64,000 nucleotides of DNA from Microbispora hainanensis (GTDB taxonomy: Bacteria; Actinomycetota; Actinomycetes; Streptosporangiales; Streptosporangiaceae): assembly GCF_036186745.1 (NCBI RefSeq), contig NZ_CP108086.1:372001-436000 (forward strand), read 5' to 3'. Below, one piece after another: positions 1 to 64,000 of the stretch (the stretch's first letter is position 1; each line of letters opens with the position of its first letter). The position numbers and the translations under genes were made by a program. The notes under the pieces are model-generated. The model saw nothing but the letters and a program-made list of their open reading frames with translations, had not been told where the DNA came from and searched no databases.

Positions 1-371
1 CTGCGCCAGGCACTGGCGCCACGGGCGAGCCAGGCGTCGACCGCCTCCCGGTTGGCCTCGGCGATGCTCACGATCGTCCGGCGGCGGTCCGCATCGTCCT
101 CACGGCGGTCCACGACGCCCTTGCGGCTCAGGTCGCCCACCATCAGGCTCACGGTGGCCGGGGCGACCTCCAGGCGGGCGGCGAGCTCGTTCACCGTGAG
201 CGGGCCGTCGAACAGCAGATAGGACAGCAGCGACAGGTGGCGCGGCGCCAGGTCGAGCGTCCGGAGCGACTCTGGAACGGGCATGCGCTTGGCACGCCCT
301 ACCAGACGCGGCATCAGCAGCAGGAGGGTACGGATCCCCTCGTCCAGGCTCAGTCCGTCATCCGTTGACAT
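1..371 (-). CDS. MarR family transcriptional regulator (3' end cut by window)
   Basis: About 123 residues are visible from an ATG at 371; the C-terminus lies outside the window. The winged-helix core reads LTVNELAARLEVAPATVSLM followed by a DRREDDADRRRT wing, the usual MarR pattern. It is divergent from the oxidoreductase gene at 438, with a perfect inverted repeat at 390-405 between them. By analogy with the family it probably represses itself and that neighbour in response to a small ligand. The ligand cannot be read from the sequence. Confidence 0.85.
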   Translation of the reverse strand, partial: MSTDDGLSLDEGIRTLLLLMPRLVGRAKRMPVPESLRTLDLAPRHLSLLSYLLFDGPLTVNELAARLEVAPATVSLMVGDLSRKGVVDRREDDADRRRTIVSIAEANREAVDAWLARGASAWR

Positions 372-389
372 ATATTGATCTCCAAAATA

Positions 390-405
390 GCTTTGCTATC
401 AAAGC
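390..405. promoter_or_regulatory. Inverted repeat, candidate MarR operator
   Basis: GCTTTG, a 4-nt CTAT spacer, and CAAAGC form a perfect 16-bp inverted repeat. It sits in the short AT-rich gap between the divergent MarR gene (start 371) and the oxidoreductase gene (start 438). The position fits an operator covering both promoters. That MarR binds it is inferred. Confidence 0.6.
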
Positions 406-437
406 AAACACTTCTGAGGCTGGGGAGCCATCGTCGC

Positions 438-1349
438 ATGTCCGAATGGAACGACAAGATCATTGAAGAGTTCCGGGCGAACGCCGGCATGGTCGGCGGA
501 CCGTTCGAGGGGACACCGCTGATCCTGCTGACGACCACCGGTGCCAGAACGGGCGCCGCCCGGACGAACCCGGTCGCCTGCCGGCGTGACGGGGACAGGA
601 TCCTCGTGTTCGCCTCCAACGCGGGCGCGCCACGCCACCCGGACTGGTATCACAACCTGCTGGCCAATCCCACGGTGACCGTCGAGGTGGGCGACGGGAC
701 TGCGATCGAGACGTTCATCGCCACGGCCAGACCGCTGTCGGGCGAGGAGCGCGACCGCATCTATGCCCGGCAGGCCGAGGTGGCGCCGGTCTTCGCCGAC
801 TACCAGAAGAAAGCCTCCCGGGTCATCCCTGTCGTCGCCCTCTACCGGCGGGATCCCAAGCGCGCCCGGGCGCTCGGCGACGAGCTTGTACGGATCCACG
901 ACGGGATGCGGGCGGAGATGGCCGCGCTGCTGGCCGCGATCGAGGACGCGGCCGGGAACGCAGTCGAGGACGCGGCCGGGAACGCGGCCGAGGACGGGGC
1001 CGCCACGGGCATCCCGGTGAACCTGCCGGGTCGTGACCTGGAGGAGGCGCTGCGCGAGCGCTGCCTGTCCTTCTGCACGGCCTTCCACGAGCACCACATC
1101 AACGAGAGCGAGCGGGGCTTCCCCCTGCTGGAGCGGGCCTACCCCGGGCTGGCCCCGGCCCTCGACCGCCTGCGCGAAGAGCACGTGCGGCTGGCCGAGA
1201 TCAGGGAGGACCTGCGCGCGGCGGTCGGCGAGGCGGGCTCCGGCGACCCGGCCGCCCTCAAGGACCGGTTCGCCCGCCTGTCGGCCGAGTTGGAGGCCCA
1301 CTTCGCCCGCGAGGAGGAGCAACTCCTCGCCGCCCTGAACGCGCTCTGA
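438..1349 (+). CDS. Deazaflavin (F420)-type nitroreductase fused to hemerythrin-like domain
   Basis: 303 aa. ATG 438 is preferred because GAGGCTGGGG precedes it; a TTG at 375 would read through the putative operator. Residues 1-140 match the DDN/F420-dependent quinone reductase family (LILLTTTGARTGAARTNPVA and PRHPDWYHNLLANPTVTVEVG). Residues about 190-300 form a hemerythrin-like four-helix domain with spaced His/Glu (FHEHHINESE, LREEHVRLAEI, EAHFAREEEQL). The linker carries a 24-nt tandem duplication (945-1001). Family knowledge suggests reduction of quinones or nitro compounds with F420H2. The hemerythrin part could bind a di-iron centre or sense O2/NO. MarR control is inferred from the divergent layout. 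Confidence 0.85.
   Translation: MSEWNDKIIEEFRANAGMVGGPFEGTPLILLTTTGARTGAARTNPVACRRDGDRILVFASNAGAPRHPDWYHNLLANPTVTVEVGDGTAIETFIATARPLSGEERDRIYARQAEVAPVFADYQKKASRVIPVVALYRRDPKRARALGDELVRIHDGMRAEMAALLAAIEDAAGNAVEDAAGNAAEDGAATGIPVNLPGRDLEEALRERCLSFCTAFHEHHINESERGFPLLERAYPGLAPALDRLREEHVRLAEIREDLRAAVGEAGSGDPAALKDRFARLSAELEAHFAREEEQLLAALNAL
945..1001 (+). repeat. 24-bp in-frame tandem repeat (about 2.4 copies)
   Basis: The unit encodes DAAGNAVE/DAAGNAAE inside the linker between the oxidoreductase and hemerythrin domains. Copies start at 945 and 969, with a partial copy at 993. Confidence 0.8.
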
Positions 1350-1474
1350 GCAGCCTCTGTCCGAGCAGACTCCGGCAGAACGTCGCGAGCGGGAATCCAG
1401 GATGACGCAGGGCCGACCCGCCACGGCTCCCCGGCCCGTTTCGCGTGTGAGAGCCCCACGTCGCCGGCCGTGAC

Positions 1475-1741
1475 CTACGACTTTCCGGACTCGTGGTCGG
1501 CCACGATGGCGTCGATGCGGGCGGCGAGCTTGTAGTCGAGGTCGGTCAGGCCTCCGGCGTCGTGGGTGGTCAGCGCCAGGTGGAGGGTGCGCCATCGGAT
1601 GTCGATATCGGGATGGTGGTTGAGCGCCTCGGCCTGCTCGGCGATGTCGTTCACGATCGCGATGGCCGTACGGAAGTCTCGGGCGACCACGGTCCTGCGG
1701 ATCGTGTCTCCCTCCCGGCGCCATTCGGAAGCCTCGTACAT
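1475..1741 (-). CDS. 4a-hydroxytetrahydrobiopterin dehydratase (pterin-4a-carbinolamine dehydratase)
   Basis: 88 aa from ATG 1741; a TGA in the same frame five codons upstream rules out a longer start. The core EALNHHPDIDIRWRTLHLAL and the THDAGGLTDLDYKLAARID ending match the PCD/DCoH family, including the HHP active-site motif. The family dehydrates pterin carbinolamine and is often found apart from aromatic amino-acid hydroxylases in actinomycetes. It converges with the oxidoreductase gene. No hydroxylase partner is visible nearby. Confidence 0.9.
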   Translation of the reverse strand: MYEASEWRREGDTIRRTVVARDFRTAIAIVNDIAEQAEALNHHPDIDIRWRTLHLALTTHDAGGLTDLDYKLAARIDAIVADHESGKS

Positions 1742-1775
1742 GAGATCAGGACATCACGAAACTCGGCCGATTGTG

Positions 1776-1788
1776 TAGATTCGCCGCG
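1776..1788 (+). promoter_or_regulatory. -10-like TAGATT six nt before a GTG start (likely leaderless mRNA)
   Basis: TAGATT (1776-1781) ends six nucleotides before GTG 1788 and there is no Shine-Dalgarno sequence. Transcription would start at or next to the start codon. The same spacing occurs at 13388-13400 and 41975-41987. Confidence 0.5.
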
Positions 1789-2453
1789 TGGACGAGCAGG
1801 CGGACGAGCAGGTGAGCGAGCAGGTCGACGCGCTGCGGCGGGAGCTGTGCGAGTACGGGCGGCGGGCGGCGGCCCTCGGCCTGGTGATCGGTACGTCGGG
1901 CAACCTGAGCGCCCGCGACGGTGACCTGGTGGTCGTCACGCCATCGGGCGTGGCGCTCGACCGGCTGAGCCCGGAGGACTGCCCGGTGGTCGACCTCGAC
2001 GGGCGGGTCGTACGGGGGGAGCGCAAGCCCTCCTCCGAGACGCCGATGCATCTCGCGCTGTATCGGGAGACCGGGGCCCGGGCGGTGGTGCACACCCACT
2101 CGGTCTTCGCGACCGTGGTCGCCTCGACCATGACCGAGCTGCCGCCGATCCACTACAACGCCCTGCTGCTCGGCGGCGCCGTACGGGTGGCCCCGTACGC
2201 GACGTACGGCACGCCGGAGCTGGCCCGCAACGTGATCGCGGCGATCGAGGGCAGGCAGGCCGCCCTGATGGCCAATCACGGCGCGGTGACGATCGGCGGC
2301 GGCGATGAAGGCGGCATGGAGCAGGCGTTCGAGGCGACCCGCCTGCTGGAGTGGCTGTGCGAGGTCTACGTCCGCGCCCTCGGGGTGGGCCGGCCCACGG
2401 TGCTCACCGAGGACCAGCTCACCGCCGTCATCGAGCGCGCCCTGCAGGGCTGA
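1788..2453 (+). CDS. Class II aldolase/adducin family protein (L-fuculose-phosphate aldolase-like)
   Basis: 221 aa from GTG 1788. It has the family signatures GTSGNLSAR near residue 30, a KPSSETPMHL segment carrying the catalytic Glu, the zinc-binding VVHTHS and a later NHG. Relatives reversibly cleave sugar phosphates to DHAP plus an aldehyde using Zn2+. The exact substrate cannot be read and no fucose pathway genes flank it. Short direct repeats of ACCGGCTGGAC lie just after the stop. It probably uses a leaderless transcript. Confidence 0.85.
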   Translation: MDEQADEQVSEQVDALRRELCEYGRRAAALGLVIGTSGNLSARDGDLVVVTPSGVALDRLSPEDCPVVDLDGRVVRGERKPSSETPMHLALYRETGARAVVHTHSVFATVVASTMTELPPIHYNALLLGGAVRVAPYATYGTPELARNVIAAIEGRQAALMANHGAVTIGGGDEGGMEQAFEATRLLEWLCEVYVRALGVGRPTVLTEDQLTAVIERALQG

Positions 2454-2490
2454 CGCGACCGGCTGGACGCAACCGGCTGGACAAGACCGC

Positions 2491-4065
2491 CTAACCGAGG
2501 ACGACCTTCCGGGCGAGGCCGAGCGGGAGGCCGCCGGAGCCCGCGATCGTGTCGTGGAAGGTCCGCAGGTCGCCCGTGTAGTCCGCCCGGATGCGCTCGA
2601 TCTCCAGCGCGCCCGTGAGGTAGGACGGCGCCTGGGTGGGCCAGGCGCAGTAGCGGCTGACCTCACCGGCGGCGGTGCCCGGCGACAGCGACGCCTTCGT
2701 GGTCAGGAACTCCTCCGCCTGCTCGATCGACATGTCGTCGCAGTGCAGCGCGGTGTCCACCACGATCCGGGCGGCCCGCCAGATGCGGCAGTCGAGGTGG
2801 GCGAGCTCGGTCTGGGGCGTGTCGAAGTAGCCCTGCTCGTGCATGAGCTTCTCGACGTAGAGCCCCCAGCCCTCCACGAAGTAGGGCGTACGGAAGATCT
2901 TGCGGGCGCGGTGCGGGTTGCCGGCCATCCAGGACAGGTGCCAGTGGTGGCCGGGGTAGGCCTCGTGCACGCTGATCGAGGGCATCTGGGGGCGGGAGTT
3001 GGTCCGCAGCCGCTGCCGCACCTGCTCCTCGGTGAAGCCGTCCGGCGTGTACGGCACGAAGAACACGCCGTCGCGCGAGGACGACAGCGGCGGCGGGGCG
3101 AGGTAGCTGGCCACGGCGATGATGGGCCGCTGGAACTCCGGAGACGGCTCGACCCGGCACACCTCCCCCTCGGGGAAGGTCACCAGGCCGCGCTCGCGGA
3201 CGAACTCGCGCGCCCGCTGCGTCTCGGCCTCGTATTCGGCGCGCATGGCCTCCAGGGTCGGCGGGTGGTCGTCCATGAGCGACTCCATCGCCTCCCGCCA
3301 GCTCCCGGAGCCGAGGCGGGCGGCGACCTCGGTCATCTGCCCGTCCAGCTCGGCCCAGGCCTGGCGGCCCTTCTCGTGCAGCTCGGCGGCGCCATAGCCG
3401 AGCATCTCCTGCTCGCGCAGCAGCGCGGAGTAGAGCTCCTCGCCCATCCGCCAGGTGCCCCTGGCCTCGAAGCCCTCCAGGAACCGGACCAGCCCGTCGA
3501 ACGCGTCGGCGGCGGGCTCGGCGGCGCTCGCCAGCCGCGCCCGCAGGTCCGGGTCGCCGACCAGTGCGGGCAGCGTCTCGGTCAGGAAGCGGCGTCCCGT
3601 ACGGGCCTGGTCGAGGCCGCGCTTGACGAGCAGGCCGGCGGCGAGGCCGGGGTCCAGGTTGGCCTGGCAGGCGGCGAGCACGGCGGGCACCTCGGCCAGC
3701 CGCGCGACGGCGGCGTCGACCAGCTCGGCCTCCGGCTTGAGGCGCTGCTGGAACGGCGTGAACATCGACGCGAAGATCACCCCGAGGTAGGCGGCCGGTT
3801 CGCGCCGCCACTCCGGCCAGCGGGCCTGCGCGATCTGCCCGCGCAGGTGCGCGACGACCAGGTCCCTGTCGATCTCGTCCTCGGGGCTCTCGGGCGTCGC
3901 CTCCGACAACTTGCGCAGCCACTCCTCGGCCGCCCGCTCCCTCGCCGCGAAGCCGCTCGCGCTGAGGTCGCCCAGCGTACGGTCGTATCCGTCGGCTCCG
4001 AGGAGGGATGCCCTGACCGGGTTTTCGGCCAGGTACCAGTCAATGAACTCGTCCACCAGCGTCAT
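2491..4065 (-). CDS. DUF885 family protein (putative zinc metallopeptidase-like)
   Basis: 524 aa from ATG 4065; a GTG at 4089 is possible but lies closer to the divergent start. It has the DUF885 signature SVHEAYPGHHWHLSW near residue 360, a zinc-binding HExxH-like cluster, and the downstream YFVEGWGLYVEKLM segment supplying a distal Glu. Members resemble M3/M32-like peptidases but most are uncharacterised. There is no signal peptide, so it is probably cytosolic. It is divergent from the DUF4032 gene 56 bp away. Confidence 0.85.
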   Translation of the reverse strand: MTLVDEFIDWYLAENPVRASLLGADGYDRTLGDLSASGFAARERAAEEWLRKLSEATPESPEDEIDRDLVVAHLRGQIAQARWPEWRREPAAYLGVIFASMFTPFQQRLKPEAELVDAAVARLAEVPAVLAACQANLDPGLAAGLLVKRGLDQARTGRRFLTETLPALVGDPDLRARLASAAEPAADAFDGLVRFLEGFEARGTWRMGEELYSALLREQEMLGYGAAELHEKGRQAWAELDGQMTEVAARLGSGSWREAMESLMDDHPPTLEAMRAEYEAETQRAREFVRERGLVTFPEGEVCRVEPSPEFQRPIIAVASYLAPPPLSSSRDGVFFVPYTPDGFTEEQVRQRLRTNSRPQMPSISVHEAYPGHHWHLSWMAGNPHRARKIFRTPYFVEGWGLYVEKLMHEQGYFDTPQTELAHLDCRIWRAARIVVDTALHCDDMSIEQAEEFLTTKASLSPGTAAGEVSRYCAWPTQAPSYLTGALEIERIRADYTGDLRTFHDTIAGSGGLPLGLARKVVLG

Positions 4066-4121
4066 AGCGCTCGACTCTATCCGCGACACTTGGGTAGAAG
4101 CCCCCAGATAAGGAGCGATTG

Positions 4122-5348
4122 GTGCCCCTGCAGATCACCGGCGCCCCGAGCGACCCCGACCTGATCCGGCTGCCGTGGGACGTCCCCCTCGAAGAGTGGC
4201 CCGTCCACCACCTGGTGACGCTGCCGCGCGGCATCTCGCGTCACGTGGTGCGCTTCGCCCGGCTCAGCGGCCGGGTGTACGCGATCAAGGAGATCAGCAC
4301 CAGGTATGCCAAGCGGGAGTACCAGCTCCTGTGGGACCTGGCGCGGCAGGACGCCCCCGCCGTCGAGCCGGTCGCCGTCGTCACCGGCAGGACCACCCCG
4401 GACGGCACCGAGCTGGACTCGGCCCTGATCACGCGGCACCTGCAGTTCTCGCTGCCCTACCGCGCGGTGCTGTCGGGGTCGGTGCGGCCCGACACGCTGA
4501 TCCGCCTGCTCGACGCGCTCGCGGTCCTGCTCGTACGGCTGCACCTGAGCGGCTTCTACTGGGGCGACTGCTCGCTGTCGAACACGCTGTTCCGGCGGGA
4601 CGCCGGGGCGTTCGCGGCCTACCTGGTGGACGCCGAGACCGGGGAGCTCCATCCGGCGATCAGCGAGGGCCAGCGGTCGCACGACATCGACGTGGCGCAC
4701 GTCAACATCTATGGCGAGATGCTCGACCTGGAGGCGGGCGGGCTGCTCCACCCGACCATCGACCCGCTGGCCTTCGCCGAGCAGCTCGTCGAGCGCTACC
4801 AGCGGCTGTGGGACGAGCTGACCGAGGACGAGATCATCGAGGAGGTCGACTGGCACCGCGTGGACCAGCGGGTGCGCCGCCTCAACTCGCTCGGCTTCGA
4901 CGTCGCGGAGATGATGGTGCGCCGCAAGGCCGGCACGTCCCGCCTGATCGTCCGGCCGAAGGTCGTCGACGCCGGGCACCACCAGCGCCGCCTGCTGCGC
5001 CTGACCGGCCTCGACGTTGAGGAGAACCAGGCCAGGCGGCTGCTCAACGACCTCGACTCGTTCCGGGTGTCCACCGGCCTGCGGCACGAGGACGAGGCGA
5101 TCGTGGCCCACCGATGGCTGGCCGAGGTGTTCCAGCCGGTGGTGAACGCGATCCCGGCCGACCTGCGGCGCAAGCTGGAGCCCGCCCAGCTCTTCCACGA
5201 GGTGCTCGACCACCGCTGGTACATGTCGGAGGCCGCGGGCAGGGACGTCGGCCTGGAGGCGGCGGTGCGGTCCTACGTGGACAACGTCCTGGTGCACAAG
5301 CCCGACGAGAAGGCCGTGATCGTCACGTCGGATCCCCTGTCTCCCTGA
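4122..5348 (+). CDS. DUF4032 domain protein with kinase-like N-terminal fold
   Basis: 408 aa; GTG 4122 is chosen for the AAGGAG about 8 nt upstream. Residues 1-170 look like a lipopolysaccharide-kinase/protein-kinase-type fold: a VYAIKEISTRYAKREYQLL lysine segment, a WGDCSLSNTLF catalytic-loop-like motif and VDAETGE in the DFG position. The rest matches the actinobacterial DUF4032 region. The function is unknown; a phosphotransferase role is inference. Its 3' end overlaps the convergent DUF523 gene by 26 bp. Confidence 0.8.
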   Translation: MPLQITGAPSDPDLIRLPWDVPLEEWPVHHLVTLPRGISRHVVRFARLSGRVYAIKEISTRYAKREYQLLWDLARQDAPAVEPVAVVTGRTTPDGTELDSALITRHLQFSLPYRAVLSGSVRPDTLIRLLDALAVLLVRLHLSGFYWGDCSLSNTLFRRDAGAFAAYLVDAETGELHPAISEGQRSHDIDVAHVNIYGEMLDLEAGGLLHPTIDPLAFAEQLVERYQRLWDELTEDEIIEEVDWHRVDQRVRRLNSLGFDVAEMMVRRKAGTSRLIVRPKVVDAGHHQRRLLRLTGLDVEENQARRLLNDLDSFRVSTGLRHEDEAIVAHRWLAEVFQPVVNAIPADLRRKLEPAQLFHEVLDHRWYMSEAAGRDVGLEAAVRSYVDNVLVHKPDEKAVIVTSDPLSP

Positions 5349-5844
5349 CAAGGCTCGCAAGATACTGAGCGGCCTCGGGGATCCGGTCCTCGCCGAAGAC
5401 GCGGATGCCGTTCAGCTCGAGCAGCGCGGTCGTCACGCCCTGCCCGGGGGTGGTCCTCCCCCGGTGGCTCCCGTCGTAGATCCGCAGGGACCCGCACGAC
5501 GGGCTGCCCTCCTTGAGGATCGCGACCCGTACGCCGCGGGACTGGGCGACGGCGAGGGCCTGCCGCGCCCCGGAGACGAACGCGGCGGTGACGTCGTCGC
5601 CCTCCGGTGTCAGGATCCGGGCCTCGCCCGCCAGGACGGCCGCGCCGCCCGCGCCGCCCTCGATCTCGGCGGGCGGCCGGGGAACGGGCAGCCCGCCCTC
5701 GACCTCGGGGCAGAACCGCACCAGACGTCCCTCGGCGCGCCAGCGGGCGAGCAGCTCGTCGTCGCTGGTCTTGGCCCCGCCGTCGTAGCGCACCCGGCTG
5801 CCGAGCAGACAGGCGCTGACGAGAATCCGTTCCACGCCTCCCAT
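5323..5844 (-). CDS. DUF523 domain-containing protein
   Basis: 173 aa from ATG 5844. It carries the DUF523 signatures LVSACLLGSRVRYDGG at the N-terminus, FCPEVEGGLPVPRPPAEI, and ILKEGSPSCGS. The conserved cysteines suggest a redox or metal-binding protein, but the family function is not established. The gene overlaps the DUF4032 gene tail to tail. Confidence 0.9.
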   Translation of the reverse strand: MGGVERILVSACLLGSRVRYDGGAKTSDDELLARWRAEGRLVRFCPEVEGGLPVPRPPAEIEGGAGGAAVLAGEARILTPEGDDVTAAFVSGARQALAVAQSRGVRVAILKEGSPSCGSLRIYDGSHRGRTTPGQGVTTALLELNGIRVFGEDRIPEAAQYLASLVRETGDPT

Positions 5845-5925
5845 TCTCGCCACCGTACGGCGGTGCACGTGCCGGCCCCGACGACATGAGGAAAGCTCAC
5901 GAAAATCGGAATTACCATTCCAAGA

Positions 5926-5945
5926 GGAAGAATTCTTATTCTTCC
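5926..5945. promoter_or_regulatory. AT-rich perfect inverted repeat, candidate operator
   Basis: GGAAGAAT, TCTT, ATTCTTCC forms a perfect palindrome in an unusually AT-rich patch. It lies between the DUF523 gene (start 5844, minus) and the Roadblock gene (start 6050, plus). Either promoter could be its target; no cognate regulator lies alongside. Confidence 0.4.
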
Positions 5946-6049
5946 GGACTAATCCATTTATCCGAGCCGTTTTCGGCCCGGGATGCCCGTCCACCTGCTC
6001 CTCTAGTGTTGGCCGCGCTGCACCGGCTGTGCGGGGAAAGGGTGTCCCG

Positions 6050-6430
6050 GTGGATCTGCGCCACGACGTACATCACGGCATACACGAGGAGCTCGTCGCT
6101 TTGCGCGAACGCGCGCCCGAGATCACGGGAGCGCTCACCTGCACGATCGACGGCATGCTCGTGACGACGGACCTGACCGCCGACACCGAGCAGACCGCGG
6201 CGCTCACGTCGGCGCTGCTGTCGCTGAGCCGGAAGATGACCGACCTCGCCAGGATCGGGCTGCTGAAGGAGACGCTGATCTCCGGCACCCAGGGACACAC
6301 CGCGTGTTACGCCGCGGGCCCCACGCTCGTCCTCGCCGTCCGCACGTGTCAGGGAGCCGATCTCCGCCAGCTCCGGATCGAGGGGCTCAGGGCGGCGAAC
6401 AGGATCGCCGCCCTCGCCGGACGCGGATGA
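6050..6430 (+). CDS. Roadblock/LC7 domain protein
   Basis: 126 aa; GTG 6050 is favoured because GGGGAAAGGG lies just upstream, whereas GTG 6029 has none. The pattern (HEELVALRERAPEITGALTC, DGMLVTTD, ALSLSRKMT-like region, TLVLAVRTCQGADL) matches the small Roadblock proteins that in actinomycetes accompany GTPases and histidine kinases in conservons. No conservon partner is present here, so it is an orphan. A regulatory or scaffolding role is inferred from the family. Confidence 0.8.
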   Translation: MDLRHDVHHGIHEELVALRERAPEITGALTCTIDGMLVTTDLTADTEQTAALTSALLSLSRKMTDLARIGLLKETLISGTQGHTACYAAGPTLVLAVRTCQGADLRQLRIEGLRAANRIAALAGRG

Positions 6431-6443
6431 CCACCCGGCCGGG

Positions 6444-7280
6444 TCACACCCTCCCGGTCAACTCGGTGATCGCCTCCGCGATGACCGGCCAGAGCGGGCG
6501 GGGCAGGTCGTGGCCCATTCCGGGGAAGGTCAGCAGCTTCGCGCCGGGGATGGCGTCCGCGGTCGCGGTCCCGCCTTCGAGGGTGACCAGCGGGTCGTCC
6601 TCGCCGTGGATCACCAGCGCGGGCACCGAGAGCCCGCGCAGCCCCTCCGTACGGTCGGCCGACCTCCGGATCGCGATGAACTGCCGGGCGGTGCCCGCGG
6701 GGTCGAACGCCCGGTCGTAGGCCTCCCCGGCCAGGCGGGTGATCCGCTCGACGTCCATCTCGTAGCCGGGAGAGCCGATGACCCGCGCGTTCTCCAGGGC
6801 GCGGACGATCGCCCCGTCGCGGTCCTGCGGGGCGGGCGCCGTCAGCGCAGCCATGGCCTCCTCGGTCGCCCGCCCCACGCGGGGCCCGGGGGTGGACATG
6901 ATCGAGGTCAGCGTACGGACCCGGGCGGGGTGGCGGATGGCGAGGGCCTGGGCGATCATGCCGCCCATCGACGCGCCCACCACGTGGGCGCTCTCCCAGC
7001 CCAGCACGTCCATCAGGCCGGCCGTGTCGTCGGCCATGTCGTCCAGGAGGTAGGAGGGGGCGGGCGCGTCGCCGTCCGCCGGGGTGAAGTGGGTGGACAG
7101 GCCCACGTCCCGGTTGTCGAACCGGACGACGCGGTGACCCGACTCCACGAGCAGGCCGATGAACTCCTCGGGCCAGCTGATCATCTGTGCTCCGAGCCCC
7201 ATGATGAGGACGACCGGACGTCCCCCGGGCTCGCCGAACACCTCGTAGCAGATCTCGATGCCGTTAGCCGTCGCACGCAT
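6444..7280 (-). CDS. Alpha/beta-fold hydrolase
   Basis: 278 aa from ATG 7280. Catalytic elements are visible: GASMGGMIA nucleophile elbow, Asp in HGEDDPLV, and His in PGMGHDLP. The N-terminus (ANGIEICYEVFG, VLIMGLGAQMISW) is typical of small actinobacterial esterases and lactonases. The substrate is unknown. It is transcribed divergently from the efflux gene at 7363, separated by 82 bp. Confidence 0.88.
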   Translation of the reverse strand: MRATANGIEICYEVFGEPGGRPVVLIMGLGAQMISWPEEFIGLLVESGHRVVRFDNRDVGLSTHFTPADGDAPAPSYLLDDMADDTAGLMDVLGWESAHVVGASMGGMIAQALAIRHPARVRTLTSIMSTPGPRVGRATEEAMAALTAPAPQDRDGAIVRALENARVIGSPGYEMDVERITRLAGEAYDRAFDPAGTARQFIAIRRSADRTEGLRGLSVPALVIHGEDDPLVTLEGGTATADAIPGAKLLTFPGMGHDLPRPLWPVIAEAITELTGRV

Positions 7281-7362
7281 GCGAGCCAGAATTTCATTCG
7301 GTTTGCCCTGCCGCAAGCACCACCTGACCAGATCTGTACGGTTGTGTGATGTGGTGTCGCAA

Positions 7363-8748
7363 ATGACCCGCCGGCGGCGGAGACTCGTCCTGCTCATCTG
7401 CTGCATGAGCCTGCTGATCGTGTCTCTCGACAACACGATCGTCAACGTCGCACTGCCGTCGCTCGGGCACGACCTGCACGCCCCGATCTCCGGCCTCCAG
7501 TGGACGGTGGACGCCTACACGCTGACGCTCGCGAGCCTGCTGATGCTGGCCGGCTCGACGGCCGACCGGATAGGGCGCCGCCGCACGTTCCAGACCGGCC
7601 TGGTGGTCTTCACGGCGGGGTCGTTGCTGTGCAGCCTCGCTCCGAGCCTGGGCTGGCTGGTGGCCGCCCGGATCGTCCAGGCCGTCGGCGGGTCGATGCT
7701 CAACCCGGTGGCCATGTCGATCATCACGAACACGTTCACCGACCGCAGGGAGCGGGCCCAGGCGATCGGCGTGTGGGGCGGCGTGGTCGGCGTCAGCATG
7801 GCACTCGGCCCGGTCGTCGGCGGCCTGCTCACCGACACGGTGAACTGGCGGGCCATCTTCTGGATCAACGTGCCGATCGGCCTGCTCGCCCTGTTCCTGA
7901 CCTGGCGCTTCGTCCCGGAGTCGAAGGCGCCGTCGGCGCGCAGGCTCGACCCGATCGGGCAGCTGCTGGTCATCGTCCTGCTCGGCACGCTCACGTACGG
8001 GATCATCGAGGGCCGGGCCGCGGGCCCCGCCGTGAGCGCCGTCGGCTTCATCCTCGCGGCGGCGGCCCTGGCCGCGCTGATCGTCTGGGAGCTGCGCAGG
8101 CCCGAACCCCTCATCGACATGCGGTTCTTCCGCAGCGCGCCGTTCTCGGGCGCGGCCGTCATGGCGGTGTCGGGCTTCGCCTCCCTGGGCGCCTTCCTGT
8201 TCCTCAACACGCTATATCTGCAGAGCCATCGCGGTCTTTCCGCCCTCGCCGCGGGGCTGTGCACGCTGCCGGTCGCGGGGATCACGACGGTCGTGGGGCC
8301 GCTGTCGGGCCGGCTCGTCGGCACCCGCGGCCCGCGCCTGCCGTCCGTCGTCGCGGGCGTGTGCCTCGCCGTGGCCGGGTGGCTGCTGTCGCAGGTGACG
8401 CTCACCACGCCGCTTCCGCTGCTGCTCGGCATCTACGTGATCTTCGGTGTCGGGTTCGGCCTGCTCAACCCTCCGATCACCAACACCGCGGTCTCCGGGA
8501 TGCCGATCGCGCAGGCGGGGGTGGCCGCCGCGGTCGCCTCGACCAGCAGGCAGGTCGGCCAGTCTCTCGGCGTGGCCATCGCGGGATCGATGGCCTCCAG
8601 CGCCGCGGCCCATCGGGTCAACGCCCTGTACGGCCTGATCGTGCTGGCGGTCGCCCTCCTGACGACCGGCCGCTGGGCCAGGGCCACGGCCGAGCGTACG
8701 GCGGCGCGGCTCGCTGAGAGCCCGCAGGTCACCCTGTCACAGGGGTGA
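7363..8748 (+). CDS. MFS transporter, DHA2 (EmrB/QacA-like) drug efflux
   Basis: 461 aa, start taken at ATG 7363 (in-frame GTGs at 7351 and 7354 are possible). It contains LDNTIVNVALPSLGHDL in helix 1, the MFS motif A-like GSTADRIGRRRTFQTG, and motif C-like GGVVGVSMALGPVVGGLL. Its length and helix pattern suit a 14-helix proton-coupled multidrug exporter. It overlaps the convergent modA gene by 20 bp. No adjacent regulator identifies its drug. Confidence 0.9.
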   Translation: MTRRRRRLVLLICCMSLLIVSLDNTIVNVALPSLGHDLHAPISGLQWTVDAYTLTLASLLMLAGSTADRIGRRRTFQTGLVVFTAGSLLCSLAPSLGWLVAARIVQAVGGSMLNPVAMSIITNTFTDRRERAQAIGVWGGVVGVSMALGPVVGGLLTDTVNWRAIFWINVPIGLLALFLTWRFVPESKAPSARRLDPIGQLLVIVLLGTLTYGIIEGRAAGPAVSAVGFILAAAALAALIVWELRRPEPLIDMRFFRSAPFSGAAVMAVSGFASLGAFLFLNTLYLQSHRGLSALAAGLCTLPVAGITTVVGPLSGRLVGTRGPRLPSVVAGVCLAVAGWLLSQVTLTTPLPLLLGIYVIFGVGFGLLNPPITNTAVSGMPIAQAGVAAAVASTSRQVGQSLGVAIAGSMASSAAAHRVNALYGLIVLAVALLTTGRWARATAERTAARLAESPQVTLSQG

Positions 8749-9472
8749 AGCCGGCGCCCGCGAGCACCCTGCGGCCCTCATTGGACAGGAGGAGGTCGAC
8801 GAACTCCCTGGTCAGGGCGATGTTCTCGGTGCCGGGGACGGTCGCGACCAGGTAGTCGAGGGCCGCCTTCGCCGCCTCGGGGACGTCCACGCCCTCCACC
8901 GCTCCCCCCGCCGCCCTGACGTCCGTACGGTAGACCAGCGCGGCGTCCGCCTTCCCGAGCCTGACCTTGTCGAGCGCCGCCGCGGCGTCCCGCTCCCGGC
9001 TCGCCGGCGTGACGGTCACGCCCGCGTCGGCGAGCGCGATGCCCGCGCCCGTCCCGCACGGCGCCGTCTCGGCGCACAGGGCCACCGTGACGCCGGGGGC
9101 GGCCAGGTCCTTCAGGTTCGCGACGTGGGCGGGGTTCCCCTTCGGCACGGCGATCTGGAGGCTGTCGCGCGCGAAGACCCGCGCGTTCGGCGCCCTCGAC
9201 GCGCGCATGGCCGCCTCTCCTGCCGCGGCGAACAGGTCGGCGCGCGCTCCCCCCGCGATCCGCCGCGCCAGCGCGTCGCTGCCGCCGAAGTCGAACCGTA
9301 CGGCGACGCCGGGATGGGTGGCCTCGAACGTCCTGCCGAGCGGGCCGAACGTCCCGGTGAGCGAGGTGTCGGCGAACACGGTGAGCGTCTTCCCCTCGCC
9401 GCCGCCGCAGCCGGTCACCGCGAGCAGCACCAACGCGAGCGCCACTCGGATAACCGGTGTGACATGGTTCAC
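8729..9472 (-). CDS. modA: Molybdate ABC transporter substrate-binding lipoprotein ModA
   Basis: 247 aa with a lipoprotein signal (VALALVLLAVTGCGGGE; lipobox LAVTGC, acylated Cys at about 22). It then has the ModA pattern LTVFADTSLTGTFGPLGRTF, FGGSDALARRIAGGARADLF and YRTDVRAAG. It should bind molybdate or tungstate outside the membrane. No modB or modC is adjacent, so it is an orphan here and must use permease and ATPase subunits encoded elsewhere, or be non-functional. Confidence 0.85.
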   Translation of the reverse strand: MNHVTPVIRVALALVLLAVTGCGGGEGKTLTVFADTSLTGTFGPLGRTFEATHPGVAVRFDFGGSDALARRIAGGARADLFAAAGEAAMRASRAPNARVFARDSLQIAVPKGNPAHVANLKDLAAPGVTVALCAETAPCGTGAGIALADAGVTVTPASRERDAAAALDKVRLGKADAALVYRTDVRAAGGAVEGVDVPEAAKAALDYLVATVPGTENIALTREFVDLLLSNEGRRVLAGAGFTPVTG

Positions 9473-9564
9473 CTTGGGATATATGCCCTAAGCAGGCGTT
9501 TAAAGGTCATGCCCGGCGAAAGACTCCCTATTGGGGACAAACCTACTGAACGAGGAGAGACATC

Positions 9565-10149
9565 TTGAGCGTCAACCCTTCCTCCAGAATGCGTGAGAGC
9601 AGCCAGCCCTGGCTTCACCAGAGGGGCACCGAGATACAGGCGTTCGGCACCGTGCGCGACTTCCCGGTCGGGATGTCGAGGGAGACCCGCGAATACTCCT
9701 GCCAGCGGCTCAACCAGATCCTGGCCGACACGCAGATCCTCTACAGCCTCTACAAGAAGCACCACTGGCTCATGCGGGGCCCGACCTTCTACCAGCTCCA
9801 CCTGCTCCTCGACAAGCACGCGAGCGAACAGCTCCCGATCATCGACGCCGTCGCCGAACGCATCCAGACCCTCGGCGGCGTCGCGGTCGGCGATCCCCGC
9901 CAGGTGGCGGAGATGACCGTGATCCCGCGCCCGCCGGACGGCGTGGAGGAGGTGCCCGCCATGCTCTCCCGGCTCCTGGAGGCGCACGAGACGATCCTGG
10001 TCGCCGCGCACGACGCCGCCTCCCGTGCCGCCGAGATGGGCGACGACGGCACCAACGACCTGCTCGTCTCCGAGGTCATCCGTACGGGTGAGCTGCAGGC
10101 GTGGTTCCTCGCCGAGCATCTCGTGGACACGCCGCTCGTCCGCTCCTGA
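9565..10149 (+). CDS. Dps-family ferritin-like DNA-binding protein
   Basis: 194 aa from TTG 9565, preceded by a strong GAGGAGAG about 9 nt upstream. The Dps signature LYKKHHWLMRGPTFYQLHLL followed by IIDAVAERIQTLGG preserves the ferroxidase-site His, His, Asp and Glu positions. Dps oxidises Fe2+ with peroxide and stores iron in a dodecamer. The N-terminal extension of about 40 residues is longer than in minimal Dps. A hairpin terminator follows at 10162-10190. Confidence 0.9.
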   Translation: MSVNPSSRMRESSQPWLHQRGTEIQAFGTVRDFPVGMSRETREYSCQRLNQILADTQILYSLYKKHHWLMRGPTFYQLHLLLDKHASEQLPIIDAVAERIQTLGGVAVGDPRQVAEMTVIPRPPDGVEEVPAMLSRLLEAHETILVAAHDAASRAAEMGDDGTNDLLVSEVIRTGELQAWFLAEHLVDTPLVRS

Positions 10150-10161
10150 CCCGCGTACCCG

Positions 10162-10190
10162 GCCCGGGCGTCACCCCGTGACGCTCGGGC
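10162..10190. terminator. Convergent hairpin terminator
   Basis: GCCCG and GCGTCAC, a CCC loop, then GTGACGC and CGGGC form a stem with one mismatch. It lies just past the Dps stop and covers the 3' end of the phospholipase gene on the other strand. No U-tract is present, as is common in high-GC actinomycetes. Confidence 0.6.
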
Positions 10191-12165
10191 GGCCGTTCTC
10201 GATGTGTCCCATCAGCCGCCGGGCGAACCCGTCATGCCCGGCCACGCCGATCACCAGGTCGTACCACCCGGTGGGGGCGTGCCACTCGACGCGGGCGGTG
10301 GCTCCCGGCTCGACCCGTACCGTACGCGCCTCGCCTCCGTAGGCCAGCGGGGTGACCGACACCTCGGCGGGGAGGGGTCCAGGGTTCGCCACGTCGATCA
10401 CGACGGCGCGGGCCGCGGCGTCGATCGCACTGGTGACCTCCACCGGGTCGGCCGTCCCGCCCCGGAACTCCCGGCGGAACCCGTTCGGCCCGACGAGCAC
10501 CAGGTCGTAGGTCGGGCAGGGGAAGTAGACCACCTCCTCCGCCGTGCCGAGCACGTCGAAGTGCAGCGGCGTGGCCACCTCGCCGAGGTAGCCGTACAGG
10601 ATGAAGTGGGCGGAGGCGGTGCCGGAGTTGCGCATCGCGATCTCCACCGCCCGTCCGCGCACGACCGCCTCCGCGTCCGGCTGGTATGGCAGCGCGCGGG
10701 CGGGCTTGACCCCCGGCTCCTGCACCGGCATCCGCTGCTCATCGGGCACCTGGGGATACCACCGGTTCCCGGCCGGCACCGAGCGCGGGGCGGCCGCGGT
10801 CTCCACCGGCGGCGAAACGGGAGGCGGGGTCATGGGCGTGCCGAAGTCGAAGGCGGAGGTGAGGTCGCCCGCCACCCGGCGCCGCCATTCGCCGATCGGC
10901 GCGGTGATCCCGAACCGGCGCTCCAGGAACCGTACGGTCGAGGTGTGGTCGAACGTCTCCGAGCAGACGTGGCCGCCCACGCTCCACGGCGACACGACGA
11001 TCATGGGCACGCGGACGCCGAGGCCGAGCGGCCGCCCGCCGACGAACTCCCCGGGGGTGCCGCCGGGCGGGACCGGCGGCGGCACGTGGTCGAAGAAGCC
11101 GTCGTTCTCGTCGTACGTGACTAACAGCGCGGTGCGCGCCCAGACCTCGGGGTGGGACCCCAGCGCGTCGAGCAGCCGGTAGAGGATCCGCCCGCCCTCC
11201 ACGGCGGACGATCCCTCCGGGTGCTCGCAGTCGGCCAGCGAGGGCACGACGTACGACACCTCGGGCAGGCGGCCGGCGGCGACGTCGGCGGCGAACCACT
11301 CCCCGAGGCCGCCCGCAGGGGCACGGCGCAGCGCCCGGTCGTAGAGGTCTCGGTCGGCCGGCTCCAGGGCGGCCACCCGCGCCTCCAGCTCCGCGAGCAA
11401 CGGCGCCGGGTCCTCCGCCGCCCGCACCTTCTCGTAGAACGCGCGCATGCTGCCCAGCCCGAGCCGGTCCATCACGGCCACGTACGGCCGGAAGAACTCC
11501 AGGTTGTTGCACTCGTAGTTGTCCCACTCCTGGTAGACCTGCCAGGTGTGGCCGGCCCGCGTCAGCAGCTCGGGCACGGTGACCCAGTCGTAGCCCGGGT
11601 GCCCCTCCGCCCCCTCGGACGCGACGTTGTCCAGCGCGCGCTGCCGGGTGCCCGGCTCGTAGCCCGTGTGACCGGTCATGTGGTAGTTGCGGTTGGGCGT
11701 CGTCGAACTCAGCAGCGAGCAGTGGTAGGCGTCGCAGATCGTGAACGTGTCGGCCAGCTCGTAGTGGAAGGGCAGGTCGCGCCGGTCGTAGTAGGCCATC
11801 GAGCCGGGCCCCTTGCTCGCGACCCAGCCGTCGTTCCAGCCCAGGGCCCAGGCGTTCTGGGTGCCGAGCCAGGTGTGGTCGTGGGTGTCGAGCAGCATCG
11901 GGTCGGCACCGGCCCGCTCGGCCGCCTCCCGTACGGAGAAGGGCAGCACGCCGTCCTGTTCGAAGATCGGCCGCCACGCTCGGGTGGACACCGCGTTGCG
12001 GTCGCCGAATCCCCGCACCCCGCGCATCCGCCCGAAGTAGTGGTCGAACGAGCGGTTCTCCAGCATGACGAAGACGACGTGCTCGACGTCGGCCAGGCTC
12101 CCCGGCGGGACCGGCCGGGCCAGCGCCCGGAGCAGGGAGGGCGGCAACGAGGATCCGGCCGTCAT
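10171..12165 (-). CDS. Phospholipase C (phosphoesterase family) lacking a Tat signal
   Basis: 664 aa from ATG 12165 with GAAAGGGA just upstream. The phosphoesterase motifs are HVVFVMLENRSFDHYFGRMR near residue 30, HDHTW near 95, and YDENDGFFDHVPPP near 350. Two C-terminal beta domains follow. Relatives hydrolyse phospholipids outside the cell and begin with a twin-arginine signal. Here the reading frame begins immediately after where that signal would be (SLPPSLLRALA), and an in-frame TGA eight codons upstream excludes an N-terminal extension. It is either cytosolic, exported another way, or has lost export. Confidence 0.88.
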   Translation of the reverse strand: MTAGSSLPPSLLRALARPVPPGSLADVEHVVFVMLENRSFDHYFGRMRGVRGFGDRNAVSTRAWRPIFEQDGVLPFSVREAAERAGADPMLLDTHDHTWLGTQNAWALGWNDGWVASKGPGSMAYYDRRDLPFHYELADTFTICDAYHCSLLSSTTPNRNYHMTGHTGYEPGTRQRALDNVASEGAEGHPGYDWVTVPELLTRAGHTWQVYQEWDNYECNNLEFFRPYVAVMDRLGLGSMRAFYEKVRAAEDPAPLLAELEARVAALEPADRDLYDRALRRAPAGGLGEWFAADVAAGRLPEVSYVVPSLADCEHPEGSSAVEGGRILYRLLDALGSHPEVWARTALLVTYDENDGFFDHVPPPVPPGGTPGEFVGGRPLGLGVRVPMIVVSPWSVGGHVCSETFDHTSTVRFLERRFGITAPIGEWRRRVAGDLTSAFDFGTPMTPPPVSPPVETAAAPRSVPAGNRWYPQVPDEQRMPVQEPGVKPARALPYQPDAEAVVRGRAVEIAMRNSGTASAHFILYGYLGEVATPLHFDVLGTAEEVVYFPCPTYDLVLVGPNGFRREFRGGTADPVEVTSAIDAAARAVVIDVANPGPLPAEVSVTPLAYGGEARTVRVEPGATARVEWHAPTGWYDLVIGVAGHDGFARRLMGHIENGRPSVTG

Positions 12166-12223
12166 GGGCGTCCCTTTCAGGAAGAATCAGGCGAAACGCC
12201 CACAACTTAACAGTGCCGTGTCG

Positions 12224-13354
12224 TCACACGAGTACGCGCCTGCCCGCCTCCACCGGCGGCGGCAGGTGCACGCGGCCCAGCTCACGCAGGGCCCGGGCGG
12301 CACCCGTACGACGGGCCAGCGCGAGCGCCTGCCGGGCGAGGTCGGCCGCCTGGTCCCGCTCGTGCGCCTCGGCGTACGCGTGCGCCCTGCGGGCCAGCCC
12401 GTACGCGGCCAGATAGGCAGGCACGGACAGGGGCGGCTCGCTCTCAAGGATCTCGATCGCGCCTCCCGGCCGCCCGAGGTCGACCAGGCAGCCCGCGCAC
12501 AGCTCCGCCCCCGCCTCGCATTCCTCAAGGCAGCGGTGGCACGGCTCTATCTCGCCCGCCAGCGCGTGCGCCTGGGCCTCGTGCCGCCGGGACAGCGTGC
12601 CGACCTCGGCCGGGACCCCAGCACGCTCGCGGGCGGCCACGGCCGCCGCGACGATCTCGCCCGGCTCGGCGGCGTCGACCAGCCCGGCCCGCTGGACCAG
12701 CGCGAAGGCCTCGGTGAGAGGATCGCCGGTCTCGCGTGCCTCCCGGATCGCCCGGTCGGACCAGGCCCGCGCCCCCGGCGCGTCGCCCGCCTCGTGCCCC
12801 ATCCCGCTGATCAGCTCGGCGTCGCGGGCGGCGAGCGCGACCAGCGCACCCCGCACGGACGACCCGGCGTCGCGGCGGAACGCCTCGATGCCCGCGAAGA
12901 CGGGCCGCAGCGCCGCCACGAGATCGGCGGGCCGCGCGTACGGCGCGGCGCAGGCGTCGAGCATCCGCTCGAAGTAGCCGGCCGTGGCGGCGTCGGCGCG
13001 CCAGGGACGCTCGACGGCCCGGCCGACCCGCTCCTCCTCCTCTTCGGAGAACAGGCCCGGCATCAGCGGAATGCCGGTCAGGTGGTGCCACAGCACGGTG
13101 CCCGACGACGGACCGACGAACAGGTCCGCCTCGTCCATGCCGAAGACGCGGGACAGCAGCTCGACATGGCCGGGATCCGGCCGCCGCTCCCCCGTCTCCC
13201 ATGCGCGCACCGCCTCCGCGGGCGGGGGCTCGGTCTCCTGGGTCTCCTCCGCGGCCTCGTTCAGCCGTTCTTCCAGGTCCCGGCGCCTCCACAGGCGGCC
13301 GCGGCGCAGCGCTCGCAGCCGGGCGGCCCAGTGCGGGACGTCAATTCTGATCAT
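12224..13354 (-). CDS. XRE-type helix-turn-helix regulator with TPR-like C-terminus
   Basis: 376 aa from ATG 13354 behind GGGGGAG. The N-terminal 75 residues resemble an XRE HTH (WRRRDLEERLNEAAEE, VRAWETGERRPDPGHVELLSRVFGM). The remainder is Ala/Arg-rich and helical with repeating GDPLTEAFALVQRAGLV-type units like TPRs. This is the usual layout of actinobacterial XRE-TPR regulators. A Cys/His cluster (PCHRCLEECEAGAELCAGC) near residue 290 could bind a metal. Its target is unknown; it is divergent from the winged-helix gene at 13400. Confidence 0.75.
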   Translation of the reverse strand: MIRIDVPHWAARLRALRRGRLWRRRDLEERLNEAAEETQETEPPPAEAVRAWETGERRPDPGHVELLSRVFGMDEADLFVGPSSGTVLWHHLTGIPLMPGLFSEEEEERVGRAVERPWRADAATAGYFERMLDACAAPYARPADLVAALRPVFAGIEAFRRDAGSSVRGALVALAARDAELISGMGHEAGDAPGARAWSDRAIREARETGDPLTEAFALVQRAGLVDAAEPGEIVAAAVAARERAGVPAEVGTLSRRHEAQAHALAGEIEPCHRCLEECEAGAELCAGCLVDLGRPGGAIEILESEPPLSVPAYLAAYGLARRAHAYAEAHERDQAADLARQALALARRTGAARALRELGRVHLPPPVEAGRRVLV

Positions 13355-13387
13355 CGGCACTCCCCCGGTTCTGTCGGTGCCGGTCGT

Positions 13388-13400
13388 TAGATTTGCGGTG
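13388..13400 (+). promoter_or_regulatory. -10-like TAGATT six nt before a GTG start
   Basis: TAGATT at 13388-13393 ends six nucleotides before GTG 13400, the same hexamer and spacing as at 1776-1788. No ribosome-binding site is visible, suggesting a leaderless transcript. Confidence 0.5.
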
Positions 13401-14211
13401 TGCTGACCCGACGCGTGCTCGACCGCACACTGCTCGACCGCACACTGCTCAACCGCGCGCTGCTCGACCGCCAGATGCTGCTGCGTCGCCACGACGTCAA
13501 GGCTCTTGCCGCGATCGAGCACCTGGTCGGCATGCAGTCGCAGACTCCTCTCTCACCTTACGTCGGCCTCTGGACCCGCCTGCGGGGCTTCCGGCACGAG
13601 GACCTGGCCGGGCTGCTCACCGACCGCAGTGCCGTACGGATCGTGCTGATGCGCGGCACCATCCACCTGGTCAGCGCCGACGACTGCCTCGCCCTGCGCC
13701 CGGTCGTGCAGCCGCTCCTCGACCGGCTGCTGCGCACGTCGTACGGCAGGCGCCTCGGCGGGGTGGATCTCGGCGAGGTGGCGAGCGCCGCCCGCGCCCT
13801 CATGGAGGAGCGGCCGCTGAGCTTCGCGGAGCTCGACGAGCTGCTCGGCGAGCGGTGGCCGGGCCACGACGCGCTGGCCCAGGCCGTACGCGCGGCAGTG
13901 CCGCTGGTGCAGGTGCCGCCGCGTGGCGTGTGGGGCGCCTCGGGCCAGGCCCGGCACGTCCCCGCCGAGTCGTGGCTGGGCCGCCCGCTCGGCGACGGCT
14001 CGGCCGCCGGCGACATGGTGCTGCGTTATCTGCGCGCCTTCGGTCCGGCGTCGGTAAAGGACATGCAGGTCTGGTCGGGGCTGACCGGGCTGCGCTCCGT
14101 CGTGAAGGGTCTTGATCTGGTCGCCTACCGGGACGAGAACGGGGGGGCGAGCGCCTGCTGGAGTTCGCGGCCGGCGACGCCCCCGCGCGCGACATCCGCT
14201 TCCTGGGGTAG
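13400..14211 (+). pseudogene. Winged-helix DNA-binding domain protein, frameshifted and truncated
   Basis: The first 240 codons match the actinobacterial winged-helix DNA-binding domain family (HLVGMQSQTPLSPYVGLWTR, VLMRGTIHLVSADD, PASVKDMQVWSGLTGLR, YRDENG). At a run of seven Gs near 14141 the frame changes. The natural continuation GERLLEFAAGDAPARDIRFLG is read one frame over and stops at TAG 14209-14211, so the usual C-terminal third (the 'LPEFDNLLL' region) is missing. Without the shift the frame runs into the next gene. I therefore call it broken, though a sequencing error in the G-run could explain the frameshift but not the missing C-terminus. Confidence 0.7.
13415..13474 (+). repeat. 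15-bp in-frame tandem repeat, four copies
   Basis: Four 15-nt units (13415, 13430, 13445, 13460) encode VLDRT-LLDRT-LLNRA-LLDRQ at the N-terminus of the winged-helix gene. Units 1 and 2 are nearly identical and the others have diverged. Confidence 0.8.
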
Positions 14212-14221
14212 GACCCTTGGG

Positions 14222-14662
14222 GTGGAGACCCTCTCGGTGGCGGTGGACGCGCAGGCGAGCCCGGATCGGGTGTTCGCCGTGCTGACCGACTGGCCCAGGC
14301 ATCACGAGTGGATGGTGCTGACCCGGGCGTGGGTGGTGGCCGGTGACGGGCGCAGCAGGGGCAGCAGGCTCGCGGCGTCCACCGGTGTCGGCCCGCTGTC
14401 GTTCGTGGACACGATGGACGTCACCGGCTGGCGGCCCCCACACGAGGTGGAGGTCCGCCACACCGGCCGTGTCATACGCGGGATCGGGCGGTTCCACGTG
14501 CTGCCCCGCCCGGACGGCGGGAGCAGGATCATCTGGGAGGAGAACCTCCACCTGCCCCTCGGCCTGGCCGGGCGGATCGGCTGGCGGATCGCCGGGCCGG
14601 TGAGCGCGGTCTTCCTGCGCCTGTCCCTGCGCCGCCTCGCCGCCCTCGCCCTGCGCGGTTAG
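14222..14662 (+). CDS. SRPBCC (START/polyketide-cyclase-like) family protein
   Basis: 146 aa from GTG 14222, 10 nt after the stop of the broken winged-helix gene. The fold pattern VAVDAQASPDRVFAVLTDWPRHHEWM, GPLSFVDTMDVTGWRPPHEVEV and GIGRFHVLPRPDGGSRIIWEE is typical of small SRPBCC proteins that bind hydrophobic ligands. Its frame is continuous with the winged-helix frame upstream of the frameshift, giving one artificial 420-codon reading frame; I treat it as a separate gene. Function is unknown. Confidence 0.7.
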   Translation: METLSVAVDAQASPDRVFAVLTDWPRHHEWMVLTRAWVVAGDGRSRGSRLAASTGVGPLSFVDTMDVTGWRPPHEVEVRHTGRVIRGIGRFHVLPRPDGGSRIIWEENLHLPLGLAGRIGWRIAGPVSAVFLRLSLRRLAALALRG

Positions 14663-15303
14663 CCCAGCGCCATGTCGAAGAAGCGGCGCTCCAGCGCGGT
14701 CGCCCGCCGGAAGACCCTGAGCACCCGGGCCCGGCCGTCCGCGTCGAGCCCGGGGCCGAGCCGGTCGAGCTCGCCACGCAGGAAGCCCACCCACGCCTCG
14801 AACTCCGGCCCGCTGTGCAGCTCGATCCACTCCCGGTGGACGAAGCCCTCCGGGAGTTTCGTGATCCGGGAGGCCCAGCCGAGATAGGTCCATTCGGCCA
14901 CGCACAGCACCGCCAGGATCAGCGGATAGTCCTGGCCGCGGCGCACCTCGTCCATCAGATCCCGGAACTCGACCGTCACCGGCTCCAGCGTGGCCGGTGC
15001 CGTCTCACCGCCGACCTCGGCGAGCGCGCGGTGGAAGTAGCCCCGCTCGGTGTCGGCGACGGTCAGCCCGAGGAAGCGGCCCACGGCCACCCGTGCCTCG
15101 AAGGCGTCGGCGGCGGCGACGGCGGCACCGAGCAGCGCCGTGAAGGCGTCCACGAACTGGAAATCCTGCTCCAGATAGCGGCGCATGTCGGCGGTGCCGC
15201 TCCCGATCGCCTCCGCGAAGGGGTGCGTGACCACCGCCGTCCAGTCCGGCTCGCTCCCCGACCGCAACCACTCGCTGAACGGCGTCGTCGATTCCTCGGT
15301 CAT
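14659..15303 (-). CDS. tenA: TenA family protein (thiaminase II / aminopyrimidine aminohydrolase-like)
   Basis: 214 aa. Features: FSEWLRSGSEPDWTAVVTHPFAEAIGSGT, DFQFVDAFTALLGAAVA, ILAVLCVAEWTYLGWA with a Cys at the position of the catalytic Cys, and RRATALERRFFDMALG with the terminal Glu seen in TenA proteins. The family salvages the thiamin pyrimidine. No other thiamin genes are adjacent, so the substrate is uncertain. It overlaps the convergent SRPBCC gene by 4 bp. Confidence 0.85.
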   Translation of the reverse strand: MTEESTTPFSEWLRSGSEPDWTAVVTHPFAEAIGSGTADMRRYLEQDFQFVDAFTALLGAAVAAADAFEARVAVGRFLGLTVADTERGYFHRALAEVGGETAPATLEPVTVEFRDLMDEVRRGQDYPLILAVLCVAEWTYLGWASRITKLPEGFVHREWIELHSGPEFEAWVGFLRGELDRLGPGLDADGRARVLRVFRRATALERRFFDMALG

Positions 15304-15428
15304 CCGGCATCTCTCCCCGTGTCGCGGCGTGAACGTTTCACGATGATCTCAAAGGCCGTCCGTCCGCCTCCACCTGCCCAGCCGGTACGCGCGACCCCGG
15401 CGGGCCGGAACGCGGGCGGGCGGATCCA

Positions 15429-15457
15429 TTGACCGGTGCTTAACAGGTCCGTAATTT
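15429..15457 (+). promoter_or_regulatory. Sigma70-type promoter of the pectate lyase gene
   Basis: TTGACC (15429-15434), a 17-nt spacer, then TAATTT (15452-15457) is a near-consensus housekeeping promoter. Its start site would fall near 15464, just before the palindrome at 15476-15500 and about 108 nt before the start codon. Confidence 0.6.
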
Positions 15458-15475
15458 GATGCGTGTTGTTCCTCC

Positions 15476-15500
15476 TCATGAATGCTGTTCGCATTCATGA
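15476..15500. promoter_or_regulatory. Perfect 25-bp palindrome, candidate operator of the pectate lyase gene
   Basis: Arms TCATGAATGC and GCATTCATGA are perfect inverted repeats around TGTTC. It lies about 12 nt downstream of the predicted transcription start, an ideal roadblock position. No regulator gene is adjacent, so control is probably by a trans-acting repressor. The regulator family is not identifiable from the site alone. Confidence 0.65.
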
Positions 15501-15571
15501 ACGGCCCTTCGCGGGACCAGGAGTAGCCCCCCTCGGTCAGGGGTCCTGCACGACATGCAAGGAGCTCGGCT

Positions 15572-17131
15572 TTGAGAACCACAACGAGAACCGGAGTCGG
15601 GGTGATCGGCACCGTTGTCGGGGTCGCCGCCCTGGTGGGCGGCGTCTTCGTCGGCGTGTCCAACGCGGCGCCCAGTGCGGGACCCAGTGCGGGACCCAGT
15701 GCGGGACCCAGCGCGGGCGCCTACCGGATCGTGAACGGCGCCAGCGGCCTGTGCCTGACCGTCCCCGGCAACAGCACCGCCGACGGCGTGCAGCTCACCG
15801 TGTCCAGCTGCAACGGCGCGAGCAACCAGACCTGGAACCTGTCCACCCAGGGCAGCGGCTTCCGCCTGGCCGCCGCCAACAGCGGCAAGTGCGCCGGGGT
15901 GAAGGACGCCTCCACCTCCGCGGGCAGGGCCGTCCAGCAGGAGTCCTGCACCGGCTCCACATCGCAGACCTGGGAACTGACCGCCTCGGGCTCCAACTAC
16001 CGCATCGTCAACGCCAACAGCGACAAGTGCCTCAACACCAAGGACAACTCCACCTCCTCAGGCGCGCTCGTGCAGCAGAACTCCTGCGACTCGGTGTCCA
16101 CCAAACAGTGGTCACTCCAGCCCACCGGCTCCCAGCCGCCCGCTTCCCCCACCCCCACCAGGACGCCGACGAGCAGCCCGACCCCCTCGCCGAGCACCCC
16201 GCCCACCGGTGGCCCGACCACTCCGCCCACCACCGGGTTGATCGGCTGGGCGACCCAGGGCGGCGGCACCACCGGCGGCGCGGGCGGCGGCACGACGACG
16301 GTCACCTCCCTGACCGCGCTCACCGCCGCCGTCAAGGACAGCGCCGCGAAGATCGTCCAGGTGAACGGCAACTTCACCTGCTCGGAAGACGTGCGCGTGG
16401 GCGGCAACACCACCATCGTCGGCGTGGGCGCAGACTCCGGGCTGACCGGCTGCGGCCTGAACATCCGTGACGTCGACAACGTCATCGTGCGCAACATGAA
16501 GATCTCGAAGGTCCGGGCCGGGAACGGCAACGGCGACGCGATCCACCTCGACAACGCCAAGCGCGTGTGGCTCGACCACAACGACCTGTCGAGCGACACC
16601 AGCCACGGCACCGACTACTACGACGGCCTGCTGGACATCACGCACGGCTCCGACTACGTCACCGTCTCCTGGAACAAGCTGCACGACCACGTCAAGTGCT
16701 CGCTCGTCGGCCACAGCGACAACAACAGCTCCGAGGACACCGGGCACCTGCGCGTGACGTACCACCACAACGCATTCCAGACCTGCGCCCAGCGCAACCC
16801 GCGGGTGCGCTTCGCCAACCCGGTGCACGTGTTCAACAACTACTACTACAAGGACCCGTCCTACACCGGCTACAGCTACGGCATCGCCTCCACCTGCGGC
16901 GCCGGGGTGCTCGTCGAGGGCAACTACTTCGAGAACATCGCCGAGCCCACCCACACCGCCGAAGGCTCGTCGCCGGGCGGGTCGATCGTCGCCCGCGACA
17001 ACTACTTCGTGAACTCCGGCACGCCGCAGACCGCCGGCAGCGTCGCCTCCATCCCGTACTCGTACACGGTGGACAACCCGAGTGGCGTCAAGGCCAACGT
17101 CCTCGCCAACGCGGGCACCGGCAAGATCTGA
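15572..17131 (+). CDS. Secreted pectate lyase (PL1) with ricin-type (CBM13) domain
   Basis: 519 aa from TTG 15572 preceded by AAGGAG. Layout: signal peptide (about 1-32, VIGTVVGVAALVGGVFVGVSNA); a (PSAG)4 tract; ricin-B/CBM13 lectin domain about 50-190 with repeated QTW/QWS motifs; a Pro/Thr linker 190-225; then a PL1 parallel beta-helix with DAIHLDNAKRVWLDHNDLS, GLLDITHGSDYVTVSWNKLHDH and NPRVRFANPVHVFNNYYY. The Arg of NPRVRF is the usual catalytic base region, and DHN/DG residues bind Ca2+. It should cleave polygalacturonate outside the cell. A promoter and operator precede it and a terminator follows. Confidence 0.93.
   Translation: MRTTTRTGVGVIGTVVGVAALVGGVFVGVSNAAPSAGPSAGPSAGPSAGAYRIVNGASGLCLTVPGNSTADGVQLTVSSCNGASNQTWNLSTQGSGFRLAAANSGKCAGVKDASTSAGRAVQQESCTGSTSQTWELTASGSNYRIVNANSDKCLNTKDNSTSSGALVQQNSCDSVSTKQWSLQPTGSQPPASPTPTRTPTSSPTPSPSTPPTGGPTTPPTTGLIGWATQGGGTTGGAGGGTTTVTSLTALTAAVKDSAAKIVQVNGNFTCSEDVRVGGNTTIVGVGADSGLTGCGLNIRDVDNVIVRNMKISKVRAGNGNGDAIHLDNAKRVWLDHNDLSSDTSHGTDYYDGLLDITHGSDYVTVSWNKLHDHVKCSLVGHSDNNSSEDTGHLRVTYHHNAFQTCAQRNPRVRFANPVHVFNNYYYKDPSYTGYSYGIASTCGAGVLVEGNYFENIAEPTHTAEGSSPGGSIVARDNYFVNSGTPQTAGSVASIPYSYTVDNPSGVKANVLANAGTGKI
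15671..15718 (+). repeat. 12-bp in-frame tandem repeat, four copies
   Basis: CCCAGTGCGGGA repeats three times plus one variant, encoding PSAG four times between the signal peptide and the lectin domain of the pectate lyase. Confidence 0.9.
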
Positions 17132-17148
17132 GCCCAGGGAAGACCCCA

Positions 17149-17177
17149 GAGGCCGCGGCTCCCCACGCCGCGGCCTC
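17149..17177. terminator. Hairpin terminator between convergent genes
   Basis: GAGGCCGCGGC and GCCGCGGCCTC are perfect 11-bp arms around a 7-nt loop. They sit 17 bp after the pectate lyase stop and next to the 3' end of the Panacea-like gene, so it can serve both strands. Confidence 0.75.
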
Positions 17178-17187
17178 CGCTCGCCCG

Positions 17188-17859
17188 TCAGTCGACCAGG
17201 CCGAGACACGCGAGCAGGTTGTCCTCGATCAGGGCCACCACCTGCGGCGGAAGCCGCCCCAGGTAGTCGCCGAGCTCTTCCTTGAGAAAGGGCTGCGCGC
17301 AAACGGTGCGCACCCAGCACTTGCTGGGCAGATTGGCGGTTCCCTGCGCGAGCTTGACGCAATACTCCGTTTTGAGCGTCGTCCTCGCTCGCGCGAGCAG
17401 CGCCTCGGCCTGCCTGCGCCGCCGCGCCCGGCTGAGGTCGAGCAGAACGCCGGACTCTCCGCCCGCCTGCGCCTCGATGACGGGCACGGTGGCGTCCACC
17501 ACGCTCCGAAGAGCGGCTGTGTCCTTGCCGCCATGCAGAGCCACGACCGTACGGACGAAGTCCATGGCCTCACGATCGAGAGGATCGTCCACAACCAGGG
17601 TTAGGGACAGAACGCCCGCCCCCGCGTCGGCCGACTCGTCGTCGCCACGCTCCGCGAGTTCGCTTTCCACCACATAGTCCTGGGCCCGCATCAGGGCGGG
17701 GTCGTAGGGGCCACGGCGCCCGAGGCGCCAGGTGGCCCCACTGATCGGCGCGTGTCCCGCCTCGACGGCGGCGACGTCGGTGAGATAAAGGAGCCCCACC
17801 AGGTGGGTCTCGGTCACCGACAGGTCCAGCTCCCGTGCCGCCAGGAGTATGGACAGCAC
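17188..17859 (-). CDS. Panacea/SocA-like (DUF4065-type) antitoxin-domain protein, orphan
   Basis: 223 aa from GTG 17859, the only start in this frame. Residues 15-60 (HLVGLLYLTDVAAVEAG then PISGATWRLGRRGPYDPALM) resemble the Panacea domain found in antitoxins such as SocA. The C-terminal half (QAEALLARARTTLKTEY, LGRLPPQVVALIEDNLLA) is not recognisable. No toxin gene is adjacent. A good ribosome-binding site (GGGGAGGAGC, 17905-17914) lies upstream but leads into a different frame (17903 down to 17814), hinting at an N-terminal frameshift or coupled leader peptide. Family assignment is by pattern only. Confidence 0.55.
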   Translation of the reverse strand: MLSILLAARELDLSVTETHLVGLLYLTDVAAVEAGHAPISGATWRLGRRGPYDPALMRAQDYVVESELAERGDDESADAGAGVLSLTLVVDDPLDREAMDFVRTVVALHGGKDTAALRSVVDATVPVIEAQAGGESGVLLDLSRARRRRQAEALLARARTTLKTEYCVKLAQGTANLPSKCWVRTVCAQPFLKEELGDYLGRLPPQVVALIEDNLLACLGLVD

Positions 17860-17903
17860 GGACCCGCCAGAGGATTCGGCATATCGATGGGCATGCTGAT
17901 CAC
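17814..17903 (-). CDS. Possible 29-codon leader ORF overlapping the Panacea-like gene start
   Basis: GTG 17903 (or ATG 17894) follows the strong Shine-Dalgarno GGGGAGGAGC and opens a 29-residue frame ending at 17814, overlapping the first 46 nt of the downstream gene in another frame. It could be a translational-coupling leader. Alternatively it is the true N-terminus of the Panacea-like protein, separated by a one-base indel. Confidence 0.3.
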   Translation of the reverse strand: MISMPIDMPNPLAGPCCPYSWRHGSWTCR

Positions 17904-18023
17904 CGCTCCTCCCCGGATCAGCCGCATGCTCACCGTGCCCCTCCCGGTCCGTCCACCACCGCGCCCAACTACAGCGAAGTCATTACTTACCGTCACATTG
18001 CGACGTCAACGCGTAATCGACAT

Positions 18024-18403
18024 TCAGCTGTCGAGGGCGGCGCGTTCGGCGTCGGTGAGCAGGCGGGAGCGGATCAGGAAGCGCACGCCCTCGGGTGCCT
18101 CCAGGGAGAAGCCGCTGCCCCGGCCGGGGACGACGTCCACGGTGAGATGGGTGTGCCGCCAGCGCTCGAACTGGCTTGCCGACATCCAGAACGTGACCGG
18201 CTCGTCGACGCCCTCGACGGCGAGTGAGGCGAGCAGCACGTCGGAGGAGCCGGTGCGGAACTCGCCCTCCAGATAGCACATCGGCGCGCTGCCGTCGCAG
18301 CAGCCGCCGGACTGGTGGAACATCAGCGGGCCGTGGGCCGCCCGCAGCCGCCGGATGAGGTCGGCGGCCGCGGGGGTGAGGTCCACGCGGGACACCTCGG
18401 GCA

Positions 18404-18404
<1 letters not shown>
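18024..18404 (-). CDS. DUF779 domain-containing protein
   Basis: 126 aa. Its ATG (18402-18404) overlaps the stop of the aldehyde dehydrogenase gene as ATGA, so the two are translationally coupled. The motifs GPLMFHQSGGCCDGSAPMCY and DVVPGRGSGFSLEAPEGVRF are diagnostic of DUF779. The family almost always sits beside ExaC/AcoD-type aldehyde dehydrogenases. The Cys-rich segment could help metal or cofactor handling, but its function is not established. Confidence 0.92.
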
Positions 18405-19927
<1,523 letters not shown>

Positions 19928-20099
19928 GGGATGGACCTCCCGGACAGGGTGTGGGTCTGACGCCCCGGACCTTAGTCACGGGCACGTTGCCGACACGTTG
20001 CGTCCATGTTCCCGGCGCCTTTCCGGAAACAGCCTCTCACCGAGCTGAGCCTCCGATCCGGATAGTCAGAAATAAGGTTACGGCCGGTCAAGTCTGTCC

Positions 20100-20114
20100 T
20101 AAAATCACGCGTCA
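20100..20114 (+). promoter_or_regulatory. -10-like TAAAAT eight nt before an ATG start
   Basis: TAAAAT at 20100-20105 lies eight nucleotides before ATG 20114 and no Shine-Dalgarno sequence intervenes. A near-leaderless transcript is likely. Confidence 0.4.
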
Positions 20115-21379
20115 TGATTTCGGAATCGTTTTCCGCCTCCCGTCGGGACGCGCTGCGCCTGCTGGCGGGCGGCGCCGCGGCCGGGCTCGCCGCCGGGCTG
20201 CCCGCGTCGCCCGCGAGCGCGGCGGCCCGCACGTGGAGTGTGACCGGCAGCGGCGCGACGTCGCTCAAGCCCTTCGACGACACGCTCAAGAGCTTCATGC
20301 AGGCGCGGACGATCCCGCACGCCTCCCTGGCCGTGGCCCGCAAGGGCAAGCTGGTGCTCGCCCGGGGCTACAACTGGACGGCGGACACCTCGTTCTCGGC
20401 CGGGCCCACCTCGTTGTTCCGCATCGCGAGCCTGAGCAAGCCGATCACCGCCGCGGCGGTGCTGAAGCTGGTGCAGGACGGCCAGCTCAGCCTCACGGCC
20501 AAGGTCGCGCCGCTGCTGGGGCTGAGCACGGCCGCCGACCCGCGCCTCGCCTCCGTCACCGTGACCCACCTGCTGCAGCACCTGGGCGGCTGGGACTCCG
20601 AGGTGTCGGGCGATCCGATGTTCAGCGACCGGACGATCGCGGCCAAGTTCGGCGTCCCGCTGCCGGTCACCCAGGCGCACATCATCCAGTACGTCACCGG
20701 CCGCAAGCTCGACCACGCGCCCGGGACGACGTACGCGTACTCGAACTACGGATACCTCCTCCTGCAGAAGGTCATCGAGAAGGCGAGCGGGGTCTCGTAC
20801 GCGAGCTACGTTCAGAGCAAGATCCTGACGCCGCTCAAGATCAAGCGGATGACGCTCGGCAGGACGGCGAAGAGTCTCCGCAAATCGGGCGAGGTGCCGT
20901 ACTTCTCGAAGTACACCGGCACGAGCGTGATCGACACCTCCGGCTCCGTGCTGCCCTACCCGTACGGCGAGTTCAACCTGGAGAACATGGCCGCCCACGG
21001 CGGCTGGCTCGCCACGGCCGTCGATCTGGCGAAGTTCACCACCCTCTTCGACGCGGCCGGCGTGCTGACCTCGGCGTCGATCTCCAAGGCGTTCGCCAAG
21101 CCGTCGATCGGGATCAACTCCAACGGCTGGTACTACGGCCTCGGCTGGCAGGTCCGCCCGGTCACCGGGGGCCGCAACACCTGGCACACGGGTTCCCTGG
21201 CCGGCACCTCCACCCTCATGGTGCGGCGCTACGACGGGCTGAGCTGGGTGGTGCTGTTCGACCAGCGCGACGACGCCTCGGGGCTCGGCTACGGGGACAT
21301 CGACTCCCTTCTCCACACCGCCGCCAACTCGGTGAAGTCCTGGCCCACCACCGACCTCTTCTCCACGTACGGTCTGTAA
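20114..21379 (+). CDS. Tat-exported serine hydrolase (class C beta-lactamase family)
   Basis: 421 aa. The N-terminus has a twin-arginine signal (SRRDALRLLAGGAAAGLAAG, cleavage near ASAA). The mature part has SLSK as the SxxK nucleophile motif (RIASLSKPITAAAV), YSNYGYLLL as the YxN motif and WHTGSLAGTS as the third (HTG) motif. Relatives include DD-peptidases and esterases; a resistance role is not implied. The stop is two nucleotides before the next start, so it is probably co-transcribed with the flavoprotein gene. Confidence 0.9.
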   Translation: MISESFSASRRDALRLLAGGAAAGLAAGLPASPASAAARTWSVTGSGATSLKPFDDTLKSFMQARTIPHASLAVARKGKLVLARGYNWTADTSFSAGPTSLFRIASLSKPITAAAVLKLVQDGQLSLTAKVAPLLGLSTAADPRLASVTVTHLLQHLGGWDSEVSGDPMFSDRTIAAKFGVPLPVTQAHIIQYVTGRKLDHAPGTTYAYSNYGYLLLQKVIEKASGVSYASYVQSKILTPLKIKRMTLGRTAKSLRKSGEVPYFSKYTGTSVIDTSGSVLPYPYGEFNLENMAAHGGWLATAVDLAKFTTLFDAAGVLTSASISKAFAKPSIGINSNGWYYGLGWQVRPVTGGRNTWHTGSLAGTSTLMVRRYDGLSWVVLFDQRDDASGLGYGDIDSLLHTAANSVKSWPTTDLFSTYGL

Positions 21380-21381
21380 AT

Positions 21382-22539
21382 GTGGACGACGTCTGGGATC
21401 TGGTGGTCGTCGGCGCCGGGCCGGCGGGCTCTGCCGCCGCGCTGCGGGCCCGGCAGCTCGACCCCGGCTGCCGGGTGCTGCTGCTCGACCGGGCGGCCTT
21501 CCCGCGGGACAAGCCTTGCGGCGACGGCATCGCGGCGCACGCACGGCAGGAGCTCGCGCTGCTCGGGCTGCCCGGCCTGCTCGACGACCACCGGCCGACG
21601 CCGCGCCTGTCGGTGACGTCGCCCGGCGGCGCCCACGTCTCGGCCGTCGTCGCGCGGCCCAACCACGTGGTGCCCCGCCGGGTCTTCGACGCCCGGCTGG
21701 TCGAGGCGGCGCGGGCGCGCGGCGTGGAGGTGCGCCGCCACCGGGTGCGCACGCTGACCGCCCTCGGCGGGCACGTCGTGGTCGACGGTCACCTGGTCGC
21801 CCGGACGGTCGTCGCCGCCGACGGCGCCAACTCGGCCGTACGGCGGCTGATCGGGGTGCCGCCGAGCCCGGAGCGGCACACCGCCATCGCGGTGCGCGGG
21901 TACGCCGACGTGCCCCCGGACGACGACGTGCAGGTCATCGTCATGCAGAGCGAGGCGTGGCCGGCCTACGGCTGGTCGTTCCCCGTGGGCGACGGCACGG
22001 CCAACGTCGGCTACGGCCTGCTGCTGCCCCGCATGCGGGAGACCGGGCTGCCGGGCCGCGAGGTGCTGCACGGCCGGCTGGCCCGGCTGCTTCCCGAGAT
22101 GATGGAGAGCCCGCCCGGCGAGGTGCGCGACCTGCGGGCCCACCACCTGCCGCTGTCGAGCGGGCGGCCGGTGCCGGGCGCGGGCCGGGTGCTGCTGGCC
22201 GGTGACGCGGCGAGCCTGATCAACCCGCTGACCGGCGAGGGCATCTACTACGCGCTGGTGTCGGGACGGCTCGCCGCCGAGGCGGCGATCGGGTCACCGG
22301 ACGCCCCGCTGCGGGCCTACCGGCGCGGGCTGCGCCGGGCGCTCGGACGGCACCTGCGCACCACCGACACGCTCGCCCTGGCCGCCCGCTCCCCCGGGTT
22401 CATCGACGCGGCGATCGACGTCGCCGCCCGCCGCACCGAGGTGTTCGACCTGCTCGTCGACGTCGGGCTCGGAGCGGGCACCGTGCCGCCCCGCCTGGCC
22501 GCGGCGGTCGCCGTCCGATGGCTCAGGAACCTCGCCTGA
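21382..22539 (+). CDS. Geranylgeranyl reductase-family FAD-dependent oxidoreductase
   Basis: 385 aa from GTG 21382 (TAA of the previous gene ends at 21379). An N-terminal Rossmann motif DLVVVGAGPAGSAAALRAR, then FPRDKPCGDGIAAHA (the diagnostic CGDG of the family), VVAADGANSAVRR, and GDAASLINPLTGEGIYYAL binding FAD. Members reduce isoprenoid double bonds or hydroxylate substrates. The substrate is unknown. It converges on the GAF regulator gene with a 4-bp gap. Confidence 0.87.
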   Translation: MDDVWDLVVVGAGPAGSAAALRARQLDPGCRVLLLDRAAFPRDKPCGDGIAAHARQELALLGLPGLLDDHRPTPRLSVTSPGGAHVSAVVARPNHVVPRRVFDARLVEAARARGVEVRRHRVRTLTALGGHVVVDGHLVARTVVAADGANSAVRRLIGVPPSPERHTAIAVRGYADVPPDDDVQVIVMQSEAWPAYGWSFPVGDGTANVGYGLLLPRMRETGLPGREVLHGRLARLLPEMMESPPGEVRDLRAHHLPLSSGRPVPGAGRVLLAGDAASLINPLTGEGIYYALVSGRLAAEAAIGSPDAPLRAYRRGLRRALGRHLRTTDTLALAARSPGFIDAAIDVAARRTEVFDLLVDVGLGAGTVPPRLAAAVAVRWLRNLA

Positions 22540-22543
22540 GCCT

Positions 22544-23851
22544 TCACAGCGACGGCAGGCCGTACTCCGCGTCGAGGTACCGCACCCGCCGGGCGGCCCG
22601 CGCCCGCGCCGGGGATCCGGCGGGCAGCGCGGCCAGCAGCGCCTGCCAGGCGACGATGTCGTCCCTCCCCCACGGCGCGCGCGTCCACCGTTCGAGCAGC
22701 GCGGGGTCGCGCCGGGCCACCAGCAGGTCGCGTACGCCGTCGTCGAGCAGGCGGCGCTGCCAGACGACGCCGGGCGCGTCCGAGCCGGGCAGGAGCGGCC
22801 CGCGATAGGCCCGCAGCGCGGCGTCGGCGTCCGCGGCGGCCAGGTGCTCGGCCAGTTCCTGGAAGTCGGCCCGCACCGGCACCCGCAGCCGGTACGGACG
22901 GGAGTCGAGCAGCGGGCCGAGCCGGTGGCGCAGCCGGGACAGCTCCGCGCGGAGCGTGACGGGGTTCAGCGCGCGGTCGCCGTACAGCTCCATGCTGAGC
23001 TGGTCGCTGCCCAGTCCCTCGGGGTGGCAGGCCAGCAGCACGACGATCTCGCTGTGCCGGGGGCCGAGCCTGATGCGGCGCGGGCCCTCGCCGAGCACGG
23101 CGTCGTCCCGGCCCAGGGCGGTGAGCGTCACGGCGGGCGCGAGATCCGGTGCCGGGAGGGTCGCCAGATGGGCCTCCGCCGCGCGGGCCGCCGCCTGCAC
23201 GAGGGCCAGGCTGTACGGGCTGGCCAGGTTGTCGCCGCCGGTCACGTCGACCGCGCCGAGCAGGTGGCCGGTGTGCGGGTCGTGGATCGGCGCGGCGGCG
23301 CAGGTCCACGGCTGCACCGGCACGGCGAAGTGCTCGGCCGCGAAGATCTGCACCGGATGGTCGACCGTGATCGCGACGCCGGGGGCGTTGGTGCCCGCGT
23401 GGGACTCGTCCCACCGGGCCCCGGCGACGAAGTTCATCCGCTCGGCCCGCGCCCGCGCCCCGCGATGGCCCTCGACCCACAGCAGCCGCCCGGCCGCGTC
23501 GCACACCGCGAGCAGGTGCCGCCCGTCGTCGGCGATGCCGCCCAGCAGGTCGCGGAACAGCGGCAGCACCTGGGCCAGCGGGTGCGCGCGGCGATACTCC
23601 TCCAGCTCGGCGTCGCTGAGCTCCAGCGGCGCGAGCGCGTCCGGATCGACGGCCCGCGCCGAGCGCCGCCACGAGTCCGCGACGACGGAGCGCACCGGGC
23701 CGTCGATCGGGCCGTCGATCACCCCGGCCGACAGGAAGCGTTCATGGGCGCGGCGCAGCTCACCGGTGCGTTCCGCAGCGTCGGCCCCGGACTCAAGCGC
23801 GAGCCATGGATTGGTCACGGCGCCCTCACTCTCCGCGTCTTCAGGCGCCAT
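22544..23851 (-). CDS. GAF-domain transcriptional regulator with C-terminal winged helix
   Basis: 435 aa from ATG 23851. Residues about 60-230 resemble the sensor part of AcoR-type activators (RSVVADSWRRSARAVDPD, ARWDESHAGTNAPGVAITVD, AAAPIHDPHTGHLLGAVDVTG) without a sigma54 AAA domain. The C-terminal LGPRHSEIVVLLACHPEGLGSDQL then RAELSRLRHRLG looks like a winged helix. In actinomycetes such regulators commonly neighbour ExaC-type aldehyde dehydrogenase plus DUF779, here 3 kb away. Control of that operon is an inference. Confidence 0.8.
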   Translation of the reverse strand: MAPEDAESEGAVTNPWLALESGADAAERTGELRRAHERFLSAGVIDGPIDGPVRSVVADSWRRSARAVDPDALAPLELSDAELEEYRRAHPLAQVLPLFRDLLGGIADDGRHLLAVCDAAGRLLWVEGHRGARARAERMNFVAGARWDESHAGTNAPGVAITVDHPVQIFAAEHFAVPVQPWTCAAAPIHDPHTGHLLGAVDVTGGDNLASPYSLALVQAAARAAEAHLATLPAPDLAPAVTLTALGRDDAVLGEGPRRIRLGPRHSEIVVLLACHPEGLGSDQLSMELYGDRALNPVTLRAELSRLRHRLGPLLDSRPYRLRVPVRADFQELAEHLAAADADAALRAYRGPLLPGSDAPGVVWQRRLLDDGVRDLLVARRDPALLERWTRAPWGRDDIVAWQALLAALPAGSPARARAARRVRYLDAEYGLPSL

Positions 23852-23893
23852 CGTCACCCACGCCCGGGCCGCCCGACAAGGGCCCGGGTCCGC

Positions 23894-24215
23894 TCAGCGG
23901 AGCCAGGGCGCGAACGGGTCCGCGGGCGGCTCGCCGGTCCACGCCACGAGCCCGTCCGGCCGTACGAGCATGGCCGGCGCGCCCGGGAGCACGGTGAGAC
24001 GGCCGGCGAAACCCTCGGCCCGTGCGGCGAGCCCCGGCCCGCCGGTGGAAGGCGTCGGCCGTCGGCGCGTTGAGCGACCGCGCGCCCATCGCCCCCGCCT
24101 TGTGCGCCGCCCCGGGCTCGGCCTCCCGCTCCAGGACCAGCACCGACACCCCGCCCAGCCGCAGCTCGCAGGCGAGCATCAGCCCGGCCGGGCCCGCACC
24201 CGCCACCACCACGTC
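23894..24215 (-). pseudogene. Remnant of FAD-dependent aromatic monooxygenase
   Basis: About 55 N-terminal codons remain (DVVVAGAGPAGLMLACELRL, VLVLEREAEPGAAHKAGAMG) and are joined, in another frame, to about 45 C-terminal codons (GRLTVLPGAPAMLVRPDGL, then WTGEPPADPFAPWLR and stop). The roughly 400-residue middle is gone. The 5' end abuts a TetR fragment on the other strand, so a deletion has removed both starts. Confidence 0.75.
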
Positions 24216-24569
24216 AGGACGACCTCATCGACCTGATGGTGGACGCCGTGCTGCGCGAGAACGCGCCGCCGGAGCCCATCGGGGAATGGCGCGCGGACCT
24301 GCGCGAGCTCGCCGAGCGCACCCGCGCGCTCATGCTGCGCCGCCCCTGGTTCGCGCTCGCCACGGCGGCGCGGCCCGGGCTCGGCCCCGGCAGTCTGCCC
24401 TGGATGGAGGCGTGGCTGCGGGCGGTCGACGGGCTCGGCCTCGACGCCGCTGATCCGGATCATGGTGGAGGCCGAGGGGCCGCACCGCGCCGACCAGGGC
24501 GAGCGGATCTTCGCGTCCGGCCTGCGGCAGGTGCTCGACGGCCTGGCCGCCGCGCTCCCCGCCGGGTGA
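24215..24569 (+). pseudogene. Remnant of TetR family regulator (C-terminal part)
   Basis: DDLIDLMVDAVLRENAPPEP and RTRALMLRRPWFALATAARP match the ligand-binding half of TetR proteins. The DNA-binding domain is missing. After about 24450 the frame shifts and the end (LIRIMVEAEGPHRADQGERI, FASGLRQVLDGLAAALPAG, stop) is read in another frame. It presumably once regulated the divergent monooxygenase, whose remnant abuts it. Confidence 0.7.
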
Positions 24570-24594
24570 CCGTGACGGCCTGTCACACGGTCCT

Positions 24595-25881
24595 CTACAC
24601 GGCCCGGCGGGCGCGGGCCATGGCGGCCAGGCGCGTGCGCTGCTCCGGGGTGAGGCGCGCCAGCCGCTCACGCGGATCCGGCCGCGTCATGACCGCGTCG
24701 ATGCCGAGCAGCGCCTCGGCGTGGTCGGCCGCGACACGCACGGCGTTCTCCGACGCCGCGTCGGCGGCGAGCGGCGCGATCCGCTCCCGATATCCGCCGT
24801 CTTCCCCGCTGTCTTCAAGGGCCCGCGCCAGCAGATCGGCCGCCCGGTCCTCGGTCCAGTGCGTGACGGGCAGCCAGGTCGCCACCCCGGCACGCTCCAG
24901 CCGCTCGGCGTTGTCCGGACGGTCGACGCCGTGCGCCAGTAGCACCTGCGGGGTGGCCGACGACAGCGCCCGGGCGAGCGTGCCGATCCCGCCGTGGTGG
25001 ACGACCGCGGCGACCCGGGGCATGAACGAGGCGAACGGCGCCGAGGGCATCCACTCCACCCCGTCGGGCAGCGACTCCGGCTGGAACGCCGGATGCCGGT
25101 TCACCAGCAGGGCCTTCCTGCCGATCCGCCGGCACGCCCGCGCCGCCACGTCGTAGAAGCGGTCGTGCAGCACCTGCCCGGTGCCGCCGGTGATCAGCAC
25201 GGGCGGCTCGGCCCAGTCGGGCACCGGCCCCTCCGCGGTGTCACCGAGCACGAACCCGCAGCGGACGACACCCTCCGGAGCCGGCTGGCCCGCGGCGTCG
25301 AACCACTCCGGCCACAGCGCGAGCTGGGTCTTGGCGCTGTTGAGATAGGCGGACCAGTCGCGGACCGGTCGCAGGCCGAACTCCTGGAAGACCTCGTCGT
25401 ACCCCTGCCCGAGCACGCGCCTGAAGAGGTTCGCGAGCACCGGCAGCGAGACGTACTGGTGGGGCGTGACGGACACCAGCGCCACCGGCACCCCGCGGCG
25501 CTCGGCGGCCATCAGCGCGGCGATGCCCGACGTGTGCCGGGCGACCACCACGGTCTCCCCCGGACGGTAGTGCGCCTCGATCATGCGGACCTCGTCGGCC
25601 AGCAGCTCGAACAGGCCGTTGCGCCGGTAGAGCGCGAGCACGCCCTCGGGGTCCTTCAGTGGATCGAGCATGTAGCGCCGGGCGTCGTCCAGGTGGCGGT
25701 CGTAGCCCTCGTCCGTGTCGATCGGCAGGTGCCGCAGGCCGGCGGCCGCGATCCGGTCGGCGAACCACGCGTGGGTCATCACGACGACGTCGTGGCCGCG
25801 CTCCGCCAGCTCGCGCCCGATCCGTACGAACGGGAGCACGTCGCCGTTGGTGCCGTGGGTGCTCAGCAGCATCGTGGCCAT
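24595..25881 (-). CDS. MGT/UGT-type glycosyltransferase of the NRPS cluster
   Basis: 428 aa from ATG 25881 (second ATG at 25872). GT1-type pattern: LLSTHGTNGDVLPFVRIGRE at the N-terminus, VLITGGTGQVLHDRFYD in the middle and VAAVVHHGGIGTLARALSSA plus VLLAHGVDRPDNAERLERAG as the sugar-nucleotide binding region. It starts 6 bp after the FkbH gene and is the last gene of that operon. It may decorate or inactivate the cluster product. The final 25 residues (ERLARLTPEQRTRLAAMARA) form a charged helix resembling helices at NRPS subunit termini. Confidence 0.88.
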   Translation of the reverse strand: MATMLLSTHGTNGDVLPFVRIGRELAERGHDVVVMTHAWFADRIAAAGLRHLPIDTDEGYDRHLDDARRYMLDPLKDPEGVLALYRRNGLFELLADEVRMIEAHYRPGETVVVARHTSGIAALMAAERRGVPVALVSVTPHQYVSLPVLANLFRRVLGQGYDEVFQEFGLRPVRDWSAYLNSAKTQLALWPEWFDAAGQPAPEGVVRCGFVLGDTAEGPVPDWAEPPVLITGGTGQVLHDRFYDVAARACRRIGRKALLVNRHPAFQPESLPDGVEWMPSAPFASFMPRVAAVVHHGGIGTLARALSSATPQVLLAHGVDRPDNAERLERAGVATWLPVTHWTEDRAADLLARALEDSGEDGGYRERIAPLAADAASENAVRVAADHAEALLGIDAVMTRPDPRERLARLTPEQRTRLAAMARARRAV

Positions 25882-25886
25882 GCGGA

Positions 25887-27971
25887 TCAGCCGTTCTCCG
25901 AGTCGAGCAGGGCGTCGATCTCCTCGTCCGACAGGCCCGCGAGCTCGTCGAGCAGCCCGGCCAGCTCCTCGTCGTCGGCGTCGGCGAGCTGCCGCTCCTC
26001 GATCGCCTTGGCGACCTCGGCGACGGTGAACGAGGTGGTGTAGAGCGTGTCGAAGGGCAGCTCGACGCCGAACTCGGCACGCACCCGCGCCATGAACTGC
26101 ACCAGCCGCAGCGAGTGGCCGCCGAGCTGGAAGAAGCCGTCGCTCACGGAAGCAGGCGCCACGTCGAGCAGCTCGGCCCACATCCGCATGACGGCCGCCT
26201 CGACGGGGCTCGCCCCCGCCACCTCCGTCATGTGGCGGCCGGCCCGCATGGCGTCGAGGATCGCGTCGGCGCCGGTCAGCCGGGTCGCGATCCGTTCGAC
26301 CGACGCCCATCCGGCGGGCCCGGCGGGTTCGACCGAGCCGGTGGTCCCGGCGGGCCCCGCTGCCCTCTCCTCAGCAGGGCCCGGCGTGTGGACGACGGCG
26401 GCCGCGTCGGCCGCGTCGAGGACATACCAGGCCGACTCCTCGCCGTACGGCTCGACCTTCGCGGGCAGCGCGGCGAGGAAGTCCCTGGCCGGCCGGTTGC
26501 GCTCGGTCTCCCGGAACGCCAGGGCCACCCGGGCCAGCCCGCGCTCCCGCGCGAGCGCCCCCAGGTGCGCGAGCATGCGGTGCTCCACCCCGCGCCCGAG
26601 CGCCCGGCAGCTCAGCAGGAACGCGCCCACGCGCAGCGTGTCGCCGTCCGTACGCACGTCGGTGAGGCCGACGACGCCGTAGTCGCCGAAGCGGTCGCGC
26701 ACGTCCACGACGAACTTCTCGTCGCCGTCCAGGCGGCGCGTCCCCGAGAGGTTGAACTGATTGGTCCGCTCGGCGAGCTGCGCGGCCCGCGCCTCGTGCT
26801 CGGGACCTGCCGGGGTGATGGTCACCCGCAGGTCGAGCGTGGCGAAGAAGTCGGCGAGGGACATCTCGCCCCTGGCCTGCTCGCGCTGCCGTTCCTCCTG
26901 GTAGCGCCGGGTGCGCTCGCGGTCGGCCTCGGTGACCGCGGCCAGGTCGAGCGGCCAGCAGTGCCGCAGGAAGGCCGCCGCCTCGGCGGCGTCCGCCGGG
27001 AGCCTGAGCGTCAGCACCTCGGGGCAGCCGGCCCGCACCTCGGCGCACTCGACCGGGCTGTCGTCGAGGAAGACGAAGGAGTCGAGCCCGAGGCCGAGCT
27101 CGGCGGCGACCGAGCGCAGCGAGACCGACTTGGCGTCCCACCCGACGCGCATCGCGGCGATGTCGTCCAGGCCGACCGGCAGCTCCGGATGCCGCGCGAA
27201 CACCTCGCGGACGTCCTTCTCCTCGTTCTTGCTGCACAGGCACAGCAGCCTGCCCGCGGCGACCTGGCGGGCCAGCTCGCGCCAGATCTCCAGCCGCTCG
27301 GGGCCGATGACGACGCCGTCGGGGCCGTCCTCGCCGACCACGCCGTCCCAGAGCGTGCCGTCGCAGTCCACGGCGACGACCTTGGGACGCGGGGTGGTCA
27401 TGGCGTGCAGGCGGCGGACGGCCGCGGCGGCCAGTGCGGCGAAATAGCGGTCGGTGTAGGGCACGTTGCCGGTCCGGTCGGCGAAGGCGTCGTGCACCTC
27501 GTCCGGCCCCGGCTCGTACGGCTCGGCGGAGGTGAGCACGGAGACGGCCCGGTCGTCCTCGAACGCCCGGACCAGCCGGGACGCGAGGCGCGCGTGCACC
27601 TCGGGCGAGCCGTGCTCGGGCGAGGGAGGGCAGACGACGAGCACGTGCGGACTGCCCGACCCGCGCGCCGAGGTGCGCAGCGCGGCGGCGAGGTCGGTGG
27701 CGACGGCCTCCGCCTCGTCGAGCCCGTCCTGCCCGGCGGACGGATCCTCGGCCACCAGGTCTTCCGCCCGGACCAGTACGACGGCGGCGCGGGCCCGGCC
27801 GAGCACGCTGCCCGAGTCGAGCAGCGAGGGGAAGACCTGGTCGTACGGCGCGAAGGCGACGGCCTCCTCGGCGTCCCCGTGGATGCCGAGTTCGGCGAGC
27901 CAGAACCGCAGGGCGTCCCCGAGCGGCTCGGCGGTGAAGGTCGCGGCGACCCCAAGCCCGATCTTGTTCAC
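25887..27971 (-). CDS. FkbH-like HAD-family glyceryltransferase/phosphatase fused to a carrier protein
   Basis: 694 aa. N-terminal domain about 1-190; HAD-IIIC domain from 195 (VVAVDCDGTLWDGVVGED, LLCLCSKNEEKDV, FVFLDDSPVECAEV); GNAT-like domain about 360-520; carrier-protein domain about 600-675 with FQLGGHSLRLVQFMARVR giving the phosphopantetheine Ser; a short acidic helical tail (ELAGLSDEEIDALLDSE). FkbH proteins load glyceryl from 1,3-bisphosphoglycerate onto a carrier protein. Here the carrier is built in. No dehydrogenases for methoxymalonyl formation are nearby, so a glyceryl unit may be used directly. It lies between the dioxygenase and glycosyltransferase genes in one operon. Confidence 0.9.
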   Translation of the reverse strand: MNKIGLGVAATFTAEPLGDALRFWLAELGIHGDAEEAVAFAPYDQVFPSLLDSGSVLGRARAAVVLVRAEDLVAEDPSAGQDGLDEAEAVATDLAAALRTSARGSGSPHVLVVCPPSPEHGSPEVHARLASRLVRAFEDDRAVSVLTSAEPYEPGPDEVHDAFADRTGNVPYTDRYFAALAAAAVRRLHAMTTPRPKVVAVDCDGTLWDGVVGEDGPDGVVIGPERLEIWRELARQVAAGRLLCLCSKNEEKDVREVFARHPELPVGLDDIAAMRVGWDAKSVSLRSVAAELGLGLDSFVFLDDSPVECAEVRAGCPEVLTLRLPADAAEAAAFLRHCWPLDLAAVTEADRERTRRYQEERQREQARGEMSLADFFATLDLRVTITPAGPEHEARAAQLAERTNQFNLSGTRRLDGDEKFVVDVRDRFGDYGVVGLTDVRTDGDTLRVGAFLLSCRALGRGVEHRMLAHLGALARERGLARVALAFRETERNRPARDFLAALPAKVEPYGEESAWYVLDAADAAAVVHTPGPAEERAAGPAGTTGSVEPAGPAGWASVERIATRLTGADAILDAMRAGRHMTEVAGASPVEAAVMRMWAELLDVAPASVSDGFFQLGGHSLRLVQFMARVRAEFGVELPFDTLYTTSFTVAEVAKAIEERQLADADDEELAGLLDELAGLSDEEIDALLDSENG

Positions 27972-27998
27972 TTCGGTGTCCCTTCGAACGGCGCCTGA

Positions 27999-28925
27999 TC
28001 AGTCGGACATGGCCACGAGGATGCGGCGGGAGCCGGTGAAGGGCCTGCGGCCGTGCCCGACCAGCACGTTGTCGATCAGCAGCAGGTCGCCCTCCCGCCA
28101 GTCGACGTCCACCGCGTTGTCCAGGCCCCGGTCGCGCACCTGGATCACGTACTCGCCGGGGATCGGGGCGCCGTCGGGGAACGTCACCGACTGGGGCAGC
28201 TCCTCCGGCGGCATGAGTTCGGCGAGCATGGCGGCGGCCTCGTCGCCGATCGAGGCGGGATGCCACTGGTCGGCCTGGTTGAACCACACCTCGGCGCCGG
28301 TCACGGGATGGCGGGTGGTGGCCGGCCTGACCTGGGAGATCCGCACGCCGCCGTCGGGCCGCCACTGCCAGTCCGCGCCGATGCCGTCGAGGAACTCGGC
28401 CACCTGGTCGCGGTCCCCGGTCTCGAACGTCTCCTGCCAGCTCTTGCCGAGCCCGCGGCCGGCGTGGAGGTTCTGGGTGTAGCGCACGCCCTTGGCGAAG
28501 GCGTCCCTGACCTCGTCGTCGAGCGACTCCAGCCAGCGCACGCCGTCCACGACGGGGGTGGCCCCACCGGTCTCCGCCGCCTTCTCGCAGTAGAACAGCA
28601 GCCGCGAGGGCCAGGTGGCGGAGTAGGACAGCTCGTTGTGCATGGAGATCGTGTATTCGGGCGGATACTCGGTCGAGGTGTAGACGTTGCCGCCGACCTT
28701 GGTGCGGGGCGAGTTGCCGTGCACGTACGCCAGGCGGTTGGGCAGCAGCATGTCCATGACGGGATCGAGGGTCTCGGGCGTGACGCCGAACCCCCGGAAG
28801 ACGAGCGCCTTCTCGTGGACCAGCAGGTCGCCCACGTTCAGCTCGCGCAGCCGGTGCAGCAGCCCCTCGGGCGTGGCGGCGACGCCGTCCGGGGCTATTT
28901 CCAAGGGCTTCCAGAAGTCGTCCAT
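27999..28925 (-). CDS. TauD/TfdA-type Fe(II)/2-oxoglutarate dioxygenase (SyrP/AsnO-like)
   Basis: 308 aa from ATG 28925 behind GAAGGAGGACGC. The iron site is HxE rather than HxD (MHNELSYSATWPSRLLFYCE near residue 97), as in AsnO and clavaminate synthase. The distal His is in NVLVGHGRRPFTGSRRILVA and its Arg binds 2-oxoglutarate. Such enzymes beta-hydroxylate free or carrier-bound amino acids. Given the Asn-like code of the partner NRPS, 3-hydroxylation of Asn is an attractive inference. First gene of the minus-strand operon. Confidence 0.9.
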   Translation of the reverse strand: MDDFWKPLEIAPDGVAATPEGLLHRLRELNVGDLLVHEKALVFRGFGVTPETLDPVMDMLLPNRLAYVHGNSPRTKVGGNVYTSTEYPPEYTISMHNELSYSATWPSRLLFYCEKAAETGGATPVVDGVRWLESLDDEVRDAFAKGVRYTQNLHAGRGLGKSWQETFETGDRDQVAEFLDGIGADWQWRPDGGVRISQVRPATTRHPVTGAEVWFNQADQWHPASIGDEAAAMLAELMPPEELPQSVTFPDGAPIPGEYVIQVRDRGLDNAVDVDWREGDLLLIDNVLVGHGRRPFTGSRRILVAMSD

Positions 28926-29047
28926 GCGTCCTCCTTCTGCGCGCGATCCGGCCGCGGCCGAGCACGGGGAAAAGTCGAATTAAGGAGGCAGGCGGGCCCT
29001 CGAATAAGCGGCGCCCCTGCGGAAAGAGATTCCGGCGGCCAACATAG

Positions 29048-29062
29048 AACCCGGATCGGGTT
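29048..29062. promoter_or_regulatory. Inverted repeat AACCCG-GAT-CGGGTT
   Basis: Perfect 6-bp arms around GAT. It sits 123-137 nt upstream of the dioxygenase start, within reach of that promoter. Confidence 0.4.
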
Positions 29063-29070
29063 ACGCGCAA

Positions 29071-29082
29071 GAAACATGTTTC
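29071..29082. promoter_or_regulatory. Palindrome GAAACATGTTTC
   Basis: A perfect 12-bp palindrome, 8 bp from the previous repeat. Possible operator of the dioxygenase-FkbH-glycosyltransferase operon. Confidence 0.4.
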
Positions 29083-29132
29083 ATCCGGTCCGCTCGACGG
29101 CGCCAGTCAAATTCTCCGACATATGCCTGTGT

Positions 29133-29151
29133 CCGTCGGCAATGCCGACGG
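29133..29151. promoter_or_regulatory. 19-bp palindrome CCGTCGGCA-A-TGCCGACGG
   Basis: Perfect 9-bp arms around one base. It is central in the divergent region, so it could serve either operon. It differs from the CebR-type box, suggesting a second regulator. Confidence 0.5.
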
Positions 29152-29280
29152 CTGCTCATGTTCGGTCACCCGCAATCGCTGACGGAAGGTCGATTTCCCA
29201 ATACTCTGCGCACGTGATCGCAGGTGAAAGTGAGGCTTGCGTTACCCAGCGTGCATCCCGTATCGTAAAATAATCACTTT

Positions 29281-29298
29281 CGTGGGAGCGCTCCCACG
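29281..29298. promoter_or_regulatory. CebR/CelR-type LacI-family operator upstream of the NRPS gene
   Basis: CGTGGGAGC and GCTCCCACG make a perfect 18-bp palindrome containing TGGGAGCGCTCCCA. That 14-mer is the published binding site of CebR in Streptomyces and CelR in Thermobifida, LacI-family repressors released by cello-oligosaccharides. It lies directly after a -10-like TAAAAT (29266-29271), so a bound repressor would block NRPS transcription. No lacI-type gene is in the window, so the repressor must be encoded elsewhere. Confidence 0.8.
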
Positions 29299-29430
29299 CA
29301 TCTCGGCTCAACGCGGCGAGATACGCGGCGACGTCCTGCGGAATCGACGATCAAGCGTTTTCTGGTTCAACCACTTTTCTGCGTGGTCAGCTGGTCCTGC
29401 GCATTGTCTGCGCAGAGAGGAGAACGCTCG

Positions 29431-32400
29431 GTGACGATAACGCCGACGACTGACAACGAGCATTTAATAGCGTCGCTTTCCCCACGCAGGCAGGAGGCGC
29501 TGCGCCGGCTGCTTGCGGCCAGGGCCGCCAAGGCCGCCGCCGCCAACGCGATCACCCCGCGCGGCGAGGGACCCGCCCCCTGCTCCTACGAGCAGACCCA
29601 GATGTGGCTCGGCGCCCGCTTCGCCGAGGGCGCCCCGGCGCCCAACGCCACGATCGGCCTGCGGCTCACCGGCCCGCTCGACCTCCGGGCCCTGACCATC
29701 GCCCTGGACAGCCTGGTCGAACGCCACGAGATCCTGCGTACGGTCTACGAGGGCGACGGGCACGAGCCCCGGCAGGTCATCCTCGACCCCGGGCCCGCGC
29801 CGCTCGACGTCGTGGACCTGCGGGAGCTGCCGGAGGCCGAGCGGGAGGCCCGGGCCCGGGAGATCACGTGCAGGGCCGCCGTCGAACGCTTCGACCTCGA
29901 GGCCGGGCCGGTCCACCGTACGACGCTGGTGCGGCTGGCCGACGAGGACCACGTGCTGATGTTCGTCTGCCACCACATCGCGTGCGACGGGTGGTCGGTC
30001 GGCATCATCGTGGACGAGCTGACCAGCGTGTACGCGTCCGCCCACGAGGGCAGGCCCGCCGAGGTGACCGCGCCCCCGCTCCAGTACGCCGACTACGCGG
30101 CCTGGTCGCGGCGTGAGCTGACCGGCGAGCAGCGCGAGCGGCGGCTCGCCCACTGGCGCGACCGGCTCGACGGCGCGAGCGCGGTGGAGCTGCCCATCGC
30201 GCGGGACGGCCAGGCCGTCACCGAGGGCAACCGGAGCGACTGCCACCTGTTCACGCTGCCGGAGGAGGTCCTGCGGGCGCTGCGGGAGGCCGGCGGCCCC
30301 GGGACCACCCCGTTCGTGGCCCTGCTCACGGTCTTCTCGATGCTGCTCGCGCGATACACCGGGCAGGGCGACCTGACGATCGCCACGGTGGACGGCGGGC
30401 GGCGCCGCGTGGAGCTGGAGCCGGTGCTGGGCTGCTTCGTCAACGCCCTGCCGCTGCGCGCCGACCTGTCCGGCGACCCGTCGTTCCGGGAGGCGGCGGC
30501 CGGGATCCGGCGCAGGCTCGGCGAGGCGCTCGCCAACCACCTGCCGTTCTCGGAGCTGGCCGGGGCGCTGAGCGACCGGGACGCCCGCAACTTCTCGCTG
30601 TCGACCGTCGGCTTCTCGCTGCGCGTCTTCCGCGACCAGCGCGGGCGCTGGCCCGGGCTGGAGGCGTCGGTCTGGGAGCACGAGGTCGACGACTTCACCT
30701 ACGACCTCGCGCTGCTGGTGCACCTGAACGGCGCCGGCGACCCCGAGCTCTACCTGACCTACCAGAAGGACCGGTTCGACGCCGACGCCGTCGCCCGGAT
30801 GGCCGGGCACTACCGGGCGCTGGCCGAGCGCATCGCCGCCGCCCCGGACACCCCGCTGGCCGGCCTGGAGCTGCTCACCGACGCCGAGCGCGAGGTGGTG
30901 CTGGACGACTGGAACGACTCGGCCCGGCCCTACCCGGACGTCGCCCTGCCCGAGCTGCTGGAGCGCCACGCGGACTCCGACGCGGTCGCGGTCGCCTTCG
31001 AGGGCCGCACGACCACCTACGCCGAGCTGCACGCCCGCGCCAACCAGGTCGCTCACCTGCTGCGCGAGCGGGGCATCGGCCCGGAGGACACGGTGGGCGT
31101 GCTGCTCGACCGGAGCCCGGATCTCATCGCCTGCCTGCTTGGCGTGTGGAAGGCGGGCGCGGCCTACCTGCCGATGGATCCCAAGTTCCCCGCACAGCGC
31201 GTGCACGACATGCTGTCGATCGCCGCGACCCCGCTGGTCCTGACCTCAGCGGGTTACGCGCATCTGTTCGAGGGCGTCGAGGTGGTCGACGTGGGCGGCG
31301 GCCTGCTCGACGGGCAGCCGCGCGACCCGGTCGGCGTGCCGTACGACATCGACCGGCTGGCGTATGTGATCTTCACCTCGGGATCGACGGGCAAGCCGAA
31401 GGGCGTGCAGGTCACCCACCGCGGGCTGGTGAACCACGTGTGGTGGGCCGTGGAGGACCTGGCGTCCCAGGGCGACGGCGGCGCGCCGCTGTTCGGCTCG
31501 GTGGCGTTCGACCTCGTGGTGCCCAACCTGTGGGCGCCGCTCGTCACAGGCCACCGGGTCACCGTGCTGCCGCAGGACTTCGACATGGGCGAGCTGGGCT
31601 CGCTGCTGGTGGCGGGCGGGCCGTACGCCTTCATCAAGTGCACCCCCGGGCACCTGGAGGTGCTCGGTCACCAGATCGACGCCCGGCAGGCCGCCGCGCT
31701 CGCCGGGAAGATCGTCGTCGCGGGCGAGGCGCTGCCCGGCTCGATGGCCAACCGCTGGCTGGAGATGCTCGGCCCGGGCCGGCTGATCAACGAGTACGGC
31801 CCCACCGAGGCGTCGGTCGGCACGTGCATCTATCCCGTGCGGGACGCCCAGCTCGTGGAGGTCGTCCCGATCGGGCGCCCGCTGCCCAACATGCGGATGT
31901 ACGTCCTGGACGCCAACCGCCGGCTGCAGCCGGTCGGCGTGCCGGGCGAGCTGTACGTCGGCGGCGTGGGCGTGACCCGCGGGTACATGAACCGGCCGGA
32001 CCTCACCGAGGAACGGTTCCTGCCGGATCCCTTCAACCCGGGCGGCCGGATGTACCGCACCGGCGACCGGGTGGCCTGGACCCGCGACGGGAACGTGGCC
32101 TTCCTGGGCCGGTTCGACGACCAGGTGAAGATCCGCGGCTACCGCATCGAGCTGGACGAGGTGCGGGCGGCCGTCCTCGATCACCCCGGGGTGCGCGACG
32201 CGGTCGTCACCGTCCACGCGTTCACCTCCGAGGACAAGCGGCTCGTCGCCTACTACGTCCCCACCGGTCCGGAGCTGTCCGATCTGGCGGACCACTGCGC
32301 GGAACGGCTGCCGGACTACATGGTCCCGTCGGTGTTCGTGCCGCTTGCGACCATCCCGCTCAACGCCAACGGCAAGGTGGACCGCAAGGCGCTGCCCGAT

Positions 32401-34929
32401 CCGGTGGTCCGGGTGGGCGACGACCTGGCCGAGCCGACGACCGAGACCGAGATCGTGGTGGCCGGGGTCTGGCGGGAGGTCCTCGGCATCGACGCCGTCT
32501 CGATCGACGCCGACTTCAACGCGCTCGGCGGCCACTCGCTGCTGCTCATCCGCATGGTCGCCAAGCTGCGCCAGGCGCTGCCCTCCGGCGGCTACCAGGT
32601 GACCGTGCTCGACGCGATCGCCAACCGCACCGTGCGCGAGCTGGCCGCGGTGATCGACGCCGCCAACGGCACCCCGGAGAGCACCGCCGAGGAGGGCCCG
32701 CGCGGCCTGCTGGTCGAGCTCACCCGGCCCATCAAGACGTCGGCGCTGTCGCTCGTCTGCATCCCGTACGGCGGGGCCAGCGCGATGGTCTACCAGCCGC
32801 TGGCCGACGCGCTGCCGGACGGCCACTCGCTGTTCGCGGTCGCCCTGCCCGGCCACGAGCTGGGCGTCGAGGAGAGCACGATTCCGTTCCACGAGGCCGC
32901 CCAGCGGGTCTGCGACGAGGTGGTCGAGCGCGTGCGCGGCCCGGTCGCGTTGTACGGCCACTGCGTCGGCAGCGCGCTGACCGCCGAGATCGCGCGGCGT
33001 CTTGAGGCCGCCGGGCGGCGCGTGGAGGCCGTCTACATGGGCGGCAGCTTCCCGTTCGCCACCCCCACCAAGGGCCTGAACGGCCTGCTCGGGCGCATCT
33101 TCCGCAGCAAGGCGCTGGACAACGCCAACGCGCACGCCAACTGGCTGCGCGCGATGGGCGCCGATCTCCAGGACCTCGAACCCGAGCAGGTCGACCACAT
33201 CATCCGCACCATGCGCGTGGACGCGCGGGCCGGTGAGGACTACTTCAGCGAGCTCGTGGAGCGGCAGAGCCCGCAGCTGCGCGCCCCGGTGATCTCGATC
33301 GTCGGCGACCGCGACGCGCTGACCGACTTCTACCAGGAGCGCTACCGCGACTGGCACTGCGTCTCCGAGACCACGGCACTGGTCGTGATGGCCGAGGCAG
33401 GCCACTACTTCCTCCGCTATCGCACCGAGGAACTGGCCGCGATCGTCACGACCACCCACGCCGCCGTCGAACGCCCCGGAGAGTGGCGGCCACGCCCACC
33501 CGAGGACCCGGCGACGTGGTGGCGGCAGGCGCTGTCCACCGACCGGAAGGCCGACGTCGCCGGGCCGCAACCCAGCCTGGGCCGGTTCTTCACGGTGGCG
33601 ACCGGTCAGATCGTCTCCATGATCGGCGCCGTGATGACCGAGTTCGCCGTGCCGATCTGGGCGTACCTGAAGAGCGGCTCGCTGGTGCAGTTCGGCCTGT
33701 TCGCCATCATCGGGCTGGTGCCGGGGCTCGTCCTCGCGCCGCTGATCGGCGCGCTCGTCGACCGCTACGACCGCAAGCGGGCGATGCTGGCCGCCGACGG
33801 CCTGTCGCTGGCCGTGCAGGCCGCGCTGCTCGCCCTGATGGCCGGCGACGTGCTGAGCATGCCCCTGCTGTACGGCCTGCTGGTCGTGCTGTCGATATCG
33901 GTGACCCTGCAACGGGTGGCCTGGCAGTCGGCCGGTCCGCAGCTCGCGCCCAAGCACTATCTGCATCACGTCGGCGGCGTCGTCCAGCTCGGCAACGCCG
34001 TGGCCCAGCTCATGGTGCCGCTGTTCTCGGTCGCCGTGCTGGCGCTGATCGGCATCGAGGGCATCCTGACCGCCAACGTGGTCTGTTACGCGATCGCGTT
34101 CACCGTGACCCTGCTCGTGCGCTTCCCGGCCACGATGGCCTGGCGGCGCCGTGAGACGGTCTCCGCCGAGATCCGCAACGGCTTCCGCTATCTGCTGCGA
34201 CGGCGGGGCCTGCGGGCCATGGCCTTCACGATGTTCATCGTGAACTTCTTCCTGTTCACCGGGTTCATCATGATCTCGCCGCTGGTGCTGTCGGTCGGCG
34301 AGCTGGCCGACACCGGGCGGGTGGCGCTGCTCGCCGGGATCGGGGCGGTCTGCGGCGGCCTGATCATCACGCTGTGGGGCGGCCCGCGCGACCGCCGGAT
34401 GTTCGGCATGCTGGCGGCCGCCGGCGTGCTGGGGATCTTCTGCGCGATCGCCGGCCTGCGCCCGTCGCTCGTCCTCATCACGATCGGCGCCTTCGGGATG
34501 TCGCTGATGATGACGATCAGCGACGGCATCTGGCTGACGATCATCCACTCGAAGGTGCCCCAGCGCTACCACGCCCGGGTCATCGCGATCAACCGGATGC
34601 TCGCGCTGTCGACCCAGCCGGTCGGCCTCGCCGTACAGGCCTGGCTGGTGGGGCTGCTCTTCGAGCCGCTGATGCGGCCGGACGGCCCGCTGGCCGGCAC
34701 GGTCGGCAAGGTGATCGGCGTCGGCGAGGGCCGCGGCATCGGCCTGCTGTACGTCGTGTGCGGCCTGGCCATCGCACTCACGATCACGCTGGCCCTGCGG
34801 CACCCGGCCCTGGCGAGGTTCGACCAGGAGACCCCGGACGCCGAGCCGGACGACCTGGTCGGCCTGGAGGCGCTGCGCAGCCGCCAGGAGGCGAGCGTCC
34901 CGCCGCCACGGGTCCCGGCCGAGCTGTGA
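29431..34929 (+). CDS. Single-module NRPS (C-A-PCP-TE) fused to an MFS exporter
   Basis: 1832 aa; GTG 29431 is chosen for AGAGGAGA just upstream. Condensation domain about 40-470 with intact HHIACDG near 181. Adenylation domain about 490-990 (FTSGSTGKPKG near 647, YGPTE near 788, KIRGYRIE near 900, NGKVDRK near 978). My reading of its ten-residue code is DLPKVAEVGK, closest to the Asn code DLTKLGEVGK. Carrier domain near 1035 (LGGHSLL). Thioesterase about 1100-1340 with YGHCVGS near 1176, so Cys replaces the nucleophilic Ser; Asp (GDRDALTD) and His (EAGHYF) are present. Residues about 1383-1810 are a 12-helix MFS transporter (EntS-like type). It thus makes, releases and perhaps exports a product from one polypeptide. 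Confidence 0.93.
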   Translation: MTITPTTDNEHLIASLSPRRQEALRRLLAARAAKAAAANAITPRGEGPAPCSYEQTQMWLGARFAEGAPAPNATIGLRLTGPLDLRALTIALDSLVERHEILRTVYEGDGHEPRQVILDPGPAPLDVVDLRELPEAEREARAREITCRAAVERFDLEAGPVHRTTLVRLADEDHVLMFVCHHIACDGWSVGIIVDELTSVYASAHEGRPAEVTAPPLQYADYAAWSRRELTGEQRERRLAHWRDRLDGASAVELPIARDGQAVTEGNRSDCHLFTLPEEVLRALREAGGPGTTPFVALLTVFSMLLARYTGQGDLTIATVDGGRRRVELEPVLGCFVNALPLRADLSGDPSFREAAAGIRRRLGEALANHLPFSELAGALSDRDARNFSLSTVGFSLRVFRDQRGRWPGLEASVWEHEVDDFTYDLALLVHLNGAGDPELYLTYQKDRFDADAVARMAGHYRALAERIAAAPDTPLAGLELLTDAEREVVLDDWNDSARPYPDVALPELLERHADSDAVAVAFEGRTTTYAELHARANQVAHLLRERGIGPEDTVGVLLDRSPDLIACLLGVWKAGAAYLPMDPKFPAQRVHDMLSIAATPLVLTSAGYAHLFEGVEVVDVGGGLLDGQPRDPVGVPYDIDRLAYVIFTSGSTGKPKGVQVTHRGLVNHVWWAVEDLASQGDGGAPLFGSVAFDLVVPNLWAPLVTGHRVTVLPQDFDMGELGSLLVAGGPYAFIKCTPGHLEVLGHQIDARQAAALAGKIVVAGEALPGSMANRWLEMLGPGRLINEYGPTEASVGTCIYPVRDAQLVEVVPIGRPLPNMRMYVLDANRRLQPVGVPGELYVGGVGVTRGYMNRPDLTEERFLPDPFNPGGRMYRTGDRVAWTRDGNVAFLGRFDDQVKIRGYRIELDEVRAAVLDHPGVRDAVVTVHAFTSEDKRLVAYYVPTGPELSDLADHCAERLPDYMVPSVFVPLATIPLNANGKVDRKALPDPVVRVGDDLAEPTTETEIVVAGVWREVLGIDAVSIDADFNALGGHSLLLIRMVAKLRQALPSGGYQVTVLDAIANRTVRELAAVIDAANGTPESTAEEGPRGLLVELTRPIKTSALSLVCIPYGGASAMVYQPLADALPDGHSLFAVALPGHELGVEESTIPFHEAAQRVCDEVVERVRGPVALYGHCVGSALTAEIARRLEAAGRRVEAVYMGGSFPFATPTKGLNGLLGRIFRSKALDNANAHANWLRAMGADLQDLEPEQVDHIIRTMRVDARAGEDYFSELVERQSPQLRAPVISIVGDRDALTDFYQERYRDWHCVSETTALVVMAEAGHYFLRYRTEELAAIVTTTHAAVERPGEWRPRPPEDPATWWRQALSTDRKADVAGPQPSLGRFFTVATGQIVSMIGAVMTEFAVPIWAYLKSGSLVQFGLFAIIGLVPGLVLAPLIGALVDRYDRKRAMLAADGLSLAVQAALLALMAGDVLSMPLLYGLLVVLSISVTLQRVAWQSAGPQLAPKHYLHHVGGVVQLGNAVAQLMVPLFSVAVLALIGIEGILTANVVCYAIAFTVTLLVRFPATMAWRRRETVSAEIRNGFRYLLRRRGLRAMAFTMFIVNFFLFTGFIMISPLVLSVGELADTGRVALLAGIGAVCGGLIITLWGGPRDRRMFGMLAAAGVLGIFCAIAGLRPSLVLITIGAFGMSLMMTISDGIWLTIIHSKVPQRYHARVIAINRMLALSTQPVGLAVQAWLVGLLFEPLMRPDGPLAGTVGKVIGVGEGRGIGLLYVVCGLAIALTITLALRHPALARFDQETPDAEPDDLVGLEALRSRQEASVPPPRVPAEL

Positions 34930-34946
34930 GTACGGGCGACAGGTGA

Positions 34947-35222
34947 TCAGGTGAAGCGGAAGGTGGGCCGGCCGCCGGGACCGGTCTCGGCGTCCAGCGT
35001 CTTGCCGCCGACGGCCTCGGCGACCTCCGGTTCGACGAAGACGCGCACGTCCGCCTTCTCGATCACCTCGTCGCCCGCGAACGGCGCGCTCGCCAGCGAC
35101 AACTCCAGCGAGGCGGGCTCGCCCGGCTTGGCCGCGATGCGCAGGCCCGCCTCCTCGGGGAGATACTCCCCCACCATCAGATCGCGGATCGCCCGAACGG
35201 CATGGTCGGTCACTGTCAGCAC
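34947..35222 (-). CDS. HesB/IscA-fold protein lacking Fe-S cysteines
   Basis: 91 aa. It follows the HesB/IscA layout (LTVTDHAVRAIRDLM, GLRIAAKPGEPASLELSLA, VFVEPEVAEAVGGKTLD) but has no cysteine at all, so it cannot carry the usual cluster. Small proteins of this kind are common in actinomycetes and have no defined function. It converges on the NRPS gene with a 17-bp gap and ends 18 bp before the next minus-strand gene. Confidence 0.8.
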   Translation of the reverse strand: MLTVTDHAVRAIRDLMVGEYLPEEAGLRIAAKPGEPASLELSLASAPFAGDEVIEKADVRVFVEPEVAEAVGGKTLDAETGPGGRPTFRFT

Positions 35223-35240
35223 GACGCGCCTCCTGTGTGC

Positions 35241-35825
35241 TTACGCGTCCTTGGGCTTGCGCCGCCGGTTCATCGCGAGCCATCCGGCGTCCCAGGCGGC
35301 GTACCTGTGGTGATCGAGACGGCGGCGCACAAGGGCGAGGCAGGCGAGCAGCATCGTCAGCGACAGCGCCGCCGTGGCCGTTCCGGACGCGACGGCGTCC
35401 GCGACCGTGTCGATCCGGCTGCGCGGGCCGTCGCCGGGCCTGCCCTCGTGGTCGAGCCAGATCCGCACGGGCGTGCCTGCCTTGGCCGCCGAGGGCACCG
35501 GCGCCTGCCCGGTCACCGTACGGCCGTCGGCGGTCGTCCAGGCGACGCCCGTGCGCAGCCGCGCGGCGGTGCCCTCCACGGCGACCCAGGTGGCCGCCGG
35601 CGCGTCACGCGTGACGGTCGCCGTCACCCACCGCCCGGAATGCTCCTCGGCCACGCCGCCGCGATAGACGGCGGCGCCCACGGCGTACGCCGCGCCCAGG
35701 CTCAGCACGGACAGGATCAGGAAGGCCAGGACGGCCAGGGACTCGACGCGGTCGGTGCCGCGCCGTAACGGATTGCCGTCGGGCAGGTAGCGTCGCACCC
35801 GCATCGTCACCGGGCCGGATCGCAT
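35241..35825 (-). CDS. Rv1733c family membrane protein
   Basis: 194 aa from ATG 35825 behind GAGGAGGGG. It has the family N-terminus (MRVRRYLPDGNPLRRGTDRVE), one transmembrane helix about 35-60, an extracytoplasmic domain with VRIWLDHEGRPGDGP, a second helix about 150-175 and a basic tail. Mycobacterial Rv1733c is a dormancy-associated membrane antigen of unknown function; the same topology is seen here. A degenerate repeat array lies upstream. Confidence 0.8.
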   Translation of the reverse strand: MRSGPVTMRVRRYLPDGNPLRRGTDRVESLAVLAFLILSVLSLGAAYAVGAAVYRGGVAEEHSGRWVTATVTRDAPAATWVAVEGTAARLRTGVAWTTADGRTVTGQAPVPSAAKAGTPVRIWLDHEGRPGDGPRSRIDTVADAVASGTATAALSLTMLLACLALVRRRLDHHRYAAWDAGWLAMNRRRKPKDA

Positions 35826-35859
35826 CGCGTCACCCCTCCTCCTCGTGCGCCTTCTCGTG

Positions 35860-36000
35860 TGCCTTCTGGCGGCCTCACGCGCCTTCTGGCGGCATATGTC
35901 TGTGGGCGGCCTATGTCTTTTGGGCGGCGCAGTCTTCTGGCAGCACCCGCTCTTGGCGGCACAGTCTCTTGGTGGCACAGTCCTTGGGCGGCACAGTGCG
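35860..36000. repeat. Degenerate tandem repeat array between genes
   Basis: About eight imperfect copies of a roughly 16-bp unit related to CTTGGGCGGCACAGT occupy almost the whole gap between the Rv1733c-like gene and the next minus-strand gene. No gene is apparent in it. Confidence 0.6.
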
Positions 36001-36002
36001 TA

Positions 36003-36380
36003 TCACTCGCCCGGCTCCCGGAACGGCGGCGCGTCCGGCGGAGGGCCGGAGGGCCCCTGGATCAGCGCGTTCAACGTGGTGTCGCCGATGATGGCGCGCT
36101 CGGCCTCGGCGGTGTCCTCCAGCGCGACGATCCGCTCGGGTCGCCGCGCCTCCCGCTCCGCCTCGTCCCGGTCCCGTACGGCCCCCTCGATGGCCTCCAG
36201 CATCTCCCCCCGGCTGTAGGAGCCCTCGGGGATCTCGTTCAGGAGGGCGAGGGTCTCGGCCGGCACGTGGATGTCCGCGGCGGCGGCGGAGTAGAGGTCG
36301 CGGCGCGTCACGCGGAGACGGTCGTGGAAGAGCTCGTCCACGACCTGGCGCAGCCGCTCCGTCACCGCAGGGTCAGGCAT
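36003..36380 (-). CDS. Conserved hypothetical protein
   Basis: 125 aa from ATG 36380 behind GGAAGGAGAAGG. It is acidic and mostly helical (VTERLRQVVDELFHDRLRVT, LALLNEIPEGSYSRGEMLEA) with a disordered Pro-rich tail. I do not recognise the family with confidence; the central segment vaguely recalls DUF2795-type small proteins. Coding use resembles its neighbours. Confidence 0.6.
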   Translation of the reverse strand: MPDPAVTERLRQVVDELFHDRLRVTRRDLYSAAAADIHVPAETLALLNEIPEGSYSRGEMLEAIEGAVRDRDEAEREARRPERIVALEDTAEAERAIIGDTTLNALIQGPSGPPPDAPPFREPGE

Positions 36381-36475
36381 GCCTTCTCCTTCCGGTCTGT
36401 CCTTACCCCCCGCGGTGCGGATCCCACGCCCCGGCTTAAAGATCGGCCCGAAGATCGCCCCGAAGATCGGCCCGG

Positions 36476-37447
36476 TCAGGCGAGCCAGTCGAGCCACTCG
36501 CCGTGCGGCCCGGCCATCGCGAGCGGTTCGCCGTCGAGCGCGGGCAGGAACGCCAGCCGCCGCTCCGGCAGCCCGGCCGTCAGCTTCGGAAGAAGGGAGG
36601 GCAGCCGGGGCGAGCCCTCGTTGGAGATCCACCGCACCGGCAGACCGTGCACCCGAAGATCGCGTACGAGCGCCACGAAGCGGTCCCGCGCCTCGGCGTC
36701 CAGGTAGGGCATGAGCGCGCTGTGGAAGACGACGACCGTCGCCCCGGCGGGCGCGGCGGCGACGAGATCGGGCAGGGCCGCCGCGGCGTCCCCCCGCACC
36801 AGGCGGGGCGGGTCCTGCCGCGCCATCCGCACCGCCCCGCGCAGCCGGGCGAGCCGGTCCTGCTGCTCCGGCCACACCAGGCACTCCAGCCAGCGCACCG
36901 CCTCGTCGTCGCGTACGTCGACGGGGTCGAGGTCCAGCCCGGCCCGCCACACGACCTCGGGGAGACGCTCCGGCACCGGCACCTTCCCGTTCGTCCGGCA
37001 GGTGAGCAGCACCGGGCTTTCGGCCGGCCCGATCTCCGGCCCGTCGTCATAGCGGTAGCGGTAGCGGTCGGGGTAGAGGCACAGCCCCGCCGAGGCGCCC
37101 ACCTCCACCAGGGCCAGCGGCTGCGGCAGCGCCGCCAGCACCGGCAGCAGGCTCGCGCACCGGCCCGTCTCGTTGGTCTGCGTCCGCCGGGCGAGCATCG
37201 TCTCCCGCACCTCGGGCCAGTGGCGCACGAGCCACTCCCGGAAGCGGCCGAACTCGTCGTACGGCCCGCCGAGGAAGCGGACTGCGGCCAGCAGCAGGTT
37301 CGGCTGCCGTTTCGGCTCCGGCAGGCCGTCGATCAGTTCGAGCAGCCCGGGGTCGGCCGCGATCCCGAGAGCGAGCGCCTCGTAGGCCGGGCTGCGCTCC
37401 CTGACCTCCTGCTCCGCGAAGTACCGATACCTCTGCGCCGTCTCCAT
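36476..37447 (-). CDS. DUF2332 domain-containing protein
   Basis: 323 aa from ATG 37447. Signatures: ALGIAADPGLLELIDGLPEP and KRQPNLLLAAVRFLGG, LALVEVGASAGLCLYPDRYR resembling a SAM-binding glycine loop, and VVVFHSALMPYLDAEARDRF. The family resembles methyltransferases but is uncharacterised. The chosen ATG fits the family N-terminus; longer upstream readings lack coding character. Confidence 0.87.
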   Translation of the reverse strand: METAQRYRYFAEQEVRERSPAYEALALGIAADPGLLELIDGLPEPKRQPNLLLAAVRFLGGPYDEFGRFREWLVRHWPEVRETMLARRTQTNETGRCASLLPVLAALPQPLALVEVGASAGLCLYPDRYRYRYDDGPEIGPAESPVLLTCRTNGKVPVPERLPEVVWRAGLDLDPVDVRDDEAVRWLECLVWPEQQDRLARLRGAVRMARQDPPRLVRGDAAAALPDLVAAAPAGATVVVFHSALMPYLDAEARDRFVALVRDLRVHGLPVRWISNEGSPRLPSLLPKLTAGLPERRLAFLPALDGEPLAMAGPHGEWLDWLA

Positions 37448-37564
37448 GCCTGTCTCCCTATATCGACCTCGACATCCCATCAAACCAGGAGGAAAGAGCG
37501 CACGATAAGAGGGGCTCGGCAACCGACACCACATGCGCGCCCAAGGCAGTCGAAAGAAAAGGCG

Positions 37565-37633
37565 ATGGCCGTTTACACGGTGAACGGAAAGGAAAGCCAA
37601 GGCGGCAGGGAACCATTCACGGCGGGTCACTAA
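37565..37633 (+). CDS. Possible 22-codon small ORF
   Basis: ATG 37565 preceded by AAAAGGCG encodes MAVYTVNGKESQGGREPFTA plus GH and a TAA. It lies in a comparatively AT-rich 244-bp gap before the secreted nuclease-fold gene. A hairpin with 7-bp arms (37636-37666) follows. It could be a leader peptide, but evidence is weak. Confidence 0.2.
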   Translation: MAVYTVNGKESQGGREPFTAGH

Positions 37634-37691
37634 TACCGACATTCGCGATGAACGAGGCGATGTCGGGGAACCCGCGCATAGGAGAGCTCAA

Positions 37692-39155
37692 TTGCCCAGA
37701 AGAATGAGCCTTGTCGCGCTTCTCACGGTCGGCGCACTGCTGACCGGCGGCACCGTCGCCCACGCCGCCGCGGACGGCACGGCCGCTCCCATACCGGCGC
37801 GCGGCCTGGCCGGTCGCGCCGCCGCCGACCCCTTCTCCCCGCACCCCGGCGCGAACAAGAACAAGAGCAAGAACAAGAACGATCAGCGGCAGCGGGGCGA
37901 CCAGGGCCAGGGCCAGAACCAGAAGCTGCTCCGTGATTTCACCCAGGTCCTGTCGCCGGTTCAGCAGTCCACGACGCAATCGAGGGCACTGCCGGACAAC
38001 CGGCAACTCGCCCATTCGCGCACGATCACCTCGAACACCCAAAAGACCGATTCGCACGTACGGAATTCATCGGCACAGAAGACCAGGCAGAGCGCCAACG
38101 GCCGGCAGAACGCCGGCGACCAGCAGAACGCGGCGCAGTCCCGGAAAAACCCCAGGAACGAGCCGGCGCCGAAACCCTGCGATCCCAACATTCGCGTCAT
38201 GACGCAGAACATGTACCTGGGCAGCAACTTCGCGCCGCTGATCGCCGCGCAGACGCTCCCGCAGTTCCTCGCGGGGGTCACGACCGTCTACCAGAACATC
38301 ATCGCGAGCGCGCCCGCCGAACGCGCGGCCGCGGTCGCCCGCGAGATCGCCCGCAACGAGCCCGACCTGGTGGGCCTCCAGGAGGTCGACATCGTGCGCA
38401 CCGGTTCGCGGCCGGCGGAGAACGTGCAGTCGGACCAGTTGAACGCCCTTCTGGCCGAGCTCGACCGGCTGGGGCACCACTACGAGACGGTCGGCATCAT
38501 GCCCGGCACGGACATCGAGGTGCCCAGCACGCTCGGGATCGACGTGCGCCTCACCTATCGTGACGTGGTCATCGTCAGGGCGGACGCGGCCAGGAAGATC
38601 ACGCTGTCCAACCGGCAGGTGCAGACCTACGTGATCAACTCGACGCAGCGCTCACCGGCGGGCACCATCACCGACATCCGCGGCTGGATCTCCGTGGACG
38701 CCACCGTCTGCGGGCGGACGTTCCGCTTCGTCAACACCCATCTGGACTCGACACCACCGTTGACCGTTCAGCGGGCGCAGGCGCAGGAGCTCGTGGCGAG
38801 TGCGGCGAACACGCGCCTGCCCGTCGTGTTCGTCGGCGACTTCAACGCCAACGCCAGTGACCCGGACGATCCGACGTTCGCCACCTACCGGTTCCTTCTC
38901 GACCAGGGCTTCTCCGACGCGTGGAGGTTCAGGCACTCCGGAGACCCCGGATTCACCTGCTGCCAGGCGCCCGACCTGCGCAATTCCGTCTCCTCGCTGT
39001 CGCGCCGCATCGACCTCGTCCTGTTCCGCGGGGCGTTCGGGGTCAAGAACATCAACGTGATCGGGAACAGGCAGACCGACCGTACGCCGCTGGGCCTGTG
39101 GCCGTCCGACCATGCGGGAGTCGTGGCGACGCTGCGGCTGCCCGGCCGCACGTAG
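37692..39155 (+). CDS. Secreted endonuclease/exonuclease/phosphatase-fold protein
   Basis: 487 aa from TTG 37692 after GGAGAG (ATG 37704 is an alternative). A signal peptide (about 1-26, SLVALLTVGALLTGGTVAHA) is followed by a striking Asn/Gln/Lys/Ser-rich low-complexity region, about 50-160. The EEP domain runs 165-485: RVMTQNMYLGSNF, DLVGLQEVDIV, FVNTHLDSTPP, VFVGDFNANASDPDD and LWPSDHAGVVATL, so the metal-binding and catalytic residues are intact. It could be a DNase, phosphodiesterase or sphingomyelinase-like enzyme. Its substrate is not determined. Confidence 0.87.
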   Translation: MPRRMSLVALLTVGALLTGGTVAHAAADGTAAPIPARGLAGRAAADPFSPHPGANKNKSKNKNDQRQRGDQGQGQNQKLLRDFTQVLSPVQQSTTQSRALPDNRQLAHSRTITSNTQKTDSHVRNSSAQKTRQSANGRQNAGDQQNAAQSRKNPRNEPAPKPCDPNIRVMTQNMYLGSNFAPLIAAQTLPQFLAGVTTVYQNIIASAPAERAAAVAREIARNEPDLVGLQEVDIVRTGSRPAENVQSDQLNALLAELDRLGHHYETVGIMPGTDIEVPSTLGIDVRLTYRDVVIVRADAARKITLSNRQVQTYVINSTQRSPAGTITDIRGWISVDATVCGRTFRFVNTHLDSTPPLTVQRAQAQELVASAANTRLPVVFVGDFNANASDPDDPTFATYRFLLDQGFSDAWRFRHSGDPGFTCCQAPDLRNSVSSLSRRIDLVLFRGAFGVKNINVIGNRQTDRTPLGLWPSDHAGVVATLRLPGRT

Positions 39156-39164
39156 GCCGCTCGT

Positions 39165-39304
39165 CCGCCCACAGACCGGCCCGTTCACGCGCGGACCGGC
39201 GGGAGGCCGGGCAGACCGACGCGAACCGGCGCAGACCGGGTAGACCGGCGCGGACCGGCAGGAGGACATGCAGACTGGCGCAGACCGGCGGGAGGCCGGG
39301 GCGT
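39165..39304. repeat. Dispersed/tandem GCAGACCGGCG-type repeats
   Basis: The gap between the secreted nuclease-fold gene and the GNAT gene consists of imperfect copies of GCAGACCGGCGGGAGGCCGG-like units. They can fold into several GC-rich hairpins and may act as a terminator for both convergent genes. Confidence 0.6.
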
Positions 39305-39305
39305 T

Positions 39306-39806
39306 TCAGGCCCCGGCCTCCCAGGCCCACAGGCGCTCGCCGTCCTCGACGTGATCGGTGGGCGCCAGGCCGACCCGGCCGGCCACCGCCATGGACGCGT
39401 GGTGATCGGGATGGATGTGGGCCTCGATGCGGGCGACGCCGCGCGCCCGCAGCCACCCGGCCAGGGCAGCCGCCGCCTCCGAGGCGTAGCCCTGGCCCTG
39501 CCACGTGGTTCCCACGACCCACGCGACCTCGGCCCGCCGCCCCTCGTCCGCCACGGTCGCCTGGACGTAGCCGACCGCCCGCCGGTCGGTGTCGCGGCGG
39601 ATGATCCAGTTGAGCCACTCCTGCCGCCCGTCCGGTGAGCGGCGGGCTTCGAGCCTGGCGTACCTGGCGCGGAGCTCCTGCGGGGTGGGCGGGGCTCCGC
39701 CGATGAAGGCGTACAGCTCCTCTCCCGACAGCACCTCCGCCATCTCGTCCGCGTCCTGCACGGTCAGCGGCCACAACGTGAGCCGCTCCGCCGCGATGAT
39801 CCCCAT
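39306..39806 (-). CDS. GNAT family N-acetyltransferase
   Basis: 166 aa from ATG 39806. It has the RimJ/RimL-type layout (RLTLWPLTVQDADEMAEVLS, VAWVVGTTWQGQGYASEAAA as the acetyl-CoA loop, IHPDHHASMAVAGRVGL). The acceptor substrate is unknown. Confidence 0.85.
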   Translation of the reverse strand: MGIIAAERLTLWPLTVQDADEMAEVLSGEELYAFIGGAPPTPQELRARYARLEARRSPDGRQEWLNWIIRRDTDRRAVGYVQATVADEGRRAEVAWVVGTTWQGQGYASEAAAALAGWLRARGVARIEAHIHPDHHASMAVAGRVGLAPTDHVEDGERLWAWEAGA

Positions 39807-39886
39807 GTGCCGAGTCTCCTCCGCCCCGGCCCGGTACGCCCAGTGGTTTTCCCGCACCCCCGGAAAAGAAGATCAGCGTACGAGGC

Positions 39887-40540
39887 TCAGATGCCGACGG
39901 GTTCTCTCTTCCCGGACTGGGCGATCCCGTTCACGACGAGCCACACGTTCGTGGAGGGATTGCGCCCTTTCCGGTTAGGTGCCGAGTGATCGGGATCGGC
40001 CGATTTCGCACGGCGTTCGGCTCGAAGATAGTCGTGGTAGGGAAATGTCGCAGAGAGATGCTTGTCGTAGTTCGGCAGTTTCGTCGCGAGCTTCCGCTGG
40101 ATCTCTTTGGCGGTCAGAGCGGCCGGACAATCCTGATAGTGCCACAGCAGCCAGATCTCGAAGCAGGGGCGGGAGATGACCAGATTGATCCCATCATCTC
40201 GCGCCACGCGGATCGCCTCATCCAGAGAGGCGTGATCGTCGACGTCCACCACCGCCCATGTCTCGTCATAGGCGAGGAAGGCGTCCCGGTGCCGCCGCGC
40301 GGCGGAACGGGCCTTGTCCCGACGCCGGATCGCCTCCCTCACGACGCTCAGCGGATCCTTGCCGCAGCCGTCGACGTCGCAGTGGCCGACCTCTACGGGG
40401 ACTGCTCGAAAGTGGTCTTTCACCCCGTTGAAGTATTGGACCTCGGTGACGACGCCCTCGCATATGACGAGGATGCGCTTCTTCGGATCTCTTTTCGCTG
40501 AAGGCCGTTCCAAGCGTGGGGGGCTACGCCGAGGGCTCAT
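39887..40540 (-). CDS. RloB-family protein (AbiLii-like)
   Basis: 217 aa. RloB pattern: RILVICEGVVTEVQYFNGVK near the N-terminus, ETWAVVDVDDH as a TOPRIM-like acidic motif, and SRPCFEIWLLWHYQDCPA. It overlaps the upstream ATPase gene by 17 bp. The pairing of RloB with an AAA ATPase matches the abortive-infection AbiL system and related phage-defence pairs. RloB is presumed to be a nuclease effector. Lower GC content than the surrounding genes suggests acquisition by transfer. Confidence 0.83.
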   Translation of the reverse strand: MSPRRSPPRLERPSAKRDPKKRILVICEGVVTEVQYFNGVKDHFRAVPVEVGHCDVDGCGKDPLSVVREAIRRRDKARSAARRHRDAFLAYDETWAVVDVDDHASLDEAIRVARDDGINLVISRPCFEIWLLWHYQDCPAALTAKEIQRKLATKLPNYDKHLSATFPYHDYLRAERRAKSADPDHSAPNRKGRNPSTNVWLVVNGIAQSGKREPVGI

Positions 40541-41834
40541 CCAGTCGGGGTTCCATTCCTCGGAAGATCTCGCGAACTTTGTCGAAGTTCAGGTACGGCA
40601 CAGCACCATATCGACCCTGGAGGTAACCACGCTCGATGTTCTCGTCGGTTCGTGGCCGGAAATCGGCGAGCGGGAAAAGGGATGTGGCACCGTTCGCGTC
40701 CTTCTCCGTGAACCAGACCTCGTCCCGGCCCAGGGTGTCGTCGGCGAGCATGGTGCCGAGCAGTGTCGTGTCGTGGGACGCGAACAGCAACTGCGCCCCG
40801 GTCCGGTTGATCTCGGGGTCCTGGAACATCCGGATCAAGGTCGAGGAGAGCACGGGGTGAAGGCTGGAGTCGATTTCGTCGACCACCAGCAGGTGTCCGG
40901 CCAGAAGCGTCACCAGGGTGTAGCCCAGCATCGACAGCCAGACTCGGGTGCCCGCACTCTCCTCTCTGATGTCCAGGGTGACGTCCGTCCCGGCCCGGCG
41001 TAGGCGGATCTCTTTTCCGAACTGCTCCTCGTCGGTGGCGAAGTCGCCGCCACTCTCCCGTACGGCCTCTCGCAGACGCCGGAAACTCGTGAGCACCTCG
41101 GGCGGTATCTCGCGACGCACCACCTCGGCCGACTCCAGGCCGAGATCGGCCAGCCGCAGGAGTTCGTTGACGTCCCTGGCCGCTCGGGGATGCTCGAGAA
41201 GCGACATGGTCGCCGAGAGCCGAGCCTGTTCGTCGAAGTGATCCTGCTCGGCGAAGTGGACCTTCTCCGCCAACGTCTCGTATAGGGCACCCAGCAACGG
41301 GTGGTTGTTGGAAGCCGCCGAGGAGAGGTAAAGGGCGTTCCCTCTGGTGAGCTTCGCGATCCGGGCGGTCTCTCCGCCGAGCGAACGACCGAACCTGTAG
41401 TCCTCGGGCCCGTTCCGCTCGAACAGCGTCCTGGGCCGCCCGGCCGGAAAGGAGTACAACCACTCGCCGCGGACGTTCTCGTCGTCGATCTCGAAGCCAT
41501 AGGAATACCGCACTCCCTCGTCGAGGAAGTCGACCTCATAGAAGGAGGGGGTTTTGCGGCCTGTCTCGTCGAGCAGGAACGGACGTCGCGGCACCCCTCC
41601 GCTCGGCGCCCACGTGGTATGCGAACTCTTCACCGCCCGGCTCATCCACCGCAGGGCGTCCAGCACGTTGGACTTGCCCGATGCGTTCGCACCGTAGATC
41701 CCCGCCGCTGACACGGTCCGAGGGATCACAGCACCCTTTCGCTTCTGTTCCCCCCGCCGTGGCGCGGCCACGAACGACAACGTCTGTTCATCGCGCAACG
41801 ACCGATGGTTGGCCACCCGGAAGCGCAGAAGCAT
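40524..41834 (-). CDS. AAA-family ATPase, defence-associated (AbiLi/RloA-like)
   Basis: 436 aa from ATG 41834 with GAAGAGGTG upstream. It is an AAA_15/AAA_21-type ABC-like ATPase: RFRVANHRSLRDEQTLSFV, Walker A GIYGANASGKSNVLDAL, Walker B HLLVVDEIDSSLHP, and an LLFASHDTTLLG switch. It is expected to gate the RloB effector encoded by the overlapping downstream gene. The operon is two genes long, and flanking DNA (41987-43000) is degraded, typical of defence hot spots. Confidence 0.85.
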   Translation of the reverse strand: MLLRFRVANHRSLRDEQTLSFVAAPRRGEQKRKGAVIPRTVSAAGIYGANASGKSNVLDALRWMSRAVKSSHTTWAPSGGVPRRPFLLDETGRKTPSFYEVDFLDEGVRYSYGFEIDDENVRGEWLYSFPAGRPRTLFERNGPEDYRFGRSLGGETARIAKLTRGNALYLSSAASNNHPLLGALYETLAEKVHFAEQDHFDEQARLSATMSLLEHPRAARDVNELLRLADLGLESAEVVRREIPPEVLTSFRRLREAVRESGGDFATDEEQFGKEIRLRRAGTDVTLDIREESAGTRVWLSMLGYTLVTLLAGHLLVVDEIDSSLHPVLSSTLIRMFQDPEINRTGAQLLFASHDTTLLGTMLADDTLGRDEVWFTEKDANGATSLFPLADFRPRTDENIERGYLQGRYGAVPYLNFDKVREIFRGMEPRLDEPSA

Positions 41835-41974
41835 AGTGATCACCTCTTCACTTGAGCGCAAGAACCATACAGTTTCAGAGCGATCTACGGAGAGATTCCC
41901 CCGAAACCGCGTTTCAATTGCGATCAAAGGTGCGTTTGCCTGCGAACGGCCTGAGGTCTGTCGGTCAAGATCGA

Positions 41975-41987
41975 TACAGTGCGCCGG
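41975..41987 (+). promoter_or_regulatory. -10-like TACAGT six nt before a GTG
   Basis: TACAGT at 41975-41980 ends six nucleotides before GTG 41987, the same arrangement as at 1776 and 13388, suggesting a leaderless transcript for the now broken gene. Confidence 0.35.
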
Positions 41988-42866
41988 TGATCAGATCGCG
42001 GCGTGTCGTGTGGCCGGCGCTCGTGAGCGTGCTTGTGCTGGGAGGGCTCGCCGGCGAGCCGGATCTCACGGTGCATTCGGTGCTGTGCATCTCCACATCG
42101 ATGGGCGCCGTCGCGTCGATGTCCTGCGGCGATCCCGAGTTCGAAGCCGAGATGAAGGCCAACGCCCTCACTCCCGAGGAGGCGAAGAGCATCGGGTGCC
42201 CGCCGGTGCAGTGGGACGACGAGGCGAAGCTCACCCCCGACATCCCGCAGGACCCCGGCTTCCCAAGCGACGAGCCCACCTACACCCCGCGTACGCCCGA
42301 TCCGGCGATCGCGGCGCGGGTGAACCAGGCGTGGGACCGCATCGAACGCTGGCTGGGCGCGCACGCCTCGGCCACGCTGCGGAAGCTCAAGTTCGGCGCC
42401 GACCCGCAGAACCTCGCCGGGTGGGAGGCGAACGACGGCCGCCGCCTGCCCGACGCCGACGGAGGAGCCGACCCCGGAGAAGCCGACGACCGAGGAGCTG
42501 CCGGTTCGTTGGGGTTCGGCCCCGCCCCCTTCTATGAGCTGATGCCCGCCAAGCAGATCCACAGCGAGTGGAAGATGCTCTGCTACATCGGCCCCGACGG
42601 GTATTGGCGGGACGGCCACCTGATCCCCCTTCGCCTACGCCATCGACGGCGGCAACCTCTTCATCGACACGCGTACGGGGAAGACGGGCGAGTTCTTCAA
42701 CGAGGACGGCCTCACCCTGGAGGGCGACGTCGTGTGGCCGTCCTATCTGGCGCTGCTGAAGGCGACCACGAGGTCGCTGGAGACCGGCAGGCCGATCCGC
42801 GGCTGGCGGCCGAAGGTCGTCAAGGGTGCGCTGGAGTGGGAGAGCACCCGGTCACGTGCCCGGTGA
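41987..42866 (+). pseudogene. SMI1/KNR4-like protein gene, frameshifted
   Basis: The start encodes a hydrophobic stretch (VVWPALVSVLVLGGLAG), then a segment with the SMI1/KNR4 look (AARVNQAWDRIERWLGAHAS and PFYELMPAKQIHSEWKMLCY). Near 42630 the frame changes: the family continuation (FAYAIDGGNLFIDTRTGKTG, PSYLALLKATTRSLETG) is read in another frame and stops at 42866. A Thr/Pro/Glu-rich piece near 42460-42510 is also out of frame. SMI1/KNR4 proteins are often immunity proteins to polymorphic toxins. Broken by at least one indel. Confidence 0.65.
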
Positions 42867-42984
42867 CGGTGAACGTGCCCGGGGCGGCGTACCGCTCGGG
42901 ATCGGTCGCGTCCCAGGTCACCGCCACCCGGCTGTCCTTCGAGCCGTCGTTGCAGGTGGCGGCGACGGTGCCGGGTCGCCTTGG
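42847..42984 (-). pseudogene. Fragment of a bacterial Ig-like (Big_4) domain
   Basis: The minus strand reads TVAATCNDGSKDSRVAVTWD followed by ATDPERYAAPGTFTVTGHV, the pattern of Big_4 domains appended to secreted glycoside hydrolases. Nothing else of such a gene is visible, and it overlaps the tail of the SMI1 pseudogene. It is a stray remnant; the next 70 bp to 43055 hold nothing recognisable. Confidence 0.6.
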
Positions 42985-43055
42985 CAGCACAAATCAGAGC
43001 GGCGCGGAGCGTGCGAAAAGGTTTTCGTGATCTCGGTTTTCGGGCGCGGCCCCGA

Positions 43056-43763
43056 TTACGGCAGCCTGCGCGCGATCCCGTCGAGGACGAAGTCGAGCCC
43101 GATCACGAAGCGTTCCTCCGGCGTGGGACCGGCCGGATGGGTGAGCCATTCCGTGAGGTGGGGCAGGCTTCCGTCGGCGGCGGCCAGGTCGCGCAGCGCC
43201 GCGATGGCGGCATAGAGCCGGGCGTCGTCGTCCAGGCCCTGATGCCGCTCCTGACGGGCCTCCTCGCTGTCCTGCAGCGCGCTGCCCAGGACGTGCCGAT
43301 CGAGCAGCGCCGCGTAGGTCATCGCGTCGCCGACGCTTGCGCCCTGCCGTACGAGGACGGTGAGCATGAACTCCAGCCGGCGCATCATGTGCGGGCCTGC
43401 CGGAGGGCGCGCGTGGACCAGCATGGCGAACCAGGGATGCCGCGACGTCATCCGCCGGGTTTCCAGGGCGAGTGTGCGCAGGTCGTCACGCCAGTCGCCG
43501 CCGGGCTCGGCGGGCAGCGGGATCTCGGCCGTGGCCGCGTCGAGCATGAGGTCGAACAGGCCCTCCTTGCTGTGCACGTGCCGATAGAGGGCCATCGGCG
43601 AGTAAGGCCCGAGCCGTGCGGCGACCGCCTTCATCGTCAGGCCGTCGAGCCCGGCCTCGTCGGCCACGCCGATCGCCGCCGCCACGACCTTCTCCCGGTC
43701 CAGCCCGCGCCTGCGCGGTTGTGGCCGGGTCCAGATCAGCGGGAACTCGTCCGTCTCTCCCAT
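43056..43763 (-). CDS. TetR/AcrR family regulator
   Basis: 235 aa. HTH at about 20-65 (RGLDREKVVAAAIGVADEAG, MKAVAARLGPYSPMALYRHV) and a TetR_C-type ligand domain. It is divergent from the glycoside hydrolase at 43820, and the gap is filled by a large inverted repeat (43765-43811). It probably represses both genes. Confidence 0.9.
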   Translation of the reverse strand: MGETDEFPLIWTRPQPRRRGLDREKVVAAAIGVADEAGLDGLTMKAVAARLGPYSPMALYRHVHSKEGLFDLMLDAATAEIPLPAEPGGDWRDDLRTLALETRRMTSRHPWFAMLVHARPPAGPHMMRRLEFMLTVLVRQGASVGDAMTYAALLDRHVLGSALQDSEEARQERHQGLDDDARLYAAIAALRDLAAADGSLPHLTEWLTHPAGPTPEERFVIGLDFVLDGIARRLP

Positions 43764-43764
43764 G

Positions 43765-43811
43765 CCGTAAGTTTACAACATACACTCTATGTGTACGTCA
43801 TAAACTTACGG
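43765..43811. promoter_or_regulatory. Nested inverted repeats, TetR operator of the glycoside hydrolase
   Basis: Outer arms CCGTAAGTTTA (43765-43775) and TAAACTTACGG (43801-43811) are perfect 11-bp inverted repeats. Inside lies TACAC-TCTAT-GTGTA (43781-43795), a second perfect repeat on the same centre. The right arm overlaps the CGGAGG ribosome-binding site of the hydrolase gene, so occupancy would block expression directly. Confidence 0.75.
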
Positions 43812-43819
43812 AGGCACCG

Positions 43820-45355
43820 ATGGCACAGGAGACGACCGACGCGTACGAACCCCAGGGGATCCGGCTGGGCGTGGTGAGGGGCGTCAGCTACGGCCTGTTC
43901 GGCCCGCCCGGCACGTTCATCCCCCAGGCCCGGTCGCTGGGGGCCGGGATCCTCCGGGCGTACGTCTACTGGAGCCAGGTCGAGCCCGAGCCGGGCCACT
44001 ACCGCTGGGACGTGGTCGACGCGCTGCTCGGCCAGCTCGACGGCGACGAGGAGGTCTGGATCACGCTGTGCTCCAGCTCCCCCTGGGCGACCCGGACGCC
44101 GACCGACTTCCTGCCGCCCTCCCCCGCGCTCGACCTGGACGCGTACGTCGAGTTCGTCCGCCGGGTGGTGCGGCGCTGCGCCGGGCGGGTGCACTACTGG
44201 CAGTGCGACAACGAGCCGAGCAACACCGACCTGCTGTGGGCGGGCACCGCCGACGAGTACGTCGCGCAGCTCAAGGTCATGTACGCCGCGGTCAAGGAGG
44301 CCGACCCCGCGGCCGCCGTGGTGCTCGGCGGGTGCGGCTACGACGTGCTCGGCGGGGAGCCGGGAAGCGAGCCGTGGCGCTTCTTCGAGCAGGTGCTGCG
44401 CGGCGGCCGGGACGCCTTCGACCTGTTCGACGTGCACCTTTACGGTGATGCCGCCGCGGTCCCCGCCCACATCGAGGCCGTACGGGAGCTGATGCGGGCG
44501 CACGGCTGTCTCCGGCCGGTGGTGGCGGGCGAGTACGCCGCGCCCGTGCCGTTCGAGTTCCCCGAAGCGCAGGCCGTGATGTACGAGGTGTTCGCCAAGG
44601 CGTTCGCCGACGCGGGCGGGCAGGTGCAGAGCACGAGCCAGCCAGCCGTGCAGAGCACGAGCCAGCCAGCCGTGCAGAGCACGAGAGAGCTGGCCGCGAG
44701 GGCGCGGCAGGACACCCCGGAGCGGCGGGCCATGGCCGCGTTGTACGCCCGGATGCCGCAGCTCCCGCCCCGGCTGCAGATGTTCATGGAGGGGTGCCCG
44801 CCCGAGCTGGAGGCCCGGCGACACCGGATCAACTGCCGCCAACTGGTCGCGTGCACCCTGCAGGCGCTCGCCGCCGGGGTCCGCCGCACCCTCCACTGGA
44901 ACCTCGCGCCCGAGGTGCCCGGCCCGGCCGATCCGCTGCAGATCATGCATCTGATGTTCGGCAAGCTCGCCATGCTCGGCTACCGGGACGGCGAGCTCGC
45001 CGTACGGCACCCGGCGGCGGACACCTTCGCCCTGCTCACGGCGCAGCTCGCGGACGCCCGGCGGGTGACCCGCGTCCCGTTCGCCGACGCGCCCGGCCTG
45101 TACGCGTTCGAGGTCGAGCGTGCCGGACAGGAGCCGCTGCTCGTGCTGTGGGACGGGCGGGGCGCGGTCGACGAGGAGGATCTGCCGCCCGTCGCCGTCT
45201 CCTGGCCCTGGCCGGCGTCCGCCGCGACCGCCGTGGACGCGTTCGGCGAGCCGCACCCCGTCGAGGTCCGCGACCGGCGGCTGTGCCTGGCCGTCTCCGG
45301 CACGCCGGTGTTCGTCAGCCCGATGAACCGGCCGCGATCTCACAACGCCCCCTGA
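43820..45355 (+). CDS. Clan GH-A-type glycoside hydrolase, cytosolic
   Basis: 511 aa from ATG 43820. It looks like a TIM-barrel retaining glycosidase (GH39/GH42-like): GAGILRAYVYWSQVEPEPGH, VHYWQCDNEPSNTD with the presumed acid/base Glu near residue 135, and VVAGEYAAPVPFEF with the presumed nucleophile Glu near 236. No signal peptide, so it acts on imported oligosaccharides or glycosides. A 24-bp tandem repeat encoding QSTSQPAV interrupts the middle. Family number and substrate cannot be fixed by eye. Confidence 0.75.
   Translation: MAQETTDAYEPQGIRLGVVRGVSYGLFGPPGTFIPQARSLGAGILRAYVYWSQVEPEPGHYRWDVVDALLGQLDGDEEVWITLCSSSPWATRTPTDFLPPSPALDLDAYVEFVRRVVRRCAGRVHYWQCDNEPSNTDLLWAGTADEYVAQLKVMYAAVKEADPAAAVVLGGCGYDVLGGEPGSEPWRFFEQVLRGGRDAFDLFDVHLYGDAAAVPAHIEAVRELMRAHGCLRPVVAGEYAAPVPFEFPEAQAVMYEVFAKAFADAGGQVQSTSQPAVQSTSQPAVQSTRELAARARQDTPERRAMAALYARMPQLPPRLQMFMEGCPPELEARRHRINCRQLVACTLQALAAGVRRTLHWNLAPEVPGPADPLQIMHLMFGKLAMLGYRDGELAVRHPAADTFALLTAQLADARRVTRVPFADAPGLYAFEVERAGQEPLLVLWDGRGAVDEEDLPPVAVSWPWPASAATAVDAFGEPHPVEVRDRRLCLAVSGTPVFVSPMNRPRSHNAP
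44624..44684 (+). repeat. 24-bp in-frame tandem repeat (2.5 copies)
   Basis: Two exact copies of a 24-nt unit encoding VQSTSQPA plus half a third, within the glycoside hydrolase gene. It is unlikely to belong to the conserved fold. Confidence 0.9.
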
Positions 45356-45482
45356 CCCCCGTGAACCACTTCTGTCACACAGCAGGATCAAGGTGATGTC
45401 GATCGCATAAAGGGATCTTGTCGGCAAACCGGCACGCATGGAGATTTGCGGGGGATTTCCACACCCCCTCTGGAGGCTCTCC

Positions 45483-47408
45483 GTGCTGTTACGAGCAGCC
45501 ATCGCCGCGGTCGCCGTGGCCGCGATCGGCGCGGTCCCGGCCCACGCGGCCACCGGTCCGGCCATCACCGTCGACAAGGGACGCACCCAACCGGTCTTCT
45601 CCTACGCCGACGCCATCCGCGAGCACGTCTACGTCGAGTCGAGCGTCGACAGCGACTCCGACGGCCGCCTCGACCGGGTCAGGGTCGACATCATCCGGCC
45701 CAGGGAGTCGGGCCCCGGGCTCAAGGTGCCGACGATCATCGACGAGAGCCCCTACTACGACAACTCCGGGCGCGGCAACGAGTCCGAGCGCAAGGTGTAC
45801 GACGCGGCGGGCGAGCCCGTGAAGTTCCCGCTGTTCTACGACAACTACTTCGTGCCGCGCGGATACGCCGTGCTCAACGTCGACATGGTCGGCACCACGA
45901 AGTCCGACGGCTGCCCGGACGTCGGCGGCAGGGCCGACGTGCTGGGCGGCAGGGCGGTCATCGACTGGCTGAACGGCCGCGCCCCCGCCTTCCACGACGA
46001 CGGCTCCCCCGCCGTGGCCGACTGGAGCACCGGCAAGGCCGGCATGATCGGCAAGTCGTACGACGGCACGCTGGCCAACGCGGTCGCGGCGACCGGGGTC
46101 GAGGGCCTGGAGACGATCGTCCCGATCTCCGCCATCAGCTCCTGGTACAAGTACCAGCGCTCCAACGGCGTCATCTACAACTTCAACTACATGTCGTACC
46201 TGTCCCGGGCCGTCGACACCGACCCGGCCGCCAAGTGCGCGGCCAAGCGGGCCCAGCTCGACGTCGACGCCGACGACACCACGGGCAACTACAACGGCTT
46301 CTGGGCCGAGCGCGACTACGTCGCCGGGTCGCTCGGCGACGCCTCGAAGGTGCACGCCAGCGTCTTCGTCGTGCATACGGTCAACGACCTGAACGTCAAG
46401 CCCGACAACTTCTCGGTGTGGTGGCAGGCGCTCGCCGAGCGGAACGTGCCGCGCAAGATCTGGGTCGGCCAGTATCAGCACGTGGACCCCTTCGACTTCG
46501 AAGGGCGCCGCGACCTGTGGGTCGACACGCTGCACCGGTGGTTCGACTACTGGCTGCTCGGCGTGAACAACGGGATCATGCGGGAGCCGCGCGCCGACGT
46601 GCAGGTCGGCCCGGCCGATTGGGTCACCCAGAGCGACTGGCCGACGCCTGCCGCCTCGACCCACTTCTTCCGTCCGTCCGCCGACGGTTCGCTGAACCTC
46701 AAGCCCGGCAAGAACGGCGAGACCGCGAGCTTCACCGACGTCCGCCAGTCGGAGGACGCGATGGTCGCCGATGTCGGCACGGCCAAGGCCGGACGGATCG
46801 CCTTCACCACCGGCGAGCTGCCGCGCGACCTGCGTATGTCGGGCACGCCCGAGGTGGACCTGCGGGTCTCGCTCGACACGCCGGCCTCGAACCTGACCGC
46901 GCTTCTCGTCGACTTCGGCGAGGACACCCGGGTCGACTGGCGCCGTGGACAGGGCATCACCACCCTCGCCGAAGAGGACTGCCACGGCGACAGCACCGCC
47001 GACGACGACGCCTGCTACAAGAAGGTCGCCACCAACCTGGCCACACGGCCGCTGGAGGTCGTGGCCCGCGGCTGGATCGACGCGCAGAACCGCGACTCGC
47101 TCTCCGAGTCCTCGCCGCTGACCCCCGGCACGTACGCGCAGGTCAAGTGGAAGACGCTGCCGCAGGAGTACGTCTTCAAGAAGGGCCACAGGATCGGGCT
47201 GGTGATCGCCGGCACCGACTCGAACTACAGCGGCGAGCGGGCCACCGGCACCACCGTCACCGTCGACCTGCACAAGAGCCGGGTGGAGATTCCGCTCGTG
47301 CTCGGCGTGGGCCACGCGCTGAACGGCGGCGACATTCCCAAGGACAAGGGCACCTGGCACGGTCCCCAGCAGATCGACCTGCCGGTGCCGGACAACAAGC
47401 TCTACTGA
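45483..47408 (+). CDS. Secreted CocE/NonD (S15, Xaa-Pro dipeptidyl-peptidase) family hydrolase
   Basis: 641 aa from GTG 45483, 7 nt after GGAGG; ATG 45438 would spoil the signal peptide. A signal peptide (LLRAAIAAVAVAAIGAVPAH) precedes the mature domain. Catalytic triad candidates: Ser in GMIGKSYDGTLANA, Asp in VVHTVNDLNVKPDN, His in GQYQHVDPFDFEG. The C-terminal jelly-roll domain (LDTPASNLTALLVDFGED, GHRIGLVIAG) is typical of S15 proteins. It probably cleaves Xaa-Pro dipeptides or acyl esters outside the cell. Confidence 0.9.
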   Translation: MLLRAAIAAVAVAAIGAVPAHAATGPAITVDKGRTQPVFSYADAIREHVYVESSVDSDSDGRLDRVRVDIIRPRESGPGLKVPTIIDESPYYDNSGRGNESERKVYDAAGEPVKFPLFYDNYFVPRGYAVLNVDMVGTTKSDGCPDVGGRADVLGGRAVIDWLNGRAPAFHDDGSPAVADWSTGKAGMIGKSYDGTLANAVAATGVEGLETIVPISAISSWYKYQRSNGVIYNFNYMSYLSRAVDTDPAAKCAAKRAQLDVDADDTTGNYNGFWAERDYVAGSLGDASKVHASVFVVHTVNDLNVKPDNFSVWWQALAERNVPRKIWVGQYQHVDPFDFEGRRDLWVDTLHRWFDYWLLGVNNGIMREPRADVQVGPADWVTQSDWPTPAASTHFFRPSADGSLNLKPGKNGETASFTDVRQSEDAMVADVGTAKAGRIAFTTGELPRDLRMSGTPEVDLRVSLDTPASNLTALLVDFGEDTRVDWRRGQGITTLAEEDCHGDSTADDDACYKKVATNLATRPLEVVARGWIDAQNRDSLSESSPLTPGTYAQVKWKTLPQEYVFKKGHRIGLVIAGTDSNYSGERATGTTVTVDLHKSRVEIPLVLGVGHALNGGDIPKDKGTWHGPQQIDLPVPDNKLY

Positions 47409-47428
47409 TCCCCTGACCGTCTGGTGAC

Positions 47429-47458
47429 GCGGCGCCGGGACCCCCGTCCCGGCGCCGC
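47429..47458. terminator. Strong bidirectional hairpin
   Basis: GCGGCGCCGGGAC and GTCCCGGCGCCGC are perfect 13-bp arms around CCCC, 20 bp after the S15 hydrolase stop and 59 bp past the 3' end of the convergent SDR gene. Confidence 0.8.
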
Positions 47459-47517
47459 CGTACGAGCGGGTTCAGCGTAGATCCAGCGTCATGCCGACGG
47501 GAAGCCAGGACGCGGGG

Positions 47518-48438
47518 TCAGAGATAGGTGACGCCGGTCAGGGACTCGGCGGTGGTCCAGAGGCGGCGGCCGACGCTCGGGTCGGCCGCCTCCGCGCTGG
47601 GGCGGACCTCCACGACCCGGCCGCGCGTCTCCCAGGGGCCGGACGGTCCGAAGAACTGACCGCCGCGTACGCCGGGGGCGGTGGCGGCGAAGAGCTGGGG
47701 CAGCGCCCCCCGCTCGGCGGGCTGCGTCACCAGCAGCCCGGCTCGGGCAATGATCCGGCCGAGCCGGCCGCGATGCTCCCAGGCCCGGGGAGTGAGATTG
47801 CTTCTGGACAGCCCGGGGTGGGCGAGGACGCTGACGACCGGTGAGCCCGCGGCGCGCAGGCGGCGGTCGAGTTCGAGGCCGAAGACGGTGGTGGCGAGCT
47901 TGGAGCGGCCGTACGCGCGGCTCGCGCCGAAGTCGCGCCGCGACATCAGGTCGTCGAAGTCGAGGTGGGCGTTCTTGTGGGTGATCGAGCTGAGGCCGAC
48001 CACCCGTGCCGCGTCCGCCCGGCCGAGGTTGCCGAGCAGCAGGCCGGTGAGGGCGAAGTGGCCCAGCATGTTGGTGCCGAGCTGGAGCTCGAACCCGTCG
48101 GCCGTCGTGCGGGCGGGGCCGAGGAGGACCACGCCCGCGTTGTTGACCAGCAGGTCGATCGCCGGGAAGTCCGCGGCGAGGTCCTTCGCGAACGCGTGCA
48201 CCGACGCGAGCGAGGCCAGGTCGAGCTCCCGCACCTCGATCTCGGCCCCGGGCGCGGAGCGCCGGATCGTCTCGGCCTCCCGCTCGCCCGCGGCGGTGTT
48301 GCGTACGGCCATCACGACGTGGGCGCCGTGCCGGGCGAGCTCGGTCGCGGTGACCAGGCCGAGCCCCGAGTTCGCGCCGGTGACGACGGCGACCCGGCCC
48401 TGCTGGCCGGGGATGTGACTGGCGTTCCATTCGCTCAT
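47518..48438 (-). CDS. Short-chain dehydrogenase/reductase
   Basis: 306 aa from ATG 48438. NAD(P)-binding VVTGANSGLGLVTATELARH, LLVNNAGVVLLGP, catalytic Ser in VVGLSSITHKN and Tyr/Lys in SRAYGRSKLATTVF. It resembles retinol-dehydrogenase/WWOX-like SDRs. Divergent from the XRE regulator at 48540, which probably controls it; this pairing is very common in actinomycetes. Confidence 0.92.
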   Translation of the reverse strand: MSEWNASHIPGQQGRVAVVTGANSGLGLVTATELARHGAHVVMAVRNTAAGEREAETIRRSAPGAEIEVRELDLASLASVHAFAKDLAADFPAIDLLVNNAGVVLLGPARTTADGFELQLGTNMLGHFALTGLLLGNLGRADAARVVGLSSITHKNAHLDFDDLMSRRDFGASRAYGRSKLATTVFGLELDRRLRAAGSPVVSVLAHPGLSRSNLTPRAWEHRGRLGRIIARAGLLVTQPAERGALPQLFAATAPGVRGGQFFGPSGPWETRGRVVEVRPSAEAADPSVGRRLWTTAESLTGVTYL

Positions 48439-48539
48439 GGCGGCGACGCTAGGACGGGATCGCCGGGGTTCGGTCGTACGCGGGTGCCTGGGAACCACAG
48501 ACCTACCTTGGGCGCGGACCACGGCGGCAGACTGTCGGC

Positions 48540-49442
48540 ATGGCCGTCAACCACCCGTACGCCCGTGAGCTCGGCGACTTCCTGCGTACCCGCCGCGGTC
48601 GGCTGCGCCCGCAGGACGTCGGCCTGGAGCCGGGGCCCCGGCGCAAGGTGACCGGGCTGCGGCGCGAGGAGGTCGCGCTGCTGGCCGGGCTGAGCACCGA
48701 TTACTACCAGCGTATGGAGCAGGGCCGTGAAGTGCGGCCCTCCGACGACGTGCTCGACGCCATCGCCTCCGCGCTCGACCTCGACGACGAGGAACGGCGG
48801 CACCTGTTCACCCTCGCCCGGGCGGCGCGGCGGCCGGCGGCCGTCCGCACCCGCCGGGCGCCGGAACGCGTGCCGGACAGCACCCGGCGCCTGCTGCACG
48901 TCATTGCCACCCCGGCGGTCGTGCTCGGCCGGCACCTCGACGTGCTCGCGTGGAACACCCTCGCCGAGGCACTGCTCGGCGATCCGGACACCCTGCCGCC
49001 GGGGCGGCGGAACCTGCTCATGGCGTTGTTCGAGGACCCCGGGGCCCGTGGGCGCTGCCCCGACTGGGAGGCCACCGCCCTGCAGTACATCGGCATGCTG
49101 CGGGCCGCCGTCGCGACCGACCCGGACCATCCGCGCGCCCGGGAGGTCATCGGCGAGCTGAGCATCCGCAGCGCGGACTTCCGCCGGCTCTGGGCCCGCC
49201 ACGAGGTGCGTGAGACCGTCCACGGGACGAAGCTGTTCCGGCACCCGCAGGTCGGCGACATCACCCTCGACTGGGACGTCTATCCCCTGCCCGGCGATCC
49301 CGGGCCGGTCCTGCTCGTCCACACCGCCGAGCCCGGCAGCGCGGACGCCGAACGCCTCCAGTTGCTCGCGTCCCTGTACGCCACCTCGGCGGCGGGGAAG
49401 GCCCGGGCCGAGGGAACCCCGCGGCCGTCAGCCGCTCGATAG
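48540..49442 (+). CDS. XRE regulator with MmyB-like ligand-binding domain
   Basis: 300 aa. HTH region (RKVTGLRREEVALLAGLSTD then YYQRMEQGREVRPSDDVLDA) followed by the MmyB-like domain (RRLLHVIATPAVVLGRHLDV, AWNTLAEALLGD, GTKLFRHPQVGDITLDWDVY). Family knowledge: binds a fatty-acid-like ligand and regulates a divergent oxidoreductase, here the SDR. Confidence 0.92.
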   Translation: MAVNHPYARELGDFLRTRRGRLRPQDVGLEPGPRRKVTGLRREEVALLAGLSTDYYQRMEQGREVRPSDDVLDAIASALDLDDEERRHLFTLARAARRPAAVRTRRAPERVPDSTRRLLHVIATPAVVLGRHLDVLAWNTLAEALLGDPDTLPPGRRNLLMALFEDPGARGRCPDWEATALQYIGMLRAAVATDPDHPRAREVIGELSIRSADFRRLWARHEVRETVHGTKLFRHPQVGDITLDWDVYPLPGDPGPVLLVHTAEPGSADAERLQLLASLYATSAAGKARAEGTPRPSAAR

Positions 49443-49508
49443 CAGGGTGGCGGCGATCAGCAGCAGGAAGAGCCCCAGGAGGATCGCCAGGCCGCCGCCC
49501 GCGACAGC

Positions 49509-49545
49509 AGAAACCCCAGGCCGACGATGCCGACCTGGGGTTTCT
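49509..49545 (-). terminator. Intrinsic terminator behind tRNA-Lys
   Basis: AGAAACCCCAGG and CCTGGGGTTTCT are perfect 12-bp arms around a 13-nt loop, starting 4 nt beyond the CCA end of the tRNA on the minus strand. It also lies 66 bp after the XRE regulator stop on the plus strand. Confidence 0.8.
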
Positions 49546-49551
49546 CGCTGG

Positions 49552-49625
49552 TGCGCCGCCAGGGACTCGAACCCCGGACCCGCTGATTAAGAGTCAGCTG
49601 CTCTAACCAACTGAGCTAGCGGCGC
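49552..49625 (-). tRNA. tRNA-Lys (anticodon CTT)
   Basis: The minus strand folds as a 74-nt cloverleaf: 7-bp acceptor GCGCCGC/GCGGCGC, D-arm with AGCTCAGTTGGT, anticodon loop CTCTTAA giving CTT, T-arm GGTTCGAGTCC. The 3' CCA is encoded at 49549-49551. It reads the AAG codon preferred in this GC-rich genome. Confidence 0.97.
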
Positions 49626-49713
49626 GAAAGCTCTTAGAGGTTACCGCAGCAGCCAGATCACACAAAATCCGGTTAGAGTAGAACAACATTCGGTTCAGCG
49701 GTTGGGAGCGCAC

Positions 49714-50562
49714 ATGTGGTTCGCCTCGCCTGACGAGGTCCGGGGGCGGCTGGCGGCCGTCGACTACCTTGCCGACGACGGCATCGCGACATCGGTGTTC
49801 CTGGCCGGGGCGCTGGGCAAGCCGCTGCTGGCCGAGGGCCCGGCGGGGGTGGGCAAGACCCAGCTCGCCAAGGCCGTGGCGCGGGCCACCGGCGCGCGGC
49901 TCATCCGCCTGCAGTGCTACGAGGGCCTGGACGAGGCGCGTGCCCTGTACGAGTGGAACTACAAGAAGCAACTGCTGCGCATCCAGGCCGACGACGGCGC
50001 CTGGGACGACATCTTCTCCGAGGAGTTCCTGCTCGAACGCCCCCTCCTGCGGGCGATCAGGAGCGAGGAGCCCACCGTGCTGCTCATCGACGAGACCGAC
50101 AAGGCCGACGTCGAGGTCGAGGGGCTGCTGCTGGAGATCCTGTCCGACTACCAGATCACGATCCCCGAGCTGGGCACGATCACCGCCGCGCGCCGGCCGT
50201 ACGTCGTGCTGACCTCGAACGCGACCCGCGAGCTGTCGGAGGCGCTCAAGCGGCGCTGCCTCTATCTCCACCTCGGCTACCCCACGCCGGAACGAGAGCG
50301 CGACATCCTGCTCGCGCAGATCCCCGGGCTGCCCGCGAGCATCGCCGACCAGCTCGCCCGTACGGTGGCCACGCTGCGGGGGCTGGAGCTGAAGAAGTCG
50401 CCGTCGATCGCGGAGACCGTCGACTGGGCGCACACCCTGCTCGCGCTGGGCCGCACGGAGCTGGACGAGGCGCTGATCGGCGCGACGCTGGGCGTGGTGC
50501 TCAAGCACAACTCCGACCAGGTGCGGGCCGCCAAGGAGCTCGGCCTGCCGTCCCGGTCATGA
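49714..50562 (+). CDS. MoxR-family AAA+ ATPase
   Basis: 282 aa from ATG 49714. Walker A AEGPAGVGKTQLAKAVARAT, Walker B TVLLIDETDKAD, sensor VVLTSNATRELSEALKRRC. MoxR ATPases with a VWA partner act as chaperones for metalloenzyme maturation, as in CoxD/CoxE for CO dehydrogenase. Its stop overlaps the VWA gene start as ATGA. No molybdenum hydroxylase genes are adjacent. Confidence 0.92.
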   Translation: MWFASPDEVRGRLAAVDYLADDGIATSVFLAGALGKPLLAEGPAGVGKTQLAKAVARATGARLIRLQCYEGLDEARALYEWNYKKQLLRIQADDGAWDDIFSEEFLLERPLLRAIRSEEPTVLLIDETDKADVEVEGLLLEILSDYQITIPELGTITAARRPYVVLTSNATRELSEALKRRCLYLHLGYPTPERERDILLAQIPGLPASIADQLARTVATLRGLELKKSPSIAETVDWAHTLLALGRTELDEALIGATLGVVLKHNSDQVRAAKELGLPSRS

Positions 50563-51914
50563 CGGCTCCGGCGTCCCTCGTGGACCGGCACGTGGGGTTC
50601 GTCCACGCCCTGCGGGAGGCCGGGCTGCCGGTCTCCCCGGCCGAGGGCCTGGACGCGGCCCACGCGCTCATGGTCATCGACCTGGCCGAGCGGGAGACGC
50701 TGCGCGAGGCGTACGCCGCGACGCTGGTGAAGCGGCCCGCCCACCGGCCGGGGTTCGACCTGCTCTTCGACCTGTGGTTCCCGCCGGTGACCGGTCCGGC
50801 CGCGAGCACGGACGTCCCCGACGACGCCGCGCTGCCGGAGCTGCGTGAGCGGCTGGCGGAGCTGCTGATGGGCGACCCGGCCGACCCCACGTTCCGGGAG
50901 TTCGCGCGGGCGATGGTCGGACGGTTCGGGCAGGTCCAGGCGGCCCCCGGCAGGCAGTCGTGGTTCTCCTTCCCGGTGCTGCGCGCGCTGTCGCCGGAGA
51001 CGCTGGTGGCCCGGATGCTGGCGGCCATGCTCGACGAGCGCGGCGGCCTGCCGGAGAAGGTCGCCAGACGACACATCTCTCGGACCATCGAAGCCTTCAC
51101 CGAGGCGGTGGCCTCCGACGTACGCCGCAGGATCGCCGAGGAGTCGGGCGTCGAGAAGATCGCCAGGTCGACGGTCCGGCCGCCGATCGACCGGGTCGAC
51201 TTCCTGCGCGCGACCAAGGAGGAGCTGGCCCGGCTGCGCCGGGAGGTCTATCCCCTCGCCCGCCGCCTGGCCACGCGGCTGTCGATCCGGCAGAAGCGGG
51301 GGCGGCGCGGGCGGCTCGACTTCCGGCGTACGGTGCGGGCCTCGCTGTCCACGGGCGGGGTGCCGCTCACCACGCACCTGCGCCCGCCCCGCCCGCACCG
51401 GCCCGAGCTGGTGGTGCTGTGCGACGCCAGCGACTCGGTCTCCACGTTCTCGCACTTCACTCTGCTGCTGACGTTCGCACTCCGGGAGCAGTTCACCAAG
51501 GTGCGGGCGTTCGCGTTCGTGGACACCGTGGACGAGATCACGGACCTGTTCGCCCCGGGCGCGGACGTGCTGGACGCCATCGGCCGCCTCACCGACGAGG
51601 CCGACATCGTCAGGTTCGGCCGCACCGACTATGGCCACGTCTTCGAGCGCTTCGCCGAACGCTTCCCCGACGCCGTCGGCCCCCGGACGTCGCTGCTGAT
51701 CCTCGGCGACGCCAGGTCGAACTATCAGGTGCCGGCGCTGGGCACGCTGAAGCGGCTGGCCGGGCAGGCCAGGCACGCCTACTGGCTCAACCCGGAGCCC
51801 CGGGCCCAGTGGGACACCGGGGACTCCCTCGCCACGGCGTACGGCTCGGTCGTGCCCATGCACGAGTGCCGCAACGTCGCCCAGCTCGCCGCCTTCGTCG
51901 AGACACTGGCCTGA
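50559..51914 (+). CDS. CoxE-like VWA domain protein
   Basis: 451 aa, ATG overlapping the MoxR stop. The N-terminal part (HVGFVHALREAGLPVSPAEG) is as in CoxE-like proteins. A basic stretch (RLSIRQKRGRRGRLDFRRTV) precedes the VWA fold with metal-ion-dependent motif LVVLCDASDSVSTFSHF and LLILGDARSNYQVPAL. It works with the MoxR ATPase. The client enzyme is unknown. Confidence 0.9.
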   Translation: MTAPASLVDRHVGFVHALREAGLPVSPAEGLDAAHALMVIDLAERETLREAYAATLVKRPAHRPGFDLLFDLWFPPVTGPAASTDVPDDAALPELRERLAELLMGDPADPTFREFARAMVGRFGQVQAAPGRQSWFSFPVLRALSPETLVARMLAAMLDERGGLPEKVARRHISRTIEAFTEAVASDVRRRIAEESGVEKIARSTVRPPIDRVDFLRATKEELARLRREVYPLARRLATRLSIRQKRGRRGRLDFRRTVRASLSTGGVPLTTHLRPPRPHRPELVVLCDASDSVSTFSHFTLLLTFALREQFTKVRAFAFVDTVDEITDLFAPGADVLDAIGRLTDEADIVRFGRTDYGHVFERFAERFPDAVGPRTSLLILGDARSNYQVPALGTLKRLAGQARHAYWLNPEPRAQWDTGDSLATAYGSVVPMHECRNVAQLAAFVETLA

Positions 51915-51924
51915 GAGACGCCTG

Positions 51925-51996
51925 CCTGACGGACACCGGCCTGACGGACACGGCCTGACGGACACGGCCTGACGGACACGGCCTGAGAGACACCGG
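51925..51996. repeat. 14-15-bp tandem repeat, five copies
   Basis: CCTGACGGACACGG and close variants repeat five times just after the VWA gene stop, in a 147-bp gap with no gene. Confidence 0.85.
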
Positions 51997-52061
51997 CCCG
52001 AGTCGATTCCCTTCGCCCGAATCGACACGGCCGCGGGCCGCCCGGCTCAGCTCGGCTCGGC

Positions 52062-52829
52062 TCAGCTCATGCGGCGCAGGATGCGGGCCGCCGTACGGGC
52101 CAGCAGTTCGATCTGCTCCTCGGTGAACGTCCCGGACCCGTGCGCGCGGATCCAGCGGGCGACCCTCCACGGGTAGGCGACGGTCAGCCCCTCGCCGTGC
52201 AGCACGCCGCCCCTGGCCTTGATCTTCCCGCCGTGTACGGCGAGCACCGGGTCGATGGAGACCTCGATGCCGGTCTCCTTGGTCAGCAGCCCGGCCATCG
52301 ACCCGGCGGCGGAGATGAGCCCCTTGGCGACCGAGGTGCCGAACTTCTCGTCGAAGAACAGCCGCTCGCCGTAGCGCGCGATCAGGGTGTCGGGCGACCA
52401 CGCCTCGTTGTCCACGATCCAGATGCCGCCCGGCCCGATGACGAGGTGGTCGATCGACGCCTCGCCGGGGACGGCCCGGCCGTCCATCACGCGATAGCCG
52501 TGCCGGCGCAGTGCGAACCGCAGCAGCCGCCCGGTGCGCACTTCGCCACGGCGCTTGCCCCGCCACACGGCCGTACGCTCGTGCAGGCGCCAGGCGATGA
52601 ACAGGTCGGTGCCGCCCGCGAGGACGCCCAGGCCGACACCGGCGGCGAACATGTTCAGGCCGAACCGCGGGCCCACCAGGTTGCCGATGACGAACCCCGC
52701 GAAGGCGACGGCGGCCCGCACCCGGATGCGGTTCTTGCGTCCGGCGAACCAGAACGTCTCGTACAGGTTCTGCGGCGATGCGCCCGTGAACTTCTCATCC
52801 TTCGGGACGTAAATGGACCCACTGGGCAC
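52062..52829 (-). CDS. NERD (nuclease-related domain) protein with membrane helices
   Basis: 255 aa. A short N-terminus is followed by two hydrophobic segments (AAVAFAGFVIGNLVG and MFAAGVGLGVLAGG), then a NERD domain (GRLLRFALRRHGYRVMDGRA, DHLVIGPGGIWIVDNEAWS). NERD domains have a PD-(D/E)xK-like nuclease fold; the canonical Asp-Glu-x-Lys pattern is only partly recognisable (IDHLV ... VDNEA). Function unknown. Divergent from the TetR gene at 52984. Confidence 0.8.
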   Translation of the reverse strand: MPSGSIYVPKDEKFTGASPQNLYETFWFAGRKNRIRVRAAVAFAGFVIGNLVGPRFGLNMFAAGVGLGVLAGGTDLFIAWRLHERTAVWRGKRRGEVRTGRLLRFALRRHGYRVMDGRAVPGEASIDHLVIGPGGIWIVDNEAWSPDTLIARYGERLFFDEKFGTSVAKGLISAAGSMAGLLTKETGIEVSIDPVLAVHGGKIKARGGVLHGEGLTVAYPWRVARWIRAHGSGTFTEEQIELLARTAARILRRMS

Positions 52830-52937
52830 GCGAAACCCCCCACACTAGGCATGCGGCTTTCTCCGGGATACCCGAGCGGGAATCCCAACCCTCCTAAGGT
52901 GAGGGAAGTAGCGCAATTACGCCAGTGCCGACACTTG

Positions 52938-52951
52938 ACCGACCAGTCGGT
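52938..52951. promoter_or_regulatory. TetR operator ACCGAC-CA-GTCGGT
   Basis: A perfect palindrome 32 bp before the TetR gene start. A near-identical site (58213-58228) lies before the kinase/acyl-CoA dehydrogenase operon, linking the two. Confidence 0.75.
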
Positions 52952-52983
52952 ATGCTTGACTTGAGAGACAGAGGAGGTCGGCA

Positions 52984-53667
52984 ATGGCCCGCCGCGCAGC
53001 CAGGGAGCACAGCGCAGCCCGACAACACAGCGCAGCCCGAGAGCGCAGCGCCGCCGGAGAACGCCGCGCAACGGGGGACCGCGCGAACGGGTCCCTGGAG
53101 GAGCCGGTGCGGCAGCGCCTGCTCGCCGAGGCCACCCGGCTGTTCGCCCAGCGGGGTTTCGAGAGCACGTCGGTGCAGGAGATCGTCGCGGCCGCCGGCG
53201 TCACCAAGGGCGCCATGTATCACTACTTCGATTCCAAGGACGACCTGCTCCACGAGATCTACGCCCGGGTGCTGCGCCTGCAGATGGAGCGCCTCAACCG
53301 GTTCGCCGACGCGGAGGGCCCGGTGGCCGAGCGGCTGCACGCCGCCGCGACGGACGTGGTGGTGACCACGGTCGACAACCTCGACGACTCCAAGATCTTC
53401 TTCAGGTCGATGCACCAGCTCGCGCCGGAGACGTACAAGAGCGTGCGGGCCGAGCGGCGGCGCTATCACGAGCGGTTCCGCGACCTCGTGGTCGAGGGGC
53501 AGCGCGACGGCGTCTTCCGCGACGACATCCCCGCCGAGATGGTGGTCGACTTCTTCTTCGGCTCGGTCCACCACCTCGGCACCTGGTATCACCCGGACGG
53601 CCCGCTGACCGGCCAGGAGGTCGGCCGCCACTTCGCCGACCTCCTGCTCAACTCGCTGCGACCCTGA
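52984..53667 (+). CDS. TetR family regulator, probably of the adjacent acyl-CoA dehydrogenase operon
   Basis: 227 aa from ATG 52984 behind GAGGAGG. The first 36 residues are low-complexity with an 18-bp repeat encoding HSAARQ/HSAARE. The HTH follows (VRQRLLAEATRLFAQRGFES, VQEIVAAAGVTKGAMYHYFD), then an all-helical ligand domain. It converges on the operon at 53687-58202, and its operator motif recurs at that operon's promoter. The effector may be an acyl-CoA. Confidence 0.9.
   Translation: MARRAAREHSAARQHSAARERSAAGERRATGDRANGSLEEPVRQRLLAEATRLFAQRGFESTSVQEIVAAAGVTKGAMYHYFDSKDDLLHEIYARVLRLQMERLNRFADAEGPVAERLHAAATDVVVTTVDNLDDSKIFFRSMHQLAPETYKSVRAERRRYHERFRDLVVEGQRDGVFRDDIPAEMVVDFFFGSVHHLGTWYHPDGPLTGQEVGRHFADLLLNSLRP
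53008..53061 (+). repeat. 18-bp in-frame tandem repeat, three copies
   Basis: Units at 53008, 53026 and 53044 encode HSAARQ, HSAARE and RSAAGE at the N-terminus of the TetR protein. Confidence 0.85.
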
Positions 53668-53686
53668 TCACGCCCGGCACCACGGC

Positions 53687-54856
53687 TCACATGGGCGCGG
53701 GGAGGCCCGCCGGGCCGGCGAGCGCGTCGCGGTGGTCGCCCGGCGTGCCCAGCCCGATCTGATCGGCCTTGGCCCGCTTGAGATAAAGATGCGCGGGGTG
53801 CTCCCAGGTCATCCCGATGCCGCCGTGAAGCTGCACGCACTCCTCCGCGGCGTGCACCGCGACCGCCCCGCAGTGGGCCTGCGCCACCGCGACCGCCACG
53901 GCCGCCTCGTCGCCGAGCGGTCCCGCGGCGGGCGCCTCCGCCAGCAGGGCCGCCGCGTTGCGGGCCGCCGCCCTGGCCCCCACGACCTCCAGCCACAGGT
54001 CGGCCAGCCGGTGCTTGACCGCCTGGAACGACCCCACGGGACGGGCGAACTGCCTGCGCTCCTTCACGTACGCGACCGTGGTGGTGAGGCACCACTCGGC
54101 GACGCCGAGCTGTTCGGAGGCGAGCAGGCCGGCGCCGCGCGCCAGGGCCTCCCACACCCACGGCAGCTCCAGCCCCTCCGCCCGCGCGACGATCCGCGCC
54201 GGGGCCGACGCGAACTCGACGGTCGCGATGGGCCGGGTCAGGTCGAGCGAGGTGACCGTCGTCACCCGGACGGCCTCCTCGGCGCTCCCCTGGACGGTGG
54301 GCGACGTCTCGACCGCGCACAGCCCCACGCCCTGCGCGAGCCGCACCGGGACGAGCAGGACGTCGGCGGCCTCCGCGCCGATCACCCCCGTGACCGTGCC
54401 GGTGACCGTGCCGTCCTCGCCGAGGGACGCCACCGGGGCCGGCGGCGCGTACGGCGAGGCGGCGAACGACACCGCGAGCGCGGCGGTCGCCTCACCGGTC
54501 GCCAGGCGTCCCAGCAGCTCACCGGCCACCTCTCCCCCCGCCACAAGCAATGCCTGGGTGGCGAGGACGGCGCTGCTGAGGAACGGCACGGGAGCGACGG
54601 CCCGGCCCAGCTCCTCCAGCACGACGGCCGCCTCCCGCGCCGAGGCGCCCGCGCCGCCGAGCTCCTCGGGGACCAGCAGCCCGGCCACGCCGATGTCGCG
54701 GGCGAGCGCCTTCCACAGCTCCGCGTCGTACGGCGTGCCGCCCGCGGCGGCCGAGCCGGCCCGGTCGAGCACGGCGGACGGCGGGCAGGTGTCGGTGAGC
54801 AGGTCGCGGACGGCGGCCCGCAGCTCCTCCTCCACCTCCGTGTACAGCAGCGTCAT
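53687..54856 (-). CDS. Acyl-CoA dehydrogenase (small, second subunit type)
   Basis: 389 aa; ATG 54856 overlaps the stop of the upstream dehydrogenase gene as ATGA. It has the acyl-CoA dehydrogenase fold (GVAGLLVPEELGGAGASARE, YVKERRQFARPVGSFQAVKH, CVQLHGGIGMTWEHPAHLYL). The usual catalytic Glu region before the C-terminal HGG motif is not evident, as in the paired subunits of alpha2beta2 actinobacterial FadE enzymes. Last gene of the operon. Confidence 0.88.
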   Translation of the reverse strand: MTLLYTEVEEELRAAVRDLLTDTCPPSAVLDRAGSAAAGGTPYDAELWKALARDIGVAGLLVPEELGGAGASAREAAVVLEELGRAVAPVPFLSSAVLATQALLVAGGEVAGELLGRLATGEATAALAVSFAASPYAPPAPVASLGEDGTVTGTVTGVIGAEAADVLLVPVRLAQGVGLCAVETSPTVQGSAEEAVRVTTVTSLDLTRPIATVEFASAPARIVARAEGLELPWVWEALARGAGLLASEQLGVAEWCLTTTVAYVKERRQFARPVGSFQAVKHRLADLWLEVVGARAAARNAAALLAEAPAAGPLGDEAAVAVAVAQAHCGAVAVHAAEECVQLHGGIGMTWEHPAHLYLKRAKADQIGLGTPGDHRDALAGPAGLPAPM

Positions 54857-56025
54857 CGGGGGAGGTCCTTCCAGGCGACGTCCTTGTCGGCGCGCGGCTC
54901 GGCGGGCAGGCCGAGGACGCGTTCGGCGATGATGTTGCGCAGGATCTCGGAGGTGCCGCCCTCGATCGAGTTGCCCTTGGCGCGCAGGTAGCGGTAGCCC
55001 GCCTCGCGGCCGACGAAGTCGACCGTGTCGGGGCGGCGGAACGTCCAGTCGTCGTAGGCCAGGCCGTCCTCGCGCAGCAGCTCGACCTCCAGGCCCGACA
55101 GCTCCTGGTGCAGCCGGGCGAAGGCCAGCTTCATGCCCGATCCCTCCGGCCCCGGATGCCCGGCGGCGAGCTGCTCGCGCAGCCGTACGGCGGTCAGCCG
55201 CATGACCTCCGTGTCCACCCAGAGCTTGAGCAGCCGCTGGTGCAGGTCGTGGGTGCGCAGCTCGGGCCGGGAGCGCCAGGTCTCGGCGACGACGCCCATC
55301 ATCGTGCGCCGGGTCGGCGTGCCGCCGATGGCGACCCGTTCGTTCATGAGGGTGGTCTGCGCGACCCGCCAGCCGTCGCCCACCTCGCCCAGCCGCAGCG
55401 AGTCGGGCAGCCGCACCCCGGTGAGGAAGACCTCGTTGAACTCGGCCTCTCCGGTGATCTGGCGCAACGGGCGCACCTCGACGCCGGGGGCGTGCATGTC
55501 GCACACGAAGTAGGTCAGCCCACGGTGCTTGGGCACGCCGGGGTCGGTGCGGGCCACGAGGATGGCCCAGCGCGCGGTGTGCGCGCTCGACGTCCACACC
55601 TTCTGGCCGTCCACCACCCACTCGTCGCCCTCGCGTACGGCGCGGGTGGCCAGCGTGGCGAGGTCGGAACCGGCCCCCGGCTCGCTGAAGAGCTGACACC
55701 ACACCTCCTCGCCCGTCCACAGCGGGCGCAGGAAGCGCTTCTTCTGCTCCTCGGTGCCGAAGGCGAGGATCGTCGGGGCGGCCATGCCGAGGCCGATGCC
55801 GATCCGGCCCGGCCGGTTGTCGGGCGTGCCCTTCAGCTCCCGCTCGACCACGGCCTGCAGGTCCCTGGACGCGCCGAGCCCGCCGAGGCCCTCCGGGAAG
55901 TGCACCCAGGCCAGCCCGGCGTCGAACCGGGCGCGCAGGAACTCCAGGCGGTCCATGGCCGCCGGGTCGTGCTCCGCGAGGAAGGCTCTGGCGCGCTCGG
56001 CGACCGACGCCTCATCCCATGCCAC
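54853..56025 (-). CDS. Acyl-CoA dehydrogenase (first subunit type)
   Basis: 390 aa. VWCQLFSEPGAGSDLATLAT is the FAD/substrate loop; the C-terminus has RAKGNSIEGGTSEILRNIIA. This type pairs with the gene that overlaps it downstream, forming heteromeric FadE enzymes in mycobacteria and relatives. It starts 6 bp after the ACAD10/11-like gene ends. Confidence 0.9.
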   Translation of the reverse strand: MAWDEASVAERARAFLAEHDPAAMDRLEFLRARFDAGLAWVHFPEGLGGLGASRDLQAVVERELKGTPDNRPGRIGIGLGMAAPTILAFGTEEQKKRFLRPLWTGEEVWCQLFSEPGAGSDLATLATRAVREGDEWVVDGQKVWTSSAHTARWAILVARTDPGVPKHRGLTYFVCDMHAPGVEVRPLRQITGEAEFNEVFLTGVRLPDSLRLGEVGDGWRVAQTTLMNERVAIGGTPTRRTMMGVVAETWRSRPELRTHDLHQRLLKLWVDTEVMRLTAVRLREQLAAGHPGPEGSGMKLAFARLHQELSGLEVELLREDGLAYDDWTFRRPDTVDFVGREAGYRYLRAKGNSIEGGTSEILRNIIAERVLGLPAEPRADKDVAWKDLPR

Positions 56026-56031
56026 GAAATA

Positions 56032-57252
56032 TCACCCCATGTATTTCTTGAGCTCGCGGTAGGCCAGCGACCGCTTGTGGACCTCGTCGGGGCCGTCGGC
56101 GAACCGCAGCGACCGCGCGCCCGCCCACAGCGCCGCCAGCGGGAAGTCCTGGCTGATCCCGCCGGCGCCGTGCGCCTGGATGGCCTTGTCGAGGATCCAC
56201 TCCACCGTCGCCGGGCCGGCGATCTTGATGGCCTGGATCTCCGTGTGCGCGCCCTTGTTGCCGACCGTGTCCATCAGCCAGGCCGTCTTCAGCACCAGCA
56301 GGCGCAGTTGCTCGATGCGCACCCGCGACTCGGCGATCCAGTCCTGGATCACGCCCTGCCGGGCCAGCGGCTTGCCGAACGCCTCGCGCTCCAGCACCCG
56401 GCGGCACATCAGCTCCACCGCCCGCTCGGCCATGCCGATGAGCCGCATGCAGTGGTGGATGCGGCCCGGCCCCAGCCGGGCCTGGGCGATGGCGAACCCG
56501 CCGCCCTCCTCGCCGATGAGGTTGTCCACCGGCACCCGTACGTCCTCGAACACCACCTCGGCGTGCCCGCCGTGGTCGGCGTCGTCGTAGCCGAAGACCG
56601 TCATGCCGCGCCGTACGGTGAGACCGGGGGTGTCGCGCGGGACGAGCACCATGCTCTGCTGGCGGTGCTTGGGCGCCTCGGGGTCGGTCTTGCCCATCAC
56701 GATGAAGACCTTGCAGTTCGGGTTCATCGCGCCGGTGATGAACCACTTGCGCCCGTTGATGACGTACTCCCCGCCGTCCCTCCTGATGGAGGTCGCGATG
56801 TTCGTCGCGTCGGAGGAGGCGACGTCGGGCTCGGTCATCGCGAAGGCCGACCTGATCTCCCCGGCCAGCAGCGGCTCCAGGTATTCCTTGCGCTGCCACT
56901 CGCTGCCGAACTCCGCCAGCACCTCCATGTTGCCGGTGTCGGGCGCGGCGCAGTTGGTGGCCGGCGGCGCGATGCCGGGCGACCTGCCCATGATCTCCGC
57001 GAGCGGGGCGTACTGGAGGTTGGTCAGCCCGGCGCCGTGCTCGCCCCGGGTGTCGGACGGCGGGAGGAAGAGGTTCCACAGGCCGCGCGAGCGGGCCTCG
57101 GCCTTGAGGTCCTCCAGCATCGGCGGCGGGCTCCAGCCGCTTCCGGCCGCCTGCTCGTGGAAGGCGTGCTCGGACGGATAGACGCACTCGTCCATGAAGT
57201 CGAGCAGCCGATCGCGGTAGCGGTTCGTGGTCGCGTCGAACGCGAAGTCCAT
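56032..57252 (-). CDS. Acyl-CoA dehydrogenase, ACAD10/11-like
   Basis: 406 aa; its ATG (57250-57252) overlaps the kinase gene stop as ATGA. Pattern: [60 protein letters not shown] and [20 protein letters not shown]. This subfamily occurs fused to a phosphotransferase domain in animal ACAD10/11. Here kinase and dehydrogenase are adjacent genes. Homologous pairs process 4-hydroxyacyl-CoAs through a phosphorylated intermediate. Confidence 0.9.
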
Positions 57253-58202
57253 CAGACCTCCATCAGCCCGCGGGCGACGATCGGGGCGACCTGGTCGCCG
57301 ACCTCGGCGAAGCCCTCCCCCACCGTGAGCCCCTGTGTGTATCGGAAATGGATGCCCTCGGCGATCACCGCGAGCTTGAAGCAGGCGAGGCCGACGTACC
57401 AGCCGAGCCGGGACAGGTCGCGGCCGGCCGCCTCCTCGTAGTGCATGCTCAGCTCGGCGCTGGGCGGCGCGTCCCCGGCCGCGCCCCGGTCGAGCGAGGC
57501 GAACTCGCCGTAGAGGAGGAACAGCGCCAGGTCGGTGAGCGGGTCGCCGAGCGTGGACATCTCCCAGTCGAGCACGGCCCGCACCTCGTCATCGGCGATG
57601 AGCGTGTTGCCCAGCTTGAAGTCGCCGTGCACGATCGCCGGCGCGCCGGAGGCGGGCACGTCGCGGGCGAGCCGCTCGTAGAGGTCGTCGATGCCGGGCA
57701 CCTCGCGGCTGCGCGAGGCGTCGAGCTGCCGCTTCCACCGGGCGACCTGGCGCTCCAGGAAGCCGTCCGGCCTGCCGAAGTCGCCGAGGCCCACGCTCTC
57801 CGGGGTGATCGAGTGCAGCGCGGCCAGCACGTCCACCAGCCCGTGGGCGAGATCGGGGGTGAGCTGCGGCTGCCCGCCCTCCACGTATTCCATGACGTAG
57901 AAGGGCGCGCCGACGACCTCCGGGTCGCGGCAGAGATGGTAGGTGCGGGGCACCGGGACGCCGGTGTCCCTGAGCGCGCTCATGACCCGATATTCACGGC
58001 CCATGTCGTGCGCCGTCGCCAGCACGTGCCCGAGCGGCGGCCGCCGCACGACGTACGTGCTCGTGCCGTCCCCGACGACGTACGTCAGGTTGGACTTGCC
58101 GCCCACGATCAGCTCCGCGGTGAGCGGTCCTTCGGTCAGGCCCTCGCGCTGGAGGTGCTCGGCGAGGCGGGTGAGGTCGAGGCCCGGCGGGTCAGGAGTC
58201 AC
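57252..58202 (-). CDS. Phosphotransferase (APH/ACAD11-kinase family)
   Basis: 316 aa from GTG 58202. Kinase-like motifs: [20 protein letters not shown], catalytic loop [13 protein letters not shown] and metal motif [17 protein letters not shown]. It is related to LvaA and the ACAD10/11 kinase domain rather than to true aminoglycoside kinases. It probably phosphorylates a hydroxyacyl-CoA for the next enzyme. First gene of a four-gene operon with a TetR-type operator 10 bp upstream of its start. Confidence 0.9.
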
Positions 58203-58212
58203 CCCGTCAGCG

Positions 58213-58228
58213 TACCGACCAGACGGTA
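58213..58228. promoter_or_regulatory. TetR-type operator at the kinase/ACAD operon promoter
   Basis: TACCGAC-CA-GACGGTA has one mismatch from a perfect palindrome and shares ACCGACCAG and CGGTA with the site at 52938-52951. It lies 10 bp before the first gene of the minus-strand operon. Confidence 0.7.
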
Positions 58229-58321
58229 TGTATGTCGACACGGTCACGGTGAAGTGGTCCTCGCCGTTCCGCCCGAAGTGGCCATCCGCGCACCGCCGGG
58301 ACCGGCGATAACGTCGGCCGC

Positions 58322-58903
58322 ATGACCGCGAAGTTGCCCGCGCCCGTCGTGCTCGACGGCCGCGTCGTACGCCTTGAGCCGCTCGCCCCCGGCCACGTGC
58401 CCGACCTGTTCCTCGCGGCGTCCGACGAGGAGATCTGGCGGCACCGGCCGGAGCCCACACCGCGCACCGAGGACGACACGCGCCGCCTCGTGGACAAGCT
58501 GATCGCCGACCCGCGCACCACCCAGTTCGCGGTGGTCTTCAAGGAGACCGGCCAGGCGATCGGCTCGACCGGCTACTGGGAGGTCGACGGCTTCGACGAG
58601 AGCGTGGAGATCGGCTCCACCTGGTACGGCAGGGCCTACTGGCGCACCGCCGTCAACACCGAGTGCAAGGTCCTGCTGCTCGACCACGCCTTCGCCCTGG
58701 GGTTCGTCCGCGTGGTGCTGAAGACCGACATCCGCAACCTGCGGTCGCAGGCGGCCATCGAGCGCATCGGCGGCGTCCGCGAGGGCGTGCTCCGGCGGCA
58801 GTATCGCCGCGCGGACGGCACCTGGCGCGACAGCCCTCTCTATTCGATCCTCGACGACGAGTGGCCTGCCCACCGCGCCCGCCTGTTGGCCGCCCGGAAA
58901 TAA
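58322..58903 (+). CDS. GNAT family N-acetyltransferase (RimJ-like)
   Basis: 193 aa from ATG 58322. VVRLEPLAPGHVPDLFLAAS, EIGSTWYGRAYWRTAVNTEC as the acetyl-CoA loop, and IRNLRSQAAIERIGGVREGV. A GATAAC -10-like hexamer 9 nt before the ATG suggests an almost leaderless mRNA. Confidence 0.9.
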   Translation: MTAKLPAPVVLDGRVVRLEPLAPGHVPDLFLAASDEEIWRHRPEPTPRTEDDTRRLVDKLIADPRTTQFAVVFKETGQAIGSTGYWEVDGFDESVEIGSTWYGRAYWRTAVNTECKVLLLDHAFALGFVRVVLKTDIRNLRSQAAIERIGGVREGVLRRQYRRADGTWRDSPLYSILDDEWPAHRARLLAARK

Positions 58904-58929
58904 GTCCCCCGGCGCGTGTCGATCCGGGG

Positions 58930-59414
58930 CCGGGCGGACGACCTACGAGCAGTTCGCGGGCTACTGGCCCAAGCAGCCGCCGAACCCGTTCAGCGAGGCT
59001 CTCGCCCGCGCCCGGAAATACGTGGCGTCCACCACCCTGGCCGAACCCCTCGCCTGGGAGAACTCCGTGCTCCTCGGAGGTGACGCAGCCGACGCGGTGC
59101 GCCGCCTGAAGGAGGAGCTGCCGGAGAACCTGGTGGTGTTCGGCAGCGGGGTTCTGGTGCGGTCGCTGCTGCCGCTCGACCTCGTCGACACGCTGGTCCT
59201 TCTGGTCTACCCGCTCGTGCTCGGCTCCGGCCGCCGGCTGTTCCCTGACGCTGGCTCGGACCTGGGCTCGGACCTGGGCTCGGGCTCGGACCTGGGCTCG
59301 GGCTCGGACCTGGGCTCGGGCTCGGACCTGGGCTCGGGCCTGCGGGACTTCCGGCTGGTCGAGTCGGCGGCGACCGGGACGGGAGTGGTCATCACCGTCT
59401 ACCAGCCCGCCTGA
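58930..59414 (+). pseudogene. 5'-truncated dihydrofolate reductase/RibD-C-like gene
   Basis: The visible frame starts mid-domain (GRTTYEQFAGYW) and continues WENSVLLGGDAADAVRRLKE, NLVVFGSGVLVRSLLPLDLV, VYPLVLGSGRRLFPDA. The N-terminal 50-60 residues with the first NADPH-binding strand are missing, and the preceding gene ends only 30 bp upstream. GTG 59022 could start a 130-aa product, but it would lack half the fold. A long DLGSGS repeat expansion is inserted near the end. Confidence 0.7.
59253..59342 (+). repeat. 12/18-bp tandem repeat
   Basis: GGCTCGGACCTG and an 18-nt extended form repeat six to seven times, encoding GSDLGSDLGSGSDLGSGSDL. It is in frame with the truncated reductase. Confidence 0.9.
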
Positions 59415-59448
59415 CGGCGAACGGACACTTCGACGGGGCGGCCGGGGT

Positions 59449-60039
59449 TCACCTGCCCGAGACGACGCGGAGCAGCTCCCGGAAGGCGGCGCCGAGCTCG
59501 TCGAGGGTCGGCACCTCCCCCGCCCCCACGATCGCGTCGAACAGCAGCCCTTCGATGTAGGCGACCATCTGCCGGCCGTGCCGCACCGGATCGGGCGAGC
59601 CGGCGGCGGCCAGCGCCGCGACGACCTGCTCCCGGATCCGGCGTCCCACGTCGTCGTATATCTCCCGCAGCTCGGGGCGCCGGGTCGCCTCCAGCGCAAG
59701 CTCGTATCGCGCGATCGTGGTCTCGCGGTGCACGGTGATCGCCGCGTGCATCGTCCGCGCCAGCAGATCCGCCAGCCGGGCCGCCTCGACCACGCCTTCG
59801 GGCATGTCCCCGGCGGGCGCCATCGCGGCGGCGAACACGGCCTCCTCGCGCTCGGTGAGCCGGGCCAGCGTGAGCTCCAGCAGCGCCGCCCGCGTACGCG
59901 CGTGGTTGGAGGTGGAGCCCGGCGGCAGCCCCGCGGCCTCGTCCACCGCCCGATGGGTGAGGCCGCGCATCCCCCGCTCGGCCAGGATCGCGATGGCCGC
60001 GTCCGCGACGACGACCGCACGCTGACTGCTCACCCCCAC
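59449..60039 (-). CDS. TetR/AcrR family regulator
   Basis: 196 aa from GTG 60039 (GTG 60033 possible). HTH pattern (VVVADAAIAILAERGMRGLT, HRAVDEAAGLPPGSTSNHAR) and helical C-terminal domain. Divergent from the FAD monooxygenase at 60102 with twin operators between them; it most likely represses that gene. Confidence 0.9.
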   Translation of the reverse strand: MGVSSQRAVVVADAAIAILAERGMRGLTHRAVDEAAGLPPGSTSNHARTRAALLELTLARLTEREEAVFAAAMAPAGDMPEGVVEAARLADLLARTMHAAITVHRETTIARYELALEATRRPELREIYDDVGRRIREQVVAALAAAGSPDPVRHGRQMVAYIEGLLFDAIVGAGEVPTLDELGAAFRELLRVVSGR

Positions 60040-60052
60040 ATCGTAGGGGCGG

Positions 60053-60086
60053 ACTACAGGTGTAGTACATTCACTACATCTGTAGT
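60053..60086. promoter_or_regulatory. Two TetR operators, ACTACA-N2-TGTAGT
   Basis: ACTACAGGTGTAGT (60053-60066) and ACTACATCTGTAGT (60073-60086) are both perfect palindromes with centres 20 bp apart, two helical turns. They fill the gap between the divergent TetR and monooxygenase genes and end just before the AAGGAGG ribosome-binding site. Confidence 0.85.
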
Positions 60087-60101
60087 GACAAGGAGGCGGG
60101 C

Positions 60102-61337
60102 ATGGCACACGCGGTGGTGATCGGGGCGGGCATCGGCGGGCTGACGGCGGCCCTTGCACTGGCGCACAAGGGCTGGGAGGTGACGATCCTGGAACGGGCC
60201 CCCTCGATCGAGCCGGTGGGCGCGGGGCTGGCGGTCGCACCCAACGCGCTGCGGGCGCTCGACGTGATCGGGGTCGGCGACGAGGTGCGGAAGCTGTCCG
60301 CCATCCAGGGGCAGAGCGGCGTCCGGCTGCCGGACGGCCGATGGCTGGCACGGACCATCGCCGAGGACGCCGCCGCCCGATATGGCGACCCCATCGTGCT
60401 GCTCACCCGCTCGGCCCTGGTCGGCATCCTCGCCGGACGCCTGCCGCACCGCGCCCTGCGGGTGAACACCCCGGTCGAGTCCGTCGACCCCGCGACCGGC
60501 CGCGTCGTCGTGGCCGGAACGGCGGAGGCGTTCGAGGCCGACCTCGTCGTGGCGGCCGACGGGATCCGTTCCCGGATCCGTTCCGCTCTGTTCCCCGGGC
60601 ATCCCGCACCGGTCTACGCGGGCGTGACGAGCTGGCGGGCGATCGTGCCGCTGCCCGGCGTGACGGGAGCCTCCGAAACATGGGGACGCGGGCTCATCTT
60701 CGGGGTCATGCCGCTCGCGGGTGGCCAGGTGTACTGCTACGCGACCGCGACGGTGCCGCCGGGCCTGCGCGCGGCGGACGAGAGGGACGAGCTGCTCCGG
60801 TTGTTCGGCCGCTGGCACGACCCGATCCCGGCACTGCTGGAGGCGGCCGACCCCGCGGCCGTGCTCCGCCACGACATCCACAGCCTCGACGTCCCGCTGC
60901 CCGCCCTCCACAGGGGACGGATCGCGCTGCTGGGCGACGCCGCCCATCCCATGACCCCCAACCTCGGGCAGGGAGCCTGCCAGGCCATGGAGGACGCCGT
61001 CGTACTCGCCGATCGGGTCTCCCCCGGCGGCGACCCGGCCGCGGGGCCTGCCACGGGACTGCCCGCAGGGTTGTCCGCGGGGTTGGCCGCGGGGTTGTCC
61101 GCGGGATTGTCCGCGGGATTGTCCGCGGGATTGGCGGCGGGATTGGCCGCTTACAGCCGGGAACGGCTGGCGCGGACGACGCCGATCGTGCGGCGGTCGC
61201 GGGCGATCTGCCGGCTCACCCGGTGGCGCAACCCGCTGGCCGTGGCCCTGCGCGACGGCGCGATGCGGGCGGCGGGCTGGTTGGGGCCCAACGTCGCGCT
61301 GCGTCAGGGCGACGAGATCTTCGCCTGGACGCCCTGA
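60102..61337 (+). CDS. FAD-dependent aromatic monooxygenase
   Basis: 411 aa from ATG 60102 with AAGGAGG upstream. FAD motifs AVVIGAGIGGLTAALALAHK, DLVVAADGIRSRIRSALFPG and IALLGDAAHPMTPNLGQGAC place it with salicylate/6-hydroxynicotinate-type hydroxylases. A 96-bp tandem repeat inserts a GLSA/GLAA-rich helix near residue 320-350. Probably induced when its substrate releases the divergent TetR. Confidence 0.92.
   Translation: MAHAVVIGAGIGGLTAALALAHKGWEVTILERAPSIEPVGAGLAVAPNALRALDVIGVGDEVRKLSAIQGQSGVRLPDGRWLARTIAEDAAARYGDPIVLLTRSALVGILAGRLPHRALRVNTPVESVDPATGRVVVAGTAEAFEADLVVAADGIRSRIRSALFPGHPAPVYAGVTSWRAIVPLPGVTGASETWGRGLIFGVMPLAGGQVYCYATATVPPGLRAADERDELLRLFGRWHDPIPALLEAADPAAVLRHDIHSLDVPLPALHRGRIALLGDAAHPMTPNLGQGACQAMEDAVVLADRVSPGGDPAAGPATGLPAGLSAGLAAGLSAGLSAGLSAGLAAGLAAYSRERLARTTPIVRRSRAICRLTRWRNPLAVALRDGAMRAAGWLGPNVALRQGDEIFAWTP
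61056..61151 (+). repeat. 12-bp in-frame tandem repeat, eight units
   Basis: GGATTGTCCGCG and variants repeat eight times, encoding GLPAGLSAGLAAGLSAGLSA and beyond, inside the monooxygenase gene. Confidence 0.92.
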
Positions 61338-61348
61338 GGTCGCGGAGA

Positions 61349-61442
61349 CCGGCCACCCAAGAAACCGGTGGACCAAGGAGACAGGCCGCCCAGGAAACCG
61401 GCCGCCCAGGAGACCGGCCGCCCGGGAGACCGGCGGCCGGGC
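61349..61442. repeat. Imperfect GACCGGCCGCCCAGGA-type repeats
   Basis: Five or so copies of a 16-18-bp unit fill the gap between the convergent monooxygenase and EamA transporter genes. Their GC-rich symmetry may act in termination. Confidence 0.7.
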
Positions 61443-61444
61443 GG

Positions 61445-62332
61445 TCAGGCGGCCTCGGACGCGACCACCGGGTCGCCGACCCTGTCCGGCTCGGCCGGTG
61501 CGGCGACGGGCTTGGAATGGTCGGGAGTGAGACGGCCGAGCGTGATCGTCCCGGCGATCAGCAGCCCGGCCGCGAGCAGCGCGGGGATCGCCTTGCTCAT
61601 TTCCGTGGGCAGCGACTCGCCCAGCAGCACCGCTCCGGCGGTCACCGAGGTGATGGGGTCGACGACCTGGACCCCCGCGTAGGCGATGCCGAAGTAGCCC
61701 ACGGCGTACGACTTCTGGAGCAGCACCACGGCGCAGACCAGCAGCACCGGGATGGCCAGGGTGAACCAGTGGAGCAGGTGACCGAGGTCTCCTTGGAGCC
61801 CTCCGCCGACGACCCGCACGAAGGTGGACACGGTGGCGGTGACCGCTCCCGCGCCGACCGCCATCAGCAGCGCCTTGGCCGGGCCCTTGAGCCGGCGGGC
61901 CACGGTGAACACGACGGCGACCACCAGGGCGACGCAGCCGATCAGCTCCAGGGCGTGCGCGTCGGACAGGACCGGCGTCACGTTGTGCGCCGGGACCAGC
62001 AGCATCAGCCCGAGCAGGCCGACCGCCACCGCGATCGACCCGGCGATCTCGGCCCGGCGCGGGCGTCTGCCGTGCAGCGTCGCGGCGAGCGGCACCGCGA
62101 ACACGAGGGTCGCCACGCTCACGGGCTGGACGACGACCAGCGGAGCGACGCTGAGCGCCACCGCGTGCAGGGACGCCCCGGCGAAACCGATGACCCCGCC
62201 GATCCACCAGCGGGGCCTTCTGACGAGGGCGAGGGTCGCCCCCTCGCTCACCGCTTCGAACTGCTGCAGCGCCGCGCCCAGGGCGTATCCCAGCGCGCCG
62301 ACGAGGGCGATCACCACTCCCACCCAGGTCAT
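61445..62332 (-). CDS. DMT/EamA-type membrane transporter
   Basis: 295 aa from ATG 62332. About nine to ten hydrophobic helices (WVGVVIALVGALGYALGAAL, VVVQPVSVATLVFAVPLAAT, AVGYFGIAYAGVQVVDPITS) resemble DMT-superfamily proteins of the NIPA/EamA kind. The substrate cannot be assigned. No regulator adjacent. Confidence 0.85.
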   Translation of the reverse strand: MTWVGVVIALVGALGYALGAALQQFEAVSEGATLALVRRPRWWIGGVIGFAGASLHAVALSVAPLVVVQPVSVATLVFAVPLAATLHGRRPRRAEIAGSIAVAVGLLGLMLLVPAHNVTPVLSDAHALELIGCVALVVAVVFTVARRLKGPAKALLMAVGAGAVTATVSTFVRVVGGGLQGDLGHLLHWFTLAIPVLLVCAVVLLQKSYAVGYFGIAYAGVQVVDPITSVTAGAVLLGESLPTEMSKAIPALLAAGLLIAGTITLGRLTPDHSKPVAAPAEPDRVGDPVVASEAA

Positions 62333-62621
62333 ACGCGCCCGCCGGTGTGTCGAGAAATCACTACGCAAGCTTAGTGGGACGCGGCACGCGCCTCAGGATC
62401 CCGCGACACAAGTGGGGCTTTACGGGCACCCCACCGAGCATCCGTTGACCGCCACGCCCTCGCCGACGTGCCCGGGGCCGGGTGACGGCGGACCGACCGC
62501 TCACCGCCGCCGCGTCGTCACATCGATCCCAGGACGGCCCGAGCTCAGCCGGCGCCCAGCCCGGCCGGCAGCAGGACCGCCGCAGCGGGCGAGTCCCGAG
62601 GTCACCTACACTGTGCCTGCT
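62333..62621. other. Intergenic stretch with no recognised gene
   Basis: 289 bp between the EamA transporter (start 62332, minus) and the 3' end of the VOC gene (62622). I see no convincing coding frame, hairpin or palindrome in it. It presumably holds the transporter promoter. Confidence 0.6.
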
Positions 62622-62978
62622 TCAGGACCTCTCGGGGCACACGCAGAAAAGGTGGCCCTCCGGGTCGGCGAGCACCACCCAGTCACCCGGCTGGAACTCC
62701 GGCTTGGTCGCTCCGAGAGCGATGTACTCCTCCACCGCCTTGGCGACGTCGGGCACCCGGAAGTCGAGATGGAACTGCTTGTCCGGCCCGGGCCAGGAGG
62801 GTGCCTTCCGGTCGGGCACGCGCTGGAAGAAGATGCTCGTCGCGCCGTCGCCGATCCCGGCGTACTCGTCCTCGGCGTACTGCACGGGGAATCCGGTGAT
62901 CTGCGAGTAGAACTCGGCGAGCTTCTTCGGCTCGGCGCAGTCGAGGGTCACGGCGATGAGCTTCGCTTTCGTTGTCAT
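62622..62978 (-). CDS. VOC (glyoxalase/bleomycin-resistance fold) family protein
   Basis: 118 aa from ATG 62978. KAKLIAVTLDCAEPKKLAEF, GFPVQYAEDEYAGIGDG, KQFHLDFRVPDVAKAVEEYI and VVLADPEGHLFCVCP are typical. It corresponds to the many small actinobacterial VOC proteins without known substrate. Divergent from the SecA2-like gene. Confidence 0.9.
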   Translation of the reverse strand: MTTKAKLIAVTLDCAEPKKLAEFYSQITGFPVQYAEDEYAGIGDGATSIFFQRVPDRKAPSWPGPDKQFHLDFRVPDVAKAVEEYIALGATKPEFQPGDWVVLADPEGHLFCVCPERS

Positions 62979-63067
62979 GGCCCTCATCCTGTCGCGTATA
63001 CCTGTCAGGGAGTGTCAGGTAGCCGGGCCGCGGAATTCGGCACCAGTAGTGGGACCATGAACCGGGC

Positions 63068-64000
63068 ATGTGGAACCAGTCCGGCAAGCGAGTCGTTGGA
63101 GCGGATGTGGCACGGGTAGGCGAATGGATCAGGCGGTTTCTGGACAAACCAGGAAGCGTCGATCTGGCCCCCTTCCAGCGGATCGTGGCCGAGGCGGGCG
63201 AGCTGGAGAGCGAGGTCGCCCGGCGCGCCGACCTTCGCCCCGCCACCGCCGATCCCGGCTGGGTCGGCTCCGCCGACTTCTGCGCGGTGATGCGCGAGGC
63301 CGCCCGCCGGTCGCTCGGCCAGCGGCCGTACGACGTGCAGCTCGTGGGCATGCTCGCCATGCTCGACGGCCATGTCGTGCAGATGGCCACCGGCGAGGGC
63401 AAGACGCTCGTCGGCGCGCTGACGGCGGCCGGGTTCGCGCTGCGCGGCGTCCGGGTCCACGCGGTCTCGGTCAACGACTACCTCGCCGGCCGCGACGCCG
63501 AGTGGATGGGCCCGCTCTACGAGACGCTCGGCCTCACGGCCGGGTGGATCGCCGAGACCTCCTCTCCCGAGGAGCGCAGGGCGGCCTACGCCTGCGACGT
63601 CACGTACGGCGCCGTCAGCGAGCTGGGGTTCGACGTGCTGCGCGACCGCCTGCGCACCGACCCGGCCGAGCTGGTCGTGCCCGCCCCCGAGGTCGCCCTG
63701 GTCGACGAGGCCGACTCGGTGCTGGTGGACGAGGCCCGCGTGCCGCTCGTGCTGGCCGGCGCGGCCGACCCCGGCACGGCGCTGCCCGAGATGGCGGCGC
63801 TCGTACGGCGGCTGTCGCGCGGCTACCACTACACGATCGACGAGGAGGGGCGCAGCGTCTTCCTCACCCCCAAGGGCACCGACACGGTCGAGAAGGCCCT
63901 CGGGATCGATCTCTACGAGCATCCCGGCGTCGTGACGCAGGTCAACCTCGCCCTGCACGCCCACGCGCTGCTGACCAGGGACGTCGACTACATCGTGAGG
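63068..64000 (+). CDS. secA2: SecA2-like accessory preprotein translocase ATPase (partial, 3' end outside window)
   Basis: 311 codons are visible from ATG 63068 and the frame runs off the window. DEAD-type motor motifs of SecA are clear: Walker [58 protein letters not shown] and [19 protein letters not shown] as Walker B. The short N-terminus and motif details fit the accessory SecA2 of actinobacteria rather than the housekeeping SecA. It would drive export of a subset of proteins with SecYEG. Confidence 0.85.

Follow-up and report, generated by a model that had tools for sequence, protein, structure and literature searches.

An exact CebR/CelR-type operator conserved before a nonribosomal peptide synthetase gene of Microbispora hainanensis and its relatives, and a probable link to cello-oligosaccharide sensing

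Many biosynthetic gene clusters of actinomycetes are silent in the laboratory, and the trigger that would activate them is unknown. The closest described system is the thaxtomin (txt) cluster of Streptomyces scabiei, a nonribosomal peptide synthetase (NRPS) cluster under the control of the cellobiose-responsive repressor CebR, which acts through sites of the TGGGAGCGCTCCCA type (PMC5332605, PMC8914351, PMC12527672). The txt sites are described as imperfect (CGGGAGCGCTCCCA and GGGGAGCGCTCCCA), with positions 786 to 900 nt ahead of txtR/txtA or within txtB, and serve to switch off the activator TxtR. The consensus TGGGAGCGCTCCCA is published as the CebR/CelR operator (PMC5332605, PMC4898821), as is release by cello-oligosaccharides (PMC5332605, PMC8914351, PMC4898821, PMC3377646); according to the model, the repressor sits on the palindrome until cellobiose or cellotriose, brought in through CebEFG, releases it (PMC8914351, PMC3377646). 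In the CebR rows of a curated table, thaxtomin is the only cluster listed (PMC12527672). Most cello-oligosaccharide-responsive clusters of S. scabiei are reported to be CebR independent (PMC8914351), and rotihibin likewise responds to these sugars, apparently without direct control by CebR (PMC8552735). A survey from 2012 placed CelR sites near pyruvate-dehydrogenase-related genes in Streptosporangium roseum and raised secondary metabolism in general, citing one site that lies within an Actinosynnema mirum polyketide synthase gene (PMC3377646). No NRPS is named in the passages concerned, and the words "synthetase" and "nonribosomal" do not occur in the main text.

Here, we describe a site of this kind in a stretch of 64,000 nucleotides from Microbispora hainanensis, referred to as the window (positions 372001 to 436000 of a single-contig genome of 8.80 Mb, all of which was searched). 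The original prediction, which took thaxtomin as its precedent, claimed a perfect 18-bp palindrome with the known CebR/CelR operator inside it, about 130 bp before an NRPS gene, here termed NRPS1. All three statements were borne out: the palindrome reads CGTGGGAGCGCTCCCACG, its core matches the published consensus without a mismatch, and 135 bp separate the 14-mer from the GTG at 29431. This GTG is the best-placed start, being preceded by GAGAGGAG, within a longer mechanical open reading frame that runs in frame from 29383. The operator lies outside the called genes, and the window contains no other exact match. The scan also returned a two-mismatch match at 6985; the total of two matches with up to two mismatches compares with a mean of 0.68 in shuffled sequences, 15 of 100 of which gave two or more. 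In contrast to the imperfect txt sites, the NRPS1 site is exact and lies 135 bp before the synthetase gene. No AraC/XylS-type, TxtR-like activator is present among the four cluster genes; a GAF-domain gene is located nearby (22544-23722), with two other genes between it and the cluster in locus L072.

The palindrome had been placed immediately after a -10-like TAAAAT. This hexamer does precede the box (29266-29271), yet 11 bp lie between its end and the 14-mer, and it lacks conservation; we rejected it in favor of TATCGT on the basis of an alignment of 12 Microbispora loci. As judged by eye, TTGCGT and TATCGT with a spacer of 17 to 18 nt are kept in all 12 (Table 1). A consensus promoter scanner reported no promoter, so that the evidence for this candidate element is its conservation. 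If it is used, we infer that the operator covers about +10 to +23.

Table 1. Features of the NRPS1 locus, with window coordinates, and distribution of exact 14-mer sites in the genome
Feature	Position	Strand	Basis or remark
CebR/CelR operator TGGGAGCGCTCCCA, exact 14-mer	29283..29296	.	Core of 18-bp palindrome 29281-29298
Candidate NRPS1 promoter, TTGCGT (29237-29242), 18 nt, TATCGT (29261-29266)	29237..29266	+	Conservation, alignment by eye
NRPS1, 1,832 aa: condensation, adenylation, carrier protein, thioesterase, C-terminal MFS fusion	29431..34929	+	Pfam, motifs
TauD/TfdA-type dioxygenase, 308 aa, divergent from NRPS1	27999..28925	-	Pfam
FkbH-domain (HAD-IIIC) protein with C-terminal carrier domain, 694 aa	25887..27971	-	
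EryCIII-like glycosyltransferase, 428 aa	24595..25881	-	
Window, before NRPS1			One exact site
GH6+CBM2 genes			Two exact sites, one common to malate dehydrogenase gene, the other to GGDEF-EAL gene
GH9+CBM2 gene			One exact site
GH48+CBM2 gene			One exact site, adjoining a one-mismatch site
Divergent PL8/Cip1-like pair			One exact site
HATPase-domain gene			One exact site; the aldose epimerase gene across from it has the wrong orientation
cebEFG-GH1-LacI operon (L053)			Two exact sites, 120 bp apart
LacI-Ser/Thr kinase pair (L052)			Two exact sites
LuxR-type regulator beside polyketide synthase (L046)			One exact site
Second NRPS locus			Two exact sites, one preceding E1-alpha and one an aldose epimerase
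LPMO gene vicinity (L055)			One exact site

The thioesterase domain of NRPS1 contains a GHCVG motif with Cys in the nucleophile position, as does its Herbidospora counterpart. The adenylation-domain codes are DLPKVAEV for NRPS1 and DFTKLGHV for NRPS2, the synthetase of a second locus described below, and both appear to be Asp/Asn-like. In Herbidospora, the NRPS1 orthologue (63% identity) is followed by genes for a carrier protein, a GT4 glycosyltransferase, E1-alpha, E1-beta, E2, and GH1, after which come a further exact box and the genes for an aldose epimerase and a kinase. No FkbH protein was recognized at that locus, where the carrier part alone matches (57%), and none of the 120 listed matches of the Microbispora FkbH protein has the name of a characterized protein. 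The NRPS1 product is predicted from the adenylation-domain code to have an Asp/Asn-type residue and may undergo hydroxylation by TauD and glycosylation.

The exact 14-mer was found upstream of NRPS1 in all 20 named relatives (11 Microbispora, 2 Planobispora, and 7 Herbidospora). With the window and three loci of the Acrocarpospora type, a genus name deduced for the common genus label g28, the count is 24 of 24, and with a further locus (L179), it is 25 of 25 NRPS1 promoters; these loci are samples reached via NRPS1 or its neighbors, and a box-less orthologue could be missed for this reason. In an ungapped comparison of 23 loci, the box was 100% identical and the 40-bp flanks showed 18 to 35% identity between genera, the exception being positions -40 to -1 in Herbidospora and the Acrocarpospora type (61%). 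The outer letters that complete the 18-mer vary in the relatives. The TauD gene of the cluster was found in 14 of 15 Microbispora genomes, the one exception being a 92%-complete assembly of about 810 contigs. In Herbidospora and the Acrocarpospora type, a glycosyltransferase gene rather than TauD is located on the other side of the box, which still precedes NRPS1.

Searching the whole genome for the 14-mer had been proposed as a check, and its distribution is nonrandom and marks a cellulose utilization regulon. There are 15 exact matches and 20 within one mismatch, compared with 3 within one mismatch for a reversed-pattern control and about 0.12 exact sites per genome expected from base composition. 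Each of 15 Microbispora genomes, this one included, has 11 to 16 exact sites, and the reversed pattern gave none in any of the 15. All 15 exact sites of this genome are outside called genes, and 13 have a called start no more than 281 bp downstream. The other two (L052:9001 and L055:6001) stand before no called gene, and for this reason an exact site by itself is no proof of regulation. Eight of the 15 are located upstream of cellulase, polysaccharide-lyase, cellobiose uptake, or aldose epimerase genes (Table 1), and the cellulase genes concerned belong to GH6, GH6, GH9, and GH48. With the same operator at these genes and kept at the orthologous gene in relatives, the NRPS1 site fits a CebR/CelR regulon. 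Both the 14-mer and the kinds of targets (GH6, GH9, GH48, and cebEFG-bglC-cebR) are those of the Thermobifida CelR and Streptomyces CebR regulons; in contrast to these, the Microbispora regulon also includes two NRPS loci that are conserved across genera.

At least 37 LacI-type genes are encoded in the genome (150 of 198 first-look candidates were scored). As originally stated, the window has no LacI gene (0 of the 37 listed), and control in the present strain would accordingly be in trans. A CebR/CelR-type gene is present elsewhere, as the last gene of the cebEFG-GH1-LacI operon (start near 13014 of locus L053); the ceb and CebR names used here derive from operon context and gene starts. The recognition helix GRGTVSR is shared by 118 of the 120 listed homologues of this CebR candidate (116 by pattern and 2 by reading the first residues), with the helix region missing or altered in the other 2, and no characterized protein is named among these 120. 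In three Acrocarpospora-type loci (L114, L115, and L167), boxes, cebEFG, GH1, and cebR directly precede the NRPS1 cluster, and cebEFG-bglC-cebR adjoins the cluster in four of the five loci of this type that were read, the fourth being L180 (G041:C51:80001-100000). L180 has an exact box before the carrier protein gene and retains the other cluster genes, and no NRPS1 was called between the carrier protein gene and the divergent glycosyltransferase gene. At L179, a boxed NRPS1 cluster is present, and the 20 kb examined contain no ceb operon. Seven clusters of other genomes were inspected over 40 kb; cebR adjoins two of them (L161/162 and L167/168) and was not seen in five.

Because it has the exact published sequence and is conserved before NRPS1 in four genera, the palindrome is a likely CebR operator, and we consider it very probable from the DNA that CebR represses NRPS1 directly at this site until cellobiose or cellotriose is taken up. 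The cebR product would bind at the putative promoter and block initiation or clearance of NRPS1; cello-oligosaccharides would release CebR, and NRPS1, perhaps together with the divergent TauD-FkbH-glycosyltransferase operon, would then be transcribed. A glycosylated, Asp/Asn-type peptide would be made and exported through the fused MFS domain, and as such, the NRPS1 product would be a cellulose-triggered metabolite. A variant in which the box chiefly controls the divergent operon, or acts in both directions, is conceivable though rather unlikely. The box does lie between divergent genes, at a distance of 358 bp from the TauD start, and L180 keeps it without a called NRPS; however, NRPS1 is closer and the box is just downstream of the NRPS1-directed promoter-like element, and where TauD has been swapped for a glycosyltransferase, it is before NRPS1 that the box has stayed.

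It is less probable still, and in our view doubtful, that the main binder is another LacI-family repressor, either a CebR paralogue or the protein termed LacI2 (L052), in which case the inducer may be a compound other than cellobiose. The large number of LacI genes and the exact box 32 bp before the start of LacI2 itself speak for such a repressor, as do the DNA-binding domains, which were read for 31 of the 37: one other protein (L029) has the helix SRGTVSR, with the same R-G pair, and three (L022, L028, and L030) have SRATVSR. On the other hand, the gene of the L022 paralogue has a different palindrome, GGAGAGCGCTCTCC, just upstream, which has been reported as a separate operator before the second ceb-type operon of S. 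roseum (PMC3377646), and among the LacI proteins read, only the cebEFG-linked one combines GRGTVSR, two exact operon boxes, and linkage to boxed NRPS clusters. A chance palindrome was rejected on the genome and genus counts and the cross-genus conservation. That the box is a chance or leftover sequence without function at NRPS1 is accordingly a very remote prospect, for although no target gene is evident at 2 of the 15 exact sites, all 25 promoters have kept the box in mostly diverged flanks, and about 0.12 sites would be expected per genome.

The Microbispora counterparts of the E1, E2, GH1, epimerase, and kinase genes of Herbidospora are located at 7.23 Mb (43 to 72% identity), where they adjoin a second NRPS cluster, one that encodes condensation, adenylation, carrier, and MbtH proteins. 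The cebR gene is about 2 kb, or two called genes, from the far end of this cluster. A family search with E1-alpha gave matches in 66 of 200 genomes, and we retrieved 30 loci. In 20 of these, NRPS2 is divergent from E1-alpha (L146 and loci of the series L125 to L144), and 19 of the 20 have an exact box and a one-mismatch box 197 to 200 bp apart, the one-mismatch box standing alone in L146. By eye, each box of the pair is beside its own promoter-like element. More distant NRPS2 loci (48 to 49% identity) have two boxes separated by 229 bp (L176) and 207 bp (L181). It is of note that the spacing of 197 to 200 bp holds over several genera though a large part of the intervening DNA has diverged. DNA looping between the paired boxes is not claimed here, as a promoter-like element for each box can explain the spacing.

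Related clusters without the box were also found. Among 12 loci (L173, L174, L175, L178, and L182 to L189) in which genes for adenylation and condensation run on one strand into those for E1-alpha, E1-beta, and E2, none has a box within one mismatch in the 14 to 20 kb read; one of them, L178 (4.00 to 4.02 Mb), is a third E1/E2-NRPS cluster of the same genome. A hybrid architecture, in which carrier protein and glycosyltransferase genes are divergent from another NRPS gene, is boxed in L177 and L190 and box-less in L171, and L171 and L177 have the same genus label. In L172, an exact box precedes GH1, and there is none at the divergent promoter. TauD was rejected as a predictor of the box, since 9 of 11 contexts of TauD homologues (L116 to L124, about 50 to 76% identity) are box-less within one mismatch. 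From these clusters and TauD settings, it follows that the box marks a CebR-linked subset and not the enzyme families generally.

A broader reading, for and against which we see the balance as even, is that a peptide-type pathway is a core member of the cellulose utilization regulon in the Streptosporangiaceae. The cebEFG operon, its repressor, and the NRPS cluster would form a "feed-and-compete" unit with which a glycosylated peptide is made on plant litter, and in Microbispora this unit would be divided between two box-controlled loci. The cluster so defined comprises the NRPS, a carrier protein, two glycosyltransferases, a 2-oxoacid-dehydrogenase-like E1/E2 trio, a beta-glucosidase, an aldose epimerase, and a sugar kinase, and the in-cluster beta-glucosidase would act on the glycosylated peptide or its precursor.

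In a literature search whose coverage left out most subscription journals, we recognized no paper on the boxed NRPS system; the nearest was the 2012 survey, and by their description there, the S. roseum loci with CelR sites are probable homologues of the E1-alpha locus and of the L052 gene pair (PMC3377646). New with respect to that work are the identity of the NRPS, the cross-genus conservation, the linkage to cebR, the division over two loci in Microbispora, and the control clusters that lack the box. The divergent operon, the second boxed NRPS cluster, and the cross-genus conservation also go beyond the original prediction. The DNA points to a cheap trigger, cellobiose or cellotriose, and removal of cebR is predicted to switch on two cryptic Microbispora NRPS loci and related loci in other genera. 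If this is true, the system would be a second case, one that is conserved, lies outside Streptomyces, and is tied to cebR itself, and the step from plant-polymer sensing to a metabolite would be no quirk of a pathogen.

Several other sites of the genome are worth describing. Locus L052 (positions 9001 and 11528; genome 4.15 Mb) consists of a LacI gene and a Ser/Thr kinase gene, with the second exact box after the kinase gene. S. roseum and T. bispora are reported to have similar LacI-kinase pairs (PMC3377646), and the L052 pair is possibly a second layer of cellobiose signaling. In L055 (6001-6140; genome 7557399), an exact box has a possible -10 element, TAGGGT, just 5' of it and a strong inverted repeat within about 130 bp. 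The LPMO gene, which is on the other strand, was rejected as a target because the box lies past its 3' end; the element is possibly a CebR-controlled short RNA or peptide, or merely the LPMO terminator. At L046:6001 (genome 304676), an exact box lies between two divergent LuxR-type regulator genes adjoining a large type I polyketide synthase gene. The larger regulator was matched in just 2 of 15 Microbispora genomes, one of the matches being partial, and we therefore rejected this polyketide cluster as a third conserved target. Finally, a one-mismatch box, TGGAAGCGCTCCCA, is found upstream of a second ceb-like operon (L058; genome 3.96 Mb), which by its gene starts putatively encodes a solute-binding protein, two permeases, a GH1 enzyme, and a LacI protein.
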